Positions 1-64,000 of a stretch of 64,000 nt of DNA are shown here, one piece after another (position 1 is the stretch's first letter; each line of letters starts with the position of its first letter). Made by a program: the position numbers and the translations under genes. The stretch lies in NCBI GenBank assembly GCA_018266835.1, contig JAFDZP010000002.1:1215302-1279301 (forward strand). The letters are read 5' to 3'. The notes below the pieces were generated by a model. It was not told the DNA's origin. It searched no databases and worked only from the letters and a program-made list of their open reading frames with translations. The DNA is from Bacteroidota bacterium (GTDB taxonomy: Bacteria; Bacteroidota; Ignavibacteria; Tepidaquicellales; Tepidaquicellaceae).

Positions 1-1
1 A

Positions 2-691
2 CACGGCCACATGGTTAACATCAACAAGCAGATAATGATGGAAGGCATGAGAGCAGATTTTATTAAAGTAGATAAAATAAGCCAGCGCTTAATTGATATT
101 GCAAGCAAAGCAAAAATTATAAAACACACATCCGATAGCGGTACGGATATAACTGCAGAGTTCGTTCCTGAATTAAAATGGCTGAAAACATCCGGAATAA
201 TTTCTCCCGATAAATGGGGCAATCTTCCAGGAGGAGAAATCTTCACATCACCATGGAATGTAAACGGAACGTTTGTCGTGGACGGAGTAGTAGGTGATTA
301 CCTCTGCCAGAAATACGGCGACTTATTAAACACACCGTTAACGATTGAAATAAAAGATTCACGCATATCAAAAATGACATGTGATAATAAAGAGTTACTA
401 GAAGAGTTCACAGCTTATACAATGACAGATGAGAACAGCAACAGAGTAGGCGAGTTTGCAATCGGAACTAACATAGCATGTAAGCATGTAATCGGAAATA
501 TTTTACAGGATGAAAAGCTGCCTACGATACACATGGCATTCGGACATCCTTACTCTGCGCATACAGGCGCAAAGTGGAGCTCAACAACACACATTGACTG
601 CGTAAGCATTAAGAACAGCATATGGTGCGATGAAATTCAGGTTATGGATAAAGGTGTGTTTATGCCGGTAATCTCGGAAGGTATTTTATAA
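2..691 (+). CDS. M29-family aminopeptidase, C-terminal part (5' end cut by window edge)
   Basis: This is the C-terminal part of a metal-dependent exo-aminopeptidase of the AmpS/AmpT (M29) type, which removes N-terminal residues from peptides in the cytoplasm. The reading frame is open to the left edge; the first Met, at 11, is internal, because M29 enzymes are about 370-410 residues and only about 229 are visible. Counting from that Met, the family's metal and catalytic positions are present: Glu in LPGGE (76), Glu in GEFAIG (148), His in IHMAFG (174), a following Tyr (181), and the HID pair (194-196). No partner gene is evident. The next gene starts 25 bp downstream but encodes an unrelated lipoprotein. 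The family call is secure; the physiological substrate is unknown. Confidence 0.88.
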   Translation, partial: HGHMVNINKQIMMEGMRADFIKVDKISQRLIDIASKAKIIKHTSDSGTDITAEFVPELKWLKTSGIISPDKWGNLPGGEIFTSPWNVNGTFVVDGVVGDYLCQKYGDLLNTPLTIEIKDSRISKMTCDNKELLEEFTAYTMTDENSNRVGEFAIGTNIACKHVIGNILQDEKLPTIHMAFGHPYSAHTGAKWSSTTHIDCVSIKNSIWCDEIQVMDKGVFMPVISEGIL

Positions 692-716
692 ATTAATTTT
701 AATCTTATTACTACTC

Positions 717-1118
717 ATGAAAAAATTACTTTCAATACTTATTGTTTTTACGTTCGCTGTTATAATTGTAAGCGGATGCTCTAAAAGTGATGATACAACT
801 ATTACCAATACCGGCGGCAACCAGTTACCAACATCACCTTCAAGCCCTATTCCTTCCAATGGAGCAGTAGGTGTTACCGGCTTTGTAACAGCAACATGGT
901 CATGCTCAGACCCCGATGTAAATGATACTTTACGATATGATGTTTACATAGGTTCAACTACTAACCCAAGTACCGTTGTTACTACAGGAACTCTGAACAA
1001 AGCAGCTGACTTAGGAATTGCAGGACCCAATACTCTTGTTTACTGGAAGGTAGTTGCAAAAGATAATCACGGCGGAGTAACAAACGGGCCGGTATGGAGC
1101 TACAGAACTGCACCTTAA
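717..1118 (+). CDS. small lipoprotein with fibronectin type III-like domain
   Basis: This is a 133-residue predicted lipoprotein. It has a basic N-terminus, a hydrophobic core and a lipobox ending VSGC (Cys21), followed by an acidic, Thr-rich linker. Residues about 38-133 form one Ig/Fn3-like beta-sandwich: a PSSPIPSNGA start, a Trp in strand B, a DPD-N-DTLRYDVYIG segment, and a terminal VYWKVVAKD...GPVWSYRTAP strand pair. This pattern is common in surface lipoproteins of Bacteroidota and Ignavibacteria. It probably sits on the outer membrane as a binding or spacer module. It has no catalytic residues, and no partner is obvious from its neighbours. The ATG is preceded by an A/T-rich leader without a clear Shine-Dalgarno. 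Confidence 0.72.
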   Translation: MKKLLSILIVFTFAVIIVSGCSKSDDTTITNTGGNQLPTSPSSPIPSNGAVGVTGFVTATWSCSDPDVNDTLRYDVYIGSTTNPSTVVTTGTLNKAADLGIAGPNTLVYWKVVAKDNHGGVTNGPVWSYRTAP

Positions 1119-1149
1119 CTTGCTTGTTTAATTTCATCAAGAACAAATC

Positions 1150-2343
1150 ATGATAAAAGAGCTCAGAGAGAAATACATAAAAGAATTTACTCAAGAAAAA
1201 TATGAGGAATTCATTAAGGATATAAACTCTGCTTACAAACCCATTGAATTCAAAATTTCGGAAACTCCGGTTTTTATTCCGGCAGAGCTTCGTGATGAGC
1301 TTTCAAATGCCTGTGTGGATATTCTGAATTTTTTAAAATCTGATAATTTTAAAGAGCTCTCTACAAACGCTATTCCTCCCGGACTTGAAGTCCCAAACCA
1401 GGGAGAACATGCCGAACTTCTTGCAATTGATTTTGCCGTTACAAAAGATGGGGAGGGAAATTATCTCCCGCAATTGATTGAGCTTCAGGGCTTTGCCTCT
1501 TTATTTTGCTATCAGGAATTATTAGATATGAAGATGCGCGCGCACTTTGATATTCCTGAAAATTACACTCACCGCTTCCGCGGACTTACACATGAAACAT
1601 ACCTTGAGAAATTAAAGAAGACTTTAATTGGTGATGAAAATCCTGAGAACGTAATTTTACTTGAGATAGAACCTGATAACCAGAAGACTGCAATTGATTT
1701 CTGGGCAACACAGGACTGGCTTGGAATAACTCCCGTTCATATAGGAGATATTACAAAAGAAGGAAAGAAATTGTACTACATGAAGGACGGCAACAAAACA
1801 CAGATAAAAAGAATTTACAACAGAGTAATTTACGATGAATTAAAAAACAGAAAAGACCTAAAGTATAATTTTAAGATAAGCGAAGACCTTGATGTAAAAT
1901 GGATTGCGCATCCTAACTGGTTCTTTAAAATCAGCAAATACATTCTGCCATTTATAAAAAGTAAGTATGCACCTGAATGTATTTTCTTAAGTGAGTTGAA
2001 AGAAATCCCAGCTGATCTAGAAAATTATGTATTGAAACCGTTATTCTCATTTGCAGGTGTGGGAGTAATTTTTGATGTGAAGAAAGAGGATATAGAAAAC
2101 ATTAAAGAAGCAGACAGAGAAAACTTTGTTCTTCAGAAGAAAATAGTTTATGCTCCCGTAGTTGAAACACTTGACGACCCGGCCAAAGTTGAAATAAGAA
2201 TTTTATTTTTATGGAATGAGGGTGAAGAGCCTGTGCCGGTAATTAATTTGGTAAGAATGGGTAAAGGAAAAATGATGGGTGTGGATTTTAATAAAGGTAA
2301 AACATGGGTAGGTTCGAGTATAGGGTATTTTCCGAAGGGGTAG
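1150..2343 (+). CDS. ATP-grasp-like protein of unknown substrate
   Basis: This is a 397-residue soluble protein with no signal peptide or membrane segment. The C-terminal half reads like an ATP-grasp fold: a nucleotide-lysine strand (YVLKPLFSFAG, about residues 296-306) with a small glycine turn, a hinge-like segment (NFVLQKKIV), then KVEIRILFLW with the Glu/Arg expected near the metal site, and a closing segment with NLVRMG. The N-terminal half has a conserved-looking acidic stretch (QLIELQGFASLF) that may bind the acceptor substrate. ATP-grasp enzymes join a carboxylate to an amine or thiol by way of an acyl phosphate. Nothing here identifies either substrate, and the neighbours are unrelated. 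The fold assignment is an inference from motif order, not a confirmed match. Confidence 0.5.
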   Translation: MIKELREKYIKEFTQEKYEEFIKDINSAYKPIEFKISETPVFIPAELRDELSNACVDILNFLKSDNFKELSTNAIPPGLEVPNQGEHAELLAIDFAVTKDGEGNYLPQLIELQGFASLFCYQELLDMKMRAHFDIPENYTHRFRGLTHETYLEKLKKTLIGDENPENVILLEIEPDNQKTAIDFWATQDWLGITPVHIGDITKEGKKLYYMKDGNKTQIKRIYNRVIYDELKNRKDLKYNFKISEDLDVKWIAHPNWFFKISKYILPFIKSKYAPECIFLSELKEIPADLENYVLKPLFSFAGVGVIFDVKKEDIENIKEADRENFVLQKKIVYAPVVETLDDPAKVEIRILFLWNEGEEPVPVINLVRMGKGKMMGVDFNKGKTWVGSSIGYFPKG

Positions 2344-2362
2344 AATTGATTCAAGAATTTCT

Positions 2363-2388
2363 GCTTCCCAACGTCCTCGTTGGGAAGC
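2363..2388. terminator. hairpin between convergent genes
   Basis: A perfect 11-bp inverted repeat (GCTTCCCAACG, 2363-2373, with its complement at 2378-2388) encloses a TCCT loop. It lies between the convergent ATP-grasp and ABC permease genes. On the plus strand it is followed by an A-rich stretch and TTTTG further on rather than an immediate T-run, so it may be a dispersed repeat that also serves as a terminator. A close relative occurs at 33426-33451. Confidence 0.55.
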
Positions 2389-2418
2389 AAAAGAAACAAA
2401 TTTTGTTTTTATGATTGG

Positions 2419-2438
2419 ATTCCCGCCTTCGCGGGAAT
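2419..2438. repeat. short dispersed-type palindrome (ATTCCCGC...GCGGGAAT)
   Basis: An 8-bp inverted repeat (2419-2426 and 2431-2438) with a CTTC loop lies just downstream of the stop of the minus-strand ABC permease. GC-rich palindromes of this ATTCCCGC/GCGGGAAT form recur in intergenic DNA of many bacterial genomes. On the minus strand no clear U-run follows, so I list it as a repeat rather than a terminator. Confidence 0.5.
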
Positions 2439-2448
2439 GACATACGTG

Positions 2449-3549
2449 TTACTCCCACTTAAACGTTTTGGCAGCGAGAAGATAAATCACAACTCCCCAG
2501 CCGACTAAAATCAAAATATCATTTCCCACCTGAAATAAACTTGCACCTTCAAAAGCAATTTTTCGCAACGCTTCATTCAGATATGTTAAGGGCAATACCT
2601 TAGCTACAGGCTGCAGCCAGTTTGGAAAATTTGATATCGGGAAAAATGTGCCTGACAATAAAAACTGCGGAAGCGTAATTAAGTTTGCAATAGGCGGCAC
2701 TGCATGTTCATTTTTTGCAATACCCGATACTAAAAATCCGAAGCCTAGAAATACTATCAATGCTATTACCGAAAGAACTATCATATTCAGAAAAGTCACG
2801 AAACCGTTAACAAGAGTGAATCCGAAGACTAAATTACCTATGACAATAATAATAACAGCGCTGACTATAGAAAAAACTAACCTTGCAAATGACTCGCCGA
2901 GTATAATATAAATTCTCTTTATAGGTGTTGCAAAAAATCTTTTCAATACAAATGTCTGGCGAAGATTTATAAAGACGAATGCAGTTCCGAAAATCCCTGC
3001 GCTAAGCAATGAGAAACCCAACTGTCCCGGTAAAATAAAATCTATCGTTTTATATTTTCTTCCTTCTACAACCTGTTCATTAAGTCTAGCAAGAGGAACA
3101 TCCATGTTAAACTTTGCAAGATTTATTTTATCAATAACATCGTTCAGAATCATTTTAATCACACTGCCTCTATCCATGGATGCAGAAGATGTTTTCAATG
3201 TAATATTATATGAAGGTTTATTATCAACTAATCCTTTTGAAATACTTATTACGCCGTCTATCTGACCTTTTTCAAGTTTTGTTTTAAGTTCTTCATCGGG
3301 AATATCTTTTTCAAGTTTTATGGTTTTTATATTCTGGACTGCCTGTATAATGGGATTATCCATATCGGAATTTTTTTCAACGGCTAGATCAACTGAAAAT
3401 CCGCCGCCGCCGATAAATCCGAATACGACAATAAATATCAACGGGAACAAAAGATTGAAAACTATTGCCGATGGATTTCTTGTCATTACTTTTAAGCTTG
3501 CCGTGGATATTGCAAGCATTGCTCTAATCTGACTATACTTTTTTTCCAT
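2449..3549 (-). CDS. ABC-2 type transporter permease
   Basis: This is a 366-residue membrane subunit of a DrrB/ABC-2 exporter. One N-terminal membrane helix (about residues 26-47) is followed by a soluble extracytoplasmic domain (about 48-170). A cluster of five or six hydrophobic helices then runs to the C-terminus, with the family's late segment LPQFLLSGTFFPISNFPNWLQ about 75 residues from the end. It pairs with the ATPase immediately upstream: the ATPase stop and this start overlap by one base (TAATG), which suggests translational coupling. The complex would export a lipid, drug or polysaccharide-like substrate using ATP. The substrate cannot be read from the sequence. Confidence 0.9.
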   Translation of the reverse strand: MEKKYSQIRAMLAISTASLKVMTRNPSAIVFNLLFPLIFIVVFGFIGGGGFSVDLAVEKNSDMDNPIIQAVQNIKTIKLEKDIPDEELKTKLEKGQIDGVISISKGLVDNKPSYNITLKTSSASMDRGSVIKMILNDVIDKINLAKFNMDVPLARLNEQVVEGRKYKTIDFILPGQLGFSLLSAGIFGTAFVFINLRQTFVLKRFFATPIKRIYIILGESFARLVFSIVSAVIIIVIGNLVFGFTLVNGFVTFLNMIVLSVIALIVFLGFGFLVSGIAKNEHAVPPIANLITLPQFLLSGTFFPISNFPNWLQPVAKVLPLTYLNEALRKIAFEGASLFQVGNDILILVGWGVVIYLLAAKTFKWE

Positions 3550-4307
3550 TACTCTTCTCTGAGCTCCTTTCCTGTTAAATCTAAAAATACATCTTCAAGT
3601 GTAGCTTCTTTTACTTTCTTCTCCCTCTTAAAGCCTTTTTTAATGAGAGTATCTATTAAATTATTAGGAGTATCAATTGTAATTATTTTTCCGTTATCAA
3701 TTATTCCAACACGCTCACATAAAACTTCAGCTTCATCCATATAATGAGTTGTCAGCATAACTGTGGTACCTTTGTTTTTTATATCGGTGATAAGGTCCCA
3801 TAGATTTCTTCGTGCCTGCGGGTCAAGTCCAGTAGTCGGTTCATCAAGGAAGATTACTTTGGGTGAATTTATAAGAGTTGTTGCAATGGAAAACCTCTGC
3901 TTCTGTCCTCCGGAAAGTTCTTTGAATTTTGCTTTTGCTTTTTCTTTCAGGTCAACAAGGTTAAGCATATCCATTGTGTTTACATTCACGTTATACAGCC
4001 CTGCAAATAAATTAAGCAATTCTGTTAACGTTAGGTTGGGATAATATCCTGCTGCCTGAAGCTGCACACCGATAACATTTTTAATTTCATTGGGAGATTT
4101 ATCCAGTGAATACCCGCAGACAGTAATTTCACCCGAGGTTTTTTCACGGAGAGTTTCCATTATTTCAAGCGTAGTTGTTTTGCCTGCTCCGTTAGGACCA
4201 AGCAGTCCGAAAATTTCACCTTCCTTCACTTCAAATGAAATTCCGTCAACGGCAACTAATTCATCATATTTTTTAACGAGGTTTTTTACCTCTATTATAT
4301 TACTCAA
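3549..4307 (-). CDS. ABC transporter ATP-binding protein
   Basis: This is the 252-residue ATPase of the exporter encoded with the downstream permease. It carries a complete set of motifs: Walker A GPNGAGKTT (37-45), the Q-loop near 82, signature LSGGQKQR (131-138), Walker B VIFLDEPTTGLDP (about 151-163), and an H-loop His in LTTHYMDEAE. The C-terminal extension with ATLEDVFLDLTGKEL is typical of the CcmA/DrrA-like subgroup that partners with ABC-2 permeases. It acts at the cytoplasmic face of the inner membrane as a homodimer. The stop overlaps the permease start by one base. Confidence 0.95.
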   Translation of the reverse strand: MSNIIEVKNLVKKYDELVAVDGISFEVKEGEIFGLLGPNGAGKTTTLEIMETLREKTSGEITVCGYSLDKSPNEIKNVIGVQLQAAGYYPNLTLTELLNLFAGLYNVNVNTMDMLNLVDLKEKAKAKFKELSGGQKQRFSIATTLINSPKVIFLDEPTTGLDPQARRNLWDLITDIKNKGTTVMLTTHYMDEAEVLCERVGIIDNGKIITIDTPNNLIDTLIKKGFKREKKVKEATLEDVFLDLTGKELREE

Positions 4308-4359
4308 GTTTTTTGTTGTTAATATTGATTCGGGGTTTGGCTAAAATACGGTATAAAAC

Positions 4360-4388
4360 AAAAAAGGTTAAGAGAAATATCTTAACCT
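4360..4388 (-). terminator. rho-independent terminator after dps (minus strand)
   Basis: Read on the minus strand, an 8-bp stem (AGGTTAAG at 4365-4372 paired with 4381-4388) is followed by a T-run, seen as the A-run 4360-4365 on the plus strand. It lies between the minus-strand dps gene and the ABC operon, and would insulate the two. Confidence 0.65.
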
Positions 4389-4473
4389 AATTTATAAATC
4401 TGTAAATATAGTCATGCAAACCCCCGAGTTGAGTTCGGGCTAATTTGCGTTTATATTTTAACCACCCCCTCAG

Positions 4474-4498
4474 TCCCCCTCCTTGAAAAGGAGGGGGA
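4474..4498. repeat. G/C-rich hairpin repeat
   Basis: An 11-bp perfect inverted repeat (TCCCCCTCCTT at 4474-4484, complement at 4488-4498) has a 3-base loop and lies 16 bp downstream of the dps stop. Repeats of this CCCCCTCCTT form are common between genes in diverse bacteria. It could assist termination, but has no immediate U-run. Confidence 0.55.
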
Positions 4499-4514
4499 AA
4501 CTGATGAATGAATT

Positions 4515-4976
4515 TTACTCTAACATAGTTTTCAGCATCCAGATAGTTGTCTCGTGATAATCAATTCTTTGAATCAGTAAATCCTGTGTAGGTTCATCGT
4601 CTGCGGCTTCTGCTGCTTTGAATGCTTCCTTTGCAGTCTTCACTGCCTTTGCATGGTCTTCCGCAAGAATTTTTACCATGTCCATTGCTTTCGGGATTTT
4701 TTTATCTTCTTTTATAGAAGCAAGAGCGGAGTACTCTGCGAATGTTCCCGGCGCATCTGCATCGAGCGAGCGGATTCTTTCTGCAATCATATCTGTCGAA
4801 GTCCATAAAGCGTTATATTGTTCTTCAAACATAAGGTGAAGAGTTCTGAATAACGGACCTCTTACGTTCCAGTGATAAAAATGTGTTTTTAAATAAAGCA
4901 CGAATGTATCGGCTAACAAATTTGATAAGCCTTCAGCTACCTTCTTGCTGTTGTCCGGGGTTTTTAACTTTGCCAT
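4515..4976 (-). CDS. dps: Dps-family ferritin-like DNA/iron protection protein
   Basis: This 153-residue Dps/miniferritin would form a dodecameric shell that oxidises Fe2+ with peroxide and stores it, protecting DNA under oxidative stress or starvation. The ferroxidase signature is visible: HW in FYHWNVRGPLF (His39), His in LHLMFEEQY, the Asp/Glu pair in TDMIAERIRSLD, and the late helix WMLKTMLE. The length is typical. A single-gene unit is likely, with its own terminator downstream and a 27-bp gap to the AAA ATPase gene upstream. Peroxide or stationary-phase control is usual for the family, but no operator could be identified here. Confidence 0.93.
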   Translation of the reverse strand: MAKLKTPDNSKKVAEGLSNLLADTFVLYLKTHFYHWNVRGPLFRTLHLMFEEQYNALWTSTDMIAERIRSLDADAPGTFAEYSALASIKEDKKIPKAMDMVKILAEDHAKAVKTAKEAFKAAEAADDEPTQDLLIQRIDYHETTIWMLKTMLE

Positions 4977-5003
4977 AATTTTGTTTTATGAATTTTTAAA
5001 AAA

Positions 5004-6518
5004 TTAGTATTTGAAATTAAAGTCATCGTCGTACTCGCCGTAGCCTTTTTCCTGCGTGAACATGCTTCCCACCATATCTTTATAAGATACGACTGAGTCC
5101 ATATCATCTTTTGCAATTTTAGAGCTTTGATGCAAGCCGTCTAAAACAAATTCCATCAGCGAGGCAAGTTCGTATTCAGTTTCATAATACTGTGAATATT
5201 TCTTTACAAATTTTTCCAGTCCGTCAACTTTTTTCAGTTCTTTAAAGTAATCCTTAAAGCTCATATCATCTTTTATGTTCACCCTTCCGCCGTTCTGGAA
5301 CCATTCAATCATTTCAGCATAGACATCTTCCTGCGGCTTGTCGGTTTTCTTTCTTTTCTGAAGCGGGTCAGGGAAATATTTTTTATAAATTTCTCTCACT
5401 GCTTTTGATAGCAATGCCTTCGATACTTTTATTGCTCCCTCCTGCTCGCCTTCAAAAACAAGCTCCATCTTTCCTGTCATACCGGGAAGCACTGCATTTA
5501 TATCGCAGACTCTCAGGTAAATATCTTCTTCATTATTTACAATAGCCCTGCGCTCTGCATTGCTGATAAGATTTTCCATAGAGGAAATTGTAAGCCTTGC
5601 GCTTACGCCTGACTTCTGATCAACGAACTCGCTCACTCTTGCCTGCATTGCAGTCATCTCTATTATTTCTTTGAAGTAATGAGGAATAGTTACTTTGCCG
5701 TCAGTTCTTTTTATCCATGAATACGTGTCTGTAATTTCTATTCCGTCTTCTAAATTTTTCGGGTAATGAGTAATTATCTGCGAGTCAATTCTGTCTTTCA
5801 GCGGAGTAATAATATTTCCTCTGTTTGTATAATCTTCGGGATTAGCAGTGAAGACCATCAGAACATCAAGCGGAATCCTGATATTAAATCCTCGTATCTG
5901 AATATCTTTCTCCTGCATAATATTCAGCAAACCGACCTGTATTCTCGGCTGTAAATCGGGAAGCTCATTAATCACAAAAATTCCTCTGTTAGTTCTCGGA
6001 ATGATTCCAAAGTGAATAGCTCCTTCGTGGGAATAATGCAGCCGCTGGTTTGCAGCTTTGATAGGGTCAATATCTCCGATTAAATCGGCGATGTTTACAT
6101 CGGGAGTAGCAAGCTTTTCACTGTATCTTTGCTCGCGGCTTATCCATTCAATTTCCGTTTCATCTCCCATTTCATTTATCATATCAACTGCATGCTTTGA
6201 GATGGGGTGAAAAGGATTATCGTTTATCTCCGAGCCTTTTACAATTGGAATATATTCATCAAGCAGACTCGTAAGCATTCTTGCCATTTTTGTTTTTGCC
6301 TGGCCGCGAAGACCGAGCAAAATAATATCGTGCCTTGCAAGAAGCGAGTTCATAACTGAAGGAACAACGGTGTTTTCATAGCCGATTATTCCGTCAAAAA
6401 TTGTTTCTTTATTTTTAATTTTTGTGATAAGATTATTTCTTATCTCATCTTTTACAGTATGTGTTTTGTACCCGGCTTGTTTAAGTCCGCCGAGAGTTTT
6501 TATGTCGGTTAATTTCAT
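5004..6518 (-). CDS. MoxR/Mg-chelatase subunit I-like AAA+ ATPase
   Basis: This 504-residue cytoplasmic AAA+ protein resembles the ChlI/BchI-like branch of MoxR ATPases. Walker A is GLRGQAKT (69-76). The Walker B region is GIFVINELPD (179-188), with Asn in place of the first acidic residue, as is usual for this subfamily. The sensor region reads FTANPEDYTNRG, followed by the ITPLKDRID arginine-finger segment. Such ATPases normally remodel partners through a von Willebrand factor A protein; no VWA gene is adjacent in this window. Metal chelation in chlorophyll synthesis is unlikely because no other pigment genes of that pathway are present. The family is secure, the client unknown. Confidence 0.82.
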   Translation of the reverse strand: MKLTDIKTLGGLKQAGYKTHTVKDEIRNNLITKIKNKETIFDGIIGYENTVVPSVMNSLLARHDIILLGLRGQAKTKMARMLTSLLDEYIPIVKGSEINDNPFHPISKHAVDMINEMGDETEIEWISREQRYSEKLATPDVNIADLIGDIDPIKAANQRLHYSHEGAIHFGIIPRTNRGIFVINELPDLQPRIQVGLLNIMQEKDIQIRGFNIRIPLDVLMVFTANPEDYTNRGNIITPLKDRIDSQIITHYPKNLEDGIEITDTYSWIKRTDGKVTIPHYFKEIIEMTAMQARVSEFVDQKSGVSARLTISSMENLISNAERRAIVNNEEDIYLRVCDINAVLPGMTGKMELVFEGEQEGAIKVSKALLSKAVREIYKKYFPDPLQKRKKTDKPQEDVYAEMIEWFQNGGRVNIKDDMSFKDYFKELKKVDGLEKFVKKYSQYYETEYELASLMEFVLDGLHQSSKIAKDDMDSVVSYKDMVGSMFTQEKGYGEYDDDFNFKY

Positions 6519-6603
6519 TAAAGTAAAAAGTTTTTAAAGGGTTCAAAATTGACAACCGCCATAAGAATAAAAGAGTTTCGTTTCTGCTTTATTTTGCAGC
6601 AAT

Positions 6604-7035
6604 TTAACCGTTAAACTGAATGTATGAGTTCAGCATTTCAATCTTCTCTTCTTTTTCCTGCATATCGTGATACATAATATCTCTGATAGAGAGAATTCCG
6701 ATCAAATCGCTTCCTTCTCTTATAGGAATGTGGCGGATGTTTTCCTGCTTCATAATCTGCAGGCAGTAATCGGGTGTATCATGCGCTTCTACTAAAATAA
6801 CTCCTTTAGTCATTACTTCATCTATCAGAGTTGTTTTTAAATCAAGCTCTTTAGCGGCGCAGCGGCGGAGCAGATCTCTTTCGGAAAAAATTCCGACAAG
6901 CTTGTTGCCCTCTGCAAGAACAGGCACTGCTCCGACGTTGTGCATATCCATAAATCTTGCAACGTCAAAGACGGTCATTCCGGTTTTTACAAAGTGAAGG
7001 CGTTCAGTTTTGATTAGATCTTTTACGTTTGCCAT
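6604..7035 (-). CDS. CBS-domain pair protein
   Basis: This 143-residue soluble protein is made almost entirely of two CBS domains (about 12-70 and 78-133) forming one Bateman module. The first has DVARFMDMHNVGAVPVL...LVGIFSERDLLRR and the second has CLQIMKQENIRHIPI...LIGILSIRDIMYHD, both close to the consensus. Such stand-alone proteins bind adenine nucleotides and regulate other proteins, but no target is evident nearby. A short acidic helix follows the second domain. The start has a purine-rich GGGAGG just upstream on the minus strand (CCTCCC at 7042-7047), an unusually clear Shine-Dalgarno for this window. Confidence 0.9.
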   Translation of the reverse strand: MANVKDLIKTERLHFVKTGMTVFDVARFMDMHNVGAVPVLAEGNKLVGIFSERDLLRRCAAKELDLKTTLIDEVMTKGVILVEAHDTPDYCLQIMKQENIRHIPIREGSDLIGILSIRDIMYHDMQEKEEKIEMLNSYIQFNG

Positions 7036-7216
7036 TTTTGACCTCCCGTATTTTTTAATTATAAAAAAAACTTATTGCTAAATATTATTAAAGAATATTT
7101 AAAAGAATATTTTGCAGGGGGAAGAAATTTATTTTTTCTAAGAAAGGTCTGTTCAAATGAAGATTAAAGAATATATTTGAAATATGCTAAGCAAAATTTT
7201 GGGAGAAAAGTTAAAT

Positions 7217-8290
7217 TTATTTTTTAATTCCAATTAAAAAAGTTGATACATCAGTACTGAGTCCGTCTTGTACGACTAAATATACATTATTACTTATACT
7301 ATATATGGTCGGATAAGACAGTGATACTTGTTTGTATTCTTCGCTCCATTTCTCACCATTCCAATTAAATAAAGAGTATTTATTTCCATAAGGTCTTTCT
7401 CGTTGGTAACCACCAACAAGAATATTGTTTCTGGAATACCCATTAACACCATAATTAAAAATGAAATCAAAAGGAGTCAGGAATAAGTTGAAATTTTCAT
7501 TATTGTAAATATACAGTTTTGTTTCGTTCTTGTTTAAAACAAAACCATTAATATATCCGGGCCTAGTATAGCTCCCGACAATATTTGAAAATTCAGCGAC
7601 TTTATTCCATTTATTTCCATCAAATTCATAAATGTAATAAAGTAATGCAGAATTTTTAGGAGGATGAATTTCTGTAAGCAGTACAAATCTTAACTTTTGT
7701 GAGATAGAGTCGTAATAAATTTTCTCCACATCAAAGTTTGTAAAACCATTGGTATTAAATTGATAATGAGTTAAACTGGTACCATCAAACTTATCAATTT
7801 TATTATCATAGCCTGCAACCCAGATTTCATTTGGTTTGTAATAAAGACATCTGTTTATCCGGATAGAATGATTGTTGTTCACAGATACATCCTGAAAAGA
7901 ATTTCCATTCCAGCTTTTTATTCTGCAAATTGAAGAATCTTCTCCTCTGTTATACCCAAATATATAAGCATTATCTTTATCATAACCGACTAATTGGATA
8001 GGTACAAAATCAGGGTAAGAAATATTTGTAATAATTTCATTCTGAATACGAGTAATAAAACCAAAGAAATTATTAACTATAAAAACATCATTAGTATCTC
8101 TTAACCAGGCTCCCGCGTTCAAGTATCCGTAATTTCCTACTTGGTATGTCTTCCATCGAAACCTGGCAGAGTCTAATGTTGAGTCTTGAGTAATCGGAAC
8201 AATCGGATTATCTTCTTTGCTGCACGAGAAAAAACTGATACACAAAAGAGAAATAAGAGCTATCGGTAATATTAACTTAGCAAAGTTCAT
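7217..8290 (-). CDS. lipoprotein, paralogue of the gene at 17544-18602
   Basis: This 357-residue predicted lipoprotein has the lipobox ISFFSC (Cys23) after a hydrophobic leader, then an acidic linker (KEDNPIVP). The body has repeated short motifs of the type W-G-N-xF-D/W-N-G-xKW and an NEIWVAG segment, suggesting a beta-propeller. It is clearly paralogous to the lipoprotein at 17544-18602: both share the leader LISLLCISFFSC, the SARFRWKT/SPRFNWKT segment, a YKPNEIW/HKPNEIW motif and a terminal IG-KK. The two paralogues bracket three T9SS-secreted proteins, so a role at the cell surface with them is plausible. No enzymatic signature is seen and the function is unknown. Confidence 0.72.
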   Translation of the reverse strand: MNFAKLILPIALISLLCISFFSCSKEDNPIVPITQDSTLDSARFRWKTYQVGNYGYLNAGAWLRDTNDVFIVNNFFGFITRIQNEIITNISYPDFVPIQLVGYDKDNAYIFGYNRGEDSSICRIKSWNGNSFQDVSVNNNHSIRINRCLYYKPNEIWVAGYDNKIDKFDGTSLTHYQFNTNGFTNFDVEKIYYDSISQKLRFVLLTEIHPPKNSALLYYIYEFDGNKWNKVAEFSNIVGSYTRPGYINGFVLNKNETKLYIYNNENFNLFLTPFDFIFNYGVNGYSRNNILVGGYQRERPYGNKYSLFNWNGEKWSEEYKQVSLSYPTIYSISNNVYLVVQDGLSTDVSTFLIGIKK

Positions 8291-8501
8291 TTAAAGCATT
8301 AGTAAATTATTTTTAACAGATTAAATAAATATTCCAAAATAATCTAATCATAATTTAAACCTCATGGATTTAATGCAATTATTTAAAGATTTATTTGTTG
8401 TTCAGATATAATTCAGGCAATTGCGTAAGGGTAATAAATCCCTTTAAATTCAATATTTGGGGCGTTATTTTTCGCAAAACTAAAAAACTCTCAATCAACA
8501 G

Positions 8502-10979
8502 ATGAAAAATCTTTTCACTCTCATCGCTCTTATTTTAATTTTCACGGGTACTGCGTTTTCGCAAGGCAATGATGAAAATCTGAAATCTGTAGTTAAAGTC
8601 CCGGCGGGATACAATTTTAATCAGTTTGACGCTTTCAGCAGCGTTGTTCAGACTGTAAACGGCTACGATAATTTTTTCTTAGGAAATGATTTCGGTGAGC
8701 CGCACATAACAACAAATCCCAGAAACCCATTGAACAGCATTTGCGCTTTCAATACAAACTCAGTCTATTATACACTTGACGGCTACAACTGGACAAAAGT
8801 TTTCGTAAGTTTTCCGGGCTTTGCATCATCTGAAATTTTGGGAGACCCTGTTTTAGCATTCGACAGCTTAGGCAATATAACTTATGAACAGCTTTACCAG
8901 CAGGGAAGCACTTACGGAGTAGTAGTCACCCGTTCAACAGACGGTGGACAAACATTTTCCGGTGCTTACAGAGTAACTTCTACTACAGTTGGTTTATCAG
9001 ATAAAGAATGGATTTGCGCAGACCAGACTGCAGGTCCTTATTCAAATTATTTATATACCGGATGGAGACAGTTCGGTTCTTCAGGAATGAGATTTTCCAG
9101 AAGCACAAACGGCGGTGTTAACTGGTCAAGTCCTATAACATTAGTCGGAGATCAGGGTGCATATGTTGCTGTGGGACCTAACGGCTTAGTGCAAGGCGGA
9201 AGCGTATACATGGCAAATACAAACGGCGGAACAATTTTAGTCGCACGTTCCACAGATGGCGGCGCAACAATGGGCTCACAGGTATCGGCTGTTTCATTTT
9301 CAGGTTCAGGTACAATATGCTCAGGAAGACAGACAGTAAAAGGATGCATAAGAACAAATTCTTTTCCGAAGATTGCCGCAGACGGAAGCTACGGAGCATA
9401 CAGAGGTAATGTTTATGTAGTTTACGAAGCAAATCCATTAGGACCTGATGTAGCAGATGTTTTTGTTGTCCGTTCAACAGATTACGGCGCAACATGGGGA
9501 ACTCCGGTAAGAGTAAATGATGATGCAACAACTGCAGACCAATGGATTCCTGCTATCAGCGTTGATAATACAAACGGAAGAGTTTATGTAAGCTGGATGG
9601 ATTCAAGAGAAGACCCTACTTCAAATCTTATGACAAGAATGTACGGAACATATTCAACAGACGGCGGACAAACTTTTGCTCCAAACGGACCTGTTGGAAC
9701 AACCTTGTTTAATCCTGATAATATGAAAGTGAGTCAGGGTTCAGGCCAGGCATTTTATATAGGTGATTATCTAGGAGTATCTGCTATAGGTAAAACAGGA
9801 ATAACAGTATGGATGGATGGACGTTCAAATGCATTAGGAAGTTATGTAGGATATTATCCTGATTATGCTATGACTGCATCTGCAACCAGCGTAAGCATGG
9901 GAAACAATGACAGTTCTTTTGTAACTGTTGCAATTCCAAGTGTAAAAGGACCTTATAACGACAGAGTAAAATTTACTGCTGCAGTTGATACTGTGCCAAC
10001 AACAGGTTCTATCAGTTTAAGTTTTGTAAACGGTAAAGATTCCGTTACTACTTATCCTGATTCAGTAAGATTGAGAATCAAAACTGTCGGAAACGTAACT
10101 CAGCGATTATACAAAGTAACAGTCACAGGAAGAGGAACAAACGGTACACCAGTTCACAAAAGAACAATTGATTTGCTTGCAAATTCTTCATACGTAAATG
10201 TTACAACTAACAGACCAACAGTAACTGAATTTAAAGTAAACGGCATTACATATAATAATGCCCAGTCAATTGTTTTCCCGAACGGTTCAAGCGTAACACT
10301 GGAAGCAGTAACACCTTCAGCCGGTTCACAGACAAGATACAGATTTAATAACTGGTCTAACGGAGGTTCAAATCCGCAGACGATAATAGTCAATAATACA
10401 ATATCCGTCACAGCAAACTTCACTCCTCAGTATAAAATTACGGGAATTTCAAGTTATGCTTCTACATTCGGAACAAACCAGTTCTATGACTCAGCGCAGG
10501 TATTTTCATTTGGTGTAACATCCAGAAGAGTAAACTCAGGCGGAACAAATTATTATTTCCACGCTTGGATTGGCGCAGGTAGCGGTTCATACACCAGCCC
10601 TGATAGTTCGGGACATGATTCATTGGTAGTCTGGAAACTCACAGGTCCTGTAGTGGAATCAGCATTATGGAGTGATGTTCCAATTGGAATAAAGAATTTA
10701 ACCACTGAAATTCCGAAAGAATTCAGCCTTGAACAGAATTATCCGAATCCGTTTAATCCCGTAACAAACATCAAGTTTGATATAGCGAAAAGCGGTCCCG
10801 TAAAAATTTTAATTTACGATTTATTGGGTAAAGAGGTAAGTGTAGTACTGAACAGGCAGCTTTCACCCGGAAGATATGTAATAGATTTTAATGCGCAAAA
10901 TTTATCCAGCGGTATTTATTTTTATAAACTTATTACCGATGAATTCGTAAGCATTAAGAAAATGACTTTGCTTAAATAA
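8502..10979 (+). CDS. T9SS-secreted sialidase-like (BNR repeat) protein
   Basis: This is an 825-residue secreted protein. A Sec signal peptide (about 1-20, ending AFSQ) leads into a beta-propeller with several Asp-box/BNR motifs (STDGGQTF, STNGGVNW, STDYGATW). A region follows with an InlB-type B-repeat look (VTLEAVTPSAGS...NNWSNGGSNP...VTANF). The C-terminal 80 residues are a T9SS type A sorting domain starting LEQNYPNPFNP. Asp boxes occur in sialidases and in many non-enzymatic propellers, and I cannot see a full set of catalytic arginines, so sialidase activity is unproven. It is followed after 158 bp by a closely similar paralogue, indicating tandem duplication. The A-rich leader has no Shine-Dalgarno. 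Confidence 0.82.
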   Translation: MKNLFTLIALILIFTGTAFSQGNDENLKSVVKVPAGYNFNQFDAFSSVVQTVNGYDNFFLGNDFGEPHITTNPRNPLNSICAFNTNSVYYTLDGYNWTKVFVSFPGFASSEILGDPVLAFDSLGNITYEQLYQQGSTYGVVVTRSTDGGQTFSGAYRVTSTTVGLSDKEWICADQTAGPYSNYLYTGWRQFGSSGMRFSRSTNGGVNWSSPITLVGDQGAYVAVGPNGLVQGGSVYMANTNGGTILVARSTDGGATMGSQVSAVSFSGSGTICSGRQTVKGCIRTNSFPKIAADGSYGAYRGNVYVVYEANPLGPDVADVFVVRSTDYGATWGTPVRVNDDATTADQWIPAISVDNTNGRVYVSWMDSREDPTSNLMTRMYGTYSTDGGQTFAPNGPVGTTLFNPDNMKVSQGSGQAFYIGDYLGVSAIGKTGITVWMDGRSNALGSYVGYYPDYAMTASATSVSMGNNDSSFVTVAIPSVKGPYNDRVKFTAAVDTVPTTGSISLSFVNGKDSVTTYPDSVRLRIKTVGNVTQRLYKVTVTGRGTNGTPVHKRTIDLLANSSYVNVTTNRPTVTEFKVNGITYNNAQSIVFPNGSSVTLEAVTPSAGSQTRYRFNNWSNGGSNPQTIIVNNTISVTANFTPQYKITGISSYASTFGTNQFYDSAQVFSFGVTSRRVNSGGTNYYFHAWIGAGSGSYTSPDSSGHDSLVVWKLTGPVVESALWSDVPIGIKNLTTEIPKEFSLEQNYPNPFNPVTNIKFDIAKSGPVKILIYDLLGKEVSVVLNRQLSPGRYVIDFNAQNLSSGIYFYKLITDEFVSIKKMTLLK

Positions 10980-10986
10980 AATTTAC

Positions 10987-11018
10987 AAATCAGGCAGTGT
11001 AAAAGCTGCCTGATTTTT
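10987..11018 (+). terminator. rho-independent terminator
   Basis: An 11-bp perfect stem (AAATCAGGCAG 10987-10997 with 11006-11016) and 8-base loop are followed by T residues, 7 bp downstream of the first sialidase-like gene. It separates transcription of the two tandem paralogues. Confidence 0.85.
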
Positions 11019-11137
11019 GATTTTTTCCCTCACATTCTACTCTAAGAAAATATTTCAAATATCATATTAAATTAGTTTCATTAATACTATATAATTTTTA
11101 TTTTATAACAATAATTTAAAAAACTAAACCCAAACAA

Positions 11138-13624
11138 ATGAAGGAAAAACTACTTAAAATTTTACCCCTTTTTATTTTAAGTTTGTTTAGCGGTTTTGCA
11201 TTTTCTCAGGATAATCCAAACTTAGACCAGCTGCCAAGACATTTTTATGATTTTGGCGTAGGAAGTCCGGCACCAATGCCGTTCGTGGTAACAGGTGCAG
11301 ATTATTTTGACAACTTCGATATCGGAGTAGATTTTGCAGAAGCTCATTTAGTCGTAAACCCGACAAATGCCCTAAACTCTTTTGTAATTTACAACAACAC
11401 ATCAACTGCCACAGGCGTTACTCCTCACGTAACTTTTGATGGAGTTAACTGGTCAACGATTAATCCTACATGGGGAGCACCTATGAGAGGGGATCCCGTT
11501 GCAGCATTTGACAGTCTTGGAAATCTTTATGCAGATAACATGTATGGGGACCCTAACATTTTAGGAACAAGAACTGCAAAGTCAACAAACGGCGGTCTTA
11601 CCTGGGTTAGCGTTGCGAACAATAACGTTGGTAATGATAAAAACTGGATTGCAGCCGATCAGACAGGCGGACCTTACGCAAATTATGTTTACGGTGTAAT
11701 GACTCCCGGAAACGTAACAAGAAGTACAGATAAAGGCGCAACATTTAACGTTATGTTTTCTTCAACAAACACATTACCTGGTATGATGGTATGTGTTGGA
11801 CCGAATAAAACCGGCGGCAATATTCCCGGTGGCTGCGTTTATGTTGTGACAAACACAGGAAGTTCATTTGCTGCTCAATGGACATTCTTCCGCTCAACAA
11901 ACGGAGGCGCTTCATTCCAGCAGGTTTCATCTGTTCAGTATGCTAACTACGTTGGTACAAACGTCGGCGGCAGAAACTCCGTAGAGAACTTCAGAACAAG
12001 ACCTTACCCGATGATTACATGTGATAACAGCTACGGACCTAACAGAGGAAGATTATATTTAGTATATGCTTCCAACTTCCCGGTTGGTGATGGAAACAAA
12101 CCTGATATCTGGATAAGATATTCAGATGACCAGGGTGTTACATGGTCAGCTCAAACAAGAGTTAATGACGATGTAAATCCTGAAGCGCATCATCAATGGC
12201 ATCCATCTACATGGTGCGATAAAAATACAGGAAGATTATTTATAAAATGGCTGGATACAAGAGATTGCCCGACAAGCGATAGCTGCTTAGTCTATGCAAC
12301 ATACTCAGATAACGGCGGTGTTACTTTTGCCGCTAACCAACAGGTTTCAAACAAGAAATTCAGAATCAATTGTACAACTTGCGGAGGCGGCGGAACACCT
12401 GCTTACTTAGGTGATTACGATGCTATTAACTCAAACGGAAGAAATTCCATTATGGCATGGACTGACTTCAGAAACGGAAGCTTCGGAAGTTATACTGCTT
12501 ACTTCCCTGATTACGCTATGAAAACCAGTGTTACAAACACATCTGTTGCAAGCAACGATTCAACATTTGTAACTGTATCTGTACCGTCAGTAAAACTTTA
12601 TAGTGATAGAGTTAAATTTACAGCGGTGCTGGATTCAAACCCAACATCAGGCTCTTTACAATTATCTTTTGTAAACGGCAAAGACTCAATTACATCGTTC
12701 CCTGATTCAGTAAGACTAAGAATCAAAGCTGTGGGTACGGTTAATTCAAGATTATTTAAAATTACTGTTAAAGGCTCAGGTCCCGGTGGAGTACCCGTTC
12801 ACACAAGAAATGTAGATTTACTTGTTAACTCTTCATTCCTTACAGTCGGCTCCAACAGAAACGGATTTGCAACAATTAATATAAACGGAACTCCTTATAC
12901 TTCCACACAGGTTCTTACAGTTACAAACGGTTCAAGTGTAAATCTTCAGGCAGTAACTCCAACTTCAGGTTCGCAGACAAGATACGCTTTTGTAAACTGG
13001 TCTAACGGCGGAAGCAATCCTCAGACAGTTGTTGTAAACAACAGCCAGACTATAACCGCCAACTACAAAGCTCAGTATAAATTGACAGGCGTAACACCAT
13101 ATTCTTCTGTGGTGGGAACAGGCAACTATTTTGATTCAGCTGCTCCAATGCAGTTTGCAATCGCATCAAGAAGAATAAACAGCGGCGGAACAAATTTCTA
13201 TTTCCATGCATGGTACGGAATAGGAACCGGAGCATATACCAGCCCTGATAGCTCAGGTCATGACTCATTAGTTACATGGCAGCTAACAGGTCCTGTAGTT
13301 GAGCAGGCAATCTGGAGCGACGTTCCAATCGGAATACACAGCACTTCAGTTGAAGTTCCGGTTGAATATGCTTTAATGCAGAACTATCCGAATCCTTTCA
13401 ACCCGACAACGAACATCAGATTTGATCTGCCAACAAGCGGATATGTAACTCTGAAGGTTTATAACATGCTCGGTAAGGAAGTGGCAGTTCTCTTAGAAAA
13501 GAATTTACAGGCGGCAAGGTACATGGTAGATTTTAATGCCTCGGAACTGCCAAGCGGAATTTACTTCTATAAGCTTCAGGCAGGTGACTACACCAGCATT
13601 AAGAAAATGACTTTAATAAAGTAA
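11138..13624 (+). CDS. T9SS-secreted sialidase-like protein, tandem paralogue
   Basis: This 828-residue protein has the same architecture as the preceding gene: signal peptide (about 1-23, ending AFSQ), Asp-box propeller (STNGGLTW, STDKGATF, STNGGASF, DNGGVTF), a B-repeat-like segment (VNLQAVTPTSGS...WSNGGSNP) and a T9SS type A domain starting LMQNYPNPFNP. The pair agree closely in the C-terminal 350 residues and differ most in the N-terminal propeller. That half contains extra cysteines here, including CTTCGGGG. This fits duplication followed by diversification of the ligand-facing half. It probably displays on the surface or is released. It has its own terminator. Confidence 0.82.
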   Translation: MKEKLLKILPLFILSLFSGFAFSQDNPNLDQLPRHFYDFGVGSPAPMPFVVTGADYFDNFDIGVDFAEAHLVVNPTNALNSFVIYNNTSTATGVTPHVTFDGVNWSTINPTWGAPMRGDPVAAFDSLGNLYADNMYGDPNILGTRTAKSTNGGLTWVSVANNNVGNDKNWIAADQTGGPYANYVYGVMTPGNVTRSTDKGATFNVMFSSTNTLPGMMVCVGPNKTGGNIPGGCVYVVTNTGSSFAAQWTFFRSTNGGASFQQVSSVQYANYVGTNVGGRNSVENFRTRPYPMITCDNSYGPNRGRLYLVYASNFPVGDGNKPDIWIRYSDDQGVTWSAQTRVNDDVNPEAHHQWHPSTWCDKNTGRLFIKWLDTRDCPTSDSCLVYATYSDNGGVTFAANQQVSNKKFRINCTTCGGGGTPAYLGDYDAINSNGRNSIMAWTDFRNGSFGSYTAYFPDYAMKTSVTNTSVASNDSTFVTVSVPSVKLYSDRVKFTAVLDSNPTSGSLQLSFVNGKDSITSFPDSVRLRIKAVGTVNSRLFKITVKGSGPGGVPVHTRNVDLLVNSSFLTVGSNRNGFATININGTPYTSTQVLTVTNGSSVNLQAVTPTSGSQTRYAFVNWSNGGSNPQTVVVNNSQTITANYKAQYKLTGVTPYSSVVGTGNYFDSAAPMQFAIASRRINSGGTNFYFHAWYGIGTGAYTSPDSSGHDSLVTWQLTGPVVEQAIWSDVPIGIHSTSVEVPVEYALMQNYPNPFNPTTNIRFDLPTSGYVTLKVYNMLGKEVAVLLEKNLQAARYMVDFNASELPSGIYFYKLQAGDYTSIKKMTLIK

Positions 13625-13648
13625 TTTCAGCTTATTTTTAATGTTTTT

Positions 13649-13685
13649 AAAGCCGTTAGGGAGAAATCTTTAACGGCTTTTTTTA
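13649..13685 (+). terminator. rho-independent terminator
   Basis: A 10-bp perfect stem (AAAGCCGTTA 13649-13658 with 13671-13680), a 12-base loop and a run of T residues (13678-13685) lie 24 bp after the tandem paralogue. Confidence 0.88.
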
Positions 13686-13923
13686 TGGGCAAAAAGTTAA
13701 ATTTCGGCTCATAATCACAAAAGTTTCGCGAAAATTTAAAACATGAAAATAAGACGCTGTTTATAGTTTACTTATTTCCAGATTATGTAAAGTTGATTTT
13801 ATTCTAATGTTTTAACATATAATAATTTGAACGGAATCTGGGTGTTTTTTGAAGAAATTTATAATATTGGGTACAGAATCGTGAGTAATGAGATTTTGCA
13901 CATCAGCTGGGATGAGTTCAAAT
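13686..13923. other. non-coding AT-rich stretch (no gene seen)
   Basis: This is the bulk of the gap between the convergent genes ending at 13624 and 14003. Apart from the terminators at each end I see no open frame with coding character, no tRNA-like fold and no repeat array. The composition is strongly A+T-rich. Confidence 0.6.
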
Positions 13924-13970
13924 AAAAAACGGGGCGTTAGCCCCCGCTTTTAGCGGAAGGGCGTCCCCGT
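13924..13970 (-). terminator. rho-independent terminator of the large T9SS gene (minus strand)
   Basis: On the minus strand an outer stem ACGGGG/CCCCGT (13965-13970 with 13929-13934) and inner GC-rich pairings are followed by a T-run, seen as A residues 13924-13928 on the plus strand. It lies 32 bp beyond the stop of the 1175-residue gene. Confidence 0.8.
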
Positions 13971-14002
13971 ATTTAGTACATTTTATAGATACTTATAGAA
14001 AC

Positions 14003-17000
14003 TTACTTTACAAGCATCATCCTTTTAGTCTGTACAAACTCTCCAGCATTTATTCTGTAAAAGTATATTCCGCTGGATAAATTCGCTCCGTTAAACTTTA
14101 CTTCATAATTTCCGGCTGTTTTATTTTCATTTACAAGATTCATAACTTCCTTACCTGAAATATCATAAACTTTAATCTGAACTAATCCGTCATTAGGGAT
14201 ACTATATTTTATTGTTGTTGTCGGATTAAACGGATTAGGATAATTCTGAGCTAAGCTGTATGAAGCAGGTTTTACACTAAGAACATTAGCAGGATTTCTG
14301 CCGTGACCAAAATCTACAAATATTCCATTAGTAGGGTCTATACGTCCGCTTCTATCTGCGACTTCACTCTCTCCCTGATACACACCTACATAATTATATT
14401 TCGCTCCGTTTCCGCTGACATCTTCTACCGTAATTTGAAGATATACATTACCATCTTCAGGAATCAAATCACTGAATACATATCCTCTGTAGTACTCCGT
14501 CATTTCTTCATCCTCTATGTGAATTGTATCTGAAAAAAGATTTTTTACTACTTCCTGAGTATTAGCATTCATTAAATTAACCGTATATTTCAATGGATAG
14601 AAAGTCTGTTTATCCACTGCAATATAGTTTGCAGTAGCGCCGATTATTAATGTATCTCCATTGGCTAAACTAAAAGGCTCAGAGCGTAAGTACTCATTAA
14701 ATTCAATTCCCGATACAGGATTTACTTCATTGAGCGCGTCATCAAAAAGAGGTATATCAACCTGTGGACCTTTTGCTACAAATATCGGTCCCATATTGAA
14801 AACGTAATCTATATCATTCATATTAACCACACCTTTGATATTTCCATACACTCCATCCTGAACCTGGCTATTTACATTTGTAATTGCAACATCTTGTTTT
14901 CCTAAACTGTAAAGCGGGCTTTCATTGGTCAATGTAGTCAGCAAAGCCCCCCCTGTAGGAGTATTATAGCTTCCCCTTACCAGCTTTGCATCAGTTCCTA
15001 AAAATGCAGGAGGGTCGCAATGATAGTTCTGTAAATTAGTATATTGGTAATATCCCGAATTTCCTTTTCGGAAGCTTAATATATAACCATTTCCGGTTGA
15101 GCATCCTTCTATGTTTGGGTCTGATTGAACTATCGTACCGCTCGAAGGCTGCGCTGATGGATTGCTCCAGTTTCCGGATCCGTCGGGTTTCATATATGTA
15201 ACCATTATTGGATACTGAGTGAATTGAACTGTATGTGTCTGAGATAATCCCGGAGAAGGAGAAGCGCTGACTTCATCAAGGCTATATACTCTTGTTAATG
15301 GAGCAACACCCTGATAGGTAACTATAGGGAATCCGTTTCTTAAAGAAATGTCGGGAGAAAACCTTGAAGTGTTTAAATCTCCTTCTGATAATATTTTATT
15401 GTCACTTGTATTGAATGAAGTTGAATCAACATGCAATAAACCAGCACCATAATCGAAACCAACATAACATTTTTTATAATAAATCTTTTCATTCTTTTTG
15501 TAGGCAAAATATAAATCATAATAGTTTGGCTGAGAGGAATTTACTTTTCCTGTGACAGAATATTCAGTTATATTTCCGGAAGAAATTACAAAATCAGCGG
15601 TTTGGTGATAAGCACCCATACCTGCTGCGGAAACAATTATTTTAGTTTCTGAACCACTTGGTTCAAGGTGCGGTACTAGTAATAAAAAATTATTGGGATC
15701 ATTTATTAAATTCGGATTGACGGATGCAAAAATTGAAGGTTTAGAATCGTAGCTAAAACTAGATGGAAATTCCCTAAGAATACCGCTCTTTTGATATGGC
15801 GATGTACCATATTTAATCCAATCAATAGGAGCTAATGCGAAGTCATTTCTCATAGAAACCTTTATTTCTGTTTTTCCAGTTTCTACATTAAACCTTTCCC
15901 ATACTGCTGCTATATTTCCGTTAGGATTAGTTTGAGATATAGGCGTTCCGTAACCTAAATTTTTTATCTCACACAAAGATGGATTTTTATTGTTATCTGC
16001 GGTAGATGCGTTTGGGTAGTCAATTAAATATGTGTTTCCTGAGTTTACAATTTCTTCTCGTGAAAAAGAACTTCCATTATCAGTCGAACGTGAGTAAAAA
16101 ATTCCACCTATTGAACTATGAACTCTATTTATAGTACCATTTGCATCTTTTAGAGTCTTAGTTTGATTTGAGTTAGAAATTGCGTTGCTTATATTGGAAA
16201 TATTTTTTGTTTTATAGTTATTTGATACTGAATTGTCATAATCAAAATAAGTGCTCCCAGAAATACCAAGTCTATTTCCAAAGGAATAAAAGATTGCTTC
16301 ATTGCTTTGGTTTTGGTTAATAAAAGCATTAGATTGATAAAGCAAATTTCCTCCGAAAATTGACGAGGATGTTGGTGTTGAAATAGACGTGTATGAACCT
16401 GCGGCAGGATTATCCTTTATTGATATATTGTAATTGAATGATACACCGTCTAATGTTGAACTTAAATTTAAACCTAATTTTTTTACAACACACTGTCCAT
16501 TTGCACTCAATGCACATACTATTTCATTAAAAACATTAATATTGTGTGCCCCAGTTGTAGTGGATGGAGTTGTAAAAGAATAATCAACAGACCAATTAAC
16601 TCCAGCATTAGTTGTTTTATATATTTTGTCATTAAAAAATATATACCCTGTATTAATATCTTTAAAAGTTATACCGGACCCTGCTTCTATTGCGCCATTA
16701 GAGATTAAATCTGCAAATTTATACTTTTGTACAAAAGATGTTCCATTGTATTTGGCATAATACATTCCATTATCTGATGCGCCAAGTTTAAATTGACCCA
16801 TTAAAATTCTATAATCCTGATCAGTGTTATTAATTAGTGAGATAGAATTGAAGCTATTATGTTGATTTGATACAGAATTGTCTTCAGAATAAATCCAATT
16901 CGAGCCTCCGTCTGTTGTTTTATAAATAAAACCCGCATCCGCAACAGAAAATTGTGTTTTTCCGATTAAGGCTACCTTCTGAGCATTTTGAGGATCAATT

Positions 17001-17530
17001 ACAATATCATGGAAGTAAAAAGACCTGTATTGTTGATAAAAGTAGCCACTACTCCATGTACTCCCTCCATTCGTTGTTTTATACCAATAGGCTGGATTTG
17101 AAGCATCCTGACTGGACGGAGCAAAAGCATAATAACCTGTACTAGCGTTGATAAATTTCACAACAGACTGGCGTGAATTTCCAGAAAAAGATCTTATTGA
17201 TGACCAACTATTTCCACCATTTGTTGTTTTAAAAATTGAATTAACCGTCATTACATACCCCACATTTTCATCTACAAAACTAGAACTTACGTATGCATCG
17301 GAAGAAATTGTATGTGATTCCCAGTTTATACCTTTATTTGTTGTTTTAGAGCAAGAGATACCTCCTGATTCAATATTTTCGGTATTATTATAAACAATTG
17401 AAAAACCTGTTGAAGGATTCAGTAATTGAATGCTTGCAGGTGAGGAAATTGTGGAACTAATCGTATATTGAGAATATAACTTTATAGTTATGATAAACAA
17501 AAATGATATTATAAATATTATTTTTTTCAT
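14003..17530 (-). CDS. large T9SS-secreted protein with BNR/Ycf48-like repeats
   Basis: This 1175-residue secreted protein has a signal peptide at about 1-20 (ending LYSQ). The N-terminal third (about 55-350) contains repeated units of the type KTTNGGxxW (KTTNGGNSW, KTTNGGSTW, KTTDGGSNW, KTTNAGVNW), as in Ycf48-like/Asp-box propellers. The middle has another RSTDNGSSF unit and long beta-rich sequence without recognised catalytic residues. The C-terminal 85 residues are a T9SS type A domain starting LAQNYPNPFNP. The upstream lipoprotein gene ends 13 bp before the start, so the two are probably cotranscribed. It is likely a surface or released adhesin-like protein with unknown ligand. Confidence 0.8.
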   Translation of the reverse strand: MKKIIFIISFLFIITIKLYSQYTISSTISSPASIQLLNPSTGFSIVYNNTENIESGGISCSKTTNKGINWESHTISSDAYVSSSFVDENVGYVMTVNSIFKTTNGGNSWSSIRSFSGNSRQSVVKFINASTGYYAFAPSSQDASNPAYWYKTTNGGSTWSSGYFYQQYRSFYFHDIVIDPQNAQKVALIGKTQFSVADAGFIYKTTDGGSNWIYSEDNSVSNQHNSFNSISLINNTDQDYRILMGQFKLGASDNGMYYAKYNGTSFVQKYKFADLISNGAIEAGSGITFKDINTGYIFFNDKIYKTTNAGVNWSVDYSFTTPSTTTGAHNINVFNEIVCALSANGQCVVKKLGLNLSSTLDGVSFNYNISIKDNPAAGSYTSISTPTSSSIFGGNLLYQSNAFINQNQSNEAIFYSFGNRLGISGSTYFDYDNSVSNNYKTKNISNISNAISNSNQTKTLKDANGTINRVHSSIGGIFYSRSTDNGSSFSREEIVNSGNTYLIDYPNASTADNNKNPSLCEIKNLGYGTPISQTNPNGNIAAVWERFNVETGKTEIKVSMRNDFALAPIDWIKYGTSPYQKSGILREFPSSFSYDSKPSIFASVNPNLINDPNNFLLLVPHLEPSGSETKIIVSAAGMGAYHQTADFVISSGNITEYSVTGKVNSSQPNYYDLYFAYKKNEKIYYKKCYVGFDYGAGLLHVDSTSFNTSDNKILSEGDLNTSRFSPDISLRNGFPIVTYQGVAPLTRVYSLDEVSASPSPGLSQTHTVQFTQYPIMVTYMKPDGSGNWSNPSAQPSSGTIVQSDPNIEGCSTGNGYILSFRKGNSGYYQYTNLQNYHCDPPAFLGTDAKLVRGSYNTPTGGALLTTLTNESPLYSLGKQDVAITNVNSQVQDGVYGNIKGVVNMNDIDYVFNMGPIFVAKGPQVDIPLFDDALNEVNPVSGIEFNEYLRSEPFSLANGDTLIIGATANYIAVDKQTFYPLKYTVNLMNANTQEVVKNLFSDTIHIEDEEMTEYYRGYVFSDLIPEDGNVYLQITVEDVSGNGAKYNYVGVYQGESEVADRSGRIDPTNGIFVDFGHGRNPANVLSVKPASYSLAQNYPNPFNPTTTIKYSIPNDGLVQIKVYDISGKEVMNLVNENKTAGNYEVKFNGANLSSGIYFYRINAGEFVQTKRMMLVK

Positions 17531-17543
17531 GTTATTTTAAGCT

Positions 17544-18602
17544 TTATTTTTTTGTTCCAATCACTATTGAACTCGGATTTCCGGAATTATCAGTTGCGAC
17601 ATAAAAATCTGAATTAATAGCGTATATTTGAGCTTGTAAGAGTGGAAATCCAATATATTCTTTACTCCATTTACTTCCGTTCCAGTGAAATAAGTGATAC
17701 GGATTAAGAGGCTCCTCGGGCATCAAAGATCCACTAACCATCAGATTATTTTTAGAATATCCTCCGCCGCCATGATTTAACGTAAAACCATGGAGAGTTT
17801 GAAACTGAGTGAAAAATGTATTGTTAAGAATATTGATATTTCTTCCATTTTCATTGAACATGTAGCCATTAATAAAAAAGTTCGTGACATTAAGATCGGT
17901 ATAGGTAAATTCATTTATCTTGTTCCAAGCGCTTCCATTGAACTCAAATAAATAAAATGTTCTTACACTGTTACCTGTGAACTCACTAGTTACAAGATAT
18001 GACATTCTTACTTTTTGAGCGGTTGAATCAAAGTAGATATTTTGGACCCAACCACTATCGTTTTGAGCAATGAAACTGTATCTTTGTAATCCTGTACCGT
18101 CAAATCGATTTATGTATCCATTGTTTTCAGCAATCCAAATTTCATTCGGTTTATGAAAAAAACATTTGCTCGGATCAATCCCATATGTGTTTTTCAAAGC
18201 AAAGTCCTGAAAGGAACTCCCGTTCCATTTTTTAACTCTTAATATTTTAGCTGTATCGCCGTTTATAATTCCTAAAAGATAACCTGTATTATTATCAAAA
18301 CCCCCAAGTCCGAAAGGGTTTAAAGGAAAATATTTTGTAATATTTAATGTGTTATCTTTTATTCTGGCTGTATAACTATAGAACATATTAAGAACAAGAA
18401 TATCATTTGTATCCCGCGCCCAGATTCCATTAAAAAATCCTTCATCATAAACATAAAATGTTTTCCAGTTAAAACGAGGAGAATCTAATGTTGTATCTAT
18501 AAGATTAGGAGTAATAGGATTATCATCTTTGCCGCAAGAAAAAAAACTTATGCAGAGAAGGGATATCAACACTAACGGAAATATGAATTTCATAAGTCGC
18601 AT
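17544..18602 (-). CDS. lipoprotein, paralogue of the gene at 7217-8290
   Basis: This 352-residue lipoprotein has lipobox ISFFSC and linker GKDDNPITP. The body has propeller-like short motifs (WNGSSFQDF, NEIWIAEN, FNGSAWNK, HWNGSKWSKEY). It is paralogous over its whole length to the lipoprotein at 7217-8290. It lies 13 bp upstream of the large T9SS gene on the same strand, so the two probably form an operon. The repeated association of this lipoprotein type with T9SS proteins suggests a joint surface function, but nothing in the sequence gives an enzymatic role. Confidence 0.72.
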   Translation of the reverse strand: MRLMKFIFPLVLISLLCISFFSCGKDDNPITPNLIDTTLDSPRFNWKTFYVYDEGFFNGIWARDTNDILVLNMFYSYTARIKDNTLNITKYFPLNPFGLGGFDNNTGYLLGIINGDTAKILRVKKWNGSSFQDFALKNTYGIDPSKCFFHKPNEIWIAENNGYINRFDGTGLQRYSFIAQNDSGWVQNIYFDSTAQKVRMSYLVTSEFTGNSVRTFYLFEFNGSAWNKINEFTYTDLNVTNFFINGYMFNENGRNINILNNTFFTQFQTLHGFTLNHGGGGYSKNNLMVSGSLMPEEPLNPYHLFHWNGSKWSKEYIGFPLLQAQIYAINSDFYVATDNSGNPSSIVIGTKK

Positions 18603-19053
18603 ATTGGAATTAAATTATAGAGTAATCCGCCGCGGCGGATTATTTTTAGTTTTTGCGTGAGAAGATTTTACTCTTTCCGTCATACTAAAAATAGTATCAA
18701 TATTTTGGATTGGATAGGATAATTCTTAAATCAATATCTTTTTTTAGCAGGGCCGCAATTCTGCACATGGGATATGATTTATAATTTCTTATCCAATTCT
18801 TTTTAAGGGGCATGTACCATAATGGAATATTTATGAAAAGAAGTGTAGTATATATAAAATAAGATTGGAATAGATTCCGAAGAATGGTTGGTGCTAACAA
18901 TTGAAAAATCAACAGGCATGGCAGTAGGATTAATTTTCCGTCAGCCACTCCTGGAATGCAGTAAATTAGTATGTATAACTACTGTATTGTAATAACTTAA
19001 ATAAAATAATTAGTAATTTTAAATTTTTATATCCCAAAATTTTGGCATTAATC
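18603..19053. other. intergenic stretch; possible gene remnant, nothing convincing
   Basis: This gap separates the lipoprotein gene from the ald terminator. It contains the perfect palindrome at 18623-18642. A minus-strand frame of 83 codons (18697-18948) encodes a hydrophobic sequence (LLPCLLIFQLL...) that I do not recognise, and a plus-strand frame over 18874-18990 is equally open. Neither has a good leader or visible family motif. A decayed small gene is possible. Confidence 0.3.
18623..18642. repeat. perfect 20-bp palindrome
   Basis: TAATCCGCCG at 18623-18632 is followed directly by its complement CGGCGGATTA at 18633-18642, with no loop bases. It lies 21 bp upstream of the lipoprotein start at 18602 (minus strand), so it could be an operator for a dimeric repressor, or a copy of a dispersed palindromic repeat. 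GC-rich palindromes of this form are common as repeats, which is the simpler reading. Confidence 0.5.
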
Positions 19054-19087
19054 AAAAAAGGGCATCCGCTTATCGCAGACGCCCTTT
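19054..19087 (-). terminator. rho-independent terminator of ald (minus strand)
   Basis: On the minus strand AAAGGGC...GCCCTTT (19081-19087 with 19057-19063) continues inward with further G-U and Watson-Crick pairs to a stem near 13 bp. A T-run follows (A residues 19054-19059 on the plus strand). It sits about 50 bp past the ald stop. Confidence 0.85.
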
Positions 19088-19138
19088 CTTTTATGTACAA
19101 ATTATTTTTTCTATCAACTAATAACTGAGAACAAGCAA

Positions 19139-20254
19139 CTATCCTAACGCTTCATTCACGTCTGTGTAATCAAACTTGAATGCATCGGCAACGCCTTTGT
19201 ATGTTATTTTTCCGTCAATCATATTAAGACCTAACTTAATTTCTTCGTTCTCTTTGCAAGCTCTTAAGTATCCTTTGTTTGCAATTTCAACTGCATAAGG
19301 AAGCGTTGCATTTGTAAGCGCCAATGTAGATGTGAACGGCACTGCGCCCGGCATATTTGCTACGCAATAGTGAACTATTCCGTCAACTACGTATGTAGGA
19401 TTTTCATGCGTGGTTGGTTTGCATGTTTCTATACATCCGCCTTGGTCAACTGATACGTCAACTACAACTGCGCCCGGCTTCATAATCTTTAACATGTCTC
19501 TTGTAACTAAGTGCGGAGCTTTTGCGCCGGCGATAAGTACTGCGCCGATAACAAGGTCAGCTCTTCTTACGCACTCGCGGATGTTACCGACGTTGCTCAT
19601 CATTGTTGTAATGTTCTTAGGCATTACATCATCAAGGTATCTTAATCTTGAAAGATTGTTATCAAGGATTGTAACTCTTGCGCCGAAACCTGCAGCAATT
19701 TTTGCAGCGTTTGTTCCCACAATACCGCCGCCGAGGACTACTACATATCCGGGTTCAACACCGGGTACGCCGCCGAGTAAAACACCGCGTCCGCCCATTG
19801 TTCTTTCAAGATATTTTGCGCCTTCCTGCGATGCCATTCTTCCGGCAACTTCACTCATCGGAATTAAAAGAGGCAGTGAGTTATCTTCTTTCTGAACTGT
19901 TTCGTATGCGATGGCAATACATTTTGATTTCATCATTGCAACGGTAAGCTCTTTTGAAGATGCAAAGTGAAAATATGTAAATACTGTTTGTCCTTTTCTT
20001 ATTAAGTTGTACTCAGGTTTAATCGGCTCTTTTACTTTCATAATCATATCAGCTGTATCGTAAACCTGCTTAGGAGTATTGAGAATTGTAGCTCCTGCTT
20101 TTTTGTATTCTGCATCGGTAAATCCGCTGCCCATACCTGCGTTTTTTTCAATAAATACTTTGTGACCGTTTTTCTTTAAGACTTCCGCTCCGGTAGGTGT
20201 AAGCGCAACTCTGTTCTCATTGGTCTTTATCTCTTTTGGAACTCCGATTTTCAT
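19139..20254 (-). CDS. ald: alanine dehydrogenase
   Basis: This enzyme catalyses reversible NAD-dependent oxidative deamination of L-alanine to pyruvate and ammonia in the cytoplasm. At 371 residues the length is standard. Diagnostic features are the N-terminal GVPKEIKTNENRVALTP, the substrate-side segments MKVKEP and FTYFHFAS (with the catalytic His), and the Rossmann loop VLGGGIVGTNAA (about 173-184) followed by an acidic LDNN end of strand 2. The PGAVVVDVSVDQGG segment near residues 262-275 is also typical. It is a single gene with its own terminator. Together with the glutamate dehydrogenase at 50.7 kb it gives two routes linking amino-acid nitrogen to central carbon. Confidence 0.97.
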   Translation of the reverse strand: MKIGVPKEIKTNENRVALTPTGAEVLKKNGHKVFIEKNAGMGSGFTDAEYKKAGATILNTPKQVYDTADMIMKVKEPIKPEYNLIRKGQTVFTYFHFASSKELTVAMMKSKCIAIAYETVQKEDNSLPLLIPMSEVAGRMASQEGAKYLERTMGGRGVLLGGVPGVEPGYVVVLGGGIVGTNAAKIAAGFGARVTILDNNLSRLRYLDDVMPKNITTMMSNVGNIRECVRRADLVIGAVLIAGAKAPHLVTRDMLKIMKPGAVVVDVSVDQGGCIETCKPTTHENPTYVVDGIVHYCVANMPGAVPFTSTLALTNATLPYAVEIANKGYLRACKENEEIKLGLNMIDGKITYKGVADAFKFDYTDVNEALG

Positions 20255-20343
20255 ATAAGTGTGAGTTTAAATTTAAATGTAGTTTATTAAAATACTTTAA
20301 ATAGAGAAGTTATTCAATGAAGAAGGGGAGGGAGGTTCAGGCT

Positions 20344-21798
20344 TTATTTTTTGTTTTTATTGAGTTCTTCTAATTTAAAAAGAATCCATTCTTTGTTGAC
20401 CATTTTCATTTTCTTGGTTTCCAATTCAATATCATTTAAATTCCCTTTCTGAGATACTTTATACTCAAAAAGTGAATTAAGAATGTTCAGAAAATTTTTA
20501 TTGAAAGTTTTTACATTTTCACTTACTGCAGTATTCCGGTATAAAAGATGTCTGTATGAATCCAGCGTATATTTAAAAGCATCAGGTTCATTCAGCTCGT
20601 AATAACATCTTATCTGAAGCTCTTTAATTGACAGCTTATTTTTTTCAATTTTAGGTTGAATATTGGCCGAATACTCAAGCGCTTTATTGAAATTTCGAAT
20701 GGCAAAACTGGAATAAGCGTGATAAAAATTTTCGATATTGTCTTTATCTTCAATAATAGTTTTATCAATGTAAGCTGTGTAAAATTTCAGAGCGGTCTTT
20801 TTATCTTTGGCTTCAAATAAATATTTTACTGCTGTGCAAAAAAGATTAAAATTAATTTTTGACTCAGTATTTCCTATATCTAAACCCCGCTTCAATATGA
20901 ATTTATAATATTCAGCTGTTTCTTTTACTGCCCCGAAAATTCCACTATCTGTCCTGATATGTAAGATATTATGAAGCGTGTGTAAGACATATTCCTGTTC
21001 AAACTCATGAAGAATATCAACGGAATTAAAAATCAAATTTTTTAAAGCTAAAAAATAATCTTCATTTTCAGGTTCATTACGGCAAAGATATATGTGGTAA
21101 TAAAGATTTACGACCTGAAAATCTTTCGGGTTCTTTTTTTTGATGCTTCCCATAAGTTTCTTTATATCGAGAGCATTTAAAAAATTCTCCATTAAATTAT
21201 CTTTCAGAATATAATTCTGCCGGTTCTTTAAAACGCTAATGTTGTGGTGAACCTGAAAAAAATGAATTAGGAAAAAATATATTAACGACTCGCCCTGCTT
21301 AAAAATATTATAGTTTAATTTATCGTTCAGTCCTCCAAAACTTGAGCCAAGTCTCATTATCAAATACCTGAACAGATAATGCAAATCAACGCCTTCCTTT
21401 ACATCATTATAGTCCTTCATGATTTTTGTAAACTTCCGGTTGAAAAGTTCGGGGTAATACTTAACAATACAATAAACGAGCGAATTATAATCATTCTGAA
21501 ATTTATCATCTTCGTGAAACTTCAGCTCAAGAAACCGCTCCAGAAGAGTTGTAAAAGAATGCATCAAGTTTTTCATAGTTCCATAATTGTATTCTTTTTT
21601 CCTGAAAACAATTCTGAACAAATTTTCTTTTTTTAAATCCGGGTTATCATATAGAGGCGCATACTGTTTTATCACATCCCAAAGCTTTATAACCGTACCT
21701 GATTTATTAAAATAAGGTGAGTTCAGGAAATCGTTAAAATCATTTATTTCCTCCGGATTAAATGATTTTAGAATTTTTATGGAAACCGATTCTATCAT
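20344..21798 (-). CDS. conserved-type helical protein of unknown function
   Basis: This 484-residue soluble protein is rich in Lys, Asn, Phe and Tyr and has no signal peptide or membrane helix. The N-terminus (LKSFNPEEINDFNDFLNSPYFNKSG, in parts) resembles an opening I associate with uncharacterised Bacteroidota proteins, in which a LLKSLS-EEF-F-KFVNSPYFN-type motif precedes helical repeats. The rest is predicted helical, with TPR-like spacing in the second half (about 290-440). No catalytic residues can be named. It is monocistronic, between ald and a divergent T9SS gene. It may be a scaffold; function is not claimed. Confidence 0.65.
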   Translation of the reverse strand: MIESVSIKILKSFNPEEINDFNDFLNSPYFNKSGTVIKLWDVIKQYAPLYDNPDLKKENLFRIVFRKKEYNYGTMKNLMHSFTTLLERFLELKFHEDDKFQNDYNSLVYCIVKYYPELFNRKFTKIMKDYNDVKEGVDLHYLFRYLIMRLGSSFGGLNDKLNYNIFKQGESLIYFFLIHFFQVHHNISVLKNRQNYILKDNLMENFLNALDIKKLMGSIKKKNPKDFQVVNLYYHIYLCRNEPENEDYFLALKNLIFNSVDILHEFEQEYVLHTLHNILHIRTDSGIFGAVKETAEYYKFILKRGLDIGNTESKINFNLFCTAVKYLFEAKDKKTALKFYTAYIDKTIIEDKDNIENFYHAYSSFAIRNFNKALEYSANIQPKIEKNKLSIKELQIRCYYELNEPDAFKYTLDSYRHLLYRNTAVSENVKTFNKNFLNILNSLFEYKVSQKGNLNDIELETKKMKMVNKEWILFKLEELNKNKK

Positions 21799-22001
21799 TA
21801 GCAGAAATAATGAGTAAATTGAATATTAGGAAATGTGTATAAACATCTCAATTGCAAAATGGAAGCAGTTTAAGAAAAAGTGAAAACTTTGAAAAAGTGT
21901 CGTTGGAGATTTTATTAAAACATTTTAAATTATGTCTGTATTACATAAATATTTTTAATAATAAAAATAAATATTCAAAATAACCCTATAGCAAACTAAA
22001 T

Positions 22002-23549
22002 ATGCAATTCCGAACTATATTATTTGTTGCAGCAGTAATGTATTTCCTCTCATACGGTTATTCAACTGCTCAAATTGCAAACAACTATACCCGAGATGTG
22101 AATATAGAAGCAGATTCCAATGTTATTTTTGTTGAGATGTTTGAGCAGACTCTGCTTTCAGATATGCTTACCGGGTGGACTAACAGGTCTCCCATTATTA
22201 ATAATATAGCATTTAGTTCATCTGTACCGTCGGGCAGCTCCGGAAATCAATCTTTACAATTAACTACAATAGGAGGAAATATCGGCACAGAAGATACCTA
22301 TATTTTCAAACGATTTCCGGCGGGGTTCAGTGATTCAATTTTTGTCCGGTATTATGTTAAATTTAATACAGGCAGTAGATTTCATCATTCAGGGGTTTGG
22401 ATGGGTGGAAATAACCCCTCGGTAAATTATCCTTCAAATCATGCCGGGTACAAACCTGCAGGAGATTCCGCTTTCCATATAGGTTCTGAAGTTAGAGGAG
22501 CTAATATGAATCCCCAAAGTTTTGCGAACTTTGGATTTTATAATTACTGGACAGGGATGCATCAATCCAACGACACAAATCCTTCAACGGGAACCGGGTA
22601 TTACTGGGGCAATAGTTTTCCCAGTTCAAATCCTATAGCTAATATTGACATGTCTCAATGGAACTGCATAGAGGTAATGGTAAAACTAAATAACCCCGTT
22701 ACAGGAAGTACGGGAGAGCTTGCGCTTTGGATAAACGGTGTTAAGATTTCATACTTCGGGTATCAATTTCCGGATGGAAACTGGAACTGGTCGAATTTTA
22801 CCGAAGGAACGGGAACTCCGTTTGAGGGTTTTCAATGGAGAAACAATTCAGCGCTTAAATTCAATTATATTTGGGTAAAGAATTATGATACAGATGATTC
22901 AACAGGACATGTGAACAGCATTAATTTTGACCATATAGTTGTTGCGAAAAAATATATCGGTCCTATTAATAACTCTCCTCTTCCTGTTGAGCTATCATTG
23001 TTTAATGCCACAGTAAAAAGAAATATTGTAGAGTTGATGTGGACTACAGATTTTGAGCAAAACAATTCAGGTTTTGAAATTGAAAGAAAAAATGCAGCAG
23101 GCACGGAGTGGACAAATGCAGGGTACGTTAAAGGTAGCGGAAATTCAGTGCAGACAATTAAATATTACTTCTCTGAAAAGATTCAAGGTAAAGGAAATTA
23201 TAATTACAGGCTAAAGCAGATTGATAATAACGGCAATTACAAATATTATGAACTTTCATCGTCAGTGGAAATAGGAGAACCCGAGAAATTTAATCTATCG
23301 CAAAACTATCCTAATCCTTTTAATCCAACAACTAAAATAGATTTAGATATTCCTAAGGATGTAATAGTTCATTTGAAAATTTATGATATTGCCGGAAGAG
23401 AAATAGCTGTATTAATAAACGGAGAGAAAATGACAGCAGGATATTATACAAAAGTTTTCAATGGAATAGCTCTTTCAAGCGGTACATATTTTTATGTAGT
23501 GCAGACTGACGGTCAGATGATTTCAAAACGTATGGTATTAGTTAAATAA
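22002..23549 (+). CDS. T9SS-secreted protein with polysaccharide-lyase/ConA-like domain
   Basis: This is a 515-residue secreted protein. The signal peptide spans about 1-23 (ending STAQ). Residues about 40-320 resemble a concanavalin-like jelly-roll of the kind found in PL14-type lyases: DSIFVRYYVKFNTG, FHHSGVWMGG, a central Trp/Tyr-rich segment (GTGYYWGNSFPS), WNCIEVMVKLN, ELALWINGVK and a closing INFDHIVVAKKYIG. A Fn3-like region follows (about 328-425; LPVELSLFNATV...VELMWTT), then a T9SS type A domain starting LSQNYPNPFNP. It may bind or cleave an acidic polysaccharide outside the cell. The lyase assignment rests on fold-like motifs only; no carbohydrate-utilisation genes flank it. Confidence 0.68.
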   Translation: MQFRTILFVAAVMYFLSYGYSTAQIANNYTRDVNIEADSNVIFVEMFEQTLLSDMLTGWTNRSPIINNIAFSSSVPSGSSGNQSLQLTTIGGNIGTEDTYIFKRFPAGFSDSIFVRYYVKFNTGSRFHHSGVWMGGNNPSVNYPSNHAGYKPAGDSAFHIGSEVRGANMNPQSFANFGFYNYWTGMHQSNDTNPSTGTGYYWGNSFPSSNPIANIDMSQWNCIEVMVKLNNPVTGSTGELALWINGVKISYFGYQFPDGNWNWSNFTEGTGTPFEGFQWRNNSALKFNYIWVKNYDTDDSTGHVNSINFDHIVVAKKYIGPINNSPLPVELSLFNATVKRNIVELMWTTDFEQNNSGFEIERKNAAGTEWTNAGYVKGSGNSVQTIKYYFSEKIQGKGNYNYRLKQIDNNGNYKYYELSSSVEIGEPEKFNLSQNYPNPFNPTTKIDLDIPKDVIVHLKIYDIAGREIAVLINGEKMTAGYYTKVFNGIALSSGTYFYVVQTDGQMISKRMVLVK

Positions 23550-23770
23550 TAAATAAGCACTTTTAAAACAGTAGAAATATTTTATCTTTATATAGATAAG
23601 TTATTCAATTCAGAATGGGAGGAAAGAGCAATAGCTCAAATAGAATATCTATTTAAAATATTAATGGGTATATATTAATATACGGATTTAAAAGGTAAGA
23701 GTTTAAATTCGTTGAATTAATGGAGTTGGTGAAATAAAATCAGGCATTGAATTTATTTTAATCTATTATT

Positions 23771-25669
23771 ATGAATACCCCAAACCCATCCGCAAGCCGG
23801 TCAGGAAACTCACATCAAAATGACGGCGCAGAAGATATTCTCGTCCAAACCAAAAAGGTCAACATCATAATTGAAAGTATGACTGACCCGTTTTTTGTCC
23901 TCGGTAAAAACCTTGAAGTACTTTTAATAAACAAAGCCGCTCTTAAACTTGCAAAGCTTGAGCATGAAGAAATAATCGGAAAAGATTTTCACAATATTAA
24001 TTTAAGTGAAGACCGTAAACCGATGTTAGATCTTTTCAGGAAAGCTATTAACGAACAAAAAACTCACCACGAGGAATTTGAAATTCAAGGTAAATGGGTT
24101 GAAGTTTCTTTGTATCCCTCTGAAATAGGATTAGCTGTTTATGCAAAAGATATCTCCGAAAAAAAAGCTCTCGAAAAAGATGTAGAGCACAATACTAAAT
24201 TCATAAAAGAAATAAGTGATTCAACTGCCGGTTTTATCTTCCAGATTGAATATAATATAAAGGGAATCCCAAAACTAAATTACTCAAGTAAAAAAGCGTT
24301 TGATTACTGGGGAATACCTATAAAAGAAGTTATGGAAGACAGCACAAAATTGTTTGAGTCCGTTCACGCTGATGATTTGGAGTATGTAAATAATAAGTTC
24401 TCGGAAATGGTTACAGATCTTTTTCATCTTAACATAAAGTTCAGGTATCTGAACAACATTACGGATGAAATAAAAAAAGTAAAAGTAACGGCAATACCAA
24501 CAAGACTTTCCAATGGAAACACTCTCATTAACGGTATCGCGCTTGATATCACTGAAATAGAAAACAGCTATGTAAAACTGGAAGATGCAAACAGAAGGTA
24601 CGAGTACCTATCGAAGGCGACTCTTGAAACTATATGGGAAAAAGATATTGAAAGCGGCGAAATTATTTTAGGCGGAGGCTATAAAGAAATGTTCGGGTGC
24701 GATTTTCCCAACGATAAAATATCATTTGATGATTGGAAAAAATTTGTTCATCCCGAAGACATGAACAGAATGCTTGGTTATATTCAAACCCGTTCAGTCG
24801 ACCCATCCGAATCGTATTTTGAATTTTCTTACAGATTTATTCAAAAGAGCGGGAAAATTCTGGAAGTATTTGAGAGGGCTTATGTAATATTCGATGAGAA
24901 AAGAAATAAGCTTGTAAAAATTATTGGCACCACACAGGATATTACTCCGCTGGGTATTGCACAGGCAGAAAAGGATAAAATGATTGATGACTTGCTCAAC
25001 AGAAATAAAGCCATGGAACAATTTACTTATATGGTATCGCATAACTTAAGAGCACCGATTGCAAACATTATAGGTGTCAGCACAATACTTGAAGATACTA
25101 CACTTGATGAAGATACGAAGCGGGAAATGAATGACAACATAAAAAAAGCTGCTGTTCATCTCGATAGCGTAATAAGGGATATGAATGAAATATTAAGTAT
25201 TAAAAATAATTTGGATGAAAGCAAATATGAAATAGAATTTAAAAATATACTTGATGAAATAATCGAAGCGGAAAAAATTCAAATTTATAAAGCAAAATTG
25301 AAAATTCTTTCTAACTTTCAAAAATCATCTTCAATTTATTCAATAAAAAGCTTCATACACAGTATCTTTCTGAATATGATAACAAACGGCATAAAATATA
25401 AAAAAGAAACAGGCTCCTATATAAAAATAACTTCAGATGAAGATCCTGAATATATTTATCTGACTTTTGAAGATAACGGTATTGGAATAGATTTGAAAAA
25501 ATACGGCAGGGAAATATTCGGTATGTATAAAAGATTTCATCTTGATAAAGAAGGAAAGGGTATGGGACTTTTTATGATAAAAAGTCAGGTGGAAAGCCTT
25601 AACGGAGAAATAACTGTTGTAAGCGAAGTTAATATAGGTACAAAATTTTTAATTAAATTCAAAAGATGA
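23771..25669 (+). CDS. PAS-domain sensor histidine kinase
   Basis: This 632-residue cytoplasmic kinase has no membrane helix. There are three PAS/PAC-type regions: about 35-130, 140-270 (ending IALDITEIE) and 280-395 (ending IGTTQDIT), the last with the PAS_3-like WKKFVHPEDMNRM. A dimerisation helix carries the phosphoacceptor His424 in FTYMVSHNLRAP. The ATPase domain has an N box (MITNGIKYKK), DNGIGID, and GKGMGLFMIKS. It would autophosphorylate in response to a soluble cue and pass phosphate to the response regulator encoded next: the stop and the next start overlap (ATGA at 25666-25669), so translation is coupled. The signal is unknown. Confidence 0.93.
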   Translation: MNTPNPSASRSGNSHQNDGAEDILVQTKKVNIIIESMTDPFFVLGKNLEVLLINKAALKLAKLEHEEIIGKDFHNINLSEDRKPMLDLFRKAINEQKTHHEEFEIQGKWVEVSLYPSEIGLAVYAKDISEKKALEKDVEHNTKFIKEISDSTAGFIFQIEYNIKGIPKLNYSSKKAFDYWGIPIKEVMEDSTKLFESVHADDLEYVNNKFSEMVTDLFHLNIKFRYLNNITDEIKKVKVTAIPTRLSNGNTLINGIALDITEIENSYVKLEDANRRYEYLSKATLETIWEKDIESGEIILGGGYKEMFGCDFPNDKISFDDWKKFVHPEDMNRMLGYIQTRSVDPSESYFEFSYRFIQKSGKILEVFERAYVIFDEKRNKLVKIIGTTQDITPLGIAQAEKDKMIDDLLNRNKAMEQFTYMVSHNLRAPIANIIGVSTILEDTTLDEDTKREMNDNIKKAAVHLDSVIRDMNEILSIKNNLDESKYEIEFKNILDEIIEAEKIQIYKAKLKILSNFQKSSSIYSIKSFIHSIFLNMITNGIKYKKETGSYIKITSDEDPEYIYLTFEDNGIGIDLKKYGREIFGMYKRFHLDKEGKGMGLFMIKSQVESLNGEITVVSEVNIGTKFLIKFKR

Positions 25670-26082
25670 AAACGAATAAAAAATTAACTTTGCTTATTGA
25701 CGATGATTCAATGTGTAACTCAATAAGCAAAATACTTTTAAAAAAAAGTTATCATTTTAATTCAGAAAGCGAGTTCGAAATAATTTCCTTCAGTAAACCT
25801 CTTGAAGGTCTGGAATTTCTTAAAGTCTCATTGCAACAGCATAAATTTCAGAAAATACTCATTCTGCTTGATATAAATATGCCTCTCATGTCCGGATGGG
25901 AATTTCTCAAGGAATACGAAGATTTATTTAAAAACCAGACAGAAGTCAAAATTTATATACTCACTTCCAGCGTGAGCAAAACAGATATCGACAAAGCTGC
26001 AAATAATGGGAATATACAAGATCTTATTTCTAAACCGCTTACTTCTGAAATCATTGAAAAGCTATACACTGCTATGCTCTGA
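25666..26082 (+). CDS. single-domain response regulator (receiver only)
   Basis: This 138-residue CheY-like receiver has no output domain. Acidic cluster DDD at 12-14, phosphoacceptor Asp69 in LLDINMP, Thr100 in YILTSS, and Lys123 in ISKPL are all in place. It is translationally coupled to the upstream histidine kinase by a 4-base ATGA overlap, so it is the probable cognate partner. Without a DNA-binding or enzymatic domain it must act by protein contact, for example as a phosphorelay intermediate. The extra SKTDIDKAANNG segment before the Lys matches regulators related to Rcp1. Confidence 0.93.
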   Translation: MKTNKKLTLLIDDDSMCNSISKILLKKSYHFNSESEFEIISFSKPLEGLEFLKVSLQQHKFQKILILLDINMPLMSGWEFLKEYEDLFKNQTEVKIYILTSSVSKTDIDKAANNGNIQDLISKPLTSEIIEKLYTAML

Positions 26083-26192
26083 AGAAATTTATAGTAAAAA
26101 GTCTCATAATACATCTATTCTTCCTTTTCCCTCTTGCTTTTGAAACTTAATAATTTTAACTTCGTAAAGAACTTTAAAAAACAAAGTGCTTT

Positions 26193-26810
26193 ATGGAAGA
26201 CACTCAGGTTCAGTCAGAACTCAGCTATATAAAATCGGTAATGGAAAAATCCCGCCCGGCAATTGTGATTAACGGCCGGCATTTTATTATGTGGGGAATA
26301 CTTACCTTCTTCGGACTTCTTAATACTTACTTTGCTATTCTTTCCGGCGCGGGGGCGCAAATTTATTATGCATGGATGATAATTGTCGCCTTCGGGTGGA
26401 TTTGCTCAATCGGATTAACATGGTATGAAAAGAAAAAAGGAATAACAAAGGCGGCAAAAGCAATCGATGAAAATCTTGTTCATCGTATTTCAACTTCCTG
26501 CGGCATTGCAATGATAATACTTGGCTTTGTCGGTCCTTTAAGCGGCGTGTTTTCACCTTATGCAATTGGTCCGTCGATGTCGGCAATACTCGGAGTAATG
26601 TATTTTATGATTGGCAGCATTGTGAAAAACAGAATGATTACAAATCTGGGTTATGCCTGGTGGATTGGTTCGGCAGGACTTTTTGCAATGACAATTGATA
26701 AAAGCCTTCGTCCGGAGTCATTACTTGTATATGCAATATTAATTGTATGCCTTCAGGTCATTCCGGGATTTATTTTAAATAAAAAATTTCAGCTCGCAAA
26801 GGCAAACTAA
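26193..26810 (+). CDS. six-helix membrane protein, paralogue 1
   Basis: This 205-residue integral inner-membrane protein has about six hydrophobic segments after a charged N-terminal helix (QSELSYIKSVMEKSRPAI). It is paralogous to the next gene (26839-27444). Shared features are the SELxxIKxxMxxSR start, the F/YIxWGIL/VL first helix, a CGIA/S segment in the middle and the terminal QVIPGFILN-K motif. Such paired small membrane proteins beside a winged-helix regulator occur as a unit in Bacteroidota-type genomes. No transport or catalytic motif is visible. It probably opens an operon running to the pterin dehydratase gene at 27764-28048. Confidence 0.7.
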   Translation: MEDTQVQSELSYIKSVMEKSRPAIVINGRHFIMWGILTFFGLLNTYFAILSGAGAQIYYAWMIIVAFGWICSIGLTWYEKKKGITKAAKAIDENLVHRISTSCGIAMIILGFVGPLSGVFSPYAIGPSMSAILGVMYFMIGSIVKNRMITNLGYAWWIGSAGLFAMTIDKSLRPESLLVYAILIVCLQVIPGFILNKKFQLAKAN

Positions 26811-26838
26811 GTTTTATAAATAATTTTATAAAAAAAAC

Positions 26839-27444
26839 ATGGATACAAATTTAGAATCGGAAATTCTGTTCATCAAAAAAATAATGCAGGATAGCAGAAG
26901 GTCTGCGCTGGATAGCGGCAAGTATTATATTTTATGGGGAGTGCTTATCGGCTTTGCATGTATTACAAACTATGCGCTTTATAAAATCGGCTCTGAAATT
27001 TCTCCAAACTATTTCTGGTTTTCTTTTATAATTATTGGGTGGGGATTTTCAATTTACTGGGGATACAAAGACAGCCGTAAAAGAAAAAACACATCGCTCG
27101 GTAAAAAAGTAATTTCAGCAGTGTGGACTGCCTGCGGAATCTCTGCAATAGTAATTACCATTGCAGGACAGGTTTCAGGTTCAATAAGCGGAGCATCCAT
27201 CTGCGCTTTAATCACGACAATTTTCGGAGTAGGGTATTTTGTTGCAGGCGCAGTTTACTCAGATAAAATGCTTGTTACACTTTCATTTGTCTGGTGGGCT
27301 GCAGCATCGTGGATGTTTTTTATTAAAGGAATAGAAGTTCTGCTTGTGTACGGATTATTTCTTCTGCTCTTCCAGGTCATTCCGGGATTTATTTTAAACA
27401 ACAAATGGAAAAAAGATTTAGAAATGAACGTTGAAAATGCGTAA
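26839..27444 (+). CDS. six-helix membrane protein, paralogue 2
   Basis: This 201-residue integral membrane protein is homologous over its length to the preceding gene and ends in the same QVIPGFILN-K motif before a charged tail. The genes are 28 bp apart, which fits tandem duplication and possibly a heterodimer. It is followed 9 bp later by a winged-helix regulator, so the membrane pair may be its target or its sensor. Function unknown. Confidence 0.7.
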   Translation: MDTNLESEILFIKKIMQDSRRSALDSGKYYILWGVLIGFACITNYALYKIGSEISPNYFWFSFIIIGWGFSIYWGYKDSRKRKNTSLGKKVISAVWTACGISAIVITIAGQVSGSISGASICALITTIFGVGYFVAGAVYSDKMLVTLSFVWWAAASWMFFIKGIEVLLVYGLFLLLFQVIPGFILNNKWKKDLEMNVENA

Positions 27445-27453
27445 TAAAAACTA

Positions 27454-27780
27454 ATGAGCAATTTTGATTACCAGCAAATAGATGATGTACTACACTCGCG
27501 CATCCGCACTGCAATTATGGCTGTGCTTGTGACGGTTGAAGAAGCTGAGTTTACTTTCTTAAAGGAAAAAGTAAATGCAACTGACGGAAACCTGAGCGTT
27601 CACCTGCGCAAGCTTGAAGAGGCGGGCTATATTAATGTGAAAAAGAGTTTTATGGAAAGAAAGCCGGTATCAAGATATAAAATCACAGCAAAAGGACATA
27701 AAGCCTTTGAAGCTTACATAGAAAATTTAGAAAAATTATTAAATAACAGTAAACAGCAAAAAAATGGAAAAACTGACTAA
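27454..27780 (+). CDS. winged-helix transcriptional regulator
   Basis: This 108-residue DNA-binding protein is a compact MarR/ArsR-like winged helix. Helix 1 contains DDVLHSRIRTAIMAVL. The recognition unit is EFTFLKEKVNATDGNLSVHLRKLEEAGYINVKKSF, and the wing is RKPVSRYKITAKGHKAFEAYIENL. The pattern matches the HTH_27-type family that often sits next to small multi-helix membrane proteins. It would likely repress or activate its own operon. No effector-binding domain is present. Its last 17 bp overlap the following gene's start, pointing to translational coupling. Confidence 0.88.
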   Translation: MSNFDYQQIDDVLHSRIRTAIMAVLVTVEEAEFTFLKEKVNATDGNLSVHLRKLEEAGYINVKKSFMERKPVSRYKITAKGHKAFEAYIENLEKLLNNSKQQKNGKTD

Positions 27781-28048
27781 AAACGAAATATCTGAAAGCC
27801 TGAAAAAGCTGAAAGACTGGAAACTTAAAGGAAGTTCAATCGTAAAGATGTTTAAAACCAAAGGATTCCCTCAAACTATGGGCTTAGCTTCTGCAATTGG
27901 CGCTCTGTGCCAGGCGCATGACCACCATCCCGATTATCTTACAATGAAGTATGATTCTATTGAGGTTTCTTTTTCGTCCCATGATGTAAAAGGATTATCA
28001 TCACGTGATATAAAAATCGCAAAAGAAATAGATAAATTAAAATTTTAA
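27764..28048 (+). CDS. phhB: 4a-hydroxytetrahydrobiopterin dehydratase (PCD/DCoH)
   Basis: This 94-residue enzyme dehydrates 4a-hydroxy-tetrahydropterin to the quinonoid dihydropterin after aromatic amino-acid hydroxylation. The family signature is intact: the His-rich catalytic segment AHDHHPDYLTMKYDSIEVSFSSHD, in which His54-His55-Pro56-Asp57 and His73 match the conserved positions. Length is typical. No phenylalanine hydroxylase gene is in this window, so a role in molybdopterin or another pterin pathway is equally possible, as noted for PCD homologues elsewhere. The start lies inside the end of the regulator gene (17-bp overlap). Confidence 0.93.
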   Translation: MEKLTKNEISESLKKLKDWKLKGSSIVKMFKTKGFPQTMGLASAIGALCQAHDHHPDYLTMKYDSIEVSFSSHDVKGLSSRDIKIAKEIDKLKF

Positions 28049-28059
28049 AAATATATAAT

Positions 28060-28206
28060 ATGAACAAACCTGAAATTTGTATTCCCGGCAGTTCTAATGT
28101 AAAGCAGACAACTGCAAATATTTTTAAAGGAATATTCACTTTACACTCAAAAGTGTTTTATTATTTCGGTTTGTTCGTTGCAAGTATTTTCAGATACACA
28201 AAATAA
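28060..28206 (+). CDS. possible small membrane-associated protein (48 aa)
   Basis: A 48-codon frame starts 11 bp after the pterin dehydratase stop. The peptide begins MNKPEICIPG and ends in a hydrophobic C-terminal stretch (VFYYFGLFVASIF) followed by RYTK, which looks like one membrane helix with a positive tail. It is short, has no recognised family, and could be spurious. It fills the space between the operon and the TonB receptor, which favours a real gene. The longer upstream frame for the next gene overlaps it, but that gene's signal peptide starts only at 28229. Confidence 0.35.
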   Translation: MNKPEICIPGSSNVKQTTANIFKGIFTLHSKVFYYFGLFVASIFRYTK

Positions 28207-28228
28207 TTTTTTAATAATTAATCATCGC

Positions 28229-30436
28229 ATGAAATATTTATTTACTCTTTTAACTGTCTTAATTTTCTGTGCAAAAAGTTTCGCTGCAGATTCAACAACT
28301 GCAGGGGTAATAAAAATATCCGGCACTGTAACTAACGAAGAAAAGAAACCTGTAAGCGGAGCTAACTTAGTTCTTGAAGGAACTATAGACGGCGCTACAT
28401 CTGACGAAAAAGGTTTGTTTGAATTCGAAACAGAAAAAACCGGAACGTATAAATTAATCGTAACCGCAGTTGATTTTTCTACACAGGTTCAGGAGTTAAA
28501 TCTTGAAGCCGGTATGAATATGACACTGGATATAAGACTGAAAAAAAATGTAACGACTACTGAGCAGATACTTGTAACAGCAAGCTCATTTACCTCGGGA
28601 GAAAATTCAAAAGTTACTTTAACTCCTCTGGAAATTGTAAGAATTCCGGGAGCAAATGCTGACTTGTACCGCGCGCTTACAACATTCCCCGGTTCAAACC
28701 AGGTTGATGAAGGCAGCCGTATTACGGTACGAGGCGGCGACCCTGATGAAGTTATTACAATTTTAGACCAGGCAACTTTATATAATCCTTTTATCTTCGA
28801 TGACTCTTATAATACTTCATCGTTCTCCACTGTAAATCCATGGAGCTTAAAGGGAATTAACTTCACAAGCGGCGGCTTTTCTGCAAAATTTGGCAATGCG
28901 CTCTCTGCCGTGCTTGATTTAAAATCCTATGATATGCCAACAACAACAGGAATGTTTGCAGTACTGGGTATTGGTTCGGGAGGATTATCAGGTGTATATC
29001 TTTCAAAGAATTCAAAATTCGGCGCAACGTTTTCAGTAAGCCAAAGTTATTTAAAGCCCTTCTTCGATTTAAACGGAATCTCTGCCGATTACAGCAAAGT
29101 CCCTGAAGCAAACGGCGCAGGCGGTACGCTTGCATATAAATTCGGAACAACAGGCAACATGAAGTTGTATGCAAATTACTCCGGTGATAAAATCGGAATA
29201 AGAAACAATAGTCCTTCCTATGACGGATTTTTTAATTCCCAGTCAGATAATTATTTTGCCAATTATAAAATTTCATTTGCACCATCAAGTTCTTCTATGT
29301 TAAGCGCAAGTACATCGTTAAGCTTGTACAATAGAAAACTTGGCTACGGAGTTTTAGATACGCGTTCAAAAGATTACTACGGTAAAGGAAGAATTGATTA
29401 CACAATGCCTTTAAGCCAGAAAACAAATCTGAATGCAGGTGTAGAGTACGAATATCTTGAAAATCAGACATCGGGTACCGTTCCGAAAAATTCATACAAT
29501 TTAAGACCTGATGCGCCTTCACTTAAAATTGATACAAGCGCAAACTCGGGAAGAATAGGGGCGTTTGTGGAAACAGAGATGAGAATCAGCGATAAATTTT
29601 TTGTGATTCCGGGTGTAAGAACTGACTATCATACACTATCTAAGAAAATAAGTTTTGATCCGCGTCTCTCTATGGGATATCAGGTTGCAAAATATAATGT
29701 GATAAGAGGCGCAATAGGAATGTATCATCAGTATGTTTCTCCGCAAAATTATTTGCAGTCATACAATAATGATTTAACAGCTGAAGATGCAATCCACTAT
29801 ATACTTGGCTATGAGTACAACAAAGAAGGTGATATAGTTTTCAGAGTGGAAGGATATTATAAAGATTATAAAGATTTAGCCGGTTACGACCCGAACAGTT
29901 TTTATTTAAAATCAGGCGGAAGCGGATTTGCAAGAGGTGTTGATGTGTTCTTAAAATATAAATACGAAAATAAATTCACAGGATGGTTATCATATGCATA
30001 CTCTGATTCAAAAAGAAAACAATACGATGGGGGTTCGCAGAATTCATCTGACTATGATATTACGCATAACATGAGCTTTACAGGAAGTTATAATTTAACT
30101 GATGCAATCAACGTAGGTATAACATACAGAATTTCCACAGGCAAGCCTTATACTCCTGTAACAAGCGCAAGCTATGACCCAATACAAAATGTTTACGTTC
30201 CTGCTTACGCTGATAAAAACAGCGACAGGTTCCCGACATACACAAGAGTCGATGCAAGCTTTCAGTACATAACTGCATTGTTCCATAAGTTCTGTGTAGT
30301 GTTCGTTGCATTCAACAATATTTTCGATACAAAAAATCTTTATCAGTACAATTATAATTTCAATTATACCGATAAGATAGACGTACCTTCGCTGAACAAA
30401 AGAATTGTTTACTTCGGCATCGGGCTGCAGTTGTAA
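28229..30436 (+). CDS. TonB-dependent outer-membrane receptor
   Basis: This is an outer-membrane receptor for active uptake of a large or scarce ligand, energised by TonB. I place the start at ATG 28229, where a good signal peptide begins (MKYLFTLLTVLIF...KSFA). An in-frame ATG at 28178 would add 17 non-signal residues. The mature protein has a CarboxypepD_reg-like domain (about 28-112: ISGTVTNEEKKPVSGANLVL), a plug domain with ITVRGGDPDEV and the GGFSAKFGNALSAVL segment, and a 22-strand-type barrel ending RIVYFGIGLQL. No SusD partner follows. Instead a secreted helical protein lies 84 bp downstream. The ligand is unknown; an inorganic or cofactor substrate is as likely as a glycan. Confidence 0.88.
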   Translation: MKYLFTLLTVLIFCAKSFAADSTTAGVIKISGTVTNEEKKPVSGANLVLEGTIDGATSDEKGLFEFETEKTGTYKLIVTAVDFSTQVQELNLEAGMNMTLDIRLKKNVTTTEQILVTASSFTSGENSKVTLTPLEIVRIPGANADLYRALTTFPGSNQVDEGSRITVRGGDPDEVITILDQATLYNPFIFDDSYNTSSFSTVNPWSLKGINFTSGGFSAKFGNALSAVLDLKSYDMPTTTGMFAVLGIGSGGLSGVYLSKNSKFGATFSVSQSYLKPFFDLNGISADYSKVPEANGAGGTLAYKFGTTGNMKLYANYSGDKIGIRNNSPSYDGFFNSQSDNYFANYKISFAPSSSSMLSASTSLSLYNRKLGYGVLDTRSKDYYGKGRIDYTMPLSQKTNLNAGVEYEYLENQTSGTVPKNSYNLRPDAPSLKIDTSANSGRIGAFVETEMRISDKFFVIPGVRTDYHTLSKKISFDPRLSMGYQVAKYNVIRGAIGMYHQYVSPQNYLQSYNNDLTAEDAIHYILGYEYNKEGDIVFRVEGYYKDYKDLAGYDPNSFYLKSGGSGFARGVDVFLKYKYENKFTGWLSYAYSDSKRKQYDGGSQNSSDYDITHNMSFTGSYNLTDAINVGITYRISTGKPYTPVTSASYDPIQNVYVPAYADKNSDRFPTYTRVDASFQYITALFHKFCVVFVAFNNIFDTKNLYQYNYNFNYTDKIDVPSLNKRIVYFGIGLQL

Positions 30437-30520
30437 TTAATATTTAGTAATGAATAATTAATAATTTTAAAAACAGAATTAAAAAATATTTTAATAAATA
30501 AATCACAACAAAATTCAAAT

Positions 30521-31297
30521 ATGAAAAAAATATTATTATTAGTATTGCTGCTTATCACCTTCGGTCTGAATACTACATTAAAAGCCGATGATGATTTTAC
30601 AAAGGCAATCGTAAAGGCAAAGAAGAATTTCAAAAATGCCATGGATAAGTATGATGAAAAAGAAATGATAAAGTCACGCGGCGAGTTTGAAAGAATTCTT
30701 CAGTTAAAGAAAAATGTCTGGCTGGTAAATTATTACTTAGCTCTTGTTGATTACAATATTGCAACAACGGGTATGCTCTCAAAAGATAACGACAAAGTAA
30801 AAAAATACACACAGTCAGGTTTTGACTTTCTTGAAAAATCCATGTTGGAAAGAGATAACTTTGCGGACGCTTATGTTTTAAAATTATCACTTGAGTATAA
30901 CCGATTCCAGTATGAAATGGATAAAATGCAGAGTATCATTGCAGATGTACAGACAGCAGAAGAAACAGCAAAGAAGCTTGACCCGACCAATCCGAGATTT
31001 TATTTAGTGAAGGGTATTGCTACATTTTACACTCCTGCAGCTTTCGGCGGCGGAACAGATTTAGCACAGCCGTTGTTTGAAAAATCAATTGAGCTTTTCA
31101 GTCTTATAAAAAATTCTGATGAAACTCTTCCTGACTGGGGTAATGATGCAGCTTATGGTTACTTAGCATTGTGCCAGATTGATGCAGGCAAGCTGCCTGA
31201 AGCAAAGGCAAGCATGGATAAAGGTCTTGTGATAAATCCAACTTCAGGATTTCTCACAGGTTACGTAAAGAAAGCTTATGATGAAAAAGATAAATAG
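30521..31297 (+). CDS. secreted helical-repeat (TPR-like) protein next to TonB receptor
   Basis: This 258-residue protein has a Sec signal peptide (MKKILLLVLLLITFG...LKA). The mature part is alpha-helical with Lys/Asp/Ala-rich repeats resembling TPRs: MIKSRGEFERILQLKKNVWLVNYYLALVDYN near the start, LDPTNPRFYLVKGIATFYT in the middle, and YGYLALCQIDAGKLPEAKASMDKGLVINP at the end. Its closeness to the receptor gene suggests a periplasmic accessory role, but there is no direct evidence. A terminator lies about 45 bp downstream, so receptor and this gene may be one transcription unit. Confidence 0.72.
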   Translation: MKKILLLVLLLITFGLNTTLKADDDFTKAIVKAKKNFKNAMDKYDEKEMIKSRGEFERILQLKKNVWLVNYYLALVDYNIATTGMLSKDNDKVKKYTQSGFDFLEKSMLERDNFADAYVLKLSLEYNRFQYEMDKMQSIIADVQTAEETAKKLDPTNPRFYLVKGIATFYTPAAFGGGTDLAQPLFEKSIELFSLIKNSDETLPDWGNDAAYGYLALCQIDAGKLPEAKASMDKGLVINPTSGFLTGYVKKAYDEKDK

Positions 31298-31340
31298 TAT
31301 TTTATTCAGTATTGAGTAGTTAGTACTACGTATTGAGTAT

Positions 31341-31375
31341 AAACCCTTTGTGAAGAAATTTGCAAAGGGTTTTTT
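31341..31375 (+). terminator. rho-independent terminator
   Basis: A 10-bp stem (AAACCCTTTG 31341-31350 with 31363-31372) with a 12-base loop is followed by a T-run to 31375. It closes the TonB receptor unit. Confidence 0.88.
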
Positions 31376-31419
31376 AATTTCTATCTTTTTATTTTTTGAT
31401 ATAGTGTATAACTTGAACA

Positions 31420-32280
31420 ATGTTAGATGATAAAACGAAGAAAAAAATACTTTCCTTTATTGAAGGCAAAGATTACGATAAATTAATTTCCTATCTTGAT
31501 TCACTCAAAACAAAACACGCCGGAACGCCTAAGACAGATATAAAAGTATTTACAATAAAATCATTAGTAAAAGGTCTTTCCACCGAGAACAAGAAAAAAA
31601 ACGAAAAGAGTTTTTTTGAATTAGGAAAAAAATATTGCTCAATGAATGAACCCGTTGCACAGGAAATCGGCATACACATAATATGGCGCGGATATGCGCA
31701 CAACAAAAAAGAAACGAAAGATATACTTCTGAAAATTGCTGATAGCGATAACTGGGAAGTCCGTGAGTATGCCGCAGGAGCATTTTATAATGTCCTTAAT
31801 GAAAATCCTGAGTTATATAGTACAATGCTCAAATGGGCAAAACACAAATCGGAAAATGTAAGAAGGGCAGTCGTGTTTTCCGCTCTTGCATACTCTAAAA
31901 AAGGGGAAGCACCCGATACGGAAAAAGCATTCACAATTCTTGAACCCCTGATGTCTGATGCTTCTGTTTACGTAAAGAAAAATCTTGGACCATTCATACT
32001 GGGTTCTCACCTTGGAAATTCATTTCCGGAAGAAGTTTTTGCGCAGTTAAAAAAATGGCTTAAGTCTGATAACGAGCATGTGAGATGGAACATCGCAATG
32101 ACGTTCAATAACAGTTTTGGCAACAGGTATCCTGCTAAGGCTTTAGAAATTCTGAAAAAGTTATTACCTGAGGAAAGCAAAGTGGTTTCAAGGGCTGTCA
32201 TTTCTACTCTGAGGCATCTCAATAAAAGACATTCAAACTTAGTTCAGCCGTTCATCAAAAAGGAAGGAATAGAAATTTGA
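31420..32280 (+). CDS. AlkD/HEAT-like DNA alkylation repair family protein
   Basis: This 286-residue soluble protein is built from HEAT-type helical pairs like the AlkD/AlkC DNA glycosylases, which hold damaged DNA and release alkylated bases. Motifs of that fold are visible: DSDNWEVREYAAGAF, SENVRRAVVFSA, ASVYVKKNLGPFILG and NEHVRWNIAMTFNNS, with regularly spaced basic residues on the concave side. The catalytic Asp/Trp set of AlkD cannot be assigned with certainty from sequence alone, so glycosylase activity is tentative. The stop overlaps the next gene's TTG start by three bases. Confidence 0.7.
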   Translation: MLDDKTKKKILSFIEGKDYDKLISYLDSLKTKHAGTPKTDIKVFTIKSLVKGLSTENKKKNEKSFFELGKKYCSMNEPVAQEIGIHIIWRGYAHNKKETKDILLKIADSDNWEVREYAAGAFYNVLNENPELYSTMLKWAKHKSENVRRAVVFSALAYSKKGEAPDTEKAFTILEPLMSDASVYVKKNLGPFILGSHLGNSFPEEVFAQLKKWLKSDNEHVRWNIAMTFNNSFGNRYPAKALEILKKLLPEESKVVSRAVISTLRHLNKRHSNLVQPFIKKEGIEI

Positions 32281-33416
32281 CGCTCTGGGAATTATTCAAA
32301 TATTATTTATATGTAGGCTCAACTGCGTTCGGCGGTCCTCTTGCAATTATTAATACAATCAGGGTTGACCTTGTTGAAAAACGCGGCTGGCTTGAGAAGG
32401 AAGAATTTGAGTATTACTTCGGCTATGCTCAGATTGCTCCGGGTCCCTTAGCGTTTCAGGTCGGAGTATATAATGGATTTTTTAAATTCGGTATCATTGG
32501 CGCAGCGCTGTGCGGATTTGGATTAGTTCTTCCGTCATATATTCTCGTTTTAGTCTTTTCGATTTTTTATCAGAAGTATAACGATATAAGTTATATTCAA
32601 TATGCGCTGTATGGAGTAAGCCCTGCGATAATTGCAATCATTCTTCATTCAGGAATAAAACTAAGTAAAAATGTTTTAAAGAAAGATATTTTTCTCTTTG
32701 TTGTTTTCTTCTTATCGATAGCGCTGACAATATTTCTGAAAGTCCCGATTTTATATTTGATAGTTTCATCCGGAATATTTGCTTTATTTTATTATTCAAT
32801 TACAACTAAACAAACTGAAAAATTAAATTTCCTTCCGTTATTAATTGCATCGCCGTTTGCATTCATTGCACAAACTACGCAAACATTGGGAAGCAAACTT
32901 CTTGATTTAGCCTTGGTGTTTTTAAAAACGGGCAGCTTAACTTACGGCAGCGGATTTGTTATCATCGGAGTTCTGCAGCAGGATGTAGTTGTAAATTATC
33001 ACTGGCTCAGCCAGGCTGATTTTCTTGCAGGGATTTCATTCGGAAACATTACTCCGGGTCCCGTTGTAATTACTTCCACTTTTATAGGTTATTTAACAGC
33101 AGGAATGTGGGGCTCAGTAGTCAGCACGTTCTGTATTTTCTTCCCAACATTCTGCTTTGTGCTTATACTTGCGCACAGTATTGGAAAGTTTAAGGATAAC
33201 TTTTATCTGAAGTCATTTATCAAAGGAGCTAATGCCGCAGCCATAGGAGCTATTCTTTCAACTGCTTACAATCTTTCGTGGAGCTCGCTTATAGATATTC
33301 CCACTATAATTATTTTTATAGTAACACTAATTATACTTTTCAGAGTGAAAGTGAATACACTTTATCTTATAATAGCTGCGGCAGCAGTAGGAATAATTGT
33401 GAGAATGATAATCTGA
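32277..33416 (+). CDS. chrA: chromate transporter family protein (CHR)
   Basis: This 379-residue membrane protein has two homologous halves. The first half has FGGPLAIINTIRVDLVEKRGWLEKEEF followed by YAQIAPGPLAFQVG, and the second has the equivalent YGSGFVIIGVLQQDVV...QADFLAGISFGNITPGPVVI. This matches the bidomain CHR family, which effluxes chromate, although many members transport other anions. About ten membrane helices are expected. The start codon is TTG at 32277, supported by AGGAAGG at 32261-32267, about 9 bp upstream, and by overlap with the previous stop. Substrate specificity is unproven. Confidence 0.88.
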   Translation: MTLWELFKYYLYVGSTAFGGPLAIINTIRVDLVEKRGWLEKEEFEYYFGYAQIAPGPLAFQVGVYNGFFKFGIIGAALCGFGLVLPSYILVLVFSIFYQKYNDISYIQYALYGVSPAIIAIILHSGIKLSKNVLKKDIFLFVVFFLSIALTIFLKVPILYLIVSSGIFALFYYSITTKQTEKLNFLPLLIASPFAFIAQTTQTLGSKLLDLALVFLKTGSLTYGSGFVIIGVLQQDVVVNYHWLSQADFLAGISFGNITPGPVVITSTFIGYLTAGMWGSVVSTFCIFFPTFCFVLILAHSIGKFKDNFYLKSFIKGANAAAIGAILSTAYNLSWSSLIDIPTIIIFIVTLIILFRVKVNTLYLIIAAAAVGIIVRMII

Positions 33417-33425
33417 GTTTACAAC

Positions 33426-33451
33426 CATTCCCAACCGGGAGGTTGGGAATG
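33426..33451. terminator. hairpin between convergent genes, related to 2363-2388
   Basis: An 11-bp perfect inverted repeat (CATTCCCAACC 33426-33436 with 33441-33451) with a GGGA loop lies between chrA and the convergent deaminase gene. The core TTCCCAAC/GTTGGGAA is the same as in the hairpin at 2363-2388, which also separates convergent genes, suggesting a dispersed element used as a bidirectional terminator. Confidence 0.6.
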
Positions 33452-33463
33452 AGAAAGTTTAAA

Positions 33464-33940
33464 TTAGTATTCTGTCTTCTCTTCGTTAGCAGTCCATGCT
33501 TTAAACACTTCAAGCGCTTCATCAGAGTGGTAATGAATCATCGGAATTTTTCTGTGCTCGTGGGCTAAATCAAGTTCATCATAAATAAACTTATCATCGA
33601 AACCTATTTCGGCAGCGTGATGTTTATCATTGGCATAATAAATTTTATCAAGTCTTGCCCAGTAGATTGCAGCAAGGCACATAGGACAGGGCTCACAGCT
33701 TGTATAAATTTCACATCCGCTTAAATTAAACGTATTTAAATTTTTACAGGCTTCTCTTATTGTTTCCACTTCTGCATGGGCAGTCGGGTCATTTTTAGTT
33801 GTGACTTTATTGCTGCCTTTTGCAATTATTTTTCCGTCTTTTACTATTACTGCTCCGAAAGGACCACCGGCTGCATTTTCTACATTCTCTTTGGACATTC
33901 GCACTGCTTCGTCCATGAATTCTTTGTTAAATTCGTGCAT
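33464..33940 (-). CDS. guaD: nucleoside/guanine deaminase of the CDA fold
   Basis: This 158-residue zinc hydrolase has the cytidine-deaminase fold. The zinc and proton-shuttle motifs are HAE (55-57) and PCPMC (84-88). The length and the C-terminal FDDKFIYDEL...HRKIPMIHYHSDEALEVFKAW match the Bacillus-type guanine deaminase rather than TadA. It would convert guanine to xanthine and ammonia in purine salvage. Other CDA-fold specificities (for example a nucleoside) cannot be excluded. A minus-strand terminator of the upstream gene separates it, so it is probably transcribed alone. Confidence 0.85.
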   Translation of the reverse strand: MHEFNKEFMDEAVRMSKENVENAAGGPFGAVIVKDGKIIAKGSNKVTTKNDPTAHAEVETIREACKNLNTFNLSGCEIYTSCEPCPMCLAAIYWARLDKIYYANDKHHAAEIGFDDKFIYDELDLAHEHRKIPMIHYHSDEALEVFKAWTANEEKTEY

Positions 33941-33952
33941 ATTTTTTTACAT

Positions 33953-33985
33953 AAAAAAACCTGACAGCGCGAAGCTATCAGGTTT
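33953..33985 (-). terminator. rho-independent terminator (minus strand)
   Basis: On the minus strand AAACCTGA/TCAGGTTT (33978-33985 with 33957-33964) is followed by a T-run (A residues 33953-33959). It lies 21 bp after the stop of the thioredoxin-TPR gene. Confidence 0.85.
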
Positions 33986-34006
33986 GAAATAAATTATTGA
34001 ATAAAA

Positions 34007-35104
34007 TTATTTGTTGCCTGCGCCGTATACTTTATCTTTTGTTTTATTGTAAGTTTTATTGTCAGACCATAATACCAATGCTTTATCGATTGATTTTCGC
34101 GCCTTCTTCATATCACCGAGTTTATAATAAACATCTGCCATTACATTGTATGAACTGGCTTCAAAGATACCGCCTTTAAAATAAGGAATACTTTTATTTA
34201 TATTTTTTATGGCTTCCTTATAATCTGCAGTAGTTGCCAAAGTATCGGAATTAATTTTTCTTGCCTTTGCCAGATAATACTGTCCCATATAAAACCTTAC
34301 CATATCATCTTTAGGATATTTCTTTATAAGACTTTTATATGTTTTAAAAGCATCCTCATCATTTTTTGCTTCTGTATACTTATCGGCTAAAAATATCTTT
34401 GCATCTTTTTGAAGATTTGATTTCGGGTATTTTACCAGAAGAGCATTTATATCGTTTATATATGCTTCAGGTGTTTTATCTTTCACATTCATCATTGCAA
34501 GTGTAAACTCGGCATCATCTGTATATCCGGATGAGTTCGAAGGGTCCTGTGCTATAATATAATTTAGATATTGTTTTGCGTCATCTGCCTTATCCTGTTC
34601 AACTAACTTTGTTGCAAGCTCCATGTTTGCTTTTAAATCAGTCTTATTGTTATTATAATAATTCTGAAAATAAGCTAAAGTGCTTCTTCGTTCGTTAATT
34701 TTCTTAATGTTTTCAAGAAATTCGGGAGCAGGAAAAAATCCCACTATTTTATCTATTTCATTTCCATCAGAATCAACAAATACCAGAGTGGGGTAGCCTG
34801 TTACACCATATTTCTTTGCAAGGTCTTTACCCTCTTTTTCAGCATCTGTTTTCCAGTTAATCTGGTGCTCTTCAGCATAACGAACAACTTTTTTATTGTT
34901 GTAAACTCTCATATCGATATGCTTACACCATATACACCAGTCAGTAATAAAATCTATCATTACAATTTTATTCTGTTGTTTTGCTTTGGCAAGGACTTCG
35001 TTGAAAGTGCCATTTTCAAATGCGATTTCATCTGCAGTTGCTGCTTTAAATCCCATTAAGAGGGCGATTACAAGAAATAAAGCGATTTTATAGTTCGTTT
35101 TCAT
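34007..35104 (-). CDS. secreted thioredoxin-like protein with TPR domain
   Basis: This 365-residue exported protein has a signal peptide at about 1-24 (ending ATA). Residues about 28-130 are a thioredoxin fold with the redox motif WCIWC (Cys57, Cys60) after FITD, and the cis-Pro in TGYPTLVF. Residues about 150-355 are TPR-like helices (SGYTDDAEFTLAMM..., YMGQYYLAKARKI...). It probably reduces or isomerises disulfides, or transfers electrons, in the periplasm, with the TPR part holding a partner. The WCxWC context is like DsbD-gamma/DUF255-type thioredoxins. It stands alone, with a terminator downstream. Confidence 0.85.
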   Translation of the reverse strand: MKTNYKIALFLVIALLMGFKAATADEIAFENGTFNEVLAKAKQQNKIVMIDFITDWCIWCKHIDMRVYNNKKVVRYAEEHQINWKTDAEKEGKDLAKKYGVTGYPTLVFVDSDGNEIDKIVGFFPAPEFLENIKKINERRSTLAYFQNYYNNNKTDLKANMELATKLVEQDKADDAKQYLNYIIAQDPSNSSGYTDDAEFTLAMMNVKDKTPEAYINDINALLVKYPKSNLQKDAKIFLADKYTEAKNDEDAFKTYKSLIKKYPKDDMVRFYMGQYYLAKARKINSDTLATTADYKEAIKNINKSIPYFKGGIFEASSYNVMADVYYKLGDMKKARKSIDKALVLWSDNKTYNKTKDKVYGAGNK

Positions 35105-35168
35105 ATAATTGGTATTTTAATAAATTAATTATACGCAAATCTATCTTCAATGTTTAATTTTACCCTTT

Positions 35169-35486
35169 TTATAAAAAGTACAGGTAGAAATTAAGCATAA
35201 CCGCAATGATAGATGCAATGAGGTTGCCGCATATCAGAACACGGAAGAACGAAGAATAATGTTCCTTATAATTTATGTAGTGATTAAAAAACGAGAAAAT
35301 TGCAAATAGCAATACTACAAAAATTAAAATAGAAATAACAAATCCGGGGAAGAGATCAAACTCAATGTGGAATTTTTCAAGAAGTCTTACCAGTCTTGTC
35401 TTATCAGCGCCACCTTTTACCATAAGAGCGAACTGCCCTGCATTTGCAAGGGTAAACAAAACAGCTAAAATTTTGACAGGGGCCAT
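35169..35486 (-). CDS. small membrane protein of unknown function
   Basis: This 105-residue protein has three predicted membrane helices (about 3-20, 47-67, 81-104) and a charged loop (KGGADKTRLVRLLEKFHIEFD) between the first two. I do not recognise a family. It is divergent from the glycosyltransferase gene, with 78 bp between starts that must hold both promoters. The even helix pattern and lack of internal stops make it a believable gene. Confidence 0.55.
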   Translation of the reverse strand: MAPVKILAVLFTLANAGQFALMVKGGADKTRLVRLLEKFHIEFDLFPGFVISILIFVVLLFAIFSFFNHYINYKEHYSSFFRVLICGNLIASIIAVMLNFYLYFL

Positions 35487-35564
35487 AAGTGACTGAATAT
35501 AAGAAGATTAATCGCATAAAAAAAAGTAAATTGAAATTACTTTTATCTGTAAGTAACTTAAAAA

Positions 35565-37529
35565 ATGGCTAAAAATAAGAAGGCAGAAAACAAGAAAACT
35601 GCAGTTGAAAAGGTAAATATAGAAATACCTTTCGAACCAAACAAAAATCAGACTTACTTAATATATAGTTGCATCGCGGTTTTATCCGTCCTCCTTGCCG
35701 TTGTTTATTTGATTTCGGCAAACTCAGTTAATGGATATAACGGATTTCCCCTTGATGACCCGTGGATACACTTAACATTTGCAAAAAATCTTGCTGAGTA
35801 CGGCAGCTTCTCATATTTCAAAAATGAGATGTCAACGGCGGGCTCAACCTCACCTATTTATACTGTGATTCTTGCAGTAGGATTCCTCATTACCAAAAAT
35901 GAAATGGTACTGAGTTATACTCTCGGAATTATATTTTTAGTTTTATCCGGAATATGGTTTTACAGGTTAAGTTCGTTTGAATTTGCCAAAGAAAATATAT
36001 TTGCAATTTTCTGCACGGCAATTTTTGCTGCCGATAAATGGATGAACTTCATTGCCGATTCGGGAATGGAAACCACTCTTTTTATCTTCTTAATAATACT
36101 AACAGCTTACTCATATAAAAAACGCCAGGCTGTAGCTACTGCAGTATTTGCTGCTTTACTATTATGGACTCGCCCGGATTCAACTGCATTTCTGGGAGCT
36201 TTAGTTTTAGATTATTTGTGGTGTGTGTACCTCTCTAAAAAAGATAAGAACATACAATTATTCACAAAGCAGGAACTGATGAAGATGGGCGGAATATTCG
36301 CAGTAATAGTTCTTGCTTACTTCGGAATGAACTTAAAATTATCCGGTTCAATTCTTCCTAATACTTATAATGCAAAGCTGACATATTATTCGCCTGAATT
36401 CAGAAGCCGTTCGGAATTTTTAAAGGGAGAAGTCTGGGATTATTTTACTTCGGGTGCATACGGAATAATGATGTTCGGATTTATAATTTCTGTTCTTAAG
36501 CTTGTTGTTGATACAGCAAAGAAAAAATATAATCCAAATTTTCTTTATATAGTTTTTTCATTCGCTCTTGTGTTTGTTTACTGGTATAAACTTCCATATG
36601 CTCACAGGTTCGGAAGATATCTTATGCCAATTATACCATTCCTGATTTTAGTATCAATGACAGGATTCAGAGAAACGGCTAAATACATAGGAAATTATTT
36701 TAAGAGTAAGCAAATCGCTAACGGATTTAATTTTGTAATAGTTTTACTCGTTTTGCTCTTCAGCTTTCAGGCTTATATTGCCAATAAAGCTTCATTCGCT
36801 TATGAATGTAAATATATAAACGACAGACAGGTAGTTGCTGCAAAGTGGATTAGGGATAACACAAAAGAAACCGATATTATAGGAACTCACGACGTAGGAG
36901 CAATAGCTTTTTACAGCCAGAGAAAAATTGTTGACGTGGCAGGACTTGTAACTCCCGAGCTTATAAATAAACTTCATGATGAAAATTACGTTGAATATAT
37001 GAAAGATTATTTAAAAAAGAGCAATGTAACTTATCTTGCTTTTTTAAGAGAGTGGTACAGAGTAGTAAATCAGACTCCGTTATTTTTAAGTCCGGAAAAC
37101 ACTGCACAGGAAGTAATGGAAGTTTATAAATTTAATCCGGACTCAACCCATATTCTTTCAAAAAGAGTTAACAGCGGAATTGAATACGTGGGACAATTTA
37201 TAAACCAGAAGGGTATGCAAAACCAGGCGCTGAATGTTCTGAACCAGCTTTTACAGATGGATAACAAATCATCACTGACTTACTTCTTAATGGCAAGTGT
37301 TTACGGCGGAGTTAACGATGGTAAAAATTACGAGAAGAATTTGTTGAAAGCCGTAGAACTTTATCCTGATTTTAAAGAAGCACTATCTGCGCTTGGCGGA
37401 TATTATAAAAGCATAAATAATAAACCGGAAGCAAAAAAATATCTTGAGAGATACGTTGCTTTAAATCCTAAAGATTTGAAAGCAATGGATATGCTTAAAA
37501 GCGTAAGTGATACAACAAGTGCAAAATAG
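35565..37529 (+). CDS. GT-C type membrane glycosyltransferase with C-terminal TPR
   Basis: This 654-residue inner-membrane protein has a Lys-rich cytoplasmic N-terminus and a first helix at about 32-50. The extracytoplasmic motif LDDPWIHL (63-70) carries the paired acidic residues expected for GT-C transferases that use lipid-linked sugars. About ten further helices run to residue 410. A soluble region follows, and the last 110 residues are TPR-like (VNDGKNYEKNLLKAVELYPDFKEALSALGGYYKS). It probably glycosylates a lipid, glycan or protein in the periplasm. Donor and acceptor are unknown. It is followed by its own terminator. Confidence 0.78.
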   Translation: MAKNKKAENKKTAVEKVNIEIPFEPNKNQTYLIYSCIAVLSVLLAVVYLISANSVNGYNGFPLDDPWIHLTFAKNLAEYGSFSYFKNEMSTAGSTSPIYTVILAVGFLITKNEMVLSYTLGIIFLVLSGIWFYRLSSFEFAKENIFAIFCTAIFAADKWMNFIADSGMETTLFIFLIILTAYSYKKRQAVATAVFAALLLWTRPDSTAFLGALVLDYLWCVYLSKKDKNIQLFTKQELMKMGGIFAVIVLAYFGMNLKLSGSILPNTYNAKLTYYSPEFRSRSEFLKGEVWDYFTSGAYGIMMFGFIISVLKLVVDTAKKKYNPNFLYIVFSFALVFVYWYKLPYAHRFGRYLMPIIPFLILVSMTGFRETAKYIGNYFKSKQIANGFNFVIVLLVLLFSFQAYIANKASFAYECKYINDRQVVAAKWIRDNTKETDIIGTHDVGAIAFYSQRKIVDVAGLVTPELINKLHDENYVEYMKDYLKKSNVTYLAFLREWYRVVNQTPLFLSPENTAQEVMEVYKFNPDSTHILSKRVNSGIEYVGQFINQKGMQNQALNVLNQLLQMDNKSSLTYFLMASVYGGVNDGKNYEKNLLKAVELYPDFKEALSALGGYYKSINNKPEAKKYLERYVALNPKDLKAMDMLKSVSDTTSAK

Positions 37530-37554
37530 TTTTTTTAATTAATATTAAAGTAAG

Positions 37555-37580
37555 AGGGCGGAGCAATCACTCCGCCTTTT
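37555..37580 (+). terminator. rho-independent terminator
   Basis: Stem GGCGGAG/CTCCGCC (37557-37563 with 37570-37576), extended by an A-T and a G-T pair, is followed by TTTT, 25 bp after the glycosyltransferase stop and before mltG. Confidence 0.85.
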
Positions 37581-37593
37581 AGTTTTATAAAAA

Positions 37594-38691
37594 ATGTTAA
37601 ACAATCTTTTACATAATCCCGCAGTACTGAATATTGTCAAAAAGTTTTCTTCCGGTGAGCCGAAGAAAAACTTCGTGAAATATTTTATTGTTCTGGGAGC
37701 GTTTAATATTTTTTTATGCGGATTTATAACACAGCAAAGCCTTTACTCAAAATATAACTGGAAAGACGGCAAAGATAAGGAGTTCGATATTAAGCCCGGT
37801 GAAAATTTTTCGGAGATTGTAAAAGACCTGAAAGATAAAGATATTATTCCCAGCGCATTTGTTCTGAAAGTAATAGGTAAACTGACGGGAAAAGATGAAA
37901 AAATAATTTCACGCAGGTACATTTTTAAAAATGGAATGACTAACCTTGATGTGCTGAATATTATTACCGATGCAAGCTTATCCCAGTCAATTAAGTTTAC
38001 TGTAAACGAAGGTCTCACAATAAAACAAATCGGAAAGTATGCCGAAAAATACCTAGGCCTTTCAAGAAATAAATTTGTAGAAGAGACAAAGAATGATTCC
38101 TTGATAAGTTTGCTTGGATTAAAAGATTCCGTAAAATCACTGGAAGGATTTTTGTATCCCGATACTTATGATGTTCCATTAGATATAACGGAAAAAGGAT
38201 TAGTGAAAATTTTATTTAATGAGTTCAGAAAAAGAGTGTTTAACAATGCCGAAATTATGGATTCGATTAATGCTAAGAAGATGGACTTCTATGAAGTTAT
38301 GAAAATGGCTTCGATTGTTGAAGGGGAAACAAGAAAAGAAGACGAGAAGCCCCGTATAGCAGGTGTGTATTACAACAGGATAAGAAAAAATATGAAACTT
38401 GAAGCAGACCCGACCGTTCAATATGCATTACCTGAATTTAAAAAACGACTTACATACGATGACTTGCACGTGAAATCTCCTTACAATACATATATAATAA
38501 AAGGTTTGCCTCCGGGACCGATAAACAACCCGTCGATTTCTTCTATAAAAGCGGCCATAAATCCCGAAAAGCATAATTACATTTTCTTTGTGGCAACGGG
38601 CGAAGGCGGACATACATTCACGGAAAATTATGCAGACCATCTGAAAGCAGTTGATGTTTACCGAAAAAAAATGGCTGAGCAGAAAAAATGA
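37594..38691 (+). CDS. mltG: endolytic murein transglycosylase MltG
   Basis: This inner-membrane lytic transglycosylase cuts nascent peptidoglycan strands and limits glycan length. It has 365 residues. The cytoplasmic N-terminus is followed by a membrane helix (about 28-48, VLGAFNIFLCGFI), a LysM-like region (about 55-180) and the YceG catalytic domain. Catalytic Glu243 is in ASIVEGET, followed by the family segment RIAGVYYNRI...LEADPTVQYAL and SPYNTYIIKGLPPGPI. All are close to known MltG. The gene overlaps the following membrane protein by 4 bp (ATGA), so the two are coupled. Confidence 0.95.
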   Translation: MLNNLLHNPAVLNIVKKFSSGEPKKNFVKYFIVLGAFNIFLCGFITQQSLYSKYNWKDGKDKEFDIKPGENFSEIVKDLKDKDIIPSAFVLKVIGKLTGKDEKIISRRYIFKNGMTNLDVLNIITDASLSQSIKFTVNEGLTIKQIGKYAEKYLGLSRNKFVEETKNDSLISLLGLKDSVKSLEGFLYPDTYDVPLDITEKGLVKILFNEFRKRVFNNAEIMDSINAKKMDFYEVMKMASIVEGETRKEDEKPRIAGVYYNRIRKNMKLEADPTVQYALPEFKKRLTYDDLHVKSPYNTYIIKGLPPGPINNPSISSIKAAINPEKHNYIFFVATGEGGHTFTENYADHLKAVDVYRKKMAEQKK

Positions 38692-40205
38692 AACAGTTCA
38701 AAGAGCTATTCAGATTATTCATAAGTCTTGATTTCCGCGATAAGGAAAAAGCCGGAAGAAAAAAAATTATCGGGCTTTTAACTACTTATCTTCTGACAAA
38801 CGGAATTCTTTCGTTCAATAATTTCAACGGTTTTAATGAGTTTAGCTTCGCCGCTCTTTCTTTTTCGATAAATATTTTCTTCATAGCATTCGTTGTTCTT
38901 AACGATTTTGATAATCTCTTCCTTGCAAAAAATTATTTTGAGGGATTAGTAAACCTTCCTGTGCAGCAGAAAAATTTTTTCGCGGCAAAATTTGCATCAG
39001 CATCACTGATGATTTTTTTCTATTTTGCAGTTTCCTCGGTATCTCAGCTGATTTTTTTCTATCTCTATACCGGTGATTTAATAAAAGTTATTCTTTTTCT
39101 TACATGCTCACTGCTTTTCAATTTTACCTTCATGGGGGTTCTCTTATTTCTTTATGTAATGATACTGAATAAGTTTGCGGGAAAATCGAACGCCTTTGTG
39201 TATGTTCTTCAGATGATATTTTTCGCGTTCATTTTATTTTCATCAACAACTTCATCAAAGGCAATTAAACTAGGCAAGAAAGATATTCTTGAGTTAGAGC
39301 TGGTCCGATATCTACCACAGGTGTTTTTTGCAAAGGCGATTTATAATCCCGTACTTATTCCTTTGATATTGCTTGTAACTGTCCTTGTTTACTTTGGATT
39401 GTATAAATTTATGTCGGCAAGATTTTTTGAGCTACATGCAAAGATTTCAAAGATAGAAAAGAAGCAAAGAAAGAAAGCCCGATTTACTTTCTGGAACGAA
39501 TTTATACATAAGCATTTGCTGAGAAATAATATTCAGACAGCTTCCTATGATTTGCTTGGCAGCCAGCTGCGAAATTCAAAATTCCTTCGTACAAAATATT
39601 TTCCGATGCTTCTGTTCCCTGTAATTTTTTGTCTTCTGGGAATTTTTATAGGACCTGAATTTCTTGCAGTGAAAGGTTCAAGTTTTTCTGCACGTGTAAC
39701 ATCCGCTATTTTGCTTTTAAGTCCTTCAATTACAATGATGACGGTACTTAGTGTAAGAATGTTATATTCAAACACACGAATTGCTGACGAGCACTCACAA
39801 AATTCAGAAATGATTTTCAAAATGCTGCCCATTGATGACCCGCAGCATTTAAATCTTGGAATTCTTAAGTTTATTTATTTCAATCTTTACTTCCCTCTGA
39901 TAATAGTAATGAGTCTGCTGCTTATTATAAAGCTTGATCCGCTCACTATAACTATAAATCTTGTTTACATCACGTCGGCTATTTATCTGTTAAACACAAT
40001 TTTTCTTACGATCGATAAACGGCTGCCGTTTACATTGGAAAGCTCAAAGTTCAGCTCAGCTACAAAGTTTGCAGAAGTGATGTTTAATATGCTGCTCGGC
40101 GCGTTAATTTTTATTATTCAGATTTTTGTTTTTCAAAATGTTATTTTTGTAATTGGAGCCGTAATTGTATTCATCGGCGTATCTTTTTTAATCAACAGGA
40201 ATTAA
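38688..40205 (+). CDS. multi-spanning membrane protein, ABC-2 permease-like
   Basis: This 505-residue protein has about ten to twelve hydrophobic segments in two blocks (about 25-240 and 300-500), separated by a charged cytoplasmic region (ISKIEKKQRKKARFTFWNEF). The layout resembles large ABC-2-type permeases, but no ATPase gene is adjacent and there is no clear family motif. Its start overlaps the mltG stop by 4 bp, and ubiX begins 3 bp after its end, so it is embedded in a tight mltG-X-ubiX operon. Role unknown; a lipid or wall-precursor transporter would fit the mltG linkage but is speculative. Confidence 0.6.
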   Translation: MKQFKELFRLFISLDFRDKEKAGRKKIIGLLTTYLLTNGILSFNNFNGFNEFSFAALSFSINIFFIAFVVLNDFDNLFLAKNYFEGLVNLPVQQKNFFAAKFASASLMIFFYFAVSSVSQLIFFYLYTGDLIKVILFLTCSLLFNFTFMGVLLFLYVMILNKFAGKSNAFVYVLQMIFFAFILFSSTTSSKAIKLGKKDILELELVRYLPQVFFAKAIYNPVLIPLILLVTVLVYFGLYKFMSARFFELHAKISKIEKKQRKKARFTFWNEFIHKHLLRNNIQTASYDLLGSQLRNSKFLRTKYFPMLLFPVIFCLLGIFIGPEFLAVKGSSFSARVTSAILLLSPSITMMTVLSVRMLYSNTRIADEHSQNSEMIFKMLPIDDPQHLNLGILKFIYFNLYFPLIIVMSLLLIIKLDPLTITINLVYITSAIYLLNTIFLTIDKRLPFTLESSKFSSATKFAEVMFNMLLGALIFIIQIFVFQNVIFVIGAVIVFIGVSFLINRN

Positions 40206-40208
40206 GTT

Positions 40209-40844
40209 ATGGCACAGGCAGAAACAAAAACAGAAACGAAAACCTTAATAAAAAATGTTAACGGTAACGGAAAGAATGTGATACTCGGCATCACAGGTAC
40301 CAGCGGAGCTATTTACAGTTTACGCATGCTTCGCGCCCTGCTGATAAACGAATTTAACGTTGATATAATTGTAAGTGAGTACGGTCAATATACTTTAATG
40401 AATGAGTGCGGAATAGATATAACTAAGTGTAACCTGAATTCTCTTTTCCCTGATGTACTTCTACTGAAATCCACAGTAAAGTTTCATAACAACTTAGATT
40501 TAAAATCGGAAATTTTTTCCACGGGATATGACTGTTTCGGAATGATTGTCTGCCCCTGCGCAATGAATTATGTTTCAGGTATTGCCTGCGGCGACTGTAA
40601 AAATCTTATAGAGAAATCCGCTGACTTTGCATTCTCGTATTCAAAACCGCTCATCATTGTCCCGAGAGAAACACCTATCAATAAATTGCATCTCGATAAC
40701 ATGCGCAAAATAATGGATGCGGGAGGAAAAATTGTTCCTGCAATGCCAAGCTTTGAATATAATCCTAAGGATTTCAACGACCTCGCAGATTATATTGCAG
40801 GTCGCGTAATGGATTTTATGTGCAGCGGTCTTGATACAATTTAA
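40209..40844 (+). CDS. ubiX: flavin prenyltransferase UbiX
   Basis: This 211-residue flavoprotein transfers dimethylallyl to FMN, giving the prenylated flavin cofactor used by UbiD-type decarboxylases. Diagnostic segments are ILGITGTSGAIYSLRMLRAL at the N-terminus, the phosphate-binding CPCAMNYVSGIACG in the middle (the family often has S-M-x-T-x-A-x-IA-x-G), and LIIVPRETPINKLHLDNMRKIMDAGGKIVPAMPSFE (in parts), which is near-invariant in UbiX. The N-terminal 18 residues are a short Lys/Thr-rich extension. No ubiD is in the window. It is convergent with the next gene, only 9 bp away. Confidence 0.93.
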   Translation: MAQAETKTETKTLIKNVNGNGKNVILGITGTSGAIYSLRMLRALLINEFNVDIIVSEYGQYTLMNECGIDITKCNLNSLFPDVLLLKSTVKFHNNLDLKSEIFSTGYDCFGMIVCPCAMNYVSGIACGDCKNLIEKSADFAFSYSKPLIIVPRETPINKLHLDNMRKIMDAGGKIVPAMPSFEYNPKDFNDLADYIAGRVMDFMCSGLDTI

Positions 40845-40853
40845 AATCTGAAA

Positions 40854-43709
40854 TCAAAAATCCCAGCCGAAGTAAAACTGCTGATATAATCCCGACTGCA
40901 ATTTAGAAAAATTCTTTTCTATTCTTTTACCTATATCGTATCTTAAACCGATAAGTCCGAACAGATTCATTCTTAAACCGCCTCCAATACTTCCTTTAGT
41001 TTCACCGTATGTATCAAAGTTATCCCATGTATTCCCTGCATCTACGTATAATGCTCCGCGAATACCGGGGAATCCGAGATTAATTCCGAGAGGAAATCTT
41101 AACATCAGAGTATTAATAAAAGGGAAGCGAAGTTCTAAATTTGTTTGCCAAAGTTTGCTTCCCCGTAATGAGTTTCTGTCCCATCCGCGCAATGACCAGC
41201 TTCCGCCCATGAAAAATCTTCTGGGGTCCTTGCCTTCGTTCATGAAATATTGTCCCCTGAATGCAAGAGCAACTGTTGTAGATAATCTGAAGTATTTTCT
41301 GTAATCCATAAGTACGCTGACATAATTCGTATTGGAGTTATCTATATCTGAAGTATATCCAAGCGTAAAATTGAATCGTTCACCGTCTATCGGTCCTGTG
41401 TAAGTCCACAAAGTATTATCGTGAACATAGCTAATAGAGTTTGAAAGCAGAAGTGAACGTGTGTTATCAAGAAAATCTATATTTTTATTCGACTCGGCTA
41501 AATTTGTTGATGTTTCAATTCTTTTGAAGAATGATAATGGATAAGAGAAGCTTAAATATCCTCCATAAATTCTTTCATAATATGAAATATCGTTTTCGCT
41601 TAAGTCATATCTTTTACCTGATAAGTGATAAATACCGTAAGCATAATTTAATCTTTTCTCCAATGAAACTTTGGAAATTGCCACATTAAAACTCTTCCAG
41701 AATTCGGATTCACCGTCTGAATTATTAAACAACAGAATGTAATATTTTTCATTGCTGAGAATATCGCTTAGCGAAATAATTCCGCCTGCATTTGTTCCGA
41801 ATACAGGATCAGTTGAAAGCGAAGATGTTGCCACATCAAGAGAGTAATCTTTTGAATATTTTAACTGATTACGCTTTGGGTTAGATTCGATTTTTGCAAA
41901 ATCCCAGTTCTGTCCTTTCGTAGAGTAATCTATTTTTTTACTTACTTTAGATGTATCATAAATCTGTGATACGTTATCAAGCATTCTTACCGTTATTGAA
42001 CCGTATTCATAGGAAGAAAAAATAATTTTATCATCGCCTGCAAAATCGGGATCGTATGCAGCGGTAATAAAATTTGTAAGGCGCTTCATTTCAATGTTTT
42101 CAGGAAGATTATTCCAGAGATAACTTTCTCCCGGCTTTCCTGAACCCGTTGTCGGAGTTTTATTTAAATCAATCATCCAGATATTCTGCTCGCCTGTTGC
42201 TGTAGATGTAAACACAACTTTTGCGCCGTCGGGAGAAAACCTGGGATTGTAATCTATTTGATCTCCAATCGTTAAATACGAAATTCCGTTTGTAGTTAAA
42301 TCATATAAGAACAAATTATATTTATTCATTCCGAAAGTAGTTCTGTCAGAAGAGAAAACTAAATATTTTCCGTCAGGAGAAAAGTCAGGGTCACGTTCAT
42401 CATAATAATCATTAGTCAGTCTTGTTAATACTTCCGTATCCGTATTCAATAAATACAAATCACTTCGTCCGCCCATATCGGTTGCAGGGAATGCAATCAG
42501 CTTTCCGTCTTTGCTCCAGGTAGGTGAGCCGATATTTACAATGTTATCAAATGAAAAATCGGATATTAATTTTTCTTTAACCACATCATAAAAATGGATA
42601 GCGTCCCTGTCACCTTTTTGCGTTATGAATGCTAACATCCCTTTTGACGATACATCAAGTCCTGTTCTGAAAAAATGAAACTGTTCAAACTGGTCGGATG
42701 ATTCTCCTTTTACAACAAGCTCACCATCACCTCTTTTTGATAAATTTGTTTTATAGATGCTTGTGTAGCCTGTTTTATTTCCTATGTAATAAATTTCTTT
42801 TTTGTTGTTGAAGTCGCTGTATGTAGGCTTGTGCGCAAAGCCGGCTGAAAAAATATTTTTTGAGACCTGTGAAGGATTATCGTGGTCGGCATAATCCGGC
42901 AGATACATTTTTTTCAGATAATATAAAAAATCCCTGTCGAATGCTTTGTAATCTTTGCCGATTGTTTTTTCCATCACTGTAGAAAAACTTTCGTCCATCC
43001 AGAAGTTTTCCTGAAGCTGAAGAACTTTATCCTCGCCGTAATTTGCTGCTATATATTCAATAACTTTCTGTCCGAGCTTATACATTAAATATGTACCGTA
43101 GAAATTTTCCCAGTCATCAAGTCCCACTATATAATTATTTATAACGGCATCTTTTAGAACCATTTCTGCCTGAGTGTCCCATTTGGTTGACCAGTATTCT
43201 GCTAGTCCTTCAGTAAACCACAATGGCGGCATGCGTTCAGAAACCTGTCCATGAATTTTTAACTGAGAAAGAATTTTTGAGGTCATAAAAACGTGAACAA
43301 GCTCATGTGCAATTACGTGCTGAAACTGTCCGATTGAGCCTTCAAACGGAATTACAACTCTTCCCTTTACAAATTCAAAAAATCCACCGACTCCGTCGGG
43401 AATAAATCCGGGGGAAGTATTAGTCTGCTTAAAATGTGTTGGTGAGGCGTAAAATATTATAGGGACTGTATCATACAGGGAATGATTGAACTTCTGAACG
43501 AGGTTTTTATATTGCTCTTCCGCAAAATATGCTCCCTGCTCTGCAAGTTCTTTGGCTTCCTTGTAATAATAGATTTTGAAATGCTCGGTAGACATTGTAT
43601 ACCATTCAAAATCGGAATATTGAACTTTGTTTCTGCCGAAGTCGACAAATTGAGCAGATGAGGGAAGATATAATGAGAGGAAGAAAAGTATTATAAGTAG
43701 TTTCTTCAC
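40854..43709 (-). CDS. surface metallopeptidase/TolB-propeller/Omp85-barrel fusion
   Basis: This 951-residue outer-membrane protein has three parts. After a signal peptide (about 1-19) comes a gluzincin-like zinc peptidase domain with HELVH (135-139) and the third ligand Glu167 in WFTEGLAEYWS. The second part (about 290-580) is a TolB/WD40-type propeller with repeats such as DPDFSPDGKYLVFSSDR and NPRFSPDGAKVVFTS. The last about 270 residues look like a BamA/TamA-type barrel: RRFFMGGSWSLRGW, LRFPFINTLMLRFPLGI and GGLRMNLFGLIGLRYDIG. This would anchor a peptidase and propeller at the outer membrane. Activity and sidedness are inferred. The peptidase-MA-like order recurs in related phyla. Confidence 0.83.
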   Translation of the reverse strand: MKKLLIILFFLSLYLPSSAQFVDFGRNKVQYSDFEWYTMSTEHFKIYYYKEAKELAEQGAYFAEEQYKNLVQKFNHSLYDTVPIIFYASPTHFKQTNTSPGFIPDGVGGFFEFVKGRVVIPFEGSIGQFQHVIAHELVHVFMTSKILSQLKIHGQVSERMPPLWFTEGLAEYWSTKWDTQAEMVLKDAVINNYIVGLDDWENFYGTYLMYKLGQKVIEYIAANYGEDKVLQLQENFWMDESFSTVMEKTIGKDYKAFDRDFLYYLKKMYLPDYADHDNPSQVSKNIFSAGFAHKPTYSDFNNKKEIYYIGNKTGYTSIYKTNLSKRGDGELVVKGESSDQFEQFHFFRTGLDVSSKGMLAFITQKGDRDAIHFYDVVKEKLISDFSFDNIVNIGSPTWSKDGKLIAFPATDMGGRSDLYLLNTDTEVLTRLTNDYYDERDPDFSPDGKYLVFSSDRTTFGMNKYNLFLYDLTTNGISYLTIGDQIDYNPRFSPDGAKVVFTSTATGEQNIWMIDLNKTPTTGSGKPGESYLWNNLPENIEMKRLTNFITAAYDPDFAGDDKIIFSSYEYGSITVRMLDNVSQIYDTSKVSKKIDYSTKGQNWDFAKIESNPKRNQLKYSKDYSLDVATSSLSTDPVFGTNAGGIISLSDILSNEKYYILLFNNSDGESEFWKSFNVAISKVSLEKRLNYAYGIYHLSGKRYDLSENDISYYERIYGGYLSFSYPLSFFKRIETSTNLAESNKNIDFLDNTRSLLLSNSISYVHDNTLWTYTGPIDGERFNFTLGYTSDIDNSNTNYVSVLMDYRKYFRLSTTVALAFRGQYFMNEGKDPRRFFMGGSWSLRGWDRNSLRGSKLWQTNLELRFPFINTLMLRFPLGINLGFPGIRGALYVDAGNTWDNFDTYGETKGSIGGGLRMNLFGLIGLRYDIGKRIEKNFSKLQSGLYQQFYFGWDF

Positions 43710-43759
43710 AGAGATAAATTAAAAAACGCCGAAGGCATAATCAAGAATAAATTTATTAA

Positions 43760-44425
43760 TTACATCGTTTTATCGGTTATGGTATAGAGCTCGCCTTTGT
43801 CAATAATAAATTTTACTTCGAATGGAAATTTCTGTGATGGGATTTGTGTAGGGTACCAGTTGCGATTATTTACTGCAACAATGAAAAGTCCGTTATCATC
43901 TCCCATTGCAGAAAATGTATCGGAGTTTACACTCTTTACAAAATCTGAGACTTTGTAATCATTAATTAATTTTTCTTTTAGAGCAGGAACATTATCAGTT
44001 ACTATTCCAATTTCACTAACATTTAAAATTTGAGATGAATCAAATGGCTCACTGGTTTTATTATCTAAATCAAACCTGGAAATTAGTTCTACAATGTTTC
44101 CTGCAGGATCAAAAAAATAAACCGACTTTGCTTTCCAGTTAACAAAATCCACTATATGATTGTTTTCGGAAATCTGCATTAAATCCACTTTACCCTTCAT
44201 CCAATCTTTAGCTTCTTCAATCTTATTTGAAGGAATGTTGAATGCGAAATGATAGAATGGATTCTTGCTTTCTGAATCCAGTTTAAAATTAACCTGAGTG
44301 CTGCCTGACTGAAAAGATATAATGTCTGAATTTTCTGATATGATTTTTAATGATAGTACACTGCCGTAAAAATCTTTTACGGCAGTAATACTATTGGTAT
44401 GAAGAGTAAGCTCTTTTATCTGCAC
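43760..44425 (-). CDS. VOC (glyoxalase/dioxygenase-fold) family protein
   Basis: This 221-residue soluble protein has two beta-alpha-beta-beta-beta modules. The N-terminal module is LTLHTNSITAVKDFYGSVLSLKII...FYHFAFNIP, then SVYFFDPAGNIVELISRF; the His, the DPAGNIVEL segment and a terminal Glu are the usual metal-site elements of the VOC fold. The C-terminal half (about 130-221) repeats the fold less clearly (EIGIVTDNVPALKEKL). The substrate cannot be deduced: glyoxalase, bleomycin-resistance and dioxygenase members look alike. It lies between the peptidase fusion and the multicopper oxidase on the same strand. Confidence 0.8.
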   Translation of the reverse strand: MQIKELTLHTNSITAVKDFYGSVLSLKIISENSDIISFQSGSTQVNFKLDSESKNPFYHFAFNIPSNKIEEAKDWMKGKVDLMQISENNHIVDFVNWKAKSVYFFDPAGNIVELISRFDLDNKTSEPFDSSQILNVSEIGIVTDNVPALKEKLINDYKVSDFVKSVNSDTFSAMGDDNGLFIVAVNNRNWYPTQIPSQKFPFEVKFIIDKGELYTITDKTM

Positions 44426-44478
44426 TGTATATTTTTTTCACAAAAATAGTTATCATGAAAATTAATACCTGTGCAAAA

Positions 44479-46242
44479 TTATTTCATAAGAAGCATTTTG
44501 ATTGACTCGGTAAAATTTGCCGTAATCAACTTGCAGTAATAAACTCCGCTTGAATAATTTCCTGCATTCCACTGGGTTTCATATTTACCTGCGGGAAGTA
44601 TTTCGTTTACAAGTGTTTCTAGTTCTTTACCTGTATTATCAAATATTTTTATTTCAACATTACCGCCGTTAGCAGGTACATCGTATTTAATCTTAGTTGA
44701 CGGATTAAACGGGTTCGGATAATTCTGATGCAGACGGAAGTCATTCGGAACTCCGTTTGTTTGTTCGTTAATTCCAATAGGATCAACAACTTTAAAATTG
44801 AGCATCATGCCGTCATCTTCATGTTCAAGATTATGACAGTGCCACAAATATAGTCCCTTATATTGAGTAAATTTTACTAGTACTGCAACCTGTTCATAAG
44901 GATTTACAAGCACTGTTTCTTTCCAGCCTTTATCGTTCGGCGCTAATGTTGTATTTCCGTTTCTTGAATAAACCTGAAACAGTATACCATGGCTGTGCAT
45001 CGGATGAAAGTCACCCGTTGCATTTGTTATCTGCCATTTCTCAAGTCCGTTTTGCGGGACTTCAAAATCAATTCTATCCATCTGGAATGTGAGTCCGTTT
45101 ATTCTGTGCATACCTGTCATTCCGCCCGATGTGACATGTGATAGTGTAAAATTTCTTGTCCTTACAACGTCAGCATTATTATAATAAGTAATCGGTGTTA
45201 AAGCTGCAGGCACTACTCCGCCTGAAGATGTATTCGATGTTATGTCAAATCTTAACAAATTCATTTCTGTACCCTGCTGGTATGTAGTTCCGCCTGTACC
45301 TGCGAAAGGAAGAGATTTCAGAGTAACACTTTGACCGATTGTATAAGGTGAAAAATCAAAAAGAATTTCTACGCGCTCACCGGGAGATAAATAGAATGAA
45401 GTTGCTGCAACAGGAGCATCTTTCAATCCTCCGTCAGTTCCAATTATGTAAAAGCTTCTGCTATCGGAAAATGCAATTTTATAAACCCGCGCATTTGAAC
45501 CGTTAAGTAATCTGAATCTGTACAAAGTTTTGCTTACCTGAAAATATGCATCCGGCGTTCCGTTAATGAGCGGTATATCTCCAAGCATTCCATACATTTT
45601 ATCATCGGCATTTGGATTATAATTGAATTGCGGAATGTCAACGCTGCGCCTATCCTGTATGCATAATGGAATATCAAAATTTCCGCTTGGTAGATTTAAA
45701 GAAGCTTCATCGGGATCAGTTACAATAAAAAATCCTGCAAGCCCCTTGAATGCCTGCGAAGCCGTAAGCATATCTGCATGCGGATGATACCAGTAAGTAC
45801 CTGCACGCTGCACAATCGGAAACGTATAATTATAAGTTTGTCCGGGATGAACAGGATATTTAGGATGTCCGTCCATAATTTCCGGCGCAAGTATTCCGTG
45901 CCAGTGAAGGACACTATCTTCCGTTAAATTATTAGTGAAGTTTACATTTAGAGTAGAACCCTTCTGAATAATAATTGTAGGTCCGGGATATGAATTATTT
46001 ATAGTAACTAATGGAGTGGTTTGACCGGGCCAGACAGTTTGATTCGTTACCGAAGCTGTCATAGTATTTCCGGATAGAACAGGAGGAAACCGTAAAGCAT
46101 TTCCTGTAACTTGGTTCGATAGAGGTTTTAGAAGAAAATCATTTCTTTCGCTCGCGTAAAGTTCTTTTTGAATTAAACTTCCCGGAACAGAAATTAAAGC
46201 ACCCAAGCCCAATGCTTTTTTAATCATTTCGCGGCGTTTCAT
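44479..46242 (-). CDS. multicopper oxidase with Tat-like leader and T9SS tail
   Basis: This 587-residue oxidase of the CotA/CueO/bilirubin-oxidase type couples substrate oxidation to reduction of O2. All copper ligands are visible: HWHG (113-116), HPH (153-155), HPMHSHG (413-419) and HCHNLEHEDDGMM (468-480), with Met as axial type 1 ligand. The N-terminus KRREMIKKALGLGAL resembles a twin-arginine signal. The C-terminal 85 residues are a T9SS type A domain starting LHQNYPNPFNP. A copper-binding HMA lipoprotein gene lies 95 bp upstream on the same strand, so Cu(I) oxidation/tolerance is a reasonable role; laccase-like activity on phenolics is the alternative. Confidence 0.93.
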   Translation of the reverse strand: MKRREMIKKALGLGALISVPGSLIQKELYASERNDFLLKPLSNQVTGNALRFPPVLSGNTMTASVTNQTVWPGQTTPLVTINNSYPGPTIIIQKGSTLNVNFTNNLTEDSVLHWHGILAPEIMDGHPKYPVHPGQTYNYTFPIVQRAGTYWYHPHADMLTASQAFKGLAGFFIVTDPDEASLNLPSGNFDIPLCIQDRRSVDIPQFNYNPNADDKMYGMLGDIPLINGTPDAYFQVSKTLYRFRLLNGSNARVYKIAFSDSRSFYIIGTDGGLKDAPVAATSFYLSPGERVEILFDFSPYTIGQSVTLKSLPFAGTGGTTYQQGTEMNLLRFDITSNTSSGGVVPAALTPITYYNNADVVRTRNFTLSHVTSGGMTGMHRINGLTFQMDRIDFEVPQNGLEKWQITNATGDFHPMHSHGILFQVYSRNGNTTLAPNDKGWKETVLVNPYEQVAVLVKFTQYKGLYLWHCHNLEHEDDGMMLNFKVVDPIGINEQTNGVPNDFRLHQNYPNPFNPSTKIKYDVPANGGNVEIKIFDNTGKELETLVNEILPAGKYETQWNAGNYSSGVYYCKLITANFTESIKMLLMK

Positions 46243-46337
46243 ACGCTAGAATTTTGTAGATTAAAAAATCCTGGAACTGTATGAAACGTAAGAAATACTA
46301 AATAAAAGTTAAGGTCAGAAATTAAAGTATTACAAAA

Positions 46338-46724
46338 TCAATGACCGCCGATTTTACAGCAGTCTTCCAGCTTTTCGTAGGCAGCTTCATTTTTTTTCTT
46401 TCCGTTCGCATCGTAACCTATTAAAGTAATTTCGTTCTCTATCTTATCCTGATTGGTTTTATTTTTGTCGTAATCAATTGTTGCTATTTTATCTTTAACG
46501 CTAACATTGATAGAGTTTACTCCATCAACTTTTTTCATAGCCGTTTCAATAGTTTTCTTACATGTAGCGCATTGCATTGTCGGGAGATTAATTTTTACTA
46601 CTTCGCCTACAGCTTTTGTATCAGGCGATTTATTTTCTGCTGTGCTGTCGTTTTTTGCTTTATTGCATCCTGCTAAAAAAGCTACGGCAAGTAAAACAAA
46701 TAAAATATTTTTAATGTGAGGCAT
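46338..46724 (-). CDS. HMA-domain copper-chaperone-like lipoprotein
   Basis: This 128-residue lipoprotein has lipobox FLAGC (Cys20), a Lys/Asp-rich linker, then a heavy-metal-associated domain (about 42-112) with MQCATC (Cys52, Cys55) and the usual VDGVNSINVSVKDKIATIDYD body. The C-terminus has an additional EDCCKIGGH (Cys122, Cys123, His128) that could form a second metal site. It would capture Cu(I), Hg(II) or a similar soft metal at the membrane, and may deliver it to, or protect, the multicopper oxidase encoded next. The cysteine-rich tail is an unusual extra. Confidence 0.85.
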   Translation of the reverse strand: MPHIKNILFVLLAVAFLAGCNKAKNDSTAENKSPDTKAVGEVVKINLPTMQCATCKKTIETAMKKVDGVNSINVSVKDKIATIDYDKNKTNQDKIENEITLIGYDANGKKKNEAAYEKLEDCCKIGGH

Positions 46725-46811
46725 CTTTTAAATTTTGGTTATTAGTAAGATAGAATTATTAGTTAATTTATGCAACAAATGTAATTATCTAAAAATTTCA
46801 TTGGCATAAAA

Positions 46812-47621
46812 TTATTTTTTGGCTTTTATTGAAAAAAGCATAGGAAGTTTTTCTCCGAACTTTCTCATCCGCCAGTAGCCGTCGGCTTCCTGATACATAT
46901 CCGGAAAAATATTGTATGGCGAATATGGGAATTCGTGAACGAATTCGATTTTCAAATCTGCCAGTATTAACCCGTTTAATGTTTCGGAGATTGCATGGTT
47001 CCAGCTATATTCAATTACGCCCTGCAGTTTTTCTGTGCTGCTTGCATAAGTTGTTGTGGAAGATATTTCTATTGGTTTCTTTGTTGTAAAATAAGAATAC
47101 TCAAATCTTTCAAAGTTGTCATCGAACATCCATACCATGGGATGAAATTCTATTATATAGAATGTACCGCCGGGCTTCAGGAAATGGTTTATTATATTTC
47201 CCCATTCGTTAAGGTCCGGCAGCCAGCCGATGACTCCGTATGATGTAAAAATAATATCGAATTTTTTATCCATATGATTTTTTAAATCATATACATTGCA
47301 GTTAATGAATTCAGCCTCAAGACCAAGCTTGTCATTCATCTCTCTTGCATTTTTGATAGCTTCATCGGAGAAATCAACTCCCGTAGCCTTTGCTCCCATT
47401 CTTGCAAATGAAAGTGTATCCTGGCCGAAATGGCATTGCAGATGGAGAACAGATTTTCCTTTAACGTCTCCTATCTCATCAATCTCAATTTTATTTAATG
47501 AGTTTTTTCCTGCAAGAAAAGATTCGTTATCGTAAAAATCGGATTTTACATGAATAGAAGTTCTCTCATTCCAGAGTTTTTTATTCCCTTCAAAGTATTT
47601 ATTTATTTCTTCCTGTTCCAT
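46812..47621 (-). CDS. class I SAM-dependent methyltransferase
   Basis: This 269-residue cytoplasmic methyltransferase has motif I VLHLQCHFGQDTLSFARMG (in parts, about 59-77), an acidic VDFSDEAI at the end of strand 2, a motif IV-like FDIIFTSYGVIGWL and a post-motif LKPGGTFYIIEFHP. The HLQCHFGQDTLS segment is typical of one widespread small-molecule methyltransferase subgroup. The acceptor is unknown. It is followed on the same strand by unrelated genes, so context does not help. Confidence 0.9.
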   Translation of the reverse strand: MEQEEINKYFEGNKKLWNERTSIHVKSDFYDNESFLAGKNSLNKIEIDEIGDVKGKSVLHLQCHFGQDTLSFARMGAKATGVDFSDEAIKNAREMNDKLGLEAEFINCNVYDLKNHMDKKFDIIFTSYGVIGWLPDLNEWGNIINHFLKPGGTFYIIEFHPMVWMFDDNFERFEYSYFTTKKPIEISSTTTYASSTEKLQGVIEYSWNHAISETLNGLILADLKIEFVHEFPYSPYNIFPDMYQEADGYWRMRKFGEKLPMLFSIKAKK

Positions 47622-47626
47622 TATAA

Positions 47627-48634
47627 TTATTTCTTAATAAAGATATTTGTTGTGCTGAATATATTTTTAAAGTAATTCTTTCGCCATGCCGGTTTATATT
47701 TATTCAGAATCAAACCTTCAATTGCTCCGAAAGAATAAACACAGTTTCTTTGATTTTCTTTAAGAGTTATCTTGTCGATTTCTTCATCAAGTCTTTTTAA
47801 TCTTTTCTGATAATTATCATAAAGTGTTTCATAGTCGCTTAGTGATTTGAAATCTTGCGAAAACTGATAGTCATTTTTTAAAAGATAATTTAAAACTTCG
47901 TACTCTGTATATCTTGCAATTCCTTCCTGCCATAGCTGAAATTCAAAATACTTAGAATCCTTTTCACTTACAATTTTTTTAAATCTTTGCTTTTCTTTTA
48001 AATATCCTGCAGTTTTTTTCCTGAATGACTTTGTATTGATACTCTGATAAGCCGATATAAGTTTTGATTTTAAATTATTGAAAGAACTGTTCACAACGGA
48101 ATCTTCATATGGAAATTTATAATTCAATATCCACATTCCCGATTCATCTCCGTCTTTCAAATCAAGTTTGTTTAGTGCATCCTGATATTTTTTGTATGAA
48201 TACTGATACTGATGAAAATGTTCGTGTAATAAAGTTATGACCCAGTTTATACTGCTCTTTTTTGTGTTTTCAGGTGTGCCGACTACAATTGTTGATACTC
48301 CTTTAACTGCAGGAAAAGTTGCGAGAAAATTATTCTGAAATACTTTTTTTCTTATAAAAACTTTTGTATTGAGATAAGTATCAAAGTACGATTGAGTAAA
48401 ATCTTCTGAAGGGTTTGGATGATTAATAAGATACTCGAGGGAATCCGTTACAAATAAAATCACAAAATCATTTTTGCTCCAGCCTTTCCATATATTATCT
48501 GACACAAACTCAGAGATTTTCATTGCTTCACCAATGCGGATTTTATCCTCGCGGCGTAGTTCAGATTGTGATACGGACTGAGAGAAAGAAACAAATGGAC
48601 ATAAGAATAGAACAAGCAGTATAATTTTCTTCAT
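47627..48634 (-). CDS. secreted putative zinc metallopeptidase (HExxH, gluzincin-like)
   Basis: This 335-residue exported protein has a signal peptide at about 1-19 (SFSQ). It contains HEHFHQYQY with HExxH at 137-141, and about 96 residues later WQEGIARYTEYE, whose Glu237 is positioned like the third zinc ligand of gluzincins. A surrounding helix (WVITLLHEHFH) fits the metallopeptidase active-site helix. I do not recognise the family by name. It lies just upstream of the methyltransferase gene (5 bp). Catalysis is inferred from the ligand pattern only. Confidence 0.62.
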   Translation of the reverse strand: MKKIILLVLFLCPFVSFSQSVSQSELRREDKIRIGEAMKISEFVSDNIWKGWSKNDFVILFVTDSLEYLINHPNPSEDFTQSYFDTYLNTKVFIRKKVFQNNFLATFPAVKGVSTIVVGTPENTKKSSINWVITLLHEHFHQYQYSYKKYQDALNKLDLKDGDESGMWILNYKFPYEDSVVNSSFNNLKSKLISAYQSINTKSFRKKTAGYLKEKQRFKKIVSEKDSKYFEFQLWQEGIARYTEYEVLNYLLKNDYQFSQDFKSLSDYETLYDNYQKRLKRLDEEIDKITLKENQRNCVYSFGAIEGLILNKYKPAWRKNYFKNIFSTTNIFIKK

Positions 48635-48687
48635 ATAAATTTTTTCAAAAATATACGAAGCAAAAAGAGAAATGTTTTTAGATATGA

Positions 48688-49185
48688 TTATTTCTTACGG
48701 TCGTAGATTCCGTTTTTTGAAGCCAGACGCTGGTCTCTTCTTTGAAGTGCCTGTTCAAAACGTTTTATTTCCTCTTCTGTTTCAGGAATAATTTCCGGAA
48801 CAGGAATTGGTTTCATTGTGACAGGGTCAAGATTTACAAAAGTTAAGTAAGCGCTGTTAGATAAATATAATTCACCGGATTTAATAGATTCTACCTCTAC
48901 TCTTACACCAACTTCCATTGAGCTTCTGAACGCCCTGTTAACAGATGCCTTTAAGCGGACAATGTTGCCGAGCTTGATAGGCATATGAAAATTAAGATTA
49001 TCGACAGAGGCTGTGACTGCTACATTATTGCAATGCCTTGATGCAGCAAGAGCTGCAGCAATATCCATCCAGTGCATTAATCTTCCTCCCAAAAGATTTC
49101 CGAGAATATTAGTATCATTTGGCAGAACAAGCTCAACCATTTGAACCTGTGAATCTTTAACTTTTTTAGGAAGAAGCAAACTCAT
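48688..49185 (-). CDS. acyl-CoA thioesterase (hotdog fold, YciA/BACH-like)
   Basis: This 165-residue hotdog protein hydrolyses acyl-CoA to free acid and CoA. The active-site segment is NDTNILGNLLGGRLMHWMD...AALAASRH; the Asn-x-x-G-x-x-x-GG and Asp pattern is that of the YciA/BACH group. It is followed by VDNLNFHMPIKLGNIVRLKASV. It acts as a multimer in the cytoplasm. Its start overlaps the bamD-like gene stop by 1 bp, indicating coupling. The C-terminus has a Glu/Arg-rich tail beyond the fold. Confidence 0.9.
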   Translation of the reverse strand: MSLLLPKKVKDSQVQMVELVLPNDTNILGNLLGGRLMHWMDIAAALAASRHCNNVAVTASVDNLNFHMPIKLGNIVRLKASVNRAFRSSMEVGVRVEVESIKSGELYLSNSAYLTFVNLDPVTMKPIPVPEIIPETEEEIKRFEQALQRRDQRLASKNGIYDRKK

Positions 49186-49973
49186 TATGATGGAAGATTA
49201 TTTTTAATATTTACAACTTTTTGAAGTAGGTCGCTGCTTTTAAATTTACTTTCAAATCTCTCTATTTCTTTTTTCGCATCGGAATATTTTTTCTTGGCAA
49301 TTAATGCCTGAATTTTTCCGTAAAGAGCATCATCGGCTAAATCAGTTTCGAAATATTCATCAAGCAAAGCATCGTAATAAATAATCGCTGATTTGTAATT
49401 ACCGAGAATCATGTACTGCTCAGCTGACTTATATTCTTTTAATGCGAGTTTATTTTTCAGTTCAGTAATTCTTTTTTCACAATCGGAAACCAAAGCATCT
49501 TTGGGATATAAGTCCATGAAATTCTTGAACTCCTGAATAGCGTATTTTGTATACGTCTGATCCAGATTATATGCAGGTGATAAACCATAGTAACATAAAG
49601 CCAGCTGGTATCTTGCTTTCATAGCCAGTTCTGAACCGGAATAATTTTTTAGCAGGTACTCAAATTCATATGCAGCAAGTACGTATTCTTTTCTGGCGTA
49701 ATAACTCATGCCAAGATAAAAAATAGCTTTATCTATAACTTTAGTTCCGGAGTATCTTAGTTTTATCAAACCAAAATCTTCAATGGCATCATAGTAGTCC
49801 CCGCTCTGATATTTTTTATATGCTATATCGTATGCTTTTTCAGGATCGTCGTTTATTTCCCTGTCACTTTTACTTGAACTTCCGCAGGATGAAAATATTG
49901 CTGCTGAAAAACAGAGGGCAAAAATAATACAAATAGACTTTAGATATGAATGTGAGCTTTTTCCTAATTTCAA
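49185..49973 (-). CDS. bamD: BamD-like outer-membrane assembly lipoprotein
   Basis: This 262-residue lipoprotein has lipobox FSSC (Cys30) and a chain of TPR motifs: AYDIAYKKYQSGDYYDAIEDFGLI (in parts), KAIFYLGMSYYARKEYVLAAYEFEYLLKNYSGSE, MKARYQLALCYYGLSP and a final LADDALYGKIQALIAKKKYSDA. This is the BamD/YfiO pattern; the protein helps BamA insert beta-barrels. The YQLALCYYGLSP...DQTYTKYAIQEFKNFMDLYP segment is especially close to the family. The gene lies between a 208-residue exported protein and the thioesterase on the same strand. Confidence 0.85.
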   Translation of the reverse strand: MKLGKSSHSYLKSICIIFALCFSAAIFSSCGSSSKSDREINDDPEKAYDIAYKKYQSGDYYDAIEDFGLIKLRYSGTKVIDKAIFYLGMSYYARKEYVLAAYEFEYLLKNYSGSELAMKARYQLALCYYGLSPAYNLDQTYTKYAIQEFKNFMDLYPKDALVSDCEKRITELKNKLALKEYKSAEQYMILGNYKSAIIYYDALLDEYFETDLADDALYGKIQALIAKKKYSDAKKEIERFESKFKSSDLLQKVVNIKNNLPS

Positions 49974-50015
49974 ATTGCTGTTTTTAAGTTTAAAATTTAG
50001 TTCTGTTTATTCCTG

Positions 50016-50642
50016 TTACTTATTTCTTACGGTAAAAAATAATATTACTGCTGCTGCAGATGCCAATATTACTATTGATGGAACTAAGTATTTTGAAAAA
50101 AAACTTTGCGAGGGAAGAATACCCTGCGCAAAGAAAAATTTATCGTTTTCAACCGAGCTTAAATTATCAAGCTCAAAATCGTCTGTGTAACTCTGATTAA
50201 ATCTGTAACCCTGAACATCCTGTCCCTCAAAATAACATCTGTATTTTACTATGGAAAGACGCTTTATATATTTATCTCCGAGTAAATCTTTTTCAAAAAG
50301 CTTCTGATACTTTGTATCTAATACTAAGCTGTCAATTATAATCTTTACATCACTTCCAAGATTTGCATCTGAAATAATTTTGTAATCAGGGAACCTGTTT
50401 TTTATTCTACTCCGAAAATAACTTTCGGTTTCATAATCGGAATGATTTATTTGCATTAAATAAACCTTATCCTTATTCAAAATCAGCCTGTCACCTAAAA
50501 GGTCAAAACTTGATTCCAAAAGAACGTTTATGTTCTCAAGATTTGTTTTAAGCTTTTGTGTGTTACTTTGAGGAAAAGCATTTTGAATAAGAGCTAAAAA
50601 TAATAACGCCGTATAAAACAGTTTGCCGTAAGTAAAATTCAA
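50016..50642 (-). CDS. exported protein with C-terminal membrane anchor, unknown
   Basis: This 208-residue protein has a signal peptide at about 1-24 (AFPQ), a soluble domain of about 150 residues rich in Asp, Leu and Tyr, and a C-terminal hydrophobic segment (LVPSIVILASAAAVILFFTV) followed by RNK, i.e. one membrane anchor. I do not recognise a family. It lies 42 bp upstream of bamD on the same strand and may be cotranscribed, so an envelope role is likely but unproven. Confidence 0.6.
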   Translation of the reverse strand: MNFTYGKLFYTALLFLALIQNAFPQSNTQKLKTNLENINVLLESSFDLLGDRLILNKDKVYLMQINHSDYETESYFRSRIKNRFPDYKIISDANLGSDVKIIIDSLVLDTKYQKLFEKDLLGDKYIKRLSIVKYRCYFEGQDVQGYRFNQSYTDDFELDNLSSVENDKFFFAQGILPSQSFFSKYLVPSIVILASAAAVILFFTVRNK

Positions 50643-50674
50643 AGACCTGCTCTTGCTTAAGTATCTATATAAAA

Positions 50675-50707
50675 TAAAAAAATTCCGTCCCGAGAGAATT
50701 CGGGACG
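50675..50707 (-). terminator. rho-independent terminator of the glutamate dehydrogenase gene (minus strand)
   Basis: On the minus strand CGTCCCGA/TCGGGACG (50700-50707 with 50686-50693) is followed by a long T-run (A residues 50676-50682). It is 31 bp beyond the gdhA stop. Confidence 0.88.
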
Positions 50708-50738
50708 AAATTTTATGATAATTAATTATTTTAAAAGA

Positions 50739-52028
50739 TTAACCGTAGATTCCTCTTAGTTTCAGAACCTGGGCAACCTTATCAATTGCGTAAACATATG
50801 CACCTAAACGAAGTGTGGTGTCATATTTTATAGCTGTATTGTAAACGTTTTCAAATGCTTCTCTCATCATTCTGTTCAGTCTGTTGTTAACATCATCTTC
50901 TTCCCAGAAGTAACCAATTCTATCCTGTACCCATTCGAAGTATGAAACTATAACTCCGCCTGAGTTTGCAAGAATGTCAGGGATAACCATTACTTTGTTT
51001 TCTCTTAGGATCTGATCAGCATCGGCTGATGTAGGACCGTTAGCACCTTCAACAATTAATTTTGCTTTGATGTTTCCTGCATTGTGTGCAGAGATCTGGT
51101 CTTCTTTTGCAGCAGGTACAAGTATATCACATGGAAGCTCGAGTAATTCTTCGTTTGACACTTTCTCTCCGAAGTTTCCGCCCGCAAGTGATCTGTTCTT
51201 AGCAACGTAATCAATTGCTTCCTGAACATTAATACCTGTTGGATTATAATATCCGCCTGATACATCACTGATAGCAACGATTCTTACACCTTGTTTGTGT
51301 AATAAATCTGCGCTGACAGAACCTACGTTTCCGAAGCCCTGTACTACGCATGTTGTATCTTCAGGATTGATTTCCATTTTCTTTAAAGCAGAAAGAGTTG
51401 CAATCATAACTCCTCGTCCTGTTGCTTCTCTTCTTCCGAGTGAACCGCCGATAACAATCGGCTTACCTGTTACAACACCTGTTACAGTATTTCTTTTGTG
51501 CATGCTGTATGTATCCATTATCCATGCCATTACCTGTTCATCTGTGTTCATATCCGGAGCAGGAATATCTGTGTCAGGTCCGAACACATCAAGCATATTT
51601 GCTGTATATCTTCTTGTGATTTTTTCTAATTCTGTTTTTGATAATTTTGAAGGATCGCATTTAACGCCGCCCTTAGCGCCTCCGTAAGGAATATTTGCAA
51701 TCGCGCATTTCCATGTCATCCATGATGCAAGCGCTTTTACTTCGTCAAGATCAACATCGGGAGCATAACGAATTCCGCCCTTTGATGGTCCTAAAATGTT
51801 ATCATGAATTACTCTGTAGCCTTCAAACACTTCAAGCTTACCGCTGTCCATCGCTACCGGTATAGAAACAATAACTTGTTTTACCGGATATTTTAAATAA
51901 TTATATAATCCTTCATCTAGTTTGCATAATTCTGCTGCCTTGTCAAATCGTACCATCATGCTTTCGAACGGATTTGCTTCGCCTCTTTTATAAGGAGCGG
52001 GCTCTTTATACTTAGTTTCAGTCGACAT
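50739..52028 (-). CDS. gdhA: glutamate dehydrogenase (Glu/Leu/Phe/Val family)
   Basis: This 429-residue enzyme interconverts glutamate and 2-oxoglutarate plus ammonia, linking nitrogen and carbon metabolism. Key segments are KGGIRYAPDVDLDEVKALASWMTWKCAI (in parts), the catalytic PYGGAKGGVKCDP, DIPAPDMNTDEQVMAW, the GKPIVIGGSLGRREATGRG loop, and the Rossmann motif VQGFGNVGS. Length matches the hexameric class. NAD or NADP preference is not readable with confidence. It is monocistronic with its own terminator and, upstream, a 200-bp promoter-bearing gap to tRNA-Pro. Confidence 0.96.
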   Translation of the reverse strand: MSTETKYKEPAPYKRGEANPFESMMVRFDKAAELCKLDEGLYNYLKYPVKQVIVSIPVAMDSGKLEVFEGYRVIHDNILGPSKGGIRYAPDVDLDEVKALASWMTWKCAIANIPYGGAKGGVKCDPSKLSKTELEKITRRYTANMLDVFGPDTDIPAPDMNTDEQVMAWIMDTYSMHKRNTVTGVVTGKPIVIGGSLGRREATGRGVMIATLSALKKMEINPEDTTCVVQGFGNVGSVSADLLHKQGVRIVAISDVSGGYYNPTGINVQEAIDYVAKNRSLAGGNFGEKVSNEELLELPCDILVPAAKEDQISAHNAGNIKAKLIVEGANGPTSADADQILRENKVMVIPDILANSGGVIVSYFEWVQDRIGYFWEEDDVNNRLNRMMREAFENVYNTAIKYDTTLRLGAYVYAIDKVAQVLKLRGIYG

Positions 52029-52228
52029 TTAAGTAGTTTTTAAGAAATTAATTAATAGTTGTTAGAGAAATGAATTCCGTAATTAAAATTAAGATAATGC
52101 TTTTCGATATTCAAGGTAAATACCTTTGAAAAATAACCACAATTATGGATTTTAAAGAAGCAAATTTATAAATATATTACATACTTTCGGGATAGTATAA
52201 TCTGGAATTTTTACCATCCCGAATAAAT

Positions 52229-52302
<74 letters not shown>

Positions 52303-52505
52303 CAAAAGTTGTTCAAGCAATAAAACTCTAAGAAATAAATTTACCCTAATCTCGCTTAAATAAACCGGTTTTCAAATTAGCTTTTCTGGCGAAGGCGATT
52401 CCTGAAACTTCTCAATTACTTAAACAGTTTAAATAATTGAGACATTTAAAAACTGTGTGATTTAAAAAGACAAAATTCTTTTAAATCCGTCAAGCCAAAG
52501 GTAAA

Positions 52506-52754
52506 ATGTACTACACATATATTTTAAAATCTTCTTCTACCGGTAAAATATATATAGGGCATACCGATAACTTAGAGAACAGATTAAAAGAGCATAATGC
52601 CAAGGGCAAGTCTCTTTACACAAGTAAAAAAGGTCCCTGGAAAATTATCTGGAGCAAAGAGTTTCCTGATAGAGGCGGGGCAATGAATTTTGAAAATAAT
52701 CTGAAAAGGTTAAAGAACAAGAAGGAATACATTACTCAGTTACTTGAAAGTTAA
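52506..52754 (+). CDS. small GIY-YIG nuclease domain protein
   Basis: This 82-residue stand-alone GIY-YIG domain carries YYTYILKS (2-9), KIYIGHT with YIG at 16-18, Arg26 in NRLKEH, and catalytic Glu63 in AMNFENNLK. Such short proteins, related to UvrC N-terminal and intron-endonuclease domains, cleave DNA; stand-alone members are frequently accessory and mobile. It sits 203 bp downstream of the tRNA gene on the same strand, a common insertion context. Native target unknown. Confidence 0.88.
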   Translation: MYYTYILKSSSTGKIYIGHTDNLENRLKEHNAKGKSLYTSKKGPWKIIWSKEFPDRGGAMNFENNLKRLKNKKEYITQLLES

Positions 52755-52863
52755 TTCCTGTCTTGGAAATTAATAACTGAATTTTTACTTTAGACTATAA
52801 ATTATTTTAAAGCAGCGATTATACTTAAGGGAGATTTCTCCCTTTTTTAATTTTAATATTCAA

Positions 52864-54435
52864 ATGATAAAAAAAATATTTAACACTTCTTTACTTATTC
52901 TTTTATTTGCAAGCTCGGTTTCCTTTTCACAAGAGAGCGACAATATAAAGGACGTTACAATTCTCCACTGGAATGATTTTCATGCAAGAAACCTTCCCTA
53001 CAGAGTAACTAAGAAAAACAATGATACCGGAACTGATTCAACCTATTACGTTGGCGGCACAGCGTCTATGCTTGGCTATCTGAACAAATACAGAACAGCA
53101 AACAGTCTTATCCTTAACGGCGGCGATGATTTTCAGGGAACTCCTATTTCTTCACTTACCCGAGGCAAATCACAAATAGAATTGTTAAATCTTTACAGTC
53201 TCGATGCATTCGTTGTCGGTAATCATGAATTTGATTATGGTGAACTTCACCTTGATTCTGTTTTAAAAGAGGCAAACTTCGATGTGCTATCTGCAAATGT
53301 TTTTCTTAAAACCCCAAACAGAACCATTGGAAAACCTTGGGTAACAAAAACTATTAATGGAGTTAAGTTCGGAATAATCGGATTAACAGCATTGGATTTA
53401 ATGACTCTCACAGTTCCTAAAAATGTTACGGATGTTCAGATGTTAAATACAGATTCGTTGATTAACGAAGGAATTAAATTCTGCAAAGATGAAAAGTGTA
53501 ACGTGATAGTTTTATTAACTCACATCGGTTTAGATAACGATAAAAAATTAGCAGATAAATTTTACAAAGATGTTGATATAATCGTTGGCGCTCACTCGCA
53601 TACGGCTCTTTTCAAGCCAACAATAAAAAACAATGTATTCATAGTTCAGGCAGGTTCGTATGCCAGATACCTTGGTAAACTTGACCTTAAAGTTGACGTA
53701 TCAAAAGATACAGTTCTCTCCGGATACGGCAAGTTAATTGAAACGGTTCTCGATTCTACTTCATTTGATATTCCTGCAGCTAAAAAAGTTGAAAACATGG
53801 TTGCAAGCATACAGGGAGATTTATTAAAGGTAATCGGAAAACTGAATAAAGACTGGTTCTCTTCGTATAAAATGGAATCCAATTTAGGTCAGTGGCAGGC
53901 TGATGCAATGAGAAAAAGATTTAATACTGACTTGGCTGTTCTTAATGCAGGAGGAATAAGAAAAAGTCTCCCTAAGGGTGAAATTACGGTGAACGATATG
54001 TGGGAAATAAATCCATTTGGCAATACAGTTGTGATTATAAAGCTTACAGGAAAAGCTGTAAAGCAGATGTTCAAAAATAATCTTCAGACTTATGTTAAAG
54101 AAATGGATGAGCTTGGTTCCAGCGACTTATCTATTGTATCCGGATTAAAAGTAGAGTACGACGGAAAAAAAGTTTTAGCAGGTGATGATAACTTTATAGT
54201 TTCAATAAAAACTGCTGACGGAAAAGATATAGATGATAATAAAATTTATACTATTTCAACAAACAATTATCTCGGCGGGCAGTTCAAAAAATATTACGGT
54301 GATGTTGGCGAAGAAATAATTCTCAACGATACAAATGTAATCGACAGAGATGTTATGATTGATGCAGTTATTGAACAAAAAGTTATTGAAGGCACTGTTG
54401 AAAACAGATTAATTGATATTTCAAAAAACAAATAA
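52864..54435 (+). CDS. UshA-like 5'-nucleotidase/UDP-sugar hydrolase
   Basis: This 523-residue exported enzyme has a signal peptide at about 1-22 (SFSQ). The N-terminal calcineurin-like metallophosphatase domain has ILHWNDFHA, LNGGDDFQGTP, VGNHEFDYG and ILTHIGLDND...VGAHSHT, the last with the GHSH-type His pair. The C-terminal 5_nucleotid_C domain (about 330-510) has NLGQWQADAMRKRF, LNAGGIR and NPFGNTVVIIKLTGK. It releases phosphate from nucleotides outside the cytoplasm for salvage. The following yggX gene starts 15 bp downstream, so cotranscription is likely. Confidence 0.92.
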   Translation: MIKKIFNTSLLILLFASSVSFSQESDNIKDVTILHWNDFHARNLPYRVTKKNNDTGTDSTYYVGGTASMLGYLNKYRTANSLILNGGDDFQGTPISSLTRGKSQIELLNLYSLDAFVVGNHEFDYGELHLDSVLKEANFDVLSANVFLKTPNRTIGKPWVTKTINGVKFGIIGLTALDLMTLTVPKNVTDVQMLNTDSLINEGIKFCKDEKCNVIVLLTHIGLDNDKKLADKFYKDVDIIVGAHSHTALFKPTIKNNVFIVQAGSYARYLGKLDLKVDVSKDTVLSGYGKLIETVLDSTSFDIPAAKKVENMVASIQGDLLKVIGKLNKDWFSSYKMESNLGQWQADAMRKRFNTDLAVLNAGGIRKSLPKGEITVNDMWEINPFGNTVVIIKLTGKAVKQMFKNNLQTYVKEMDELGSSDLSIVSGLKVEYDGKKVLAGDDNFIVSIKTADGKDIDDNKIYTISTNNYLGGQFKKYYGDVGEEIILNDTNVIDRDVMIDAVIEQKVIEGTVENRLIDISKNK

Positions 54436-54450
54436 AAATTTTAAACGTAT

Positions 54451-54732
54451 ATGGCTGAAGAGCGAATAGTACACTGTATAAAACTGGGAAAAGATTTACC
54501 CGGGCTGACTAAGCCGCCAATTTTAGGCGAAACCGGTCAAAGAGTTTACGATAATGTTTCAAAAGAAGCTTTCAAAATGTTTCTTGAACATTTTAAAATG
54601 GTTGTGAATGAGTACCGTCTCGATTTATCATCTCCGTCAACCGATAAAATATTCGAAGACCAGATGCAGGATTATTTCTTCGGAGCAGGAATGCAGCTCC
54701 CTGAAGAATATGTTCCGCCTACAGAAGAGTAA
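54451..54732 (+). CDS. yggX: YggX-family Fe(2+)-trafficking protein
   Basis: This 93-residue protein resembles YggX of Proteobacteria, a small iron-associated protein linked to protection and repair of labile Fe-S clusters. Aligning by eye: RIVHCIKLG (Cys9) matches the Cys-containing start of YggX, then PP...GETGQRVYDNVSKEAF matches its G-x-x-I(V)YD/N-x-VSK-x-A helix start, VVNEYRLDL matches the INE-x-x-L block, and the EEYVPP tail matches the E-GYVPP end. A hydrophobic insertion of 'PGLTK' type varies. The match is across the full length, which makes the call strong although the family is best known outside this phylum. Confidence 0.85.
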   Translation: MAEERIVHCIKLGKDLPGLTKPPILGETGQRVYDNVSKEAFKMFLEHFKMVVNEYRLDLSSPSTDKIFEDQMQDYFFGAGMQLPEEYVPPTEE

Positions 54733-54754
54733 AATTTATATTCTAATCTAATAA

Positions 54755-54774
54755 GCGCCGGTATTTTCCGGCGC
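54755..54774 (+). terminator. hairpin, weak terminator
   Basis: A 7-bp GC-rich stem (GCGCCGG 54755-54761 with 54768-54774) with a TATTTT loop is followed by ACTCTAC rather than a T-run, so it may only attenuate transcription between yggX and the phosphatase gene. Confidence 0.5.
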
Positions 54775-54793
54775 ACTCTACAAAATATTTCTA

Positions 54794-56269
54794 TTGGACT
54801 CTATATTTGATATAGATAAATATCTTACTTTACCCAAAGAGAAGTCTTATCAGTATTCTTTAGATTCTTCCAACATGAAGCTTCTAAAAGGAATGATGGT
54901 AGGCGTTATAATCTTTTTTGCTATCTCTTTTACTGTTTCTTTAGCTGAAAATGGGTTTAGCTGGGGGGCTATGATTTTGCTTGCAGACCTCATAATCCTT
55001 GTAAGCAGTCTTATTATTTATAAAAAGATATTTAACACCGGAAATATACGAAAATACGTTTACTATTTTTTTATTCTTCACGTCATAATACTCATAGGAA
55101 TTGGACTGGTTAACGGTAATATTACAAACTCGAAGAAGAACACCAATAAAAATAAGAAAAAAACCGAGCAAGTTGCCAAGGATACCGTCGTTAAAATCCA
55201 TTCTGATAGCACCGGTTCAACAAATATAAAAATAGGAACATCTGACGACAATAGTTCCGATATCTCACCGTTTATATTTTTCTTTTCAATAGCACTATTA
55301 GTATTCAGATTAAACCGCAACGATATTTTACGTTTGAATTTTATTTTCTTTATTCCCCCAATACTGGTTGATATTTTTATTTTAAAAAATGATGCCTTAT
55401 CCAATTTTCTTCCGAGCACTATAACCGCTGCTATGTTCATGGGGCTTGCTCTGTTTATTGAACACAGGAGAAAAAGAAAGTTCTTCAAAGAGTACGATCT
55501 GATGTATAAGAAGAATTACGATAACATCAGAATGAAAAAAGAGCTTGAGTATGCCCAGGCTATGCAGCTCTCAATGCTGCCGGAAAGATTTGCAGTAATT
55601 AACGGATTAGAAATTTCGGCGATATCAATTCCCGCGACAGAAGTCGGAGGAGATTATTATGATTACTTTAAATTATCCGAGGATAAAATAGGAATATTTA
55701 TTTGCGATGTATCAGGTCACGGAGTTGCAAGCGCACTACTGCTTTCAGGGATTAGAAGCTGTATGCATTTGATATTGGAAGAAACTAACGACCCAAAAAT
55801 AATTTTCACAAAACTGAACAGGGTTATACGAAAGACGCAGAGCAGGAAAATGTTCGTTACGGCAATTTTTGCAGTGATAGATATGAAAGAAAATAAATGC
55901 ACTCTATATAATGCAGGTCATCTGCCGCCTTATAAAATTTCAGGAGACTCAAACGAGATTTACAAACTGAAAAAGCATGGTATTACTCTCGGAGCAACTG
56001 ATAACATCTATGCTGACGAATCAAAAGAAGTGGTTATTGATTTCAAAAAGAGTGACAAACTGATTTTATACACTGACGGAGTTAATGAAGCACAGAATGA
56101 AAAGAGAGATGAGTACGGCATAGATAAAATTGAAGAGTTTTTAAATTCTAATTCCGATAAAAAGACAACTCAGATTATAGATGAGCTTGTTGCTGATGTA
56201 AATAAATTTACTCAAAATAAAATTCAATCAGACGATTTAACTATAATTGCAATTGAAAGGATAAATTAA
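54794..56269 (+). CDS. membrane PP2C/SpoIIE serine phosphatase
   Basis: This 491-residue protein has an N-terminal membrane region with several helices (about 29-105 and 155-220), a Lys/Asp-rich segment between them, a coiled-coil-like helix (about 230-260) and a C-terminal SpoIIE/PP2C domain. Phosphatase motifs are LEYAQAMQLSMLP, ATEVGGDYYDYF, FICDVSGHGVASALL, YNAGHLPPYK and LILYTDGVNEAQN, with the metal-binding aspartates. It would dephosphorylate an anti-sigma antagonist or another protein. The start codon is a TTG; no strong Shine-Dalgarno is visible, and an internal ATG at about codon 28 is a less likely alternative. cyaY starts 6 bp downstream. Confidence 0.9.
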   Translation: MDSIFDIDKYLTLPKEKSYQYSLDSSNMKLLKGMMVGVIIFFAISFTVSLAENGFSWGAMILLADLIILVSSLIIYKKIFNTGNIRKYVYYFFILHVIILIGIGLVNGNITNSKKNTNKNKKKTEQVAKDTVVKIHSDSTGSTNIKIGTSDDNSSDISPFIFFFSIALLVFRLNRNDILRLNFIFFIPPILVDIFILKNDALSNFLPSTITAAMFMGLALFIEHRRKRKFFKEYDLMYKKNYDNIRMKKELEYAQAMQLSMLPERFAVINGLEISAISIPATEVGGDYYDYFKLSEDKIGIFICDVSGHGVASALLLSGIRSCMHLILEETNDPKIIFTKLNRVIRKTQSRKMFVTAIFAVIDMKENKCTLYNAGHLPPYKISGDSNEIYKLKKHGITLGATDNIYADESKEVVIDFKKSDKLILYTDGVNEAQNEKRDEYGIDKIEEFLNSNSDKKTTQIIDELVADVNKFTQNKIQSDDLTIIAIERIN

Positions 56270-56275
56270 AATTTT

Positions 56276-56578
56276 ATGACAGACCAGGAATACACAACAC
56301 TCGTTACAGATGAAATGAAAAGGATTTATGACTATATAAGTGAAACTTACGGAGAGGATTTAGATTTGGAATTAGGCGACGGCATTTTAAAAATTACATT
56401 GGTTGATGACAGCAAATTAATTGTAAGCCGTCAGGCTCCCGTAAAACAATTATGGCTTGCAGCAAGACACGGAGGATTTCATTTCAATTATAAAGATAAC
56501 CAATGGCTTGATTCAAAATCAGGCGAGGAAATTTTAACAATGATGTCAAGATTTATTGACACATCATTTGAAGAGTAA
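56276..56578 (+). CDS. cyaY: CyaY/frataxin-family iron protein
   Basis: This 100-residue bacterial frataxin homologue binds iron on an acidic helical ridge and modulates Fe-S cluster assembly with IscS-type desulfurases. The fold is recognisable from the acidic N-terminal helix (DQEYTTLVTDEMKRIYDYI), beta-strand DLDLELGDGILKITLVDDSKLIVSRQAP (in parts), and the near-invariant SRQAPVKQLWLAARHGGFHF with Trp60, followed by a Trp77 and helix SGEEILTMMSRFI. These match E. coli CyaY almost motif for motif. Flanking genes are a SpoIIE phosphatase (6 bp upstream) and purE (20 bp downstream). yggX, another iron-linked gene, is one gene away. Confidence 0.88.
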   Translation: MTDQEYTTLVTDEMKRIYDYISETYGEDLDLELGDGILKITLVDDSKLIVSRQAPVKQLWLAARHGGFHFNYKDNQWLDSKSGEEILTMMSRFIDTSFEE

Positions 56579-56598
56579 CTGAAGAAAATTTTTAAGCT

Positions 56599-57093
56599 AT
56601 GAAGAAAAGCAAAGCTGTAGTAGGAATTATTATGGGTTCAGACTCTGATCTTCCCGTAATGAAACAGGCCGCGGAAATTTTAGATGAATTCAAAATTCCC
56701 TATGAAATTTTAATCACTTCGGCTCACCGCACACCTGACTTAATGGCAAGTTATTCCCGGAATGCATACAAAAGAGGAATAAAAGTAATAATTGCGGGAG
56801 CAGGAGGAGCAGCGCATTTACCCGGTATGTCAGCAGCATATTCCCCTATCCCTGTTATAGGTGTTCCAATAGAAACAAAAGCATTAAAGGGATTGGACTC
56901 GCTTCTTTCCATAGCTCAAATGCCATATGGAGTTCCCGTTGCAACGGTTGCAATAAATAATGCTAAGAATGCGGCTTTACTTGCAGTGCAAATTCTTGGA
57001 TCCTCTGATAAAAAAATTCTTGCTAAAGTTATAGCGTTCAAAAATAAAATTAAATCAGAATCAAAGAACAAAAACAAGAAACTACAGAAATGA
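56599..57093 (+). CDS. purE: 5-(carboxyamino)imidazole ribonucleotide mutase PurE
   Basis: This 164-residue enzyme converts N5-CAIR to 4-carboxy-AIR in purine synthesis. Signature segments are [20 protein letters not shown] and [17 protein letters not shown], with conserved active-site Ser and His residues, and the later [31 protein letters not shown] (in parts). The C-terminal tail is Lys-rich. Class I PurE works with PurK, which is not in this window. The stop overlaps the next gene start by 4 bp (ATGA). Confidence 0.97.
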
Positions 57094-57716
57094 AAAAAAT
57101 TACCTTTCTCTTAATACTTTTATTTGCTGTGTCCATTAACTCTTTTGCGAAACCGAAACCAAAGAGTGAATTATTAAAGCTTGCCTCTTATATGGAAGGT
57201 TCGTTCTCCAGTCAGAAACAATCCGAAAAAGATACAAACTATTTTGATATAAGACTTCATATGAAAAGAATCTGGAAAGACAGAACAGACGGCATATGGC
57301 TTTACGTTGAGCAAGCAGTTGCATCTGCACAGCAAAAACCTTACAGACAGAGAGTTTACCATGTAACACAAATCGGAAAAAACAAATTTGAGAGCGCAGT
57401 TTACACACTGGAAAATCCATTGAGATTTGCAGGCGATTATAAAAAAGATAACGCTTTATCGGGATTAACACTTGACTCATTAAAATCAAGAGACGGCTGC
57501 TCAGTGTTTCTCACAAAAAATACTAAAGGTTATTATAAAGGTGCTACAAAAGGAAAGGATTGCCCGAGTGATTTACGCGGTGCTAAGTATGCAACATCAG
57601 AAGTAAAACTTTATAGAAACAAAATTGTAAGCTGGGATAGAGGATGGGGAGAAAAAGATGAACAAATCTGGGGAGCAACAAATGGCGGCTACATTTTTAA
57701 TAAACTGAAAGAGTAA
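57090..57716 (+). CDS. CpcT/CpeT-like (chromophore-lyase family) exported protein
   Basis: This 208-residue protein has a signal peptide ([20 protein letters not shown]) and a mature domain resembling CpeT/CpcT. It has [39 protein letters not shown] and [10 protein letters not shown] early, a middle [22 protein letters not shown] with paired cysteines, and a C-terminal [16 protein letters not shown]. In cyanobacteria the family attaches bilins to phycobiliproteins; here a periplasmic location and the absence of phycobiliprotein genes make that role unlikely, so it may bind another tetrapyrrole or lipid. It overlaps the purE stop by 4 bp. Confidence 0.8.
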
Positions 57717-57733
57717 AAAACAAATATAAAATA

Positions 57734-57762
57734 AAAAGGCGAAGCATTGCTTCGCCTTTTTT
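57734..57762. terminator. bidirectional rho-independent terminator
   Basis: A 12-bp perfect stem (AAAAGGCGAAGC 57734-57745 with 57749-57760) with an ATT loop is flanked by A/T runs on both sides, between the convergent CpeT-like and 171-residue secreted-protein genes. Confidence 0.9.
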
Positions 57763-57782
57763 GTTTAAAAAAATATTAAAAT

Positions 57783-58298
57783 TTATTTATCAGTTTTAGG
57801 TTCTTTCTTTTCAAATTTTTTCCAGACTTTTTTCGGTACAATCTTATCCATAAGATCAAACAGTTTATCTTCTTCCTTGGATGATAAGCTCGATTTTCGC
57901 ATTGTTACAGTTCTTACCGGCTGGTCTAAATTCGGATTAGGATTACCGTAAGTAACAGTTATGCTATATTCGGGTCCGCCAATTTTCCCGTCACCTGAAT
58001 TATTCGGAGAAACTCCATCATATATTCCAATTTTCTTGATAGCGTTTGTAAGCTTTTTATGATTTGTTTTGCTGATTGTAAATGACTCTACCTGAGGAGC
58101 CATTTTATCTATTCCCTGATGATAACTTACTGAAGCGCTTCTATCGTAGTTTACCGTAACTGCATACGTTTTTTGATATTGCGGTGATACAGGTCCGCTG
58201 AAGTAATTGTAAGTGATTGTGAACCACTGAGTGTCCTGCGCAAAAGAAACCTGCGAGGCCAGAAGAAAAACTGCTAATAATAAAAGAATTTTTTTCAT
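57783..58298 (-). CDS. exported protein of unknown function
   Basis: This 171-residue protein has a signal peptide at about 1-20 (SFAQ) and a beta-rich mature part (FTITYNYFSGPVSPQYQKTYAVTVNYD, then YSITVTYGNPNPNLDQPVRTVTMRKS) with a Lys-rich C-terminus. It has no cysteines or catalytic motif. I do not recognise a family. It is convergent with the CpeT-like gene across a strong terminator and divergent from the CrtI-like gene, so it is probably monocistronic. Confidence 0.62.
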   Translation of the reverse strand: MKKILLLLAVFLLASQVSFAQDTQWFTITYNYFSGPVSPQYQKTYAVTVNYDRSASVSYHQGIDKMAPQVESFTISKTNHKKLTNAIKKIGIYDGVSPNNSGDGKIGGPEYSITVTYGNPNPNLDQPVRTVTMRKSSLSSKEEDKLFDLMDKIVPKKVWKKFEKKEPKTDK

Positions 58299-58425
58299 AT
58301 AAATTTGGTTATTTGAGTTATATCCAAAATAATTTAATTTTTTTACAATTAATATTTACAATTTCAACTTTTAAAAACTGACTTTGTTCCAATATTAATT
58401 AATTACTAACCCCAAAATCTAATTC

Positions 58426-59919
58426 TTGTCATTTACTTACGATTTTATCATTATTGGCGCAGGTCTCGGTGGATTGTCAACAGGACTACTTCTTCAGCAA
58501 AAAGGCGCAAAAGTTTTAATTCTTGAATCTCACACTGTAAGCGGCGGATGCGCTTCATACTTCAGACGAATATCAAAATCGGAGCCCATTGGAAATTTTA
58601 ACTTCGATGTCGGCGCAACAACTCTGAGCGGATTCCGGGAAGACCAGCCTTTATACAAATTTATTAAAGATACAGGAATCGAAGAAGAGGTCAGAAAAAA
58701 TTTGCACAAGCAAAGTACAGGAATTGTAATTCATAATTTACTGAACGAAAAAATTTACCGATACGCAGATGAAAATTTATGGGTAAATGAATGTATTAAT
58801 AAATTTGGTGATGTAGACGGTATGAAAAAATTCTGGCAATTAATTTTTAAGCTTGAAAGAAAAGCCTATAAGTTAATTCCTTCACTCAAGAATTTTCCGC
58901 CGACAAATTTAATGGATTATTTATCTCTTCCTAAAAATCCGAAGAATTTAAATCTGCTTTATTATCTCACTCAAACAGTTGATGATGTATTAAAGAAATT
59001 TGGCTTAGATAAAAATCTGACATTCAAAAAATTTCTCAACGAGCAGCTTATGATAACTGCGCAGGCGCACACTGATAAAGTCCCGTTTTTACCTGCTTGT
59101 CTTGCATTGAATTATCCCGCCGAAACTTATTATATAAACGGCGGAATGTACTCATTTTCCAAAATTATGCAGGATAAGTTTACACAGTTAGGCGGAGAAT
59201 TTTTTTTTAAAAACAGAGCAGAAAAAATTACAAAAGAAAACTCCTTTTATGAAGTTATTACTAATAAAGGAAAATACAGAGCAAAAAAAATTATTTCAAA
59301 TGCTCCGATATGGAATAACGAAAATTTATTTGAAAATAAAGCTGCAAAAAAGTATTTTAACATTCTTTCCGAAAAAAACTCAGAAGCTTGGGGAGCATTT
59401 ACTTTGTACTTTGCAGTAGAAGACAACTTCAGTGATTACGGTTCGCTTTATCATCAGATACATTTCAAGAGCAGCATAGCAGCATCATGTTCTATTTTCG
59501 TTTCAATATCAAGAAACGGAGACGGGCAAAAAGCTCCTGCCGGGTGGAGAACGATTACCGTTTCAACGCATATATCAAATCCCGAAGAATGGAAGAATTA
59601 CTCCGATGAAGTTTACGATGAGAAGAAAAAAATTCTGACTGAAGAAATAATGAAATCTATAGAAGAAAACTTTGATAACATCAAAAACTGCAAGAAAAAA
59701 TATATTCTGTCAGGGAGTCCAAAGTCATTTGAGTTTTATACAAATAGAAAAAATGGTTATGTCGGCGGAATGCCCATTACAATTGAGCGCAATTTTTTCA
59801 GACAAATTCCGTCTAAAACTCCAATAGAAGATTTTTATTTAGTCGGAGATACAGTTTTTCCCGGACAAGGCGCTCCTGCTGTAATTTTAGGAGCAATGAT
59901 GTTGAGTTCAAGAATATGA
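58426..59919 (+). CDS. CrtI/retinol-saturase-like FAD-dependent oxidoreductase
   Basis: This 497-residue flavoprotein belongs to the phytoene desaturase/carotenoid isomerase/retinol saturase group. The dinucleotide-binding motif is FIIIGAGLGGLSTGLLLQQ (about 7-25) with ESHTVSGGC following, and the C-terminal PSKTPIEDFYLVGDTVFPGQGAPAVILGAM (in parts) is the usual flavin-contact end. The middle contains the KIISNAPIWN segment. It would desaturate or isomerise a carotenoid or other long isoprenoid. No crtB or other carotenoid gene is here. The start codon is TTG, confirmed by the signature beginning nine codons later. Confidence 0.88.
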   Translation: MSFTYDFIIIGAGLGGLSTGLLLQQKGAKVLILESHTVSGGCASYFRRISKSEPIGNFNFDVGATTLSGFREDQPLYKFIKDTGIEEEVRKNLHKQSTGIVIHNLLNEKIYRYADENLWVNECINKFGDVDGMKKFWQLIFKLERKAYKLIPSLKNFPPTNLMDYLSLPKNPKNLNLLYYLTQTVDDVLKKFGLDKNLTFKKFLNEQLMITAQAHTDKVPFLPACLALNYPAETYYINGGMYSFSKIMQDKFTQLGGEFFFKNRAEKITKENSFYEVITNKGKYRAKKIISNAPIWNNENLFENKAAKKYFNILSEKNSEAWGAFTLYFAVEDNFSDYGSLYHQIHFKSSIAASCSIFVSISRNGDGQKAPAGWRTITVSTHISNPEEWKNYSDEVYDEKKKILTEEIMKSIEENFDNIKNCKKKYILSGSPKSFEFYTNRKNGYVGGMPITIERNFFRQIPSKTPIEDFYLVGDTVFPGQGAPAVILGAMMLSSRI

Positions 59920-59971
59920 TTTCATAAAATGGAATTGAAAACAAATATTAAAACTCGTAGGTTGTAATTCG

Positions 59972-60343
59972 ATGAGAAGCAATCTTGCTAAAATATTCAC
60001 CTGCTTCATGCTGGTAATTTTCTTCCTTAATACAAATTATGTGATGCTGTATTACGGAGTGTTCAAACTGAACCAGTCTGATCTTGCTGCTACCGTCTGC
60101 GAGAAGAAAAAAGAAGGTTGTAATGCATGCTGCTACCTTAATAAAAAAATTGAGCAGGAAAGCGACGAATCAAAAGCGACAGCAGAGAATGTAAATATAA
60201 AACTTAAACTCTCCGAGTTTACAGTATATTATTTTTATTTACCCGAAACAAGCAATTCAACTTCAATACAATTTACAGATAAGTCTTTAAATCCTTCTGA
60301 GGGATTTTATTCCCTTCCCGGCAAACCTCCGCAATTCGCATAA
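59972..60343 (+). CDS. cysteine-containing membrane-anchored protein, metal-cluster member
   Basis: This 123-residue protein has one N-terminal hydrophobic segment (FTCFMLVIFFLNTNYVMLYYGVF) and a short region with several cysteines (TVCEKKKEGCNACCYLNKKI, Cys43, 49, 52, 53), followed by a hydrophilic C-terminus. The C-x5-C-x2-CC arrangement suggests metal or redox chemistry. Family not recognised with certainty. It precedes a lipoprotein, a CDLCGC-containing outer-membrane-like protein and an HMA protein on the same strand, which points to a soft-metal-handling cluster. Confidence 0.6.
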   Translation: MRSNLAKIFTCFMLVIFFLNTNYVMLYYGVFKLNQSDLAATVCEKKKEGCNACCYLNKKIEQESDESKATAENVNIKLKLSEFTVYYFYLPETSNSTSIQFTDKSLNPSEGFYSLPGKPPQFA

Positions 60344-60441
60344 ATTAATATTGTCCCCGTTAAGATTCACAGGTGAAGTGTGTTCATTTCGCCCCTGGAT
60401 TATTAACTTTTTTTAAAAACTAATAACTTGACAAATTTTTT

Positions 60442-61269
60442 ATGCAAAAAACAAAATTTAATATTTTAGCAATATTTTTATTATTTATTTCTATTTCTTT
60501 TTTACAAGGATGCAAAGATGATACCGTTACAAACGCTCCCGGCGGACCGGATGTATCAGGTTTAATAAAACTGAATACTGTCAGCGCAATTGGCGCAAGA
60601 GCAAACGTAACATTATACTTAGAGGATTCTTTACATACAGGTTACAATAAAGTTTACGCCGTACTTTATGATTCACTTACAAATGTTCTTATTGAAGATG
60701 CGCATGTAATACCGATGCTAACAGACCATGCAACTGCAGGCCCTGTAGAGGAAGCCCCTAAAACTGCAGTAAACGGAAAGTTCCCGTTTGCATTAGTTTT
60801 TCTTTCGCCGCAGGCATTGGATAATGTAATGCACTGGAATATAAAAATCGGAGTTCATAATCACGGTGCAACAGGTGAGCCATACGGAGTTGCTACATTT
60901 GGCGGACTTCATATAAAAGATAATGTCGGCAAATATCAGGAAAAAAGTTTGCCCGGCGGAACGACTCTTTATTTATCCTATATAAATCCTAAAACTCCAA
61001 CAGCAGGATTAAACAACTTTGAATTTTTAATTAACAGCAGTTCAGATACAGTAAACTTTGCAACTGAAACATCTTATTCAATTGCCGTTAAACCTGTGCT
61101 GCTTTCAAACGGCACTGTAAGTTCATCAAATGTAAATCCTACCCCATCAGGTGACTTAGGTCATTATTTTGGCAGAGTAAATTTACCGACCGCAGGAACA
61201 TGGAGAATAAATATGTACATGACTAAAACAGGCTATTCTGATTCAACTTACTTTGATGTCGGATTTTAA
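60442..61269 (+). CDS. lipoprotein with YtkA-like domains
   Basis: This 275-residue lipoprotein has lipobox LQGC (Cys24). Residues about 38-130 and 160-275 form two beta-sandwich repeats, the second with TTLYLSYINPKTPTAGLNNFEFLIN and a closing HYFGRVNLPTAGTWRINMYMTKTGYSDST (in parts), a pattern of the YtkA/FixH-like fold often associated with copper proteins. The Met/His content (MLTDH, MHW, HNHG) could serve as a metal site. It lies 98 bp after the cysteine-rich gene and 18 bp before the outer-membrane-like gene. Confidence 0.72.
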   Translation: MQKTKFNILAIFLLFISISFLQGCKDDTVTNAPGGPDVSGLIKLNTVSAIGARANVTLYLEDSLHTGYNKVYAVLYDSLTNVLIEDAHVIPMLTDHATAGPVEEAPKTAVNGKFPFALVFLSPQALDNVMHWNIKIGVHNHGATGEPYGVATFGGLHIKDNVGKYQEKSLPGGTTLYLSYINPKTPTAGLNNFEFLINSSSDTVNFATETSYSIAVKPVLLSNGTVSSSNVNPTPSGDLGHYFGRVNLPTAGTWRINMYMTKTGYSDSTYFDVGF

Positions 61270-61287
61270 AATTTAGATTATACAAAA

Positions 61288-62277
61288 ATGAAAAACATAC
61301 TAACATCTCTGGCAATCATTATACTTATCTCATCATTTAATAATTCTAAAGCAGATGAAAAAGATAAATTTCTTTTAAAGAAGATAAAATCTCTCGGAGA
61401 TATTCATAGCGTTCAAAACACAGAATGTGATCTCTGCGGATGTTATTTCGGAATTGAGCCTAACTATAGTTTAAACTCAGTTGGTTTAAGATATTCCTAT
61501 TTTAAATTTGCGTCTGATCCCGTTGCTGTGGCTAATCCGAACGTTGACCACGAAACTTCTCCGACAGGCGATAATGAAATCTACTCGAAGATTGAGCTGG
61601 TTGCAAAGTATAATGTAAACCAGAAATTAAGACTAATCCTGACCGTTCCTTATAAACTCAATGATATTAACGGAAGCAGGATAAGAGACATTGGGGACGT
61701 TTTGCTTATGGGACAATATCTTGTGTACTCAACTGAGATGAGCTTAAAGAATGAGTCAAAGTACAGACAGAGAGTTTATCTCGGAGGTGGAGTGAAAGCC
61801 CCTACGGGAGCATTCAATAAACAGCTTGTTTACGGAGTAACTGAGCCGCACTTTCAGCCCGGAACGGGAGCATTTGATTTTCTTGTAAGCGGAACTTACT
61901 TTGGGAAGTATAAAGATTTCGGCTTTAACGCCGATGCTTCATACTCAATGGCAACTACCAATAAAAATGAATACAGATTTGCGAACAGATTAAATATGGC
62001 TGCCGCAATATTTTATCAGATTCCTGTAGGGGAAACAGGAGTACTTCCTCACACAGGAGTATATTACGAAAGCGCCGGAATGGATAAGCAGGGAGATTTG
62101 GAAGTTGATGACTCGGGCGGTAATGTTTTGTTTTTAACAGGGGGACTCGATATTTATTTTTCAAGTTTTGCATTTAATTTAGATTATCAATATCCCTTGA
62201 ATAATAAATTAAATGGAGACCAGACTGAAAATAAATTCAGAGTAATAACAGGGCTTTCTTATTACTTTGGAATGTAA
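61288..62277 (+). CDS. outer-membrane-barrel-like protein with CDLCGC motif
   Basis: This 329-residue exported protein has a signal peptide at about 1-22 and a cysteine motif ECDLCGC (Cys47, 50, 52) immediately before a beta-strand-rich barrel-like region with alternating aromatic residues, ending FRVITGLSYYFGM. The C-terminal aromatic Phe/Tyr is typical of outer-membrane barrels, and the CxxCGC start resembles a group of metal-associated outer-membrane proteins. A transport or sensing role for a soft metal is likely but not shown. It sits 18 bp after the lipoprotein and 26 bp before the HMA gene. Confidence 0.65.
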   Translation: MKNILTSLAIIILISSFNNSKADEKDKFLLKKIKSLGDIHSVQNTECDLCGCYFGIEPNYSLNSVGLRYSYFKFASDPVAVANPNVDHETSPTGDNEIYSKIELVAKYNVNQKLRLILTVPYKLNDINGSRIRDIGDVLLMGQYLVYSTEMSLKNESKYRQRVYLGGGVKAPTGAFNKQLVYGVTEPHFQPGTGAFDFLVSGTYFGKYKDFGFNADASYSMATTNKNEYRFANRLNMAAAIFYQIPVGETGVLPHTGVYYESAGMDKQGDLEVDDSGGNVLFLTGGLDIYFSSFAFNLDYQYPLNNKLNGDQTENKFRVITGLSYYFGM

Positions 62278-62303
62278 CAATCAGTGTAAATTAAATTAAA
62301 GCG

Positions 62304-62645
62304 ATGAAATCAAATAAAATTATTACATTAATGTTGTTATCAATTTTTTTGATAACAGGCTTGGGCAGCAAAACATATGCAGAAAATAAAATTATGACAG
62401 AAAACGAACAAACACTTTTGAAAGAAACAATAAAAGAAGTTCAATTCAGATGCAAAGGCATCGGCTGCTCGGGATGCACAAATACAATTACTGAAGCAGT
62501 AAAAAAACTTGAGGGTATAAAAGAAGTAACCTCTGATGTAAAAAGTAAAATAGTGAAAGTAAGTTTCGATTCAAAAATAGTTTCAGTAAAAGAAATTGAG
62601 AAAGCTATAAATGACTCCGGATATGAAACCGAAGTTGTAAATTAA
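62304..62645 (+). CDS. HMA-domain metal-binding protein with signal peptide
   Basis: This 113-residue exported protein has a leader (LLSIFLITGLGSKTYA) followed by a heavy-metal-associated domain (about 44-112). The metal site reads CKGIGCSGC with Cys50, Cys55 and Cys58, i.e. the usual GCSGC plus one extra upstream Cys. The domain body is AVKKLEGIKEVTSDVKSKIVKVSFD, as in CopZ/MerP. It would be a periplasmic carrier of copper or a similar metal. It closes the cluster and is followed by a strong terminator. Confidence 0.85.
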   Translation: MKSNKIITLMLLSIFLITGLGSKTYAENKIMTENEQTLLKETIKEVQFRCKGIGCSGCTNTITEAVKKLEGIKEVTSDVKSKIVKVSFDSKIVSVKEIEKAINDSGYETEVVN

Positions 62646-62668
62646 TTTATCAGAAATATTATAAAATT

Positions 62669-62706
62669 AAAGCCGTCAGAATAATATCTGACGGCTTTAT
62701 TTTTTT
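62669..62706 (+). terminator. rho-independent terminator of the metal cluster
   Basis: A 12-bp perfect stem (AAAGCCGTCAGA 62669-62680 with 62687-62698) with a 6-base loop is followed by a long T-rich run to 62706. It ends the cluster and isolates dnaN. Confidence 0.92.
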
Positions 62707-62876
62707 ATTTTACAGAATTTTTTACCTCTCCTAAAACTTTTCTTTCTCGCCTTCGCTTTATATATGTTTTTATGCAAGTTACAAAGGTTTTAAACCCTAC
62801 TTACTTCATTGAAAATACTCGATAAATTAGTTATTTTTCCAATTATTTATCTCATAACACTTACCGTATACCATAA

Positions 62877-64000
62877 ATGAAATTTACAGTCGCAGCAGAC
62901 CAGTTCGTTAATTCATTAAATAAATTAAGTTCGATAGTTCCAACGAAATCTCCGCTTCCGATATTAGGAAATGTATTGTTAATACTCGAAGGAAATAATC
63001 TTGAAATGTTGGCTTCCGATCTCGAAACATTTATCAGAACAAAGACATCAGTAAAAGGAAAAGAAGACGGAAGAGTAACTGTTCCGTATAAAAAACTTTC
63101 AGACCTGTCTAAATCGCTTTCATCTAGCTTTTCAAATGTAAACTTAACTGAGAAGTTAAAAAAATCTGTTTACGATGATTTAAGAAATGAAGCAAAACTT
63201 ACCGATGTATTTGCAGATAGATTCAAATATGATTCTTCAAGTGAATCATTGGTTTATGTTGGTGTACTGACTGCAATCGATAAGGAAAAGATTGATACGC
63301 TCATAGATGAAAATCAAAAGTTTATTGACTCTGACGAAAACTTAAAACACTTAGGCGACTCAAACGCAAAGCTTAAAGAAGTTGTAGAATTACTTTATAA
63401 AAAATCCGAATCATTCCTTGCGAAGAAAACTCTTGAAATCACAGTTGACGGAAAGAGCAGAATGACTTTAAAAACACAGAACAATAAAAAATATAATTTA
63501 TCGGGTGAGCCGGCAGATGACTTCCCGCTCCCTGAAGAAAATAATCATTTGAGTTCGCTGAAAATAAACAGCGGAGTATTAAAAAGATTAATAGGAAAAG
63601 TTTTCCATGCAGCTAATAAAGACGAGATAAGAAGAAATATGTCAGGCGTATTGCTTGAAGCAAAAGAAGAGGAAATCCGTTCTGTAGCAACTGACGGATA
63701 CAGACTTGCAAAGCTGATTTACAAAACGACTCATAAAGGAATTGCAGACAGCAAAATTGTTATTCCTGTAAAGACCTGTAATTTAATTCAAAGATTAAGC
63801 AGTGAAGCCGGAACAGTAGAAATTCAGTTCGATGAAAATGATTTAAGAATATTCTTCCCGGATGCGGAAATATATTCAAAATTAATTGATGAGACATTCC
63901 CGAATTACGAATCAGTTATCCCTAATGACGGTAACAAGACTTTAAGAATAGTAAAGAAAGAATTACAGGACTCATTGCACAGAGCATTGATCTGCGCAGA
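62877..64000 (+). CDS. dnaN: DNA polymerase III sliding clamp beta, 3' end cut; has domain I insertion
   Basis: DnaN is the ring-shaped clamp that tethers the replicative polymerase to DNA. The frame starts at ATG 62877 (KFTVAADQFVNSLNKLSSIVPTKS...ILGNVLLILEG) and is open to the window edge after 374 full codons. Domain II (GVLKRLIGKVFHAANKDEIRRNMSGVLLEA) and the start of domain III (DETFPNYESVIP) are clear. Between the domain I helix PYKKLSDLSKSL (about residue 68-79) and strand KKTLEITVDGKSRMTL (about 182 on) lies an extra stretch of about 95-100 residues, Lys/Asp/Glu/Leu-rich, in frame without a stop. FPNYESVIP falls near residue 340 rather than about 240 as in E. coli. Confidence 0.92.
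   Translation, partial: MKFTVAADQFVNSLNKLSSIVPTKSPLPILGNVLLILEGNNLEMLASDLETFIRTKTSVKGKEDGRVTVPYKKLSDLSKSLSSSFSNVNLTEKLKKSVYDDLRNEAKLTDVFADRFKYDSSSESLVYVGVLTAIDKEKIDTLIDENQKFIDSDENLKHLGDSNAKLKEVVELLYKKSESFLAKKTLEITVDGKSRMTLKTQNNKKYNLSGEPADDFPLPEENNHLSSLKINSGVLKRLIGKVFHAANKDEIRRNMSGVLLEAKEEEIRSVATDGYRLAKLIYKTTHKGIADSKIVIPVKTCNLIQRLSSEAGTVEIQFDENDLRIFFPDAEIYSKLIDETFPNYESVIPNDGNKTLRIVKKELQDSLHRALICA

Follow-up and report, generated by a model that had tools for sequence, protein, structure and literature searches.

YggX proteins act in iron and Fe-S maintenance, protecting iron and Fe-S enzymes, and the Fe-S assembly machine ISC is also used by mitochondria. The mutual exclusion of ISC and the other machine, SUF, is reportedly rooted in the survey of Garcia et al. 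2022. This exclusion has been stated repeatedly (PMC10631705, PMC11559095), with most bacteria possessing just one of the two (PMC11559095), and all prokaryotes with the bacterial frataxin CyaY have IscU, though not conversely (PMC4440780). Both relationships are thus already known, and the case described here conforms to the exclusion in that each genome has a single machine, exchanged from lineage to lineage. It differs in that the exchange is at the level of a genus, in an order that otherwise bears SUF, and in that frataxin apparently followed. In open-access texts we found no description of such a genus-level replacement of SUF by ISC, or of the position of cyaY reported below.

The window, i.e. 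the whole stretch of 64,000 nucleotides analysed here (G000:C2:1215302-1279301), comes from a bacteroidotan genome of 4.0 Mb that is 99% complete. The first-pass annotation had proposed that a YggX-like protein and a CyaY/frataxin homologue are encoded one gene apart, outside Proteobacteria, with a phosphatase gene between them and purE next, and all of this held when profiles and fold were compared. The yggX gene (54451-54732, plus strand) encodes a full-length Fe(2+)-trafficking/oxidative damage protection protein, which scored 101.6 bits against PF04362 (cut-off 27 bits) and 100.2 bits against the curated equivalog NF003817 (cut-off 74 bits), and its nearest solved structure is 2mzy (E 1.1e-20). 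The product of cyaY (56276-56578, plus strand) scored 81 bits against PF01491 (cut-off 21.3 bits) and 94.1 bits against the curated equivalog TIGR03421 (cut-off 53.25 bits); its AlphaFold model (pLDDT 92.1) matched best the CyaY structures 4lp1, 4hs5 and 1ew4, with TM-scores of 0.82-0.85. Like known CyaY, it is a full-length single domain of alpha-beta-alpha fold with the conserved QxWLA and an acidic N-terminal region, and its host genome encodes IscS/IscU. Unlike most CyaY, it terminates right after the second helix, being only 100 residues long and devoid of the short final GExVSF-like tail, and its gene lies in a yggX operon of a Bacteroidota host. The iron-handling dps mentioned in the same annotation is also present, as a gene for a Dps-type ferritin-like protein (4515-4976, minus strand).

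The operon in which the two genes lie is older than the cyaY within it. It begins with a 5'-nucleotidase/UshA-like gene (52864-54435, plus strand; PF02872/PF00149), followed by yggX, a SpoIIE/PP2C-type serine phosphatase gene (54794-56269, plus strand; PF07228, 149.6 bits), and, beyond cyaY, purE (56599-57093, plus strand; TIGR01162, 218 bits) and, as the last gene, one for a CpeT/CpcT-family protein (57090-57716, plus strand; PF06206, 156.4 bits). When we examined 27 further loci of the window's family (f1), 26 of them from other genera, the 5'-nucleotidase gene adjoined yggX upstream in all 27 and the phosphatase gene came next after yggX in 24, often followed by purE and cpeT; this operon is family-wide and nearly missing from other Bacteroidota. 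Of 44 order genomes, 42 carry yggX, in one of them only as a contig-end fragment below the family cut-off, and across a phylum sample of 395 Bacteroidota genomes YggX occurred in only four, all of which belong to the window's order. In the YggX tree the order formed a single clade (99/96) in which each of its two families was monophyletic, so that yggX must be old in the order and vertically inherited. Compared with known YggX, the window protein thus belongs to a clade of its own restricted to one Bacteroidota order, and its gene shares an operon with 5'-nucleotidase and phosphatase genes. Divergent YggX-like proteins of about 65 bits were also seen in family f3 of the same class (L034, L091 and L092; genomes G044 and G054).

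In contrast to the order-wide yggX, cyaY was detected in only 2 of the 44 order genomes, namely the window genome and that of its only available congener, both of which are incomplete (99% and 98%). In both species 6 bases separate it from the phosphatase gene upstream and 5 to 20 from purE downstream, whereas relatives that keep purE at the locus have only a short phosphatase-purE gap at this insertion point. The arrangement is no assembly accident, because the congener MAG SZAS-86 shows an identical gene order. Contamination was also rejected: cyaY lies on a 1.75 Mb contig and the isc genes on a 0.67 Mb contig, and the second species agrees. Conservation of gene order, a check that the first-pass annotation had suggested, therefore extends to one congener for the entire locus, but other relatives keep the operon without cyaY.

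What distinguishes this genus from its relatives is also its Fe-S assembly machine. Both species have a complete ISC operon, iscR-iscS-iscU-iscA-hscB-hscA-sod-fdx, away from the yggX locus (about 633.4-641.6 kb of G000:C5 in the window genome), and SufB/SufD were found in neither. Two SufB/SufD genes are present in every one of the 12 relatives tested from the order, whereas true IscU was found in none of them; one (G016) has a SufU-like protein. IscS, IscU, HscA and HscB each pass at least one curated cut-off and the IscA-type protein passes the A-type subfamily cut-off only. Fdx, at 109.7 bits, is below its equivalog cut-off of 132.1 although its gene is in the operon position, and the Rrf2-family regulator that heads the operon scored 77.7 bits against an IscR cut-off of 207.55. 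The IscU of the genus has the three ligand cysteines and the LPPVK chaperone motif. We rejected the idea of a eukaryote-like, frataxin-dependent IscU with Met at position 108, since the residue is Val, as it is in all other Bacteroidota and Oceanospirillales/Kangiella IscU aligned. A replacement of suf by isc in place was likewise rejected, as five suf and two isc loci have no recognisable flanking genes in common.

The operon resembles that of E. coli (iscRSUA-hscBA-fdx-iscX) in the order iscRSUA-hscBA-fdx, but unlike the Proteobacteria operon it contains sod between hscA and fdx, its proteins fall in a clade of Bacteroidota, with family f11 of the same class as the nearest, and no IscX was seen at the locus itself. 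In a tree of concatenated IscS, IscU, IscA and HscA, sampled from Bacteroidota and seven Gammaproteobacteria, the genus grouped with f11 (96/96) and the Bacteroidota were set apart from the Gammaproteobacteria (100/100). The f11 operons have the same iscRSUA-hscBA-sod-fdx layout, and a sod gene within an ISC operon was seen in the window's genus and f11 but in none of the other ISC loci read. Because the tree and this unusual sod unite the same two groups, the ISC of the genus points to an exchange within Bacteroidota. The sod product is an Fe/Mn superoxide dismutase (L118:6719-7345, L120:4354-4965, L242:4284-4925), and between sod and fdx, at L118:4783-6078, lie genes for three small, related secreted proteins in tandem; a Pfam scan of two of the three gave no match.

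The presence of ISC, together with the absence of SufB/SufD, is the likely reason why this genus has cyaY. In the phylum sample CyaY was present in 12 of 36 genomes with IscU called over the curated cut-off and in none of the other 359, so that all 12 CyaY genomes have true IscU (Fisher p 5e-14, uncorrected for shared ancestry, the events falling in about three lineages), a pattern that agrees with the published rule (PMC4440780). Nine other CyaY-bearing Bacteroidota were tested individually, and all nine have IscU and lack SufB/SufD, while YggX was found in none of them; CyaY thus tracks ISC, not YggX. Two observations stand beside this pattern. G054 of f3, which has SUF but lacks true IscU, encodes a weak frataxin-like protein (33 bits) and so seems to depart from the rule, and the true IscU of L243 (G253:C28), in a genome with a second, weaker IscU-type match, lies on a 3.6 kb contig that is possibly contamination.

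Taken together, it is probable that YggX was first supplied by an old operon of the Bacteroidota (5'-nucleotidase, yggX, phosphatase, purE, cpeT), that the ancestor of this genus then lost its native SUF and acquired an ISC operon in its place, and that cyaY arrived together with ISC or later than it and was inserted upstream of purE, directly behind the phosphatase gene. The opposite history, in which the order inherited cyaY from its ancestor and every other genus lost it, is very improbable: the CyaY tree weakly unites the Bacteroidota sequences (83/46), as such a history would predict, but the loss would have to be repeated in 18 of the 19 order genera together with that of ISC, and all relatives tested retain SUF. 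As to the donor of the late-arriving cyaY, the same tree, built from 105 columns, placed it with Bacteroidota only at the weak support just given, and AU tests rejected neither Gammaproteobacteria nor f11 as its sister (p 0.19-0.36). The phylogenies of both proteins that the first-pass annotation had called for thus gave a single order clade for YggX but left the source of CyaY ambiguous. The donors of ISC and CyaY need not be the same, and one of the two f11 genomes with ISC (G257) is without CyaY. A recent import was rejected: since the GC and GC3 of cyaY and the isc genes equal those of their surroundings, any transfer was not recent.

The first-pass annotation had regarded YggX and CyaY as a single transferred or ancestral iron/Fe-S stress module, to which the phosphatase could add signal control. 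That such a functional unit was moved or selected as a whole, with the phosphatase as a signal-dependent switch, seems quite unlikely to us. The genes are one apart on the same strand in both species and both families act in iron/Fe-S maintenance; however, YggX is order-wide and CyaY genus-only, the two differ in their trees and hence have separate histories, and none of the nine other CyaY-positive Bacteroidota tested has YggX. The phosphatase adjoins yggX also where cyaY is missing and just belongs to the ancestral operon. Moreover, among 28 Pseudomonadota genomes that carry yggX as well as cyaY, the two were on different contigs in 14 and at least 82 kb apart in the other 14, so that none has them within 80 kb. 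Because these genes lie far apart and the nine Bacteroidota are without YggX, the arrangement is peculiar to the window's genus among the genomes sampled.

Within the late-arrival history that we prefer, cyaY could have come to lie one gene from yggX by chance, in a convenient operon and with no functional tie to YggX, a possibility that we put at somewhat below even. In other genomes cyaY lies at a distance from yggX as well as from isc, and bacterial cyaY is mostly outside the isc operon (PMC4440780). Against this, only some 5 kb out of 4 Mb is this near to yggX, which would give a chance of about 0.1%, a figure softened by the many other iron genes that would also look meaningful near yggX. 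What is known of the two families makes a functional pairing plausible: CyaY probably binds the IscS-IscU complex and tunes the delivery of sulfur and iron, while YggX would guard labile iron and clusters. After replacing SUF with ISC, the genus might even have put frataxin under the older phosphatase-linked YggX operon so that iron buffering and ISC tuning are co-regulated, which we consider rather unlikely; if true, this would be a link not made where yggX and cyaY lie apart.

Because Fe-S assembly is essential, a switch from SUF to ISC inside a single order offers a clean natural experiment in how a machine that cells cannot do without comes to be exchanged. Since the ancestral operon was retained and frataxin was gained in a definable gap, the genus also lends itself to asking at what point, and for what reason, frataxin comes to be of use, which has long been a question for ISC and mitochondria.

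Whether yggX and cyaY are transcribed together may depend on a G+C-rich hairpin, GCGCCGG-loop-CCGGCGC (54755-54774, plus strand), found by folding the gap between yggX and the phosphatase gene. It is present in both species of the genus, at about -15.5 kcal/mol in each, and not in the relatives; it is a possible weak terminator or processing site, which may split the two genes into different transcripts. The cluster ends at a bidirectional, terminator-like hairpin with T runs (57733-57761). The phosphatase has a hydrophobic, probably membrane-spanning N-terminal half, and its TTG start is common to the window species and the congener. The CpeT/CpcT family is known from phycobiliprotein lyases, and here its member (57090-57716) belongs to a conserved operon of a Bacteroidota family.
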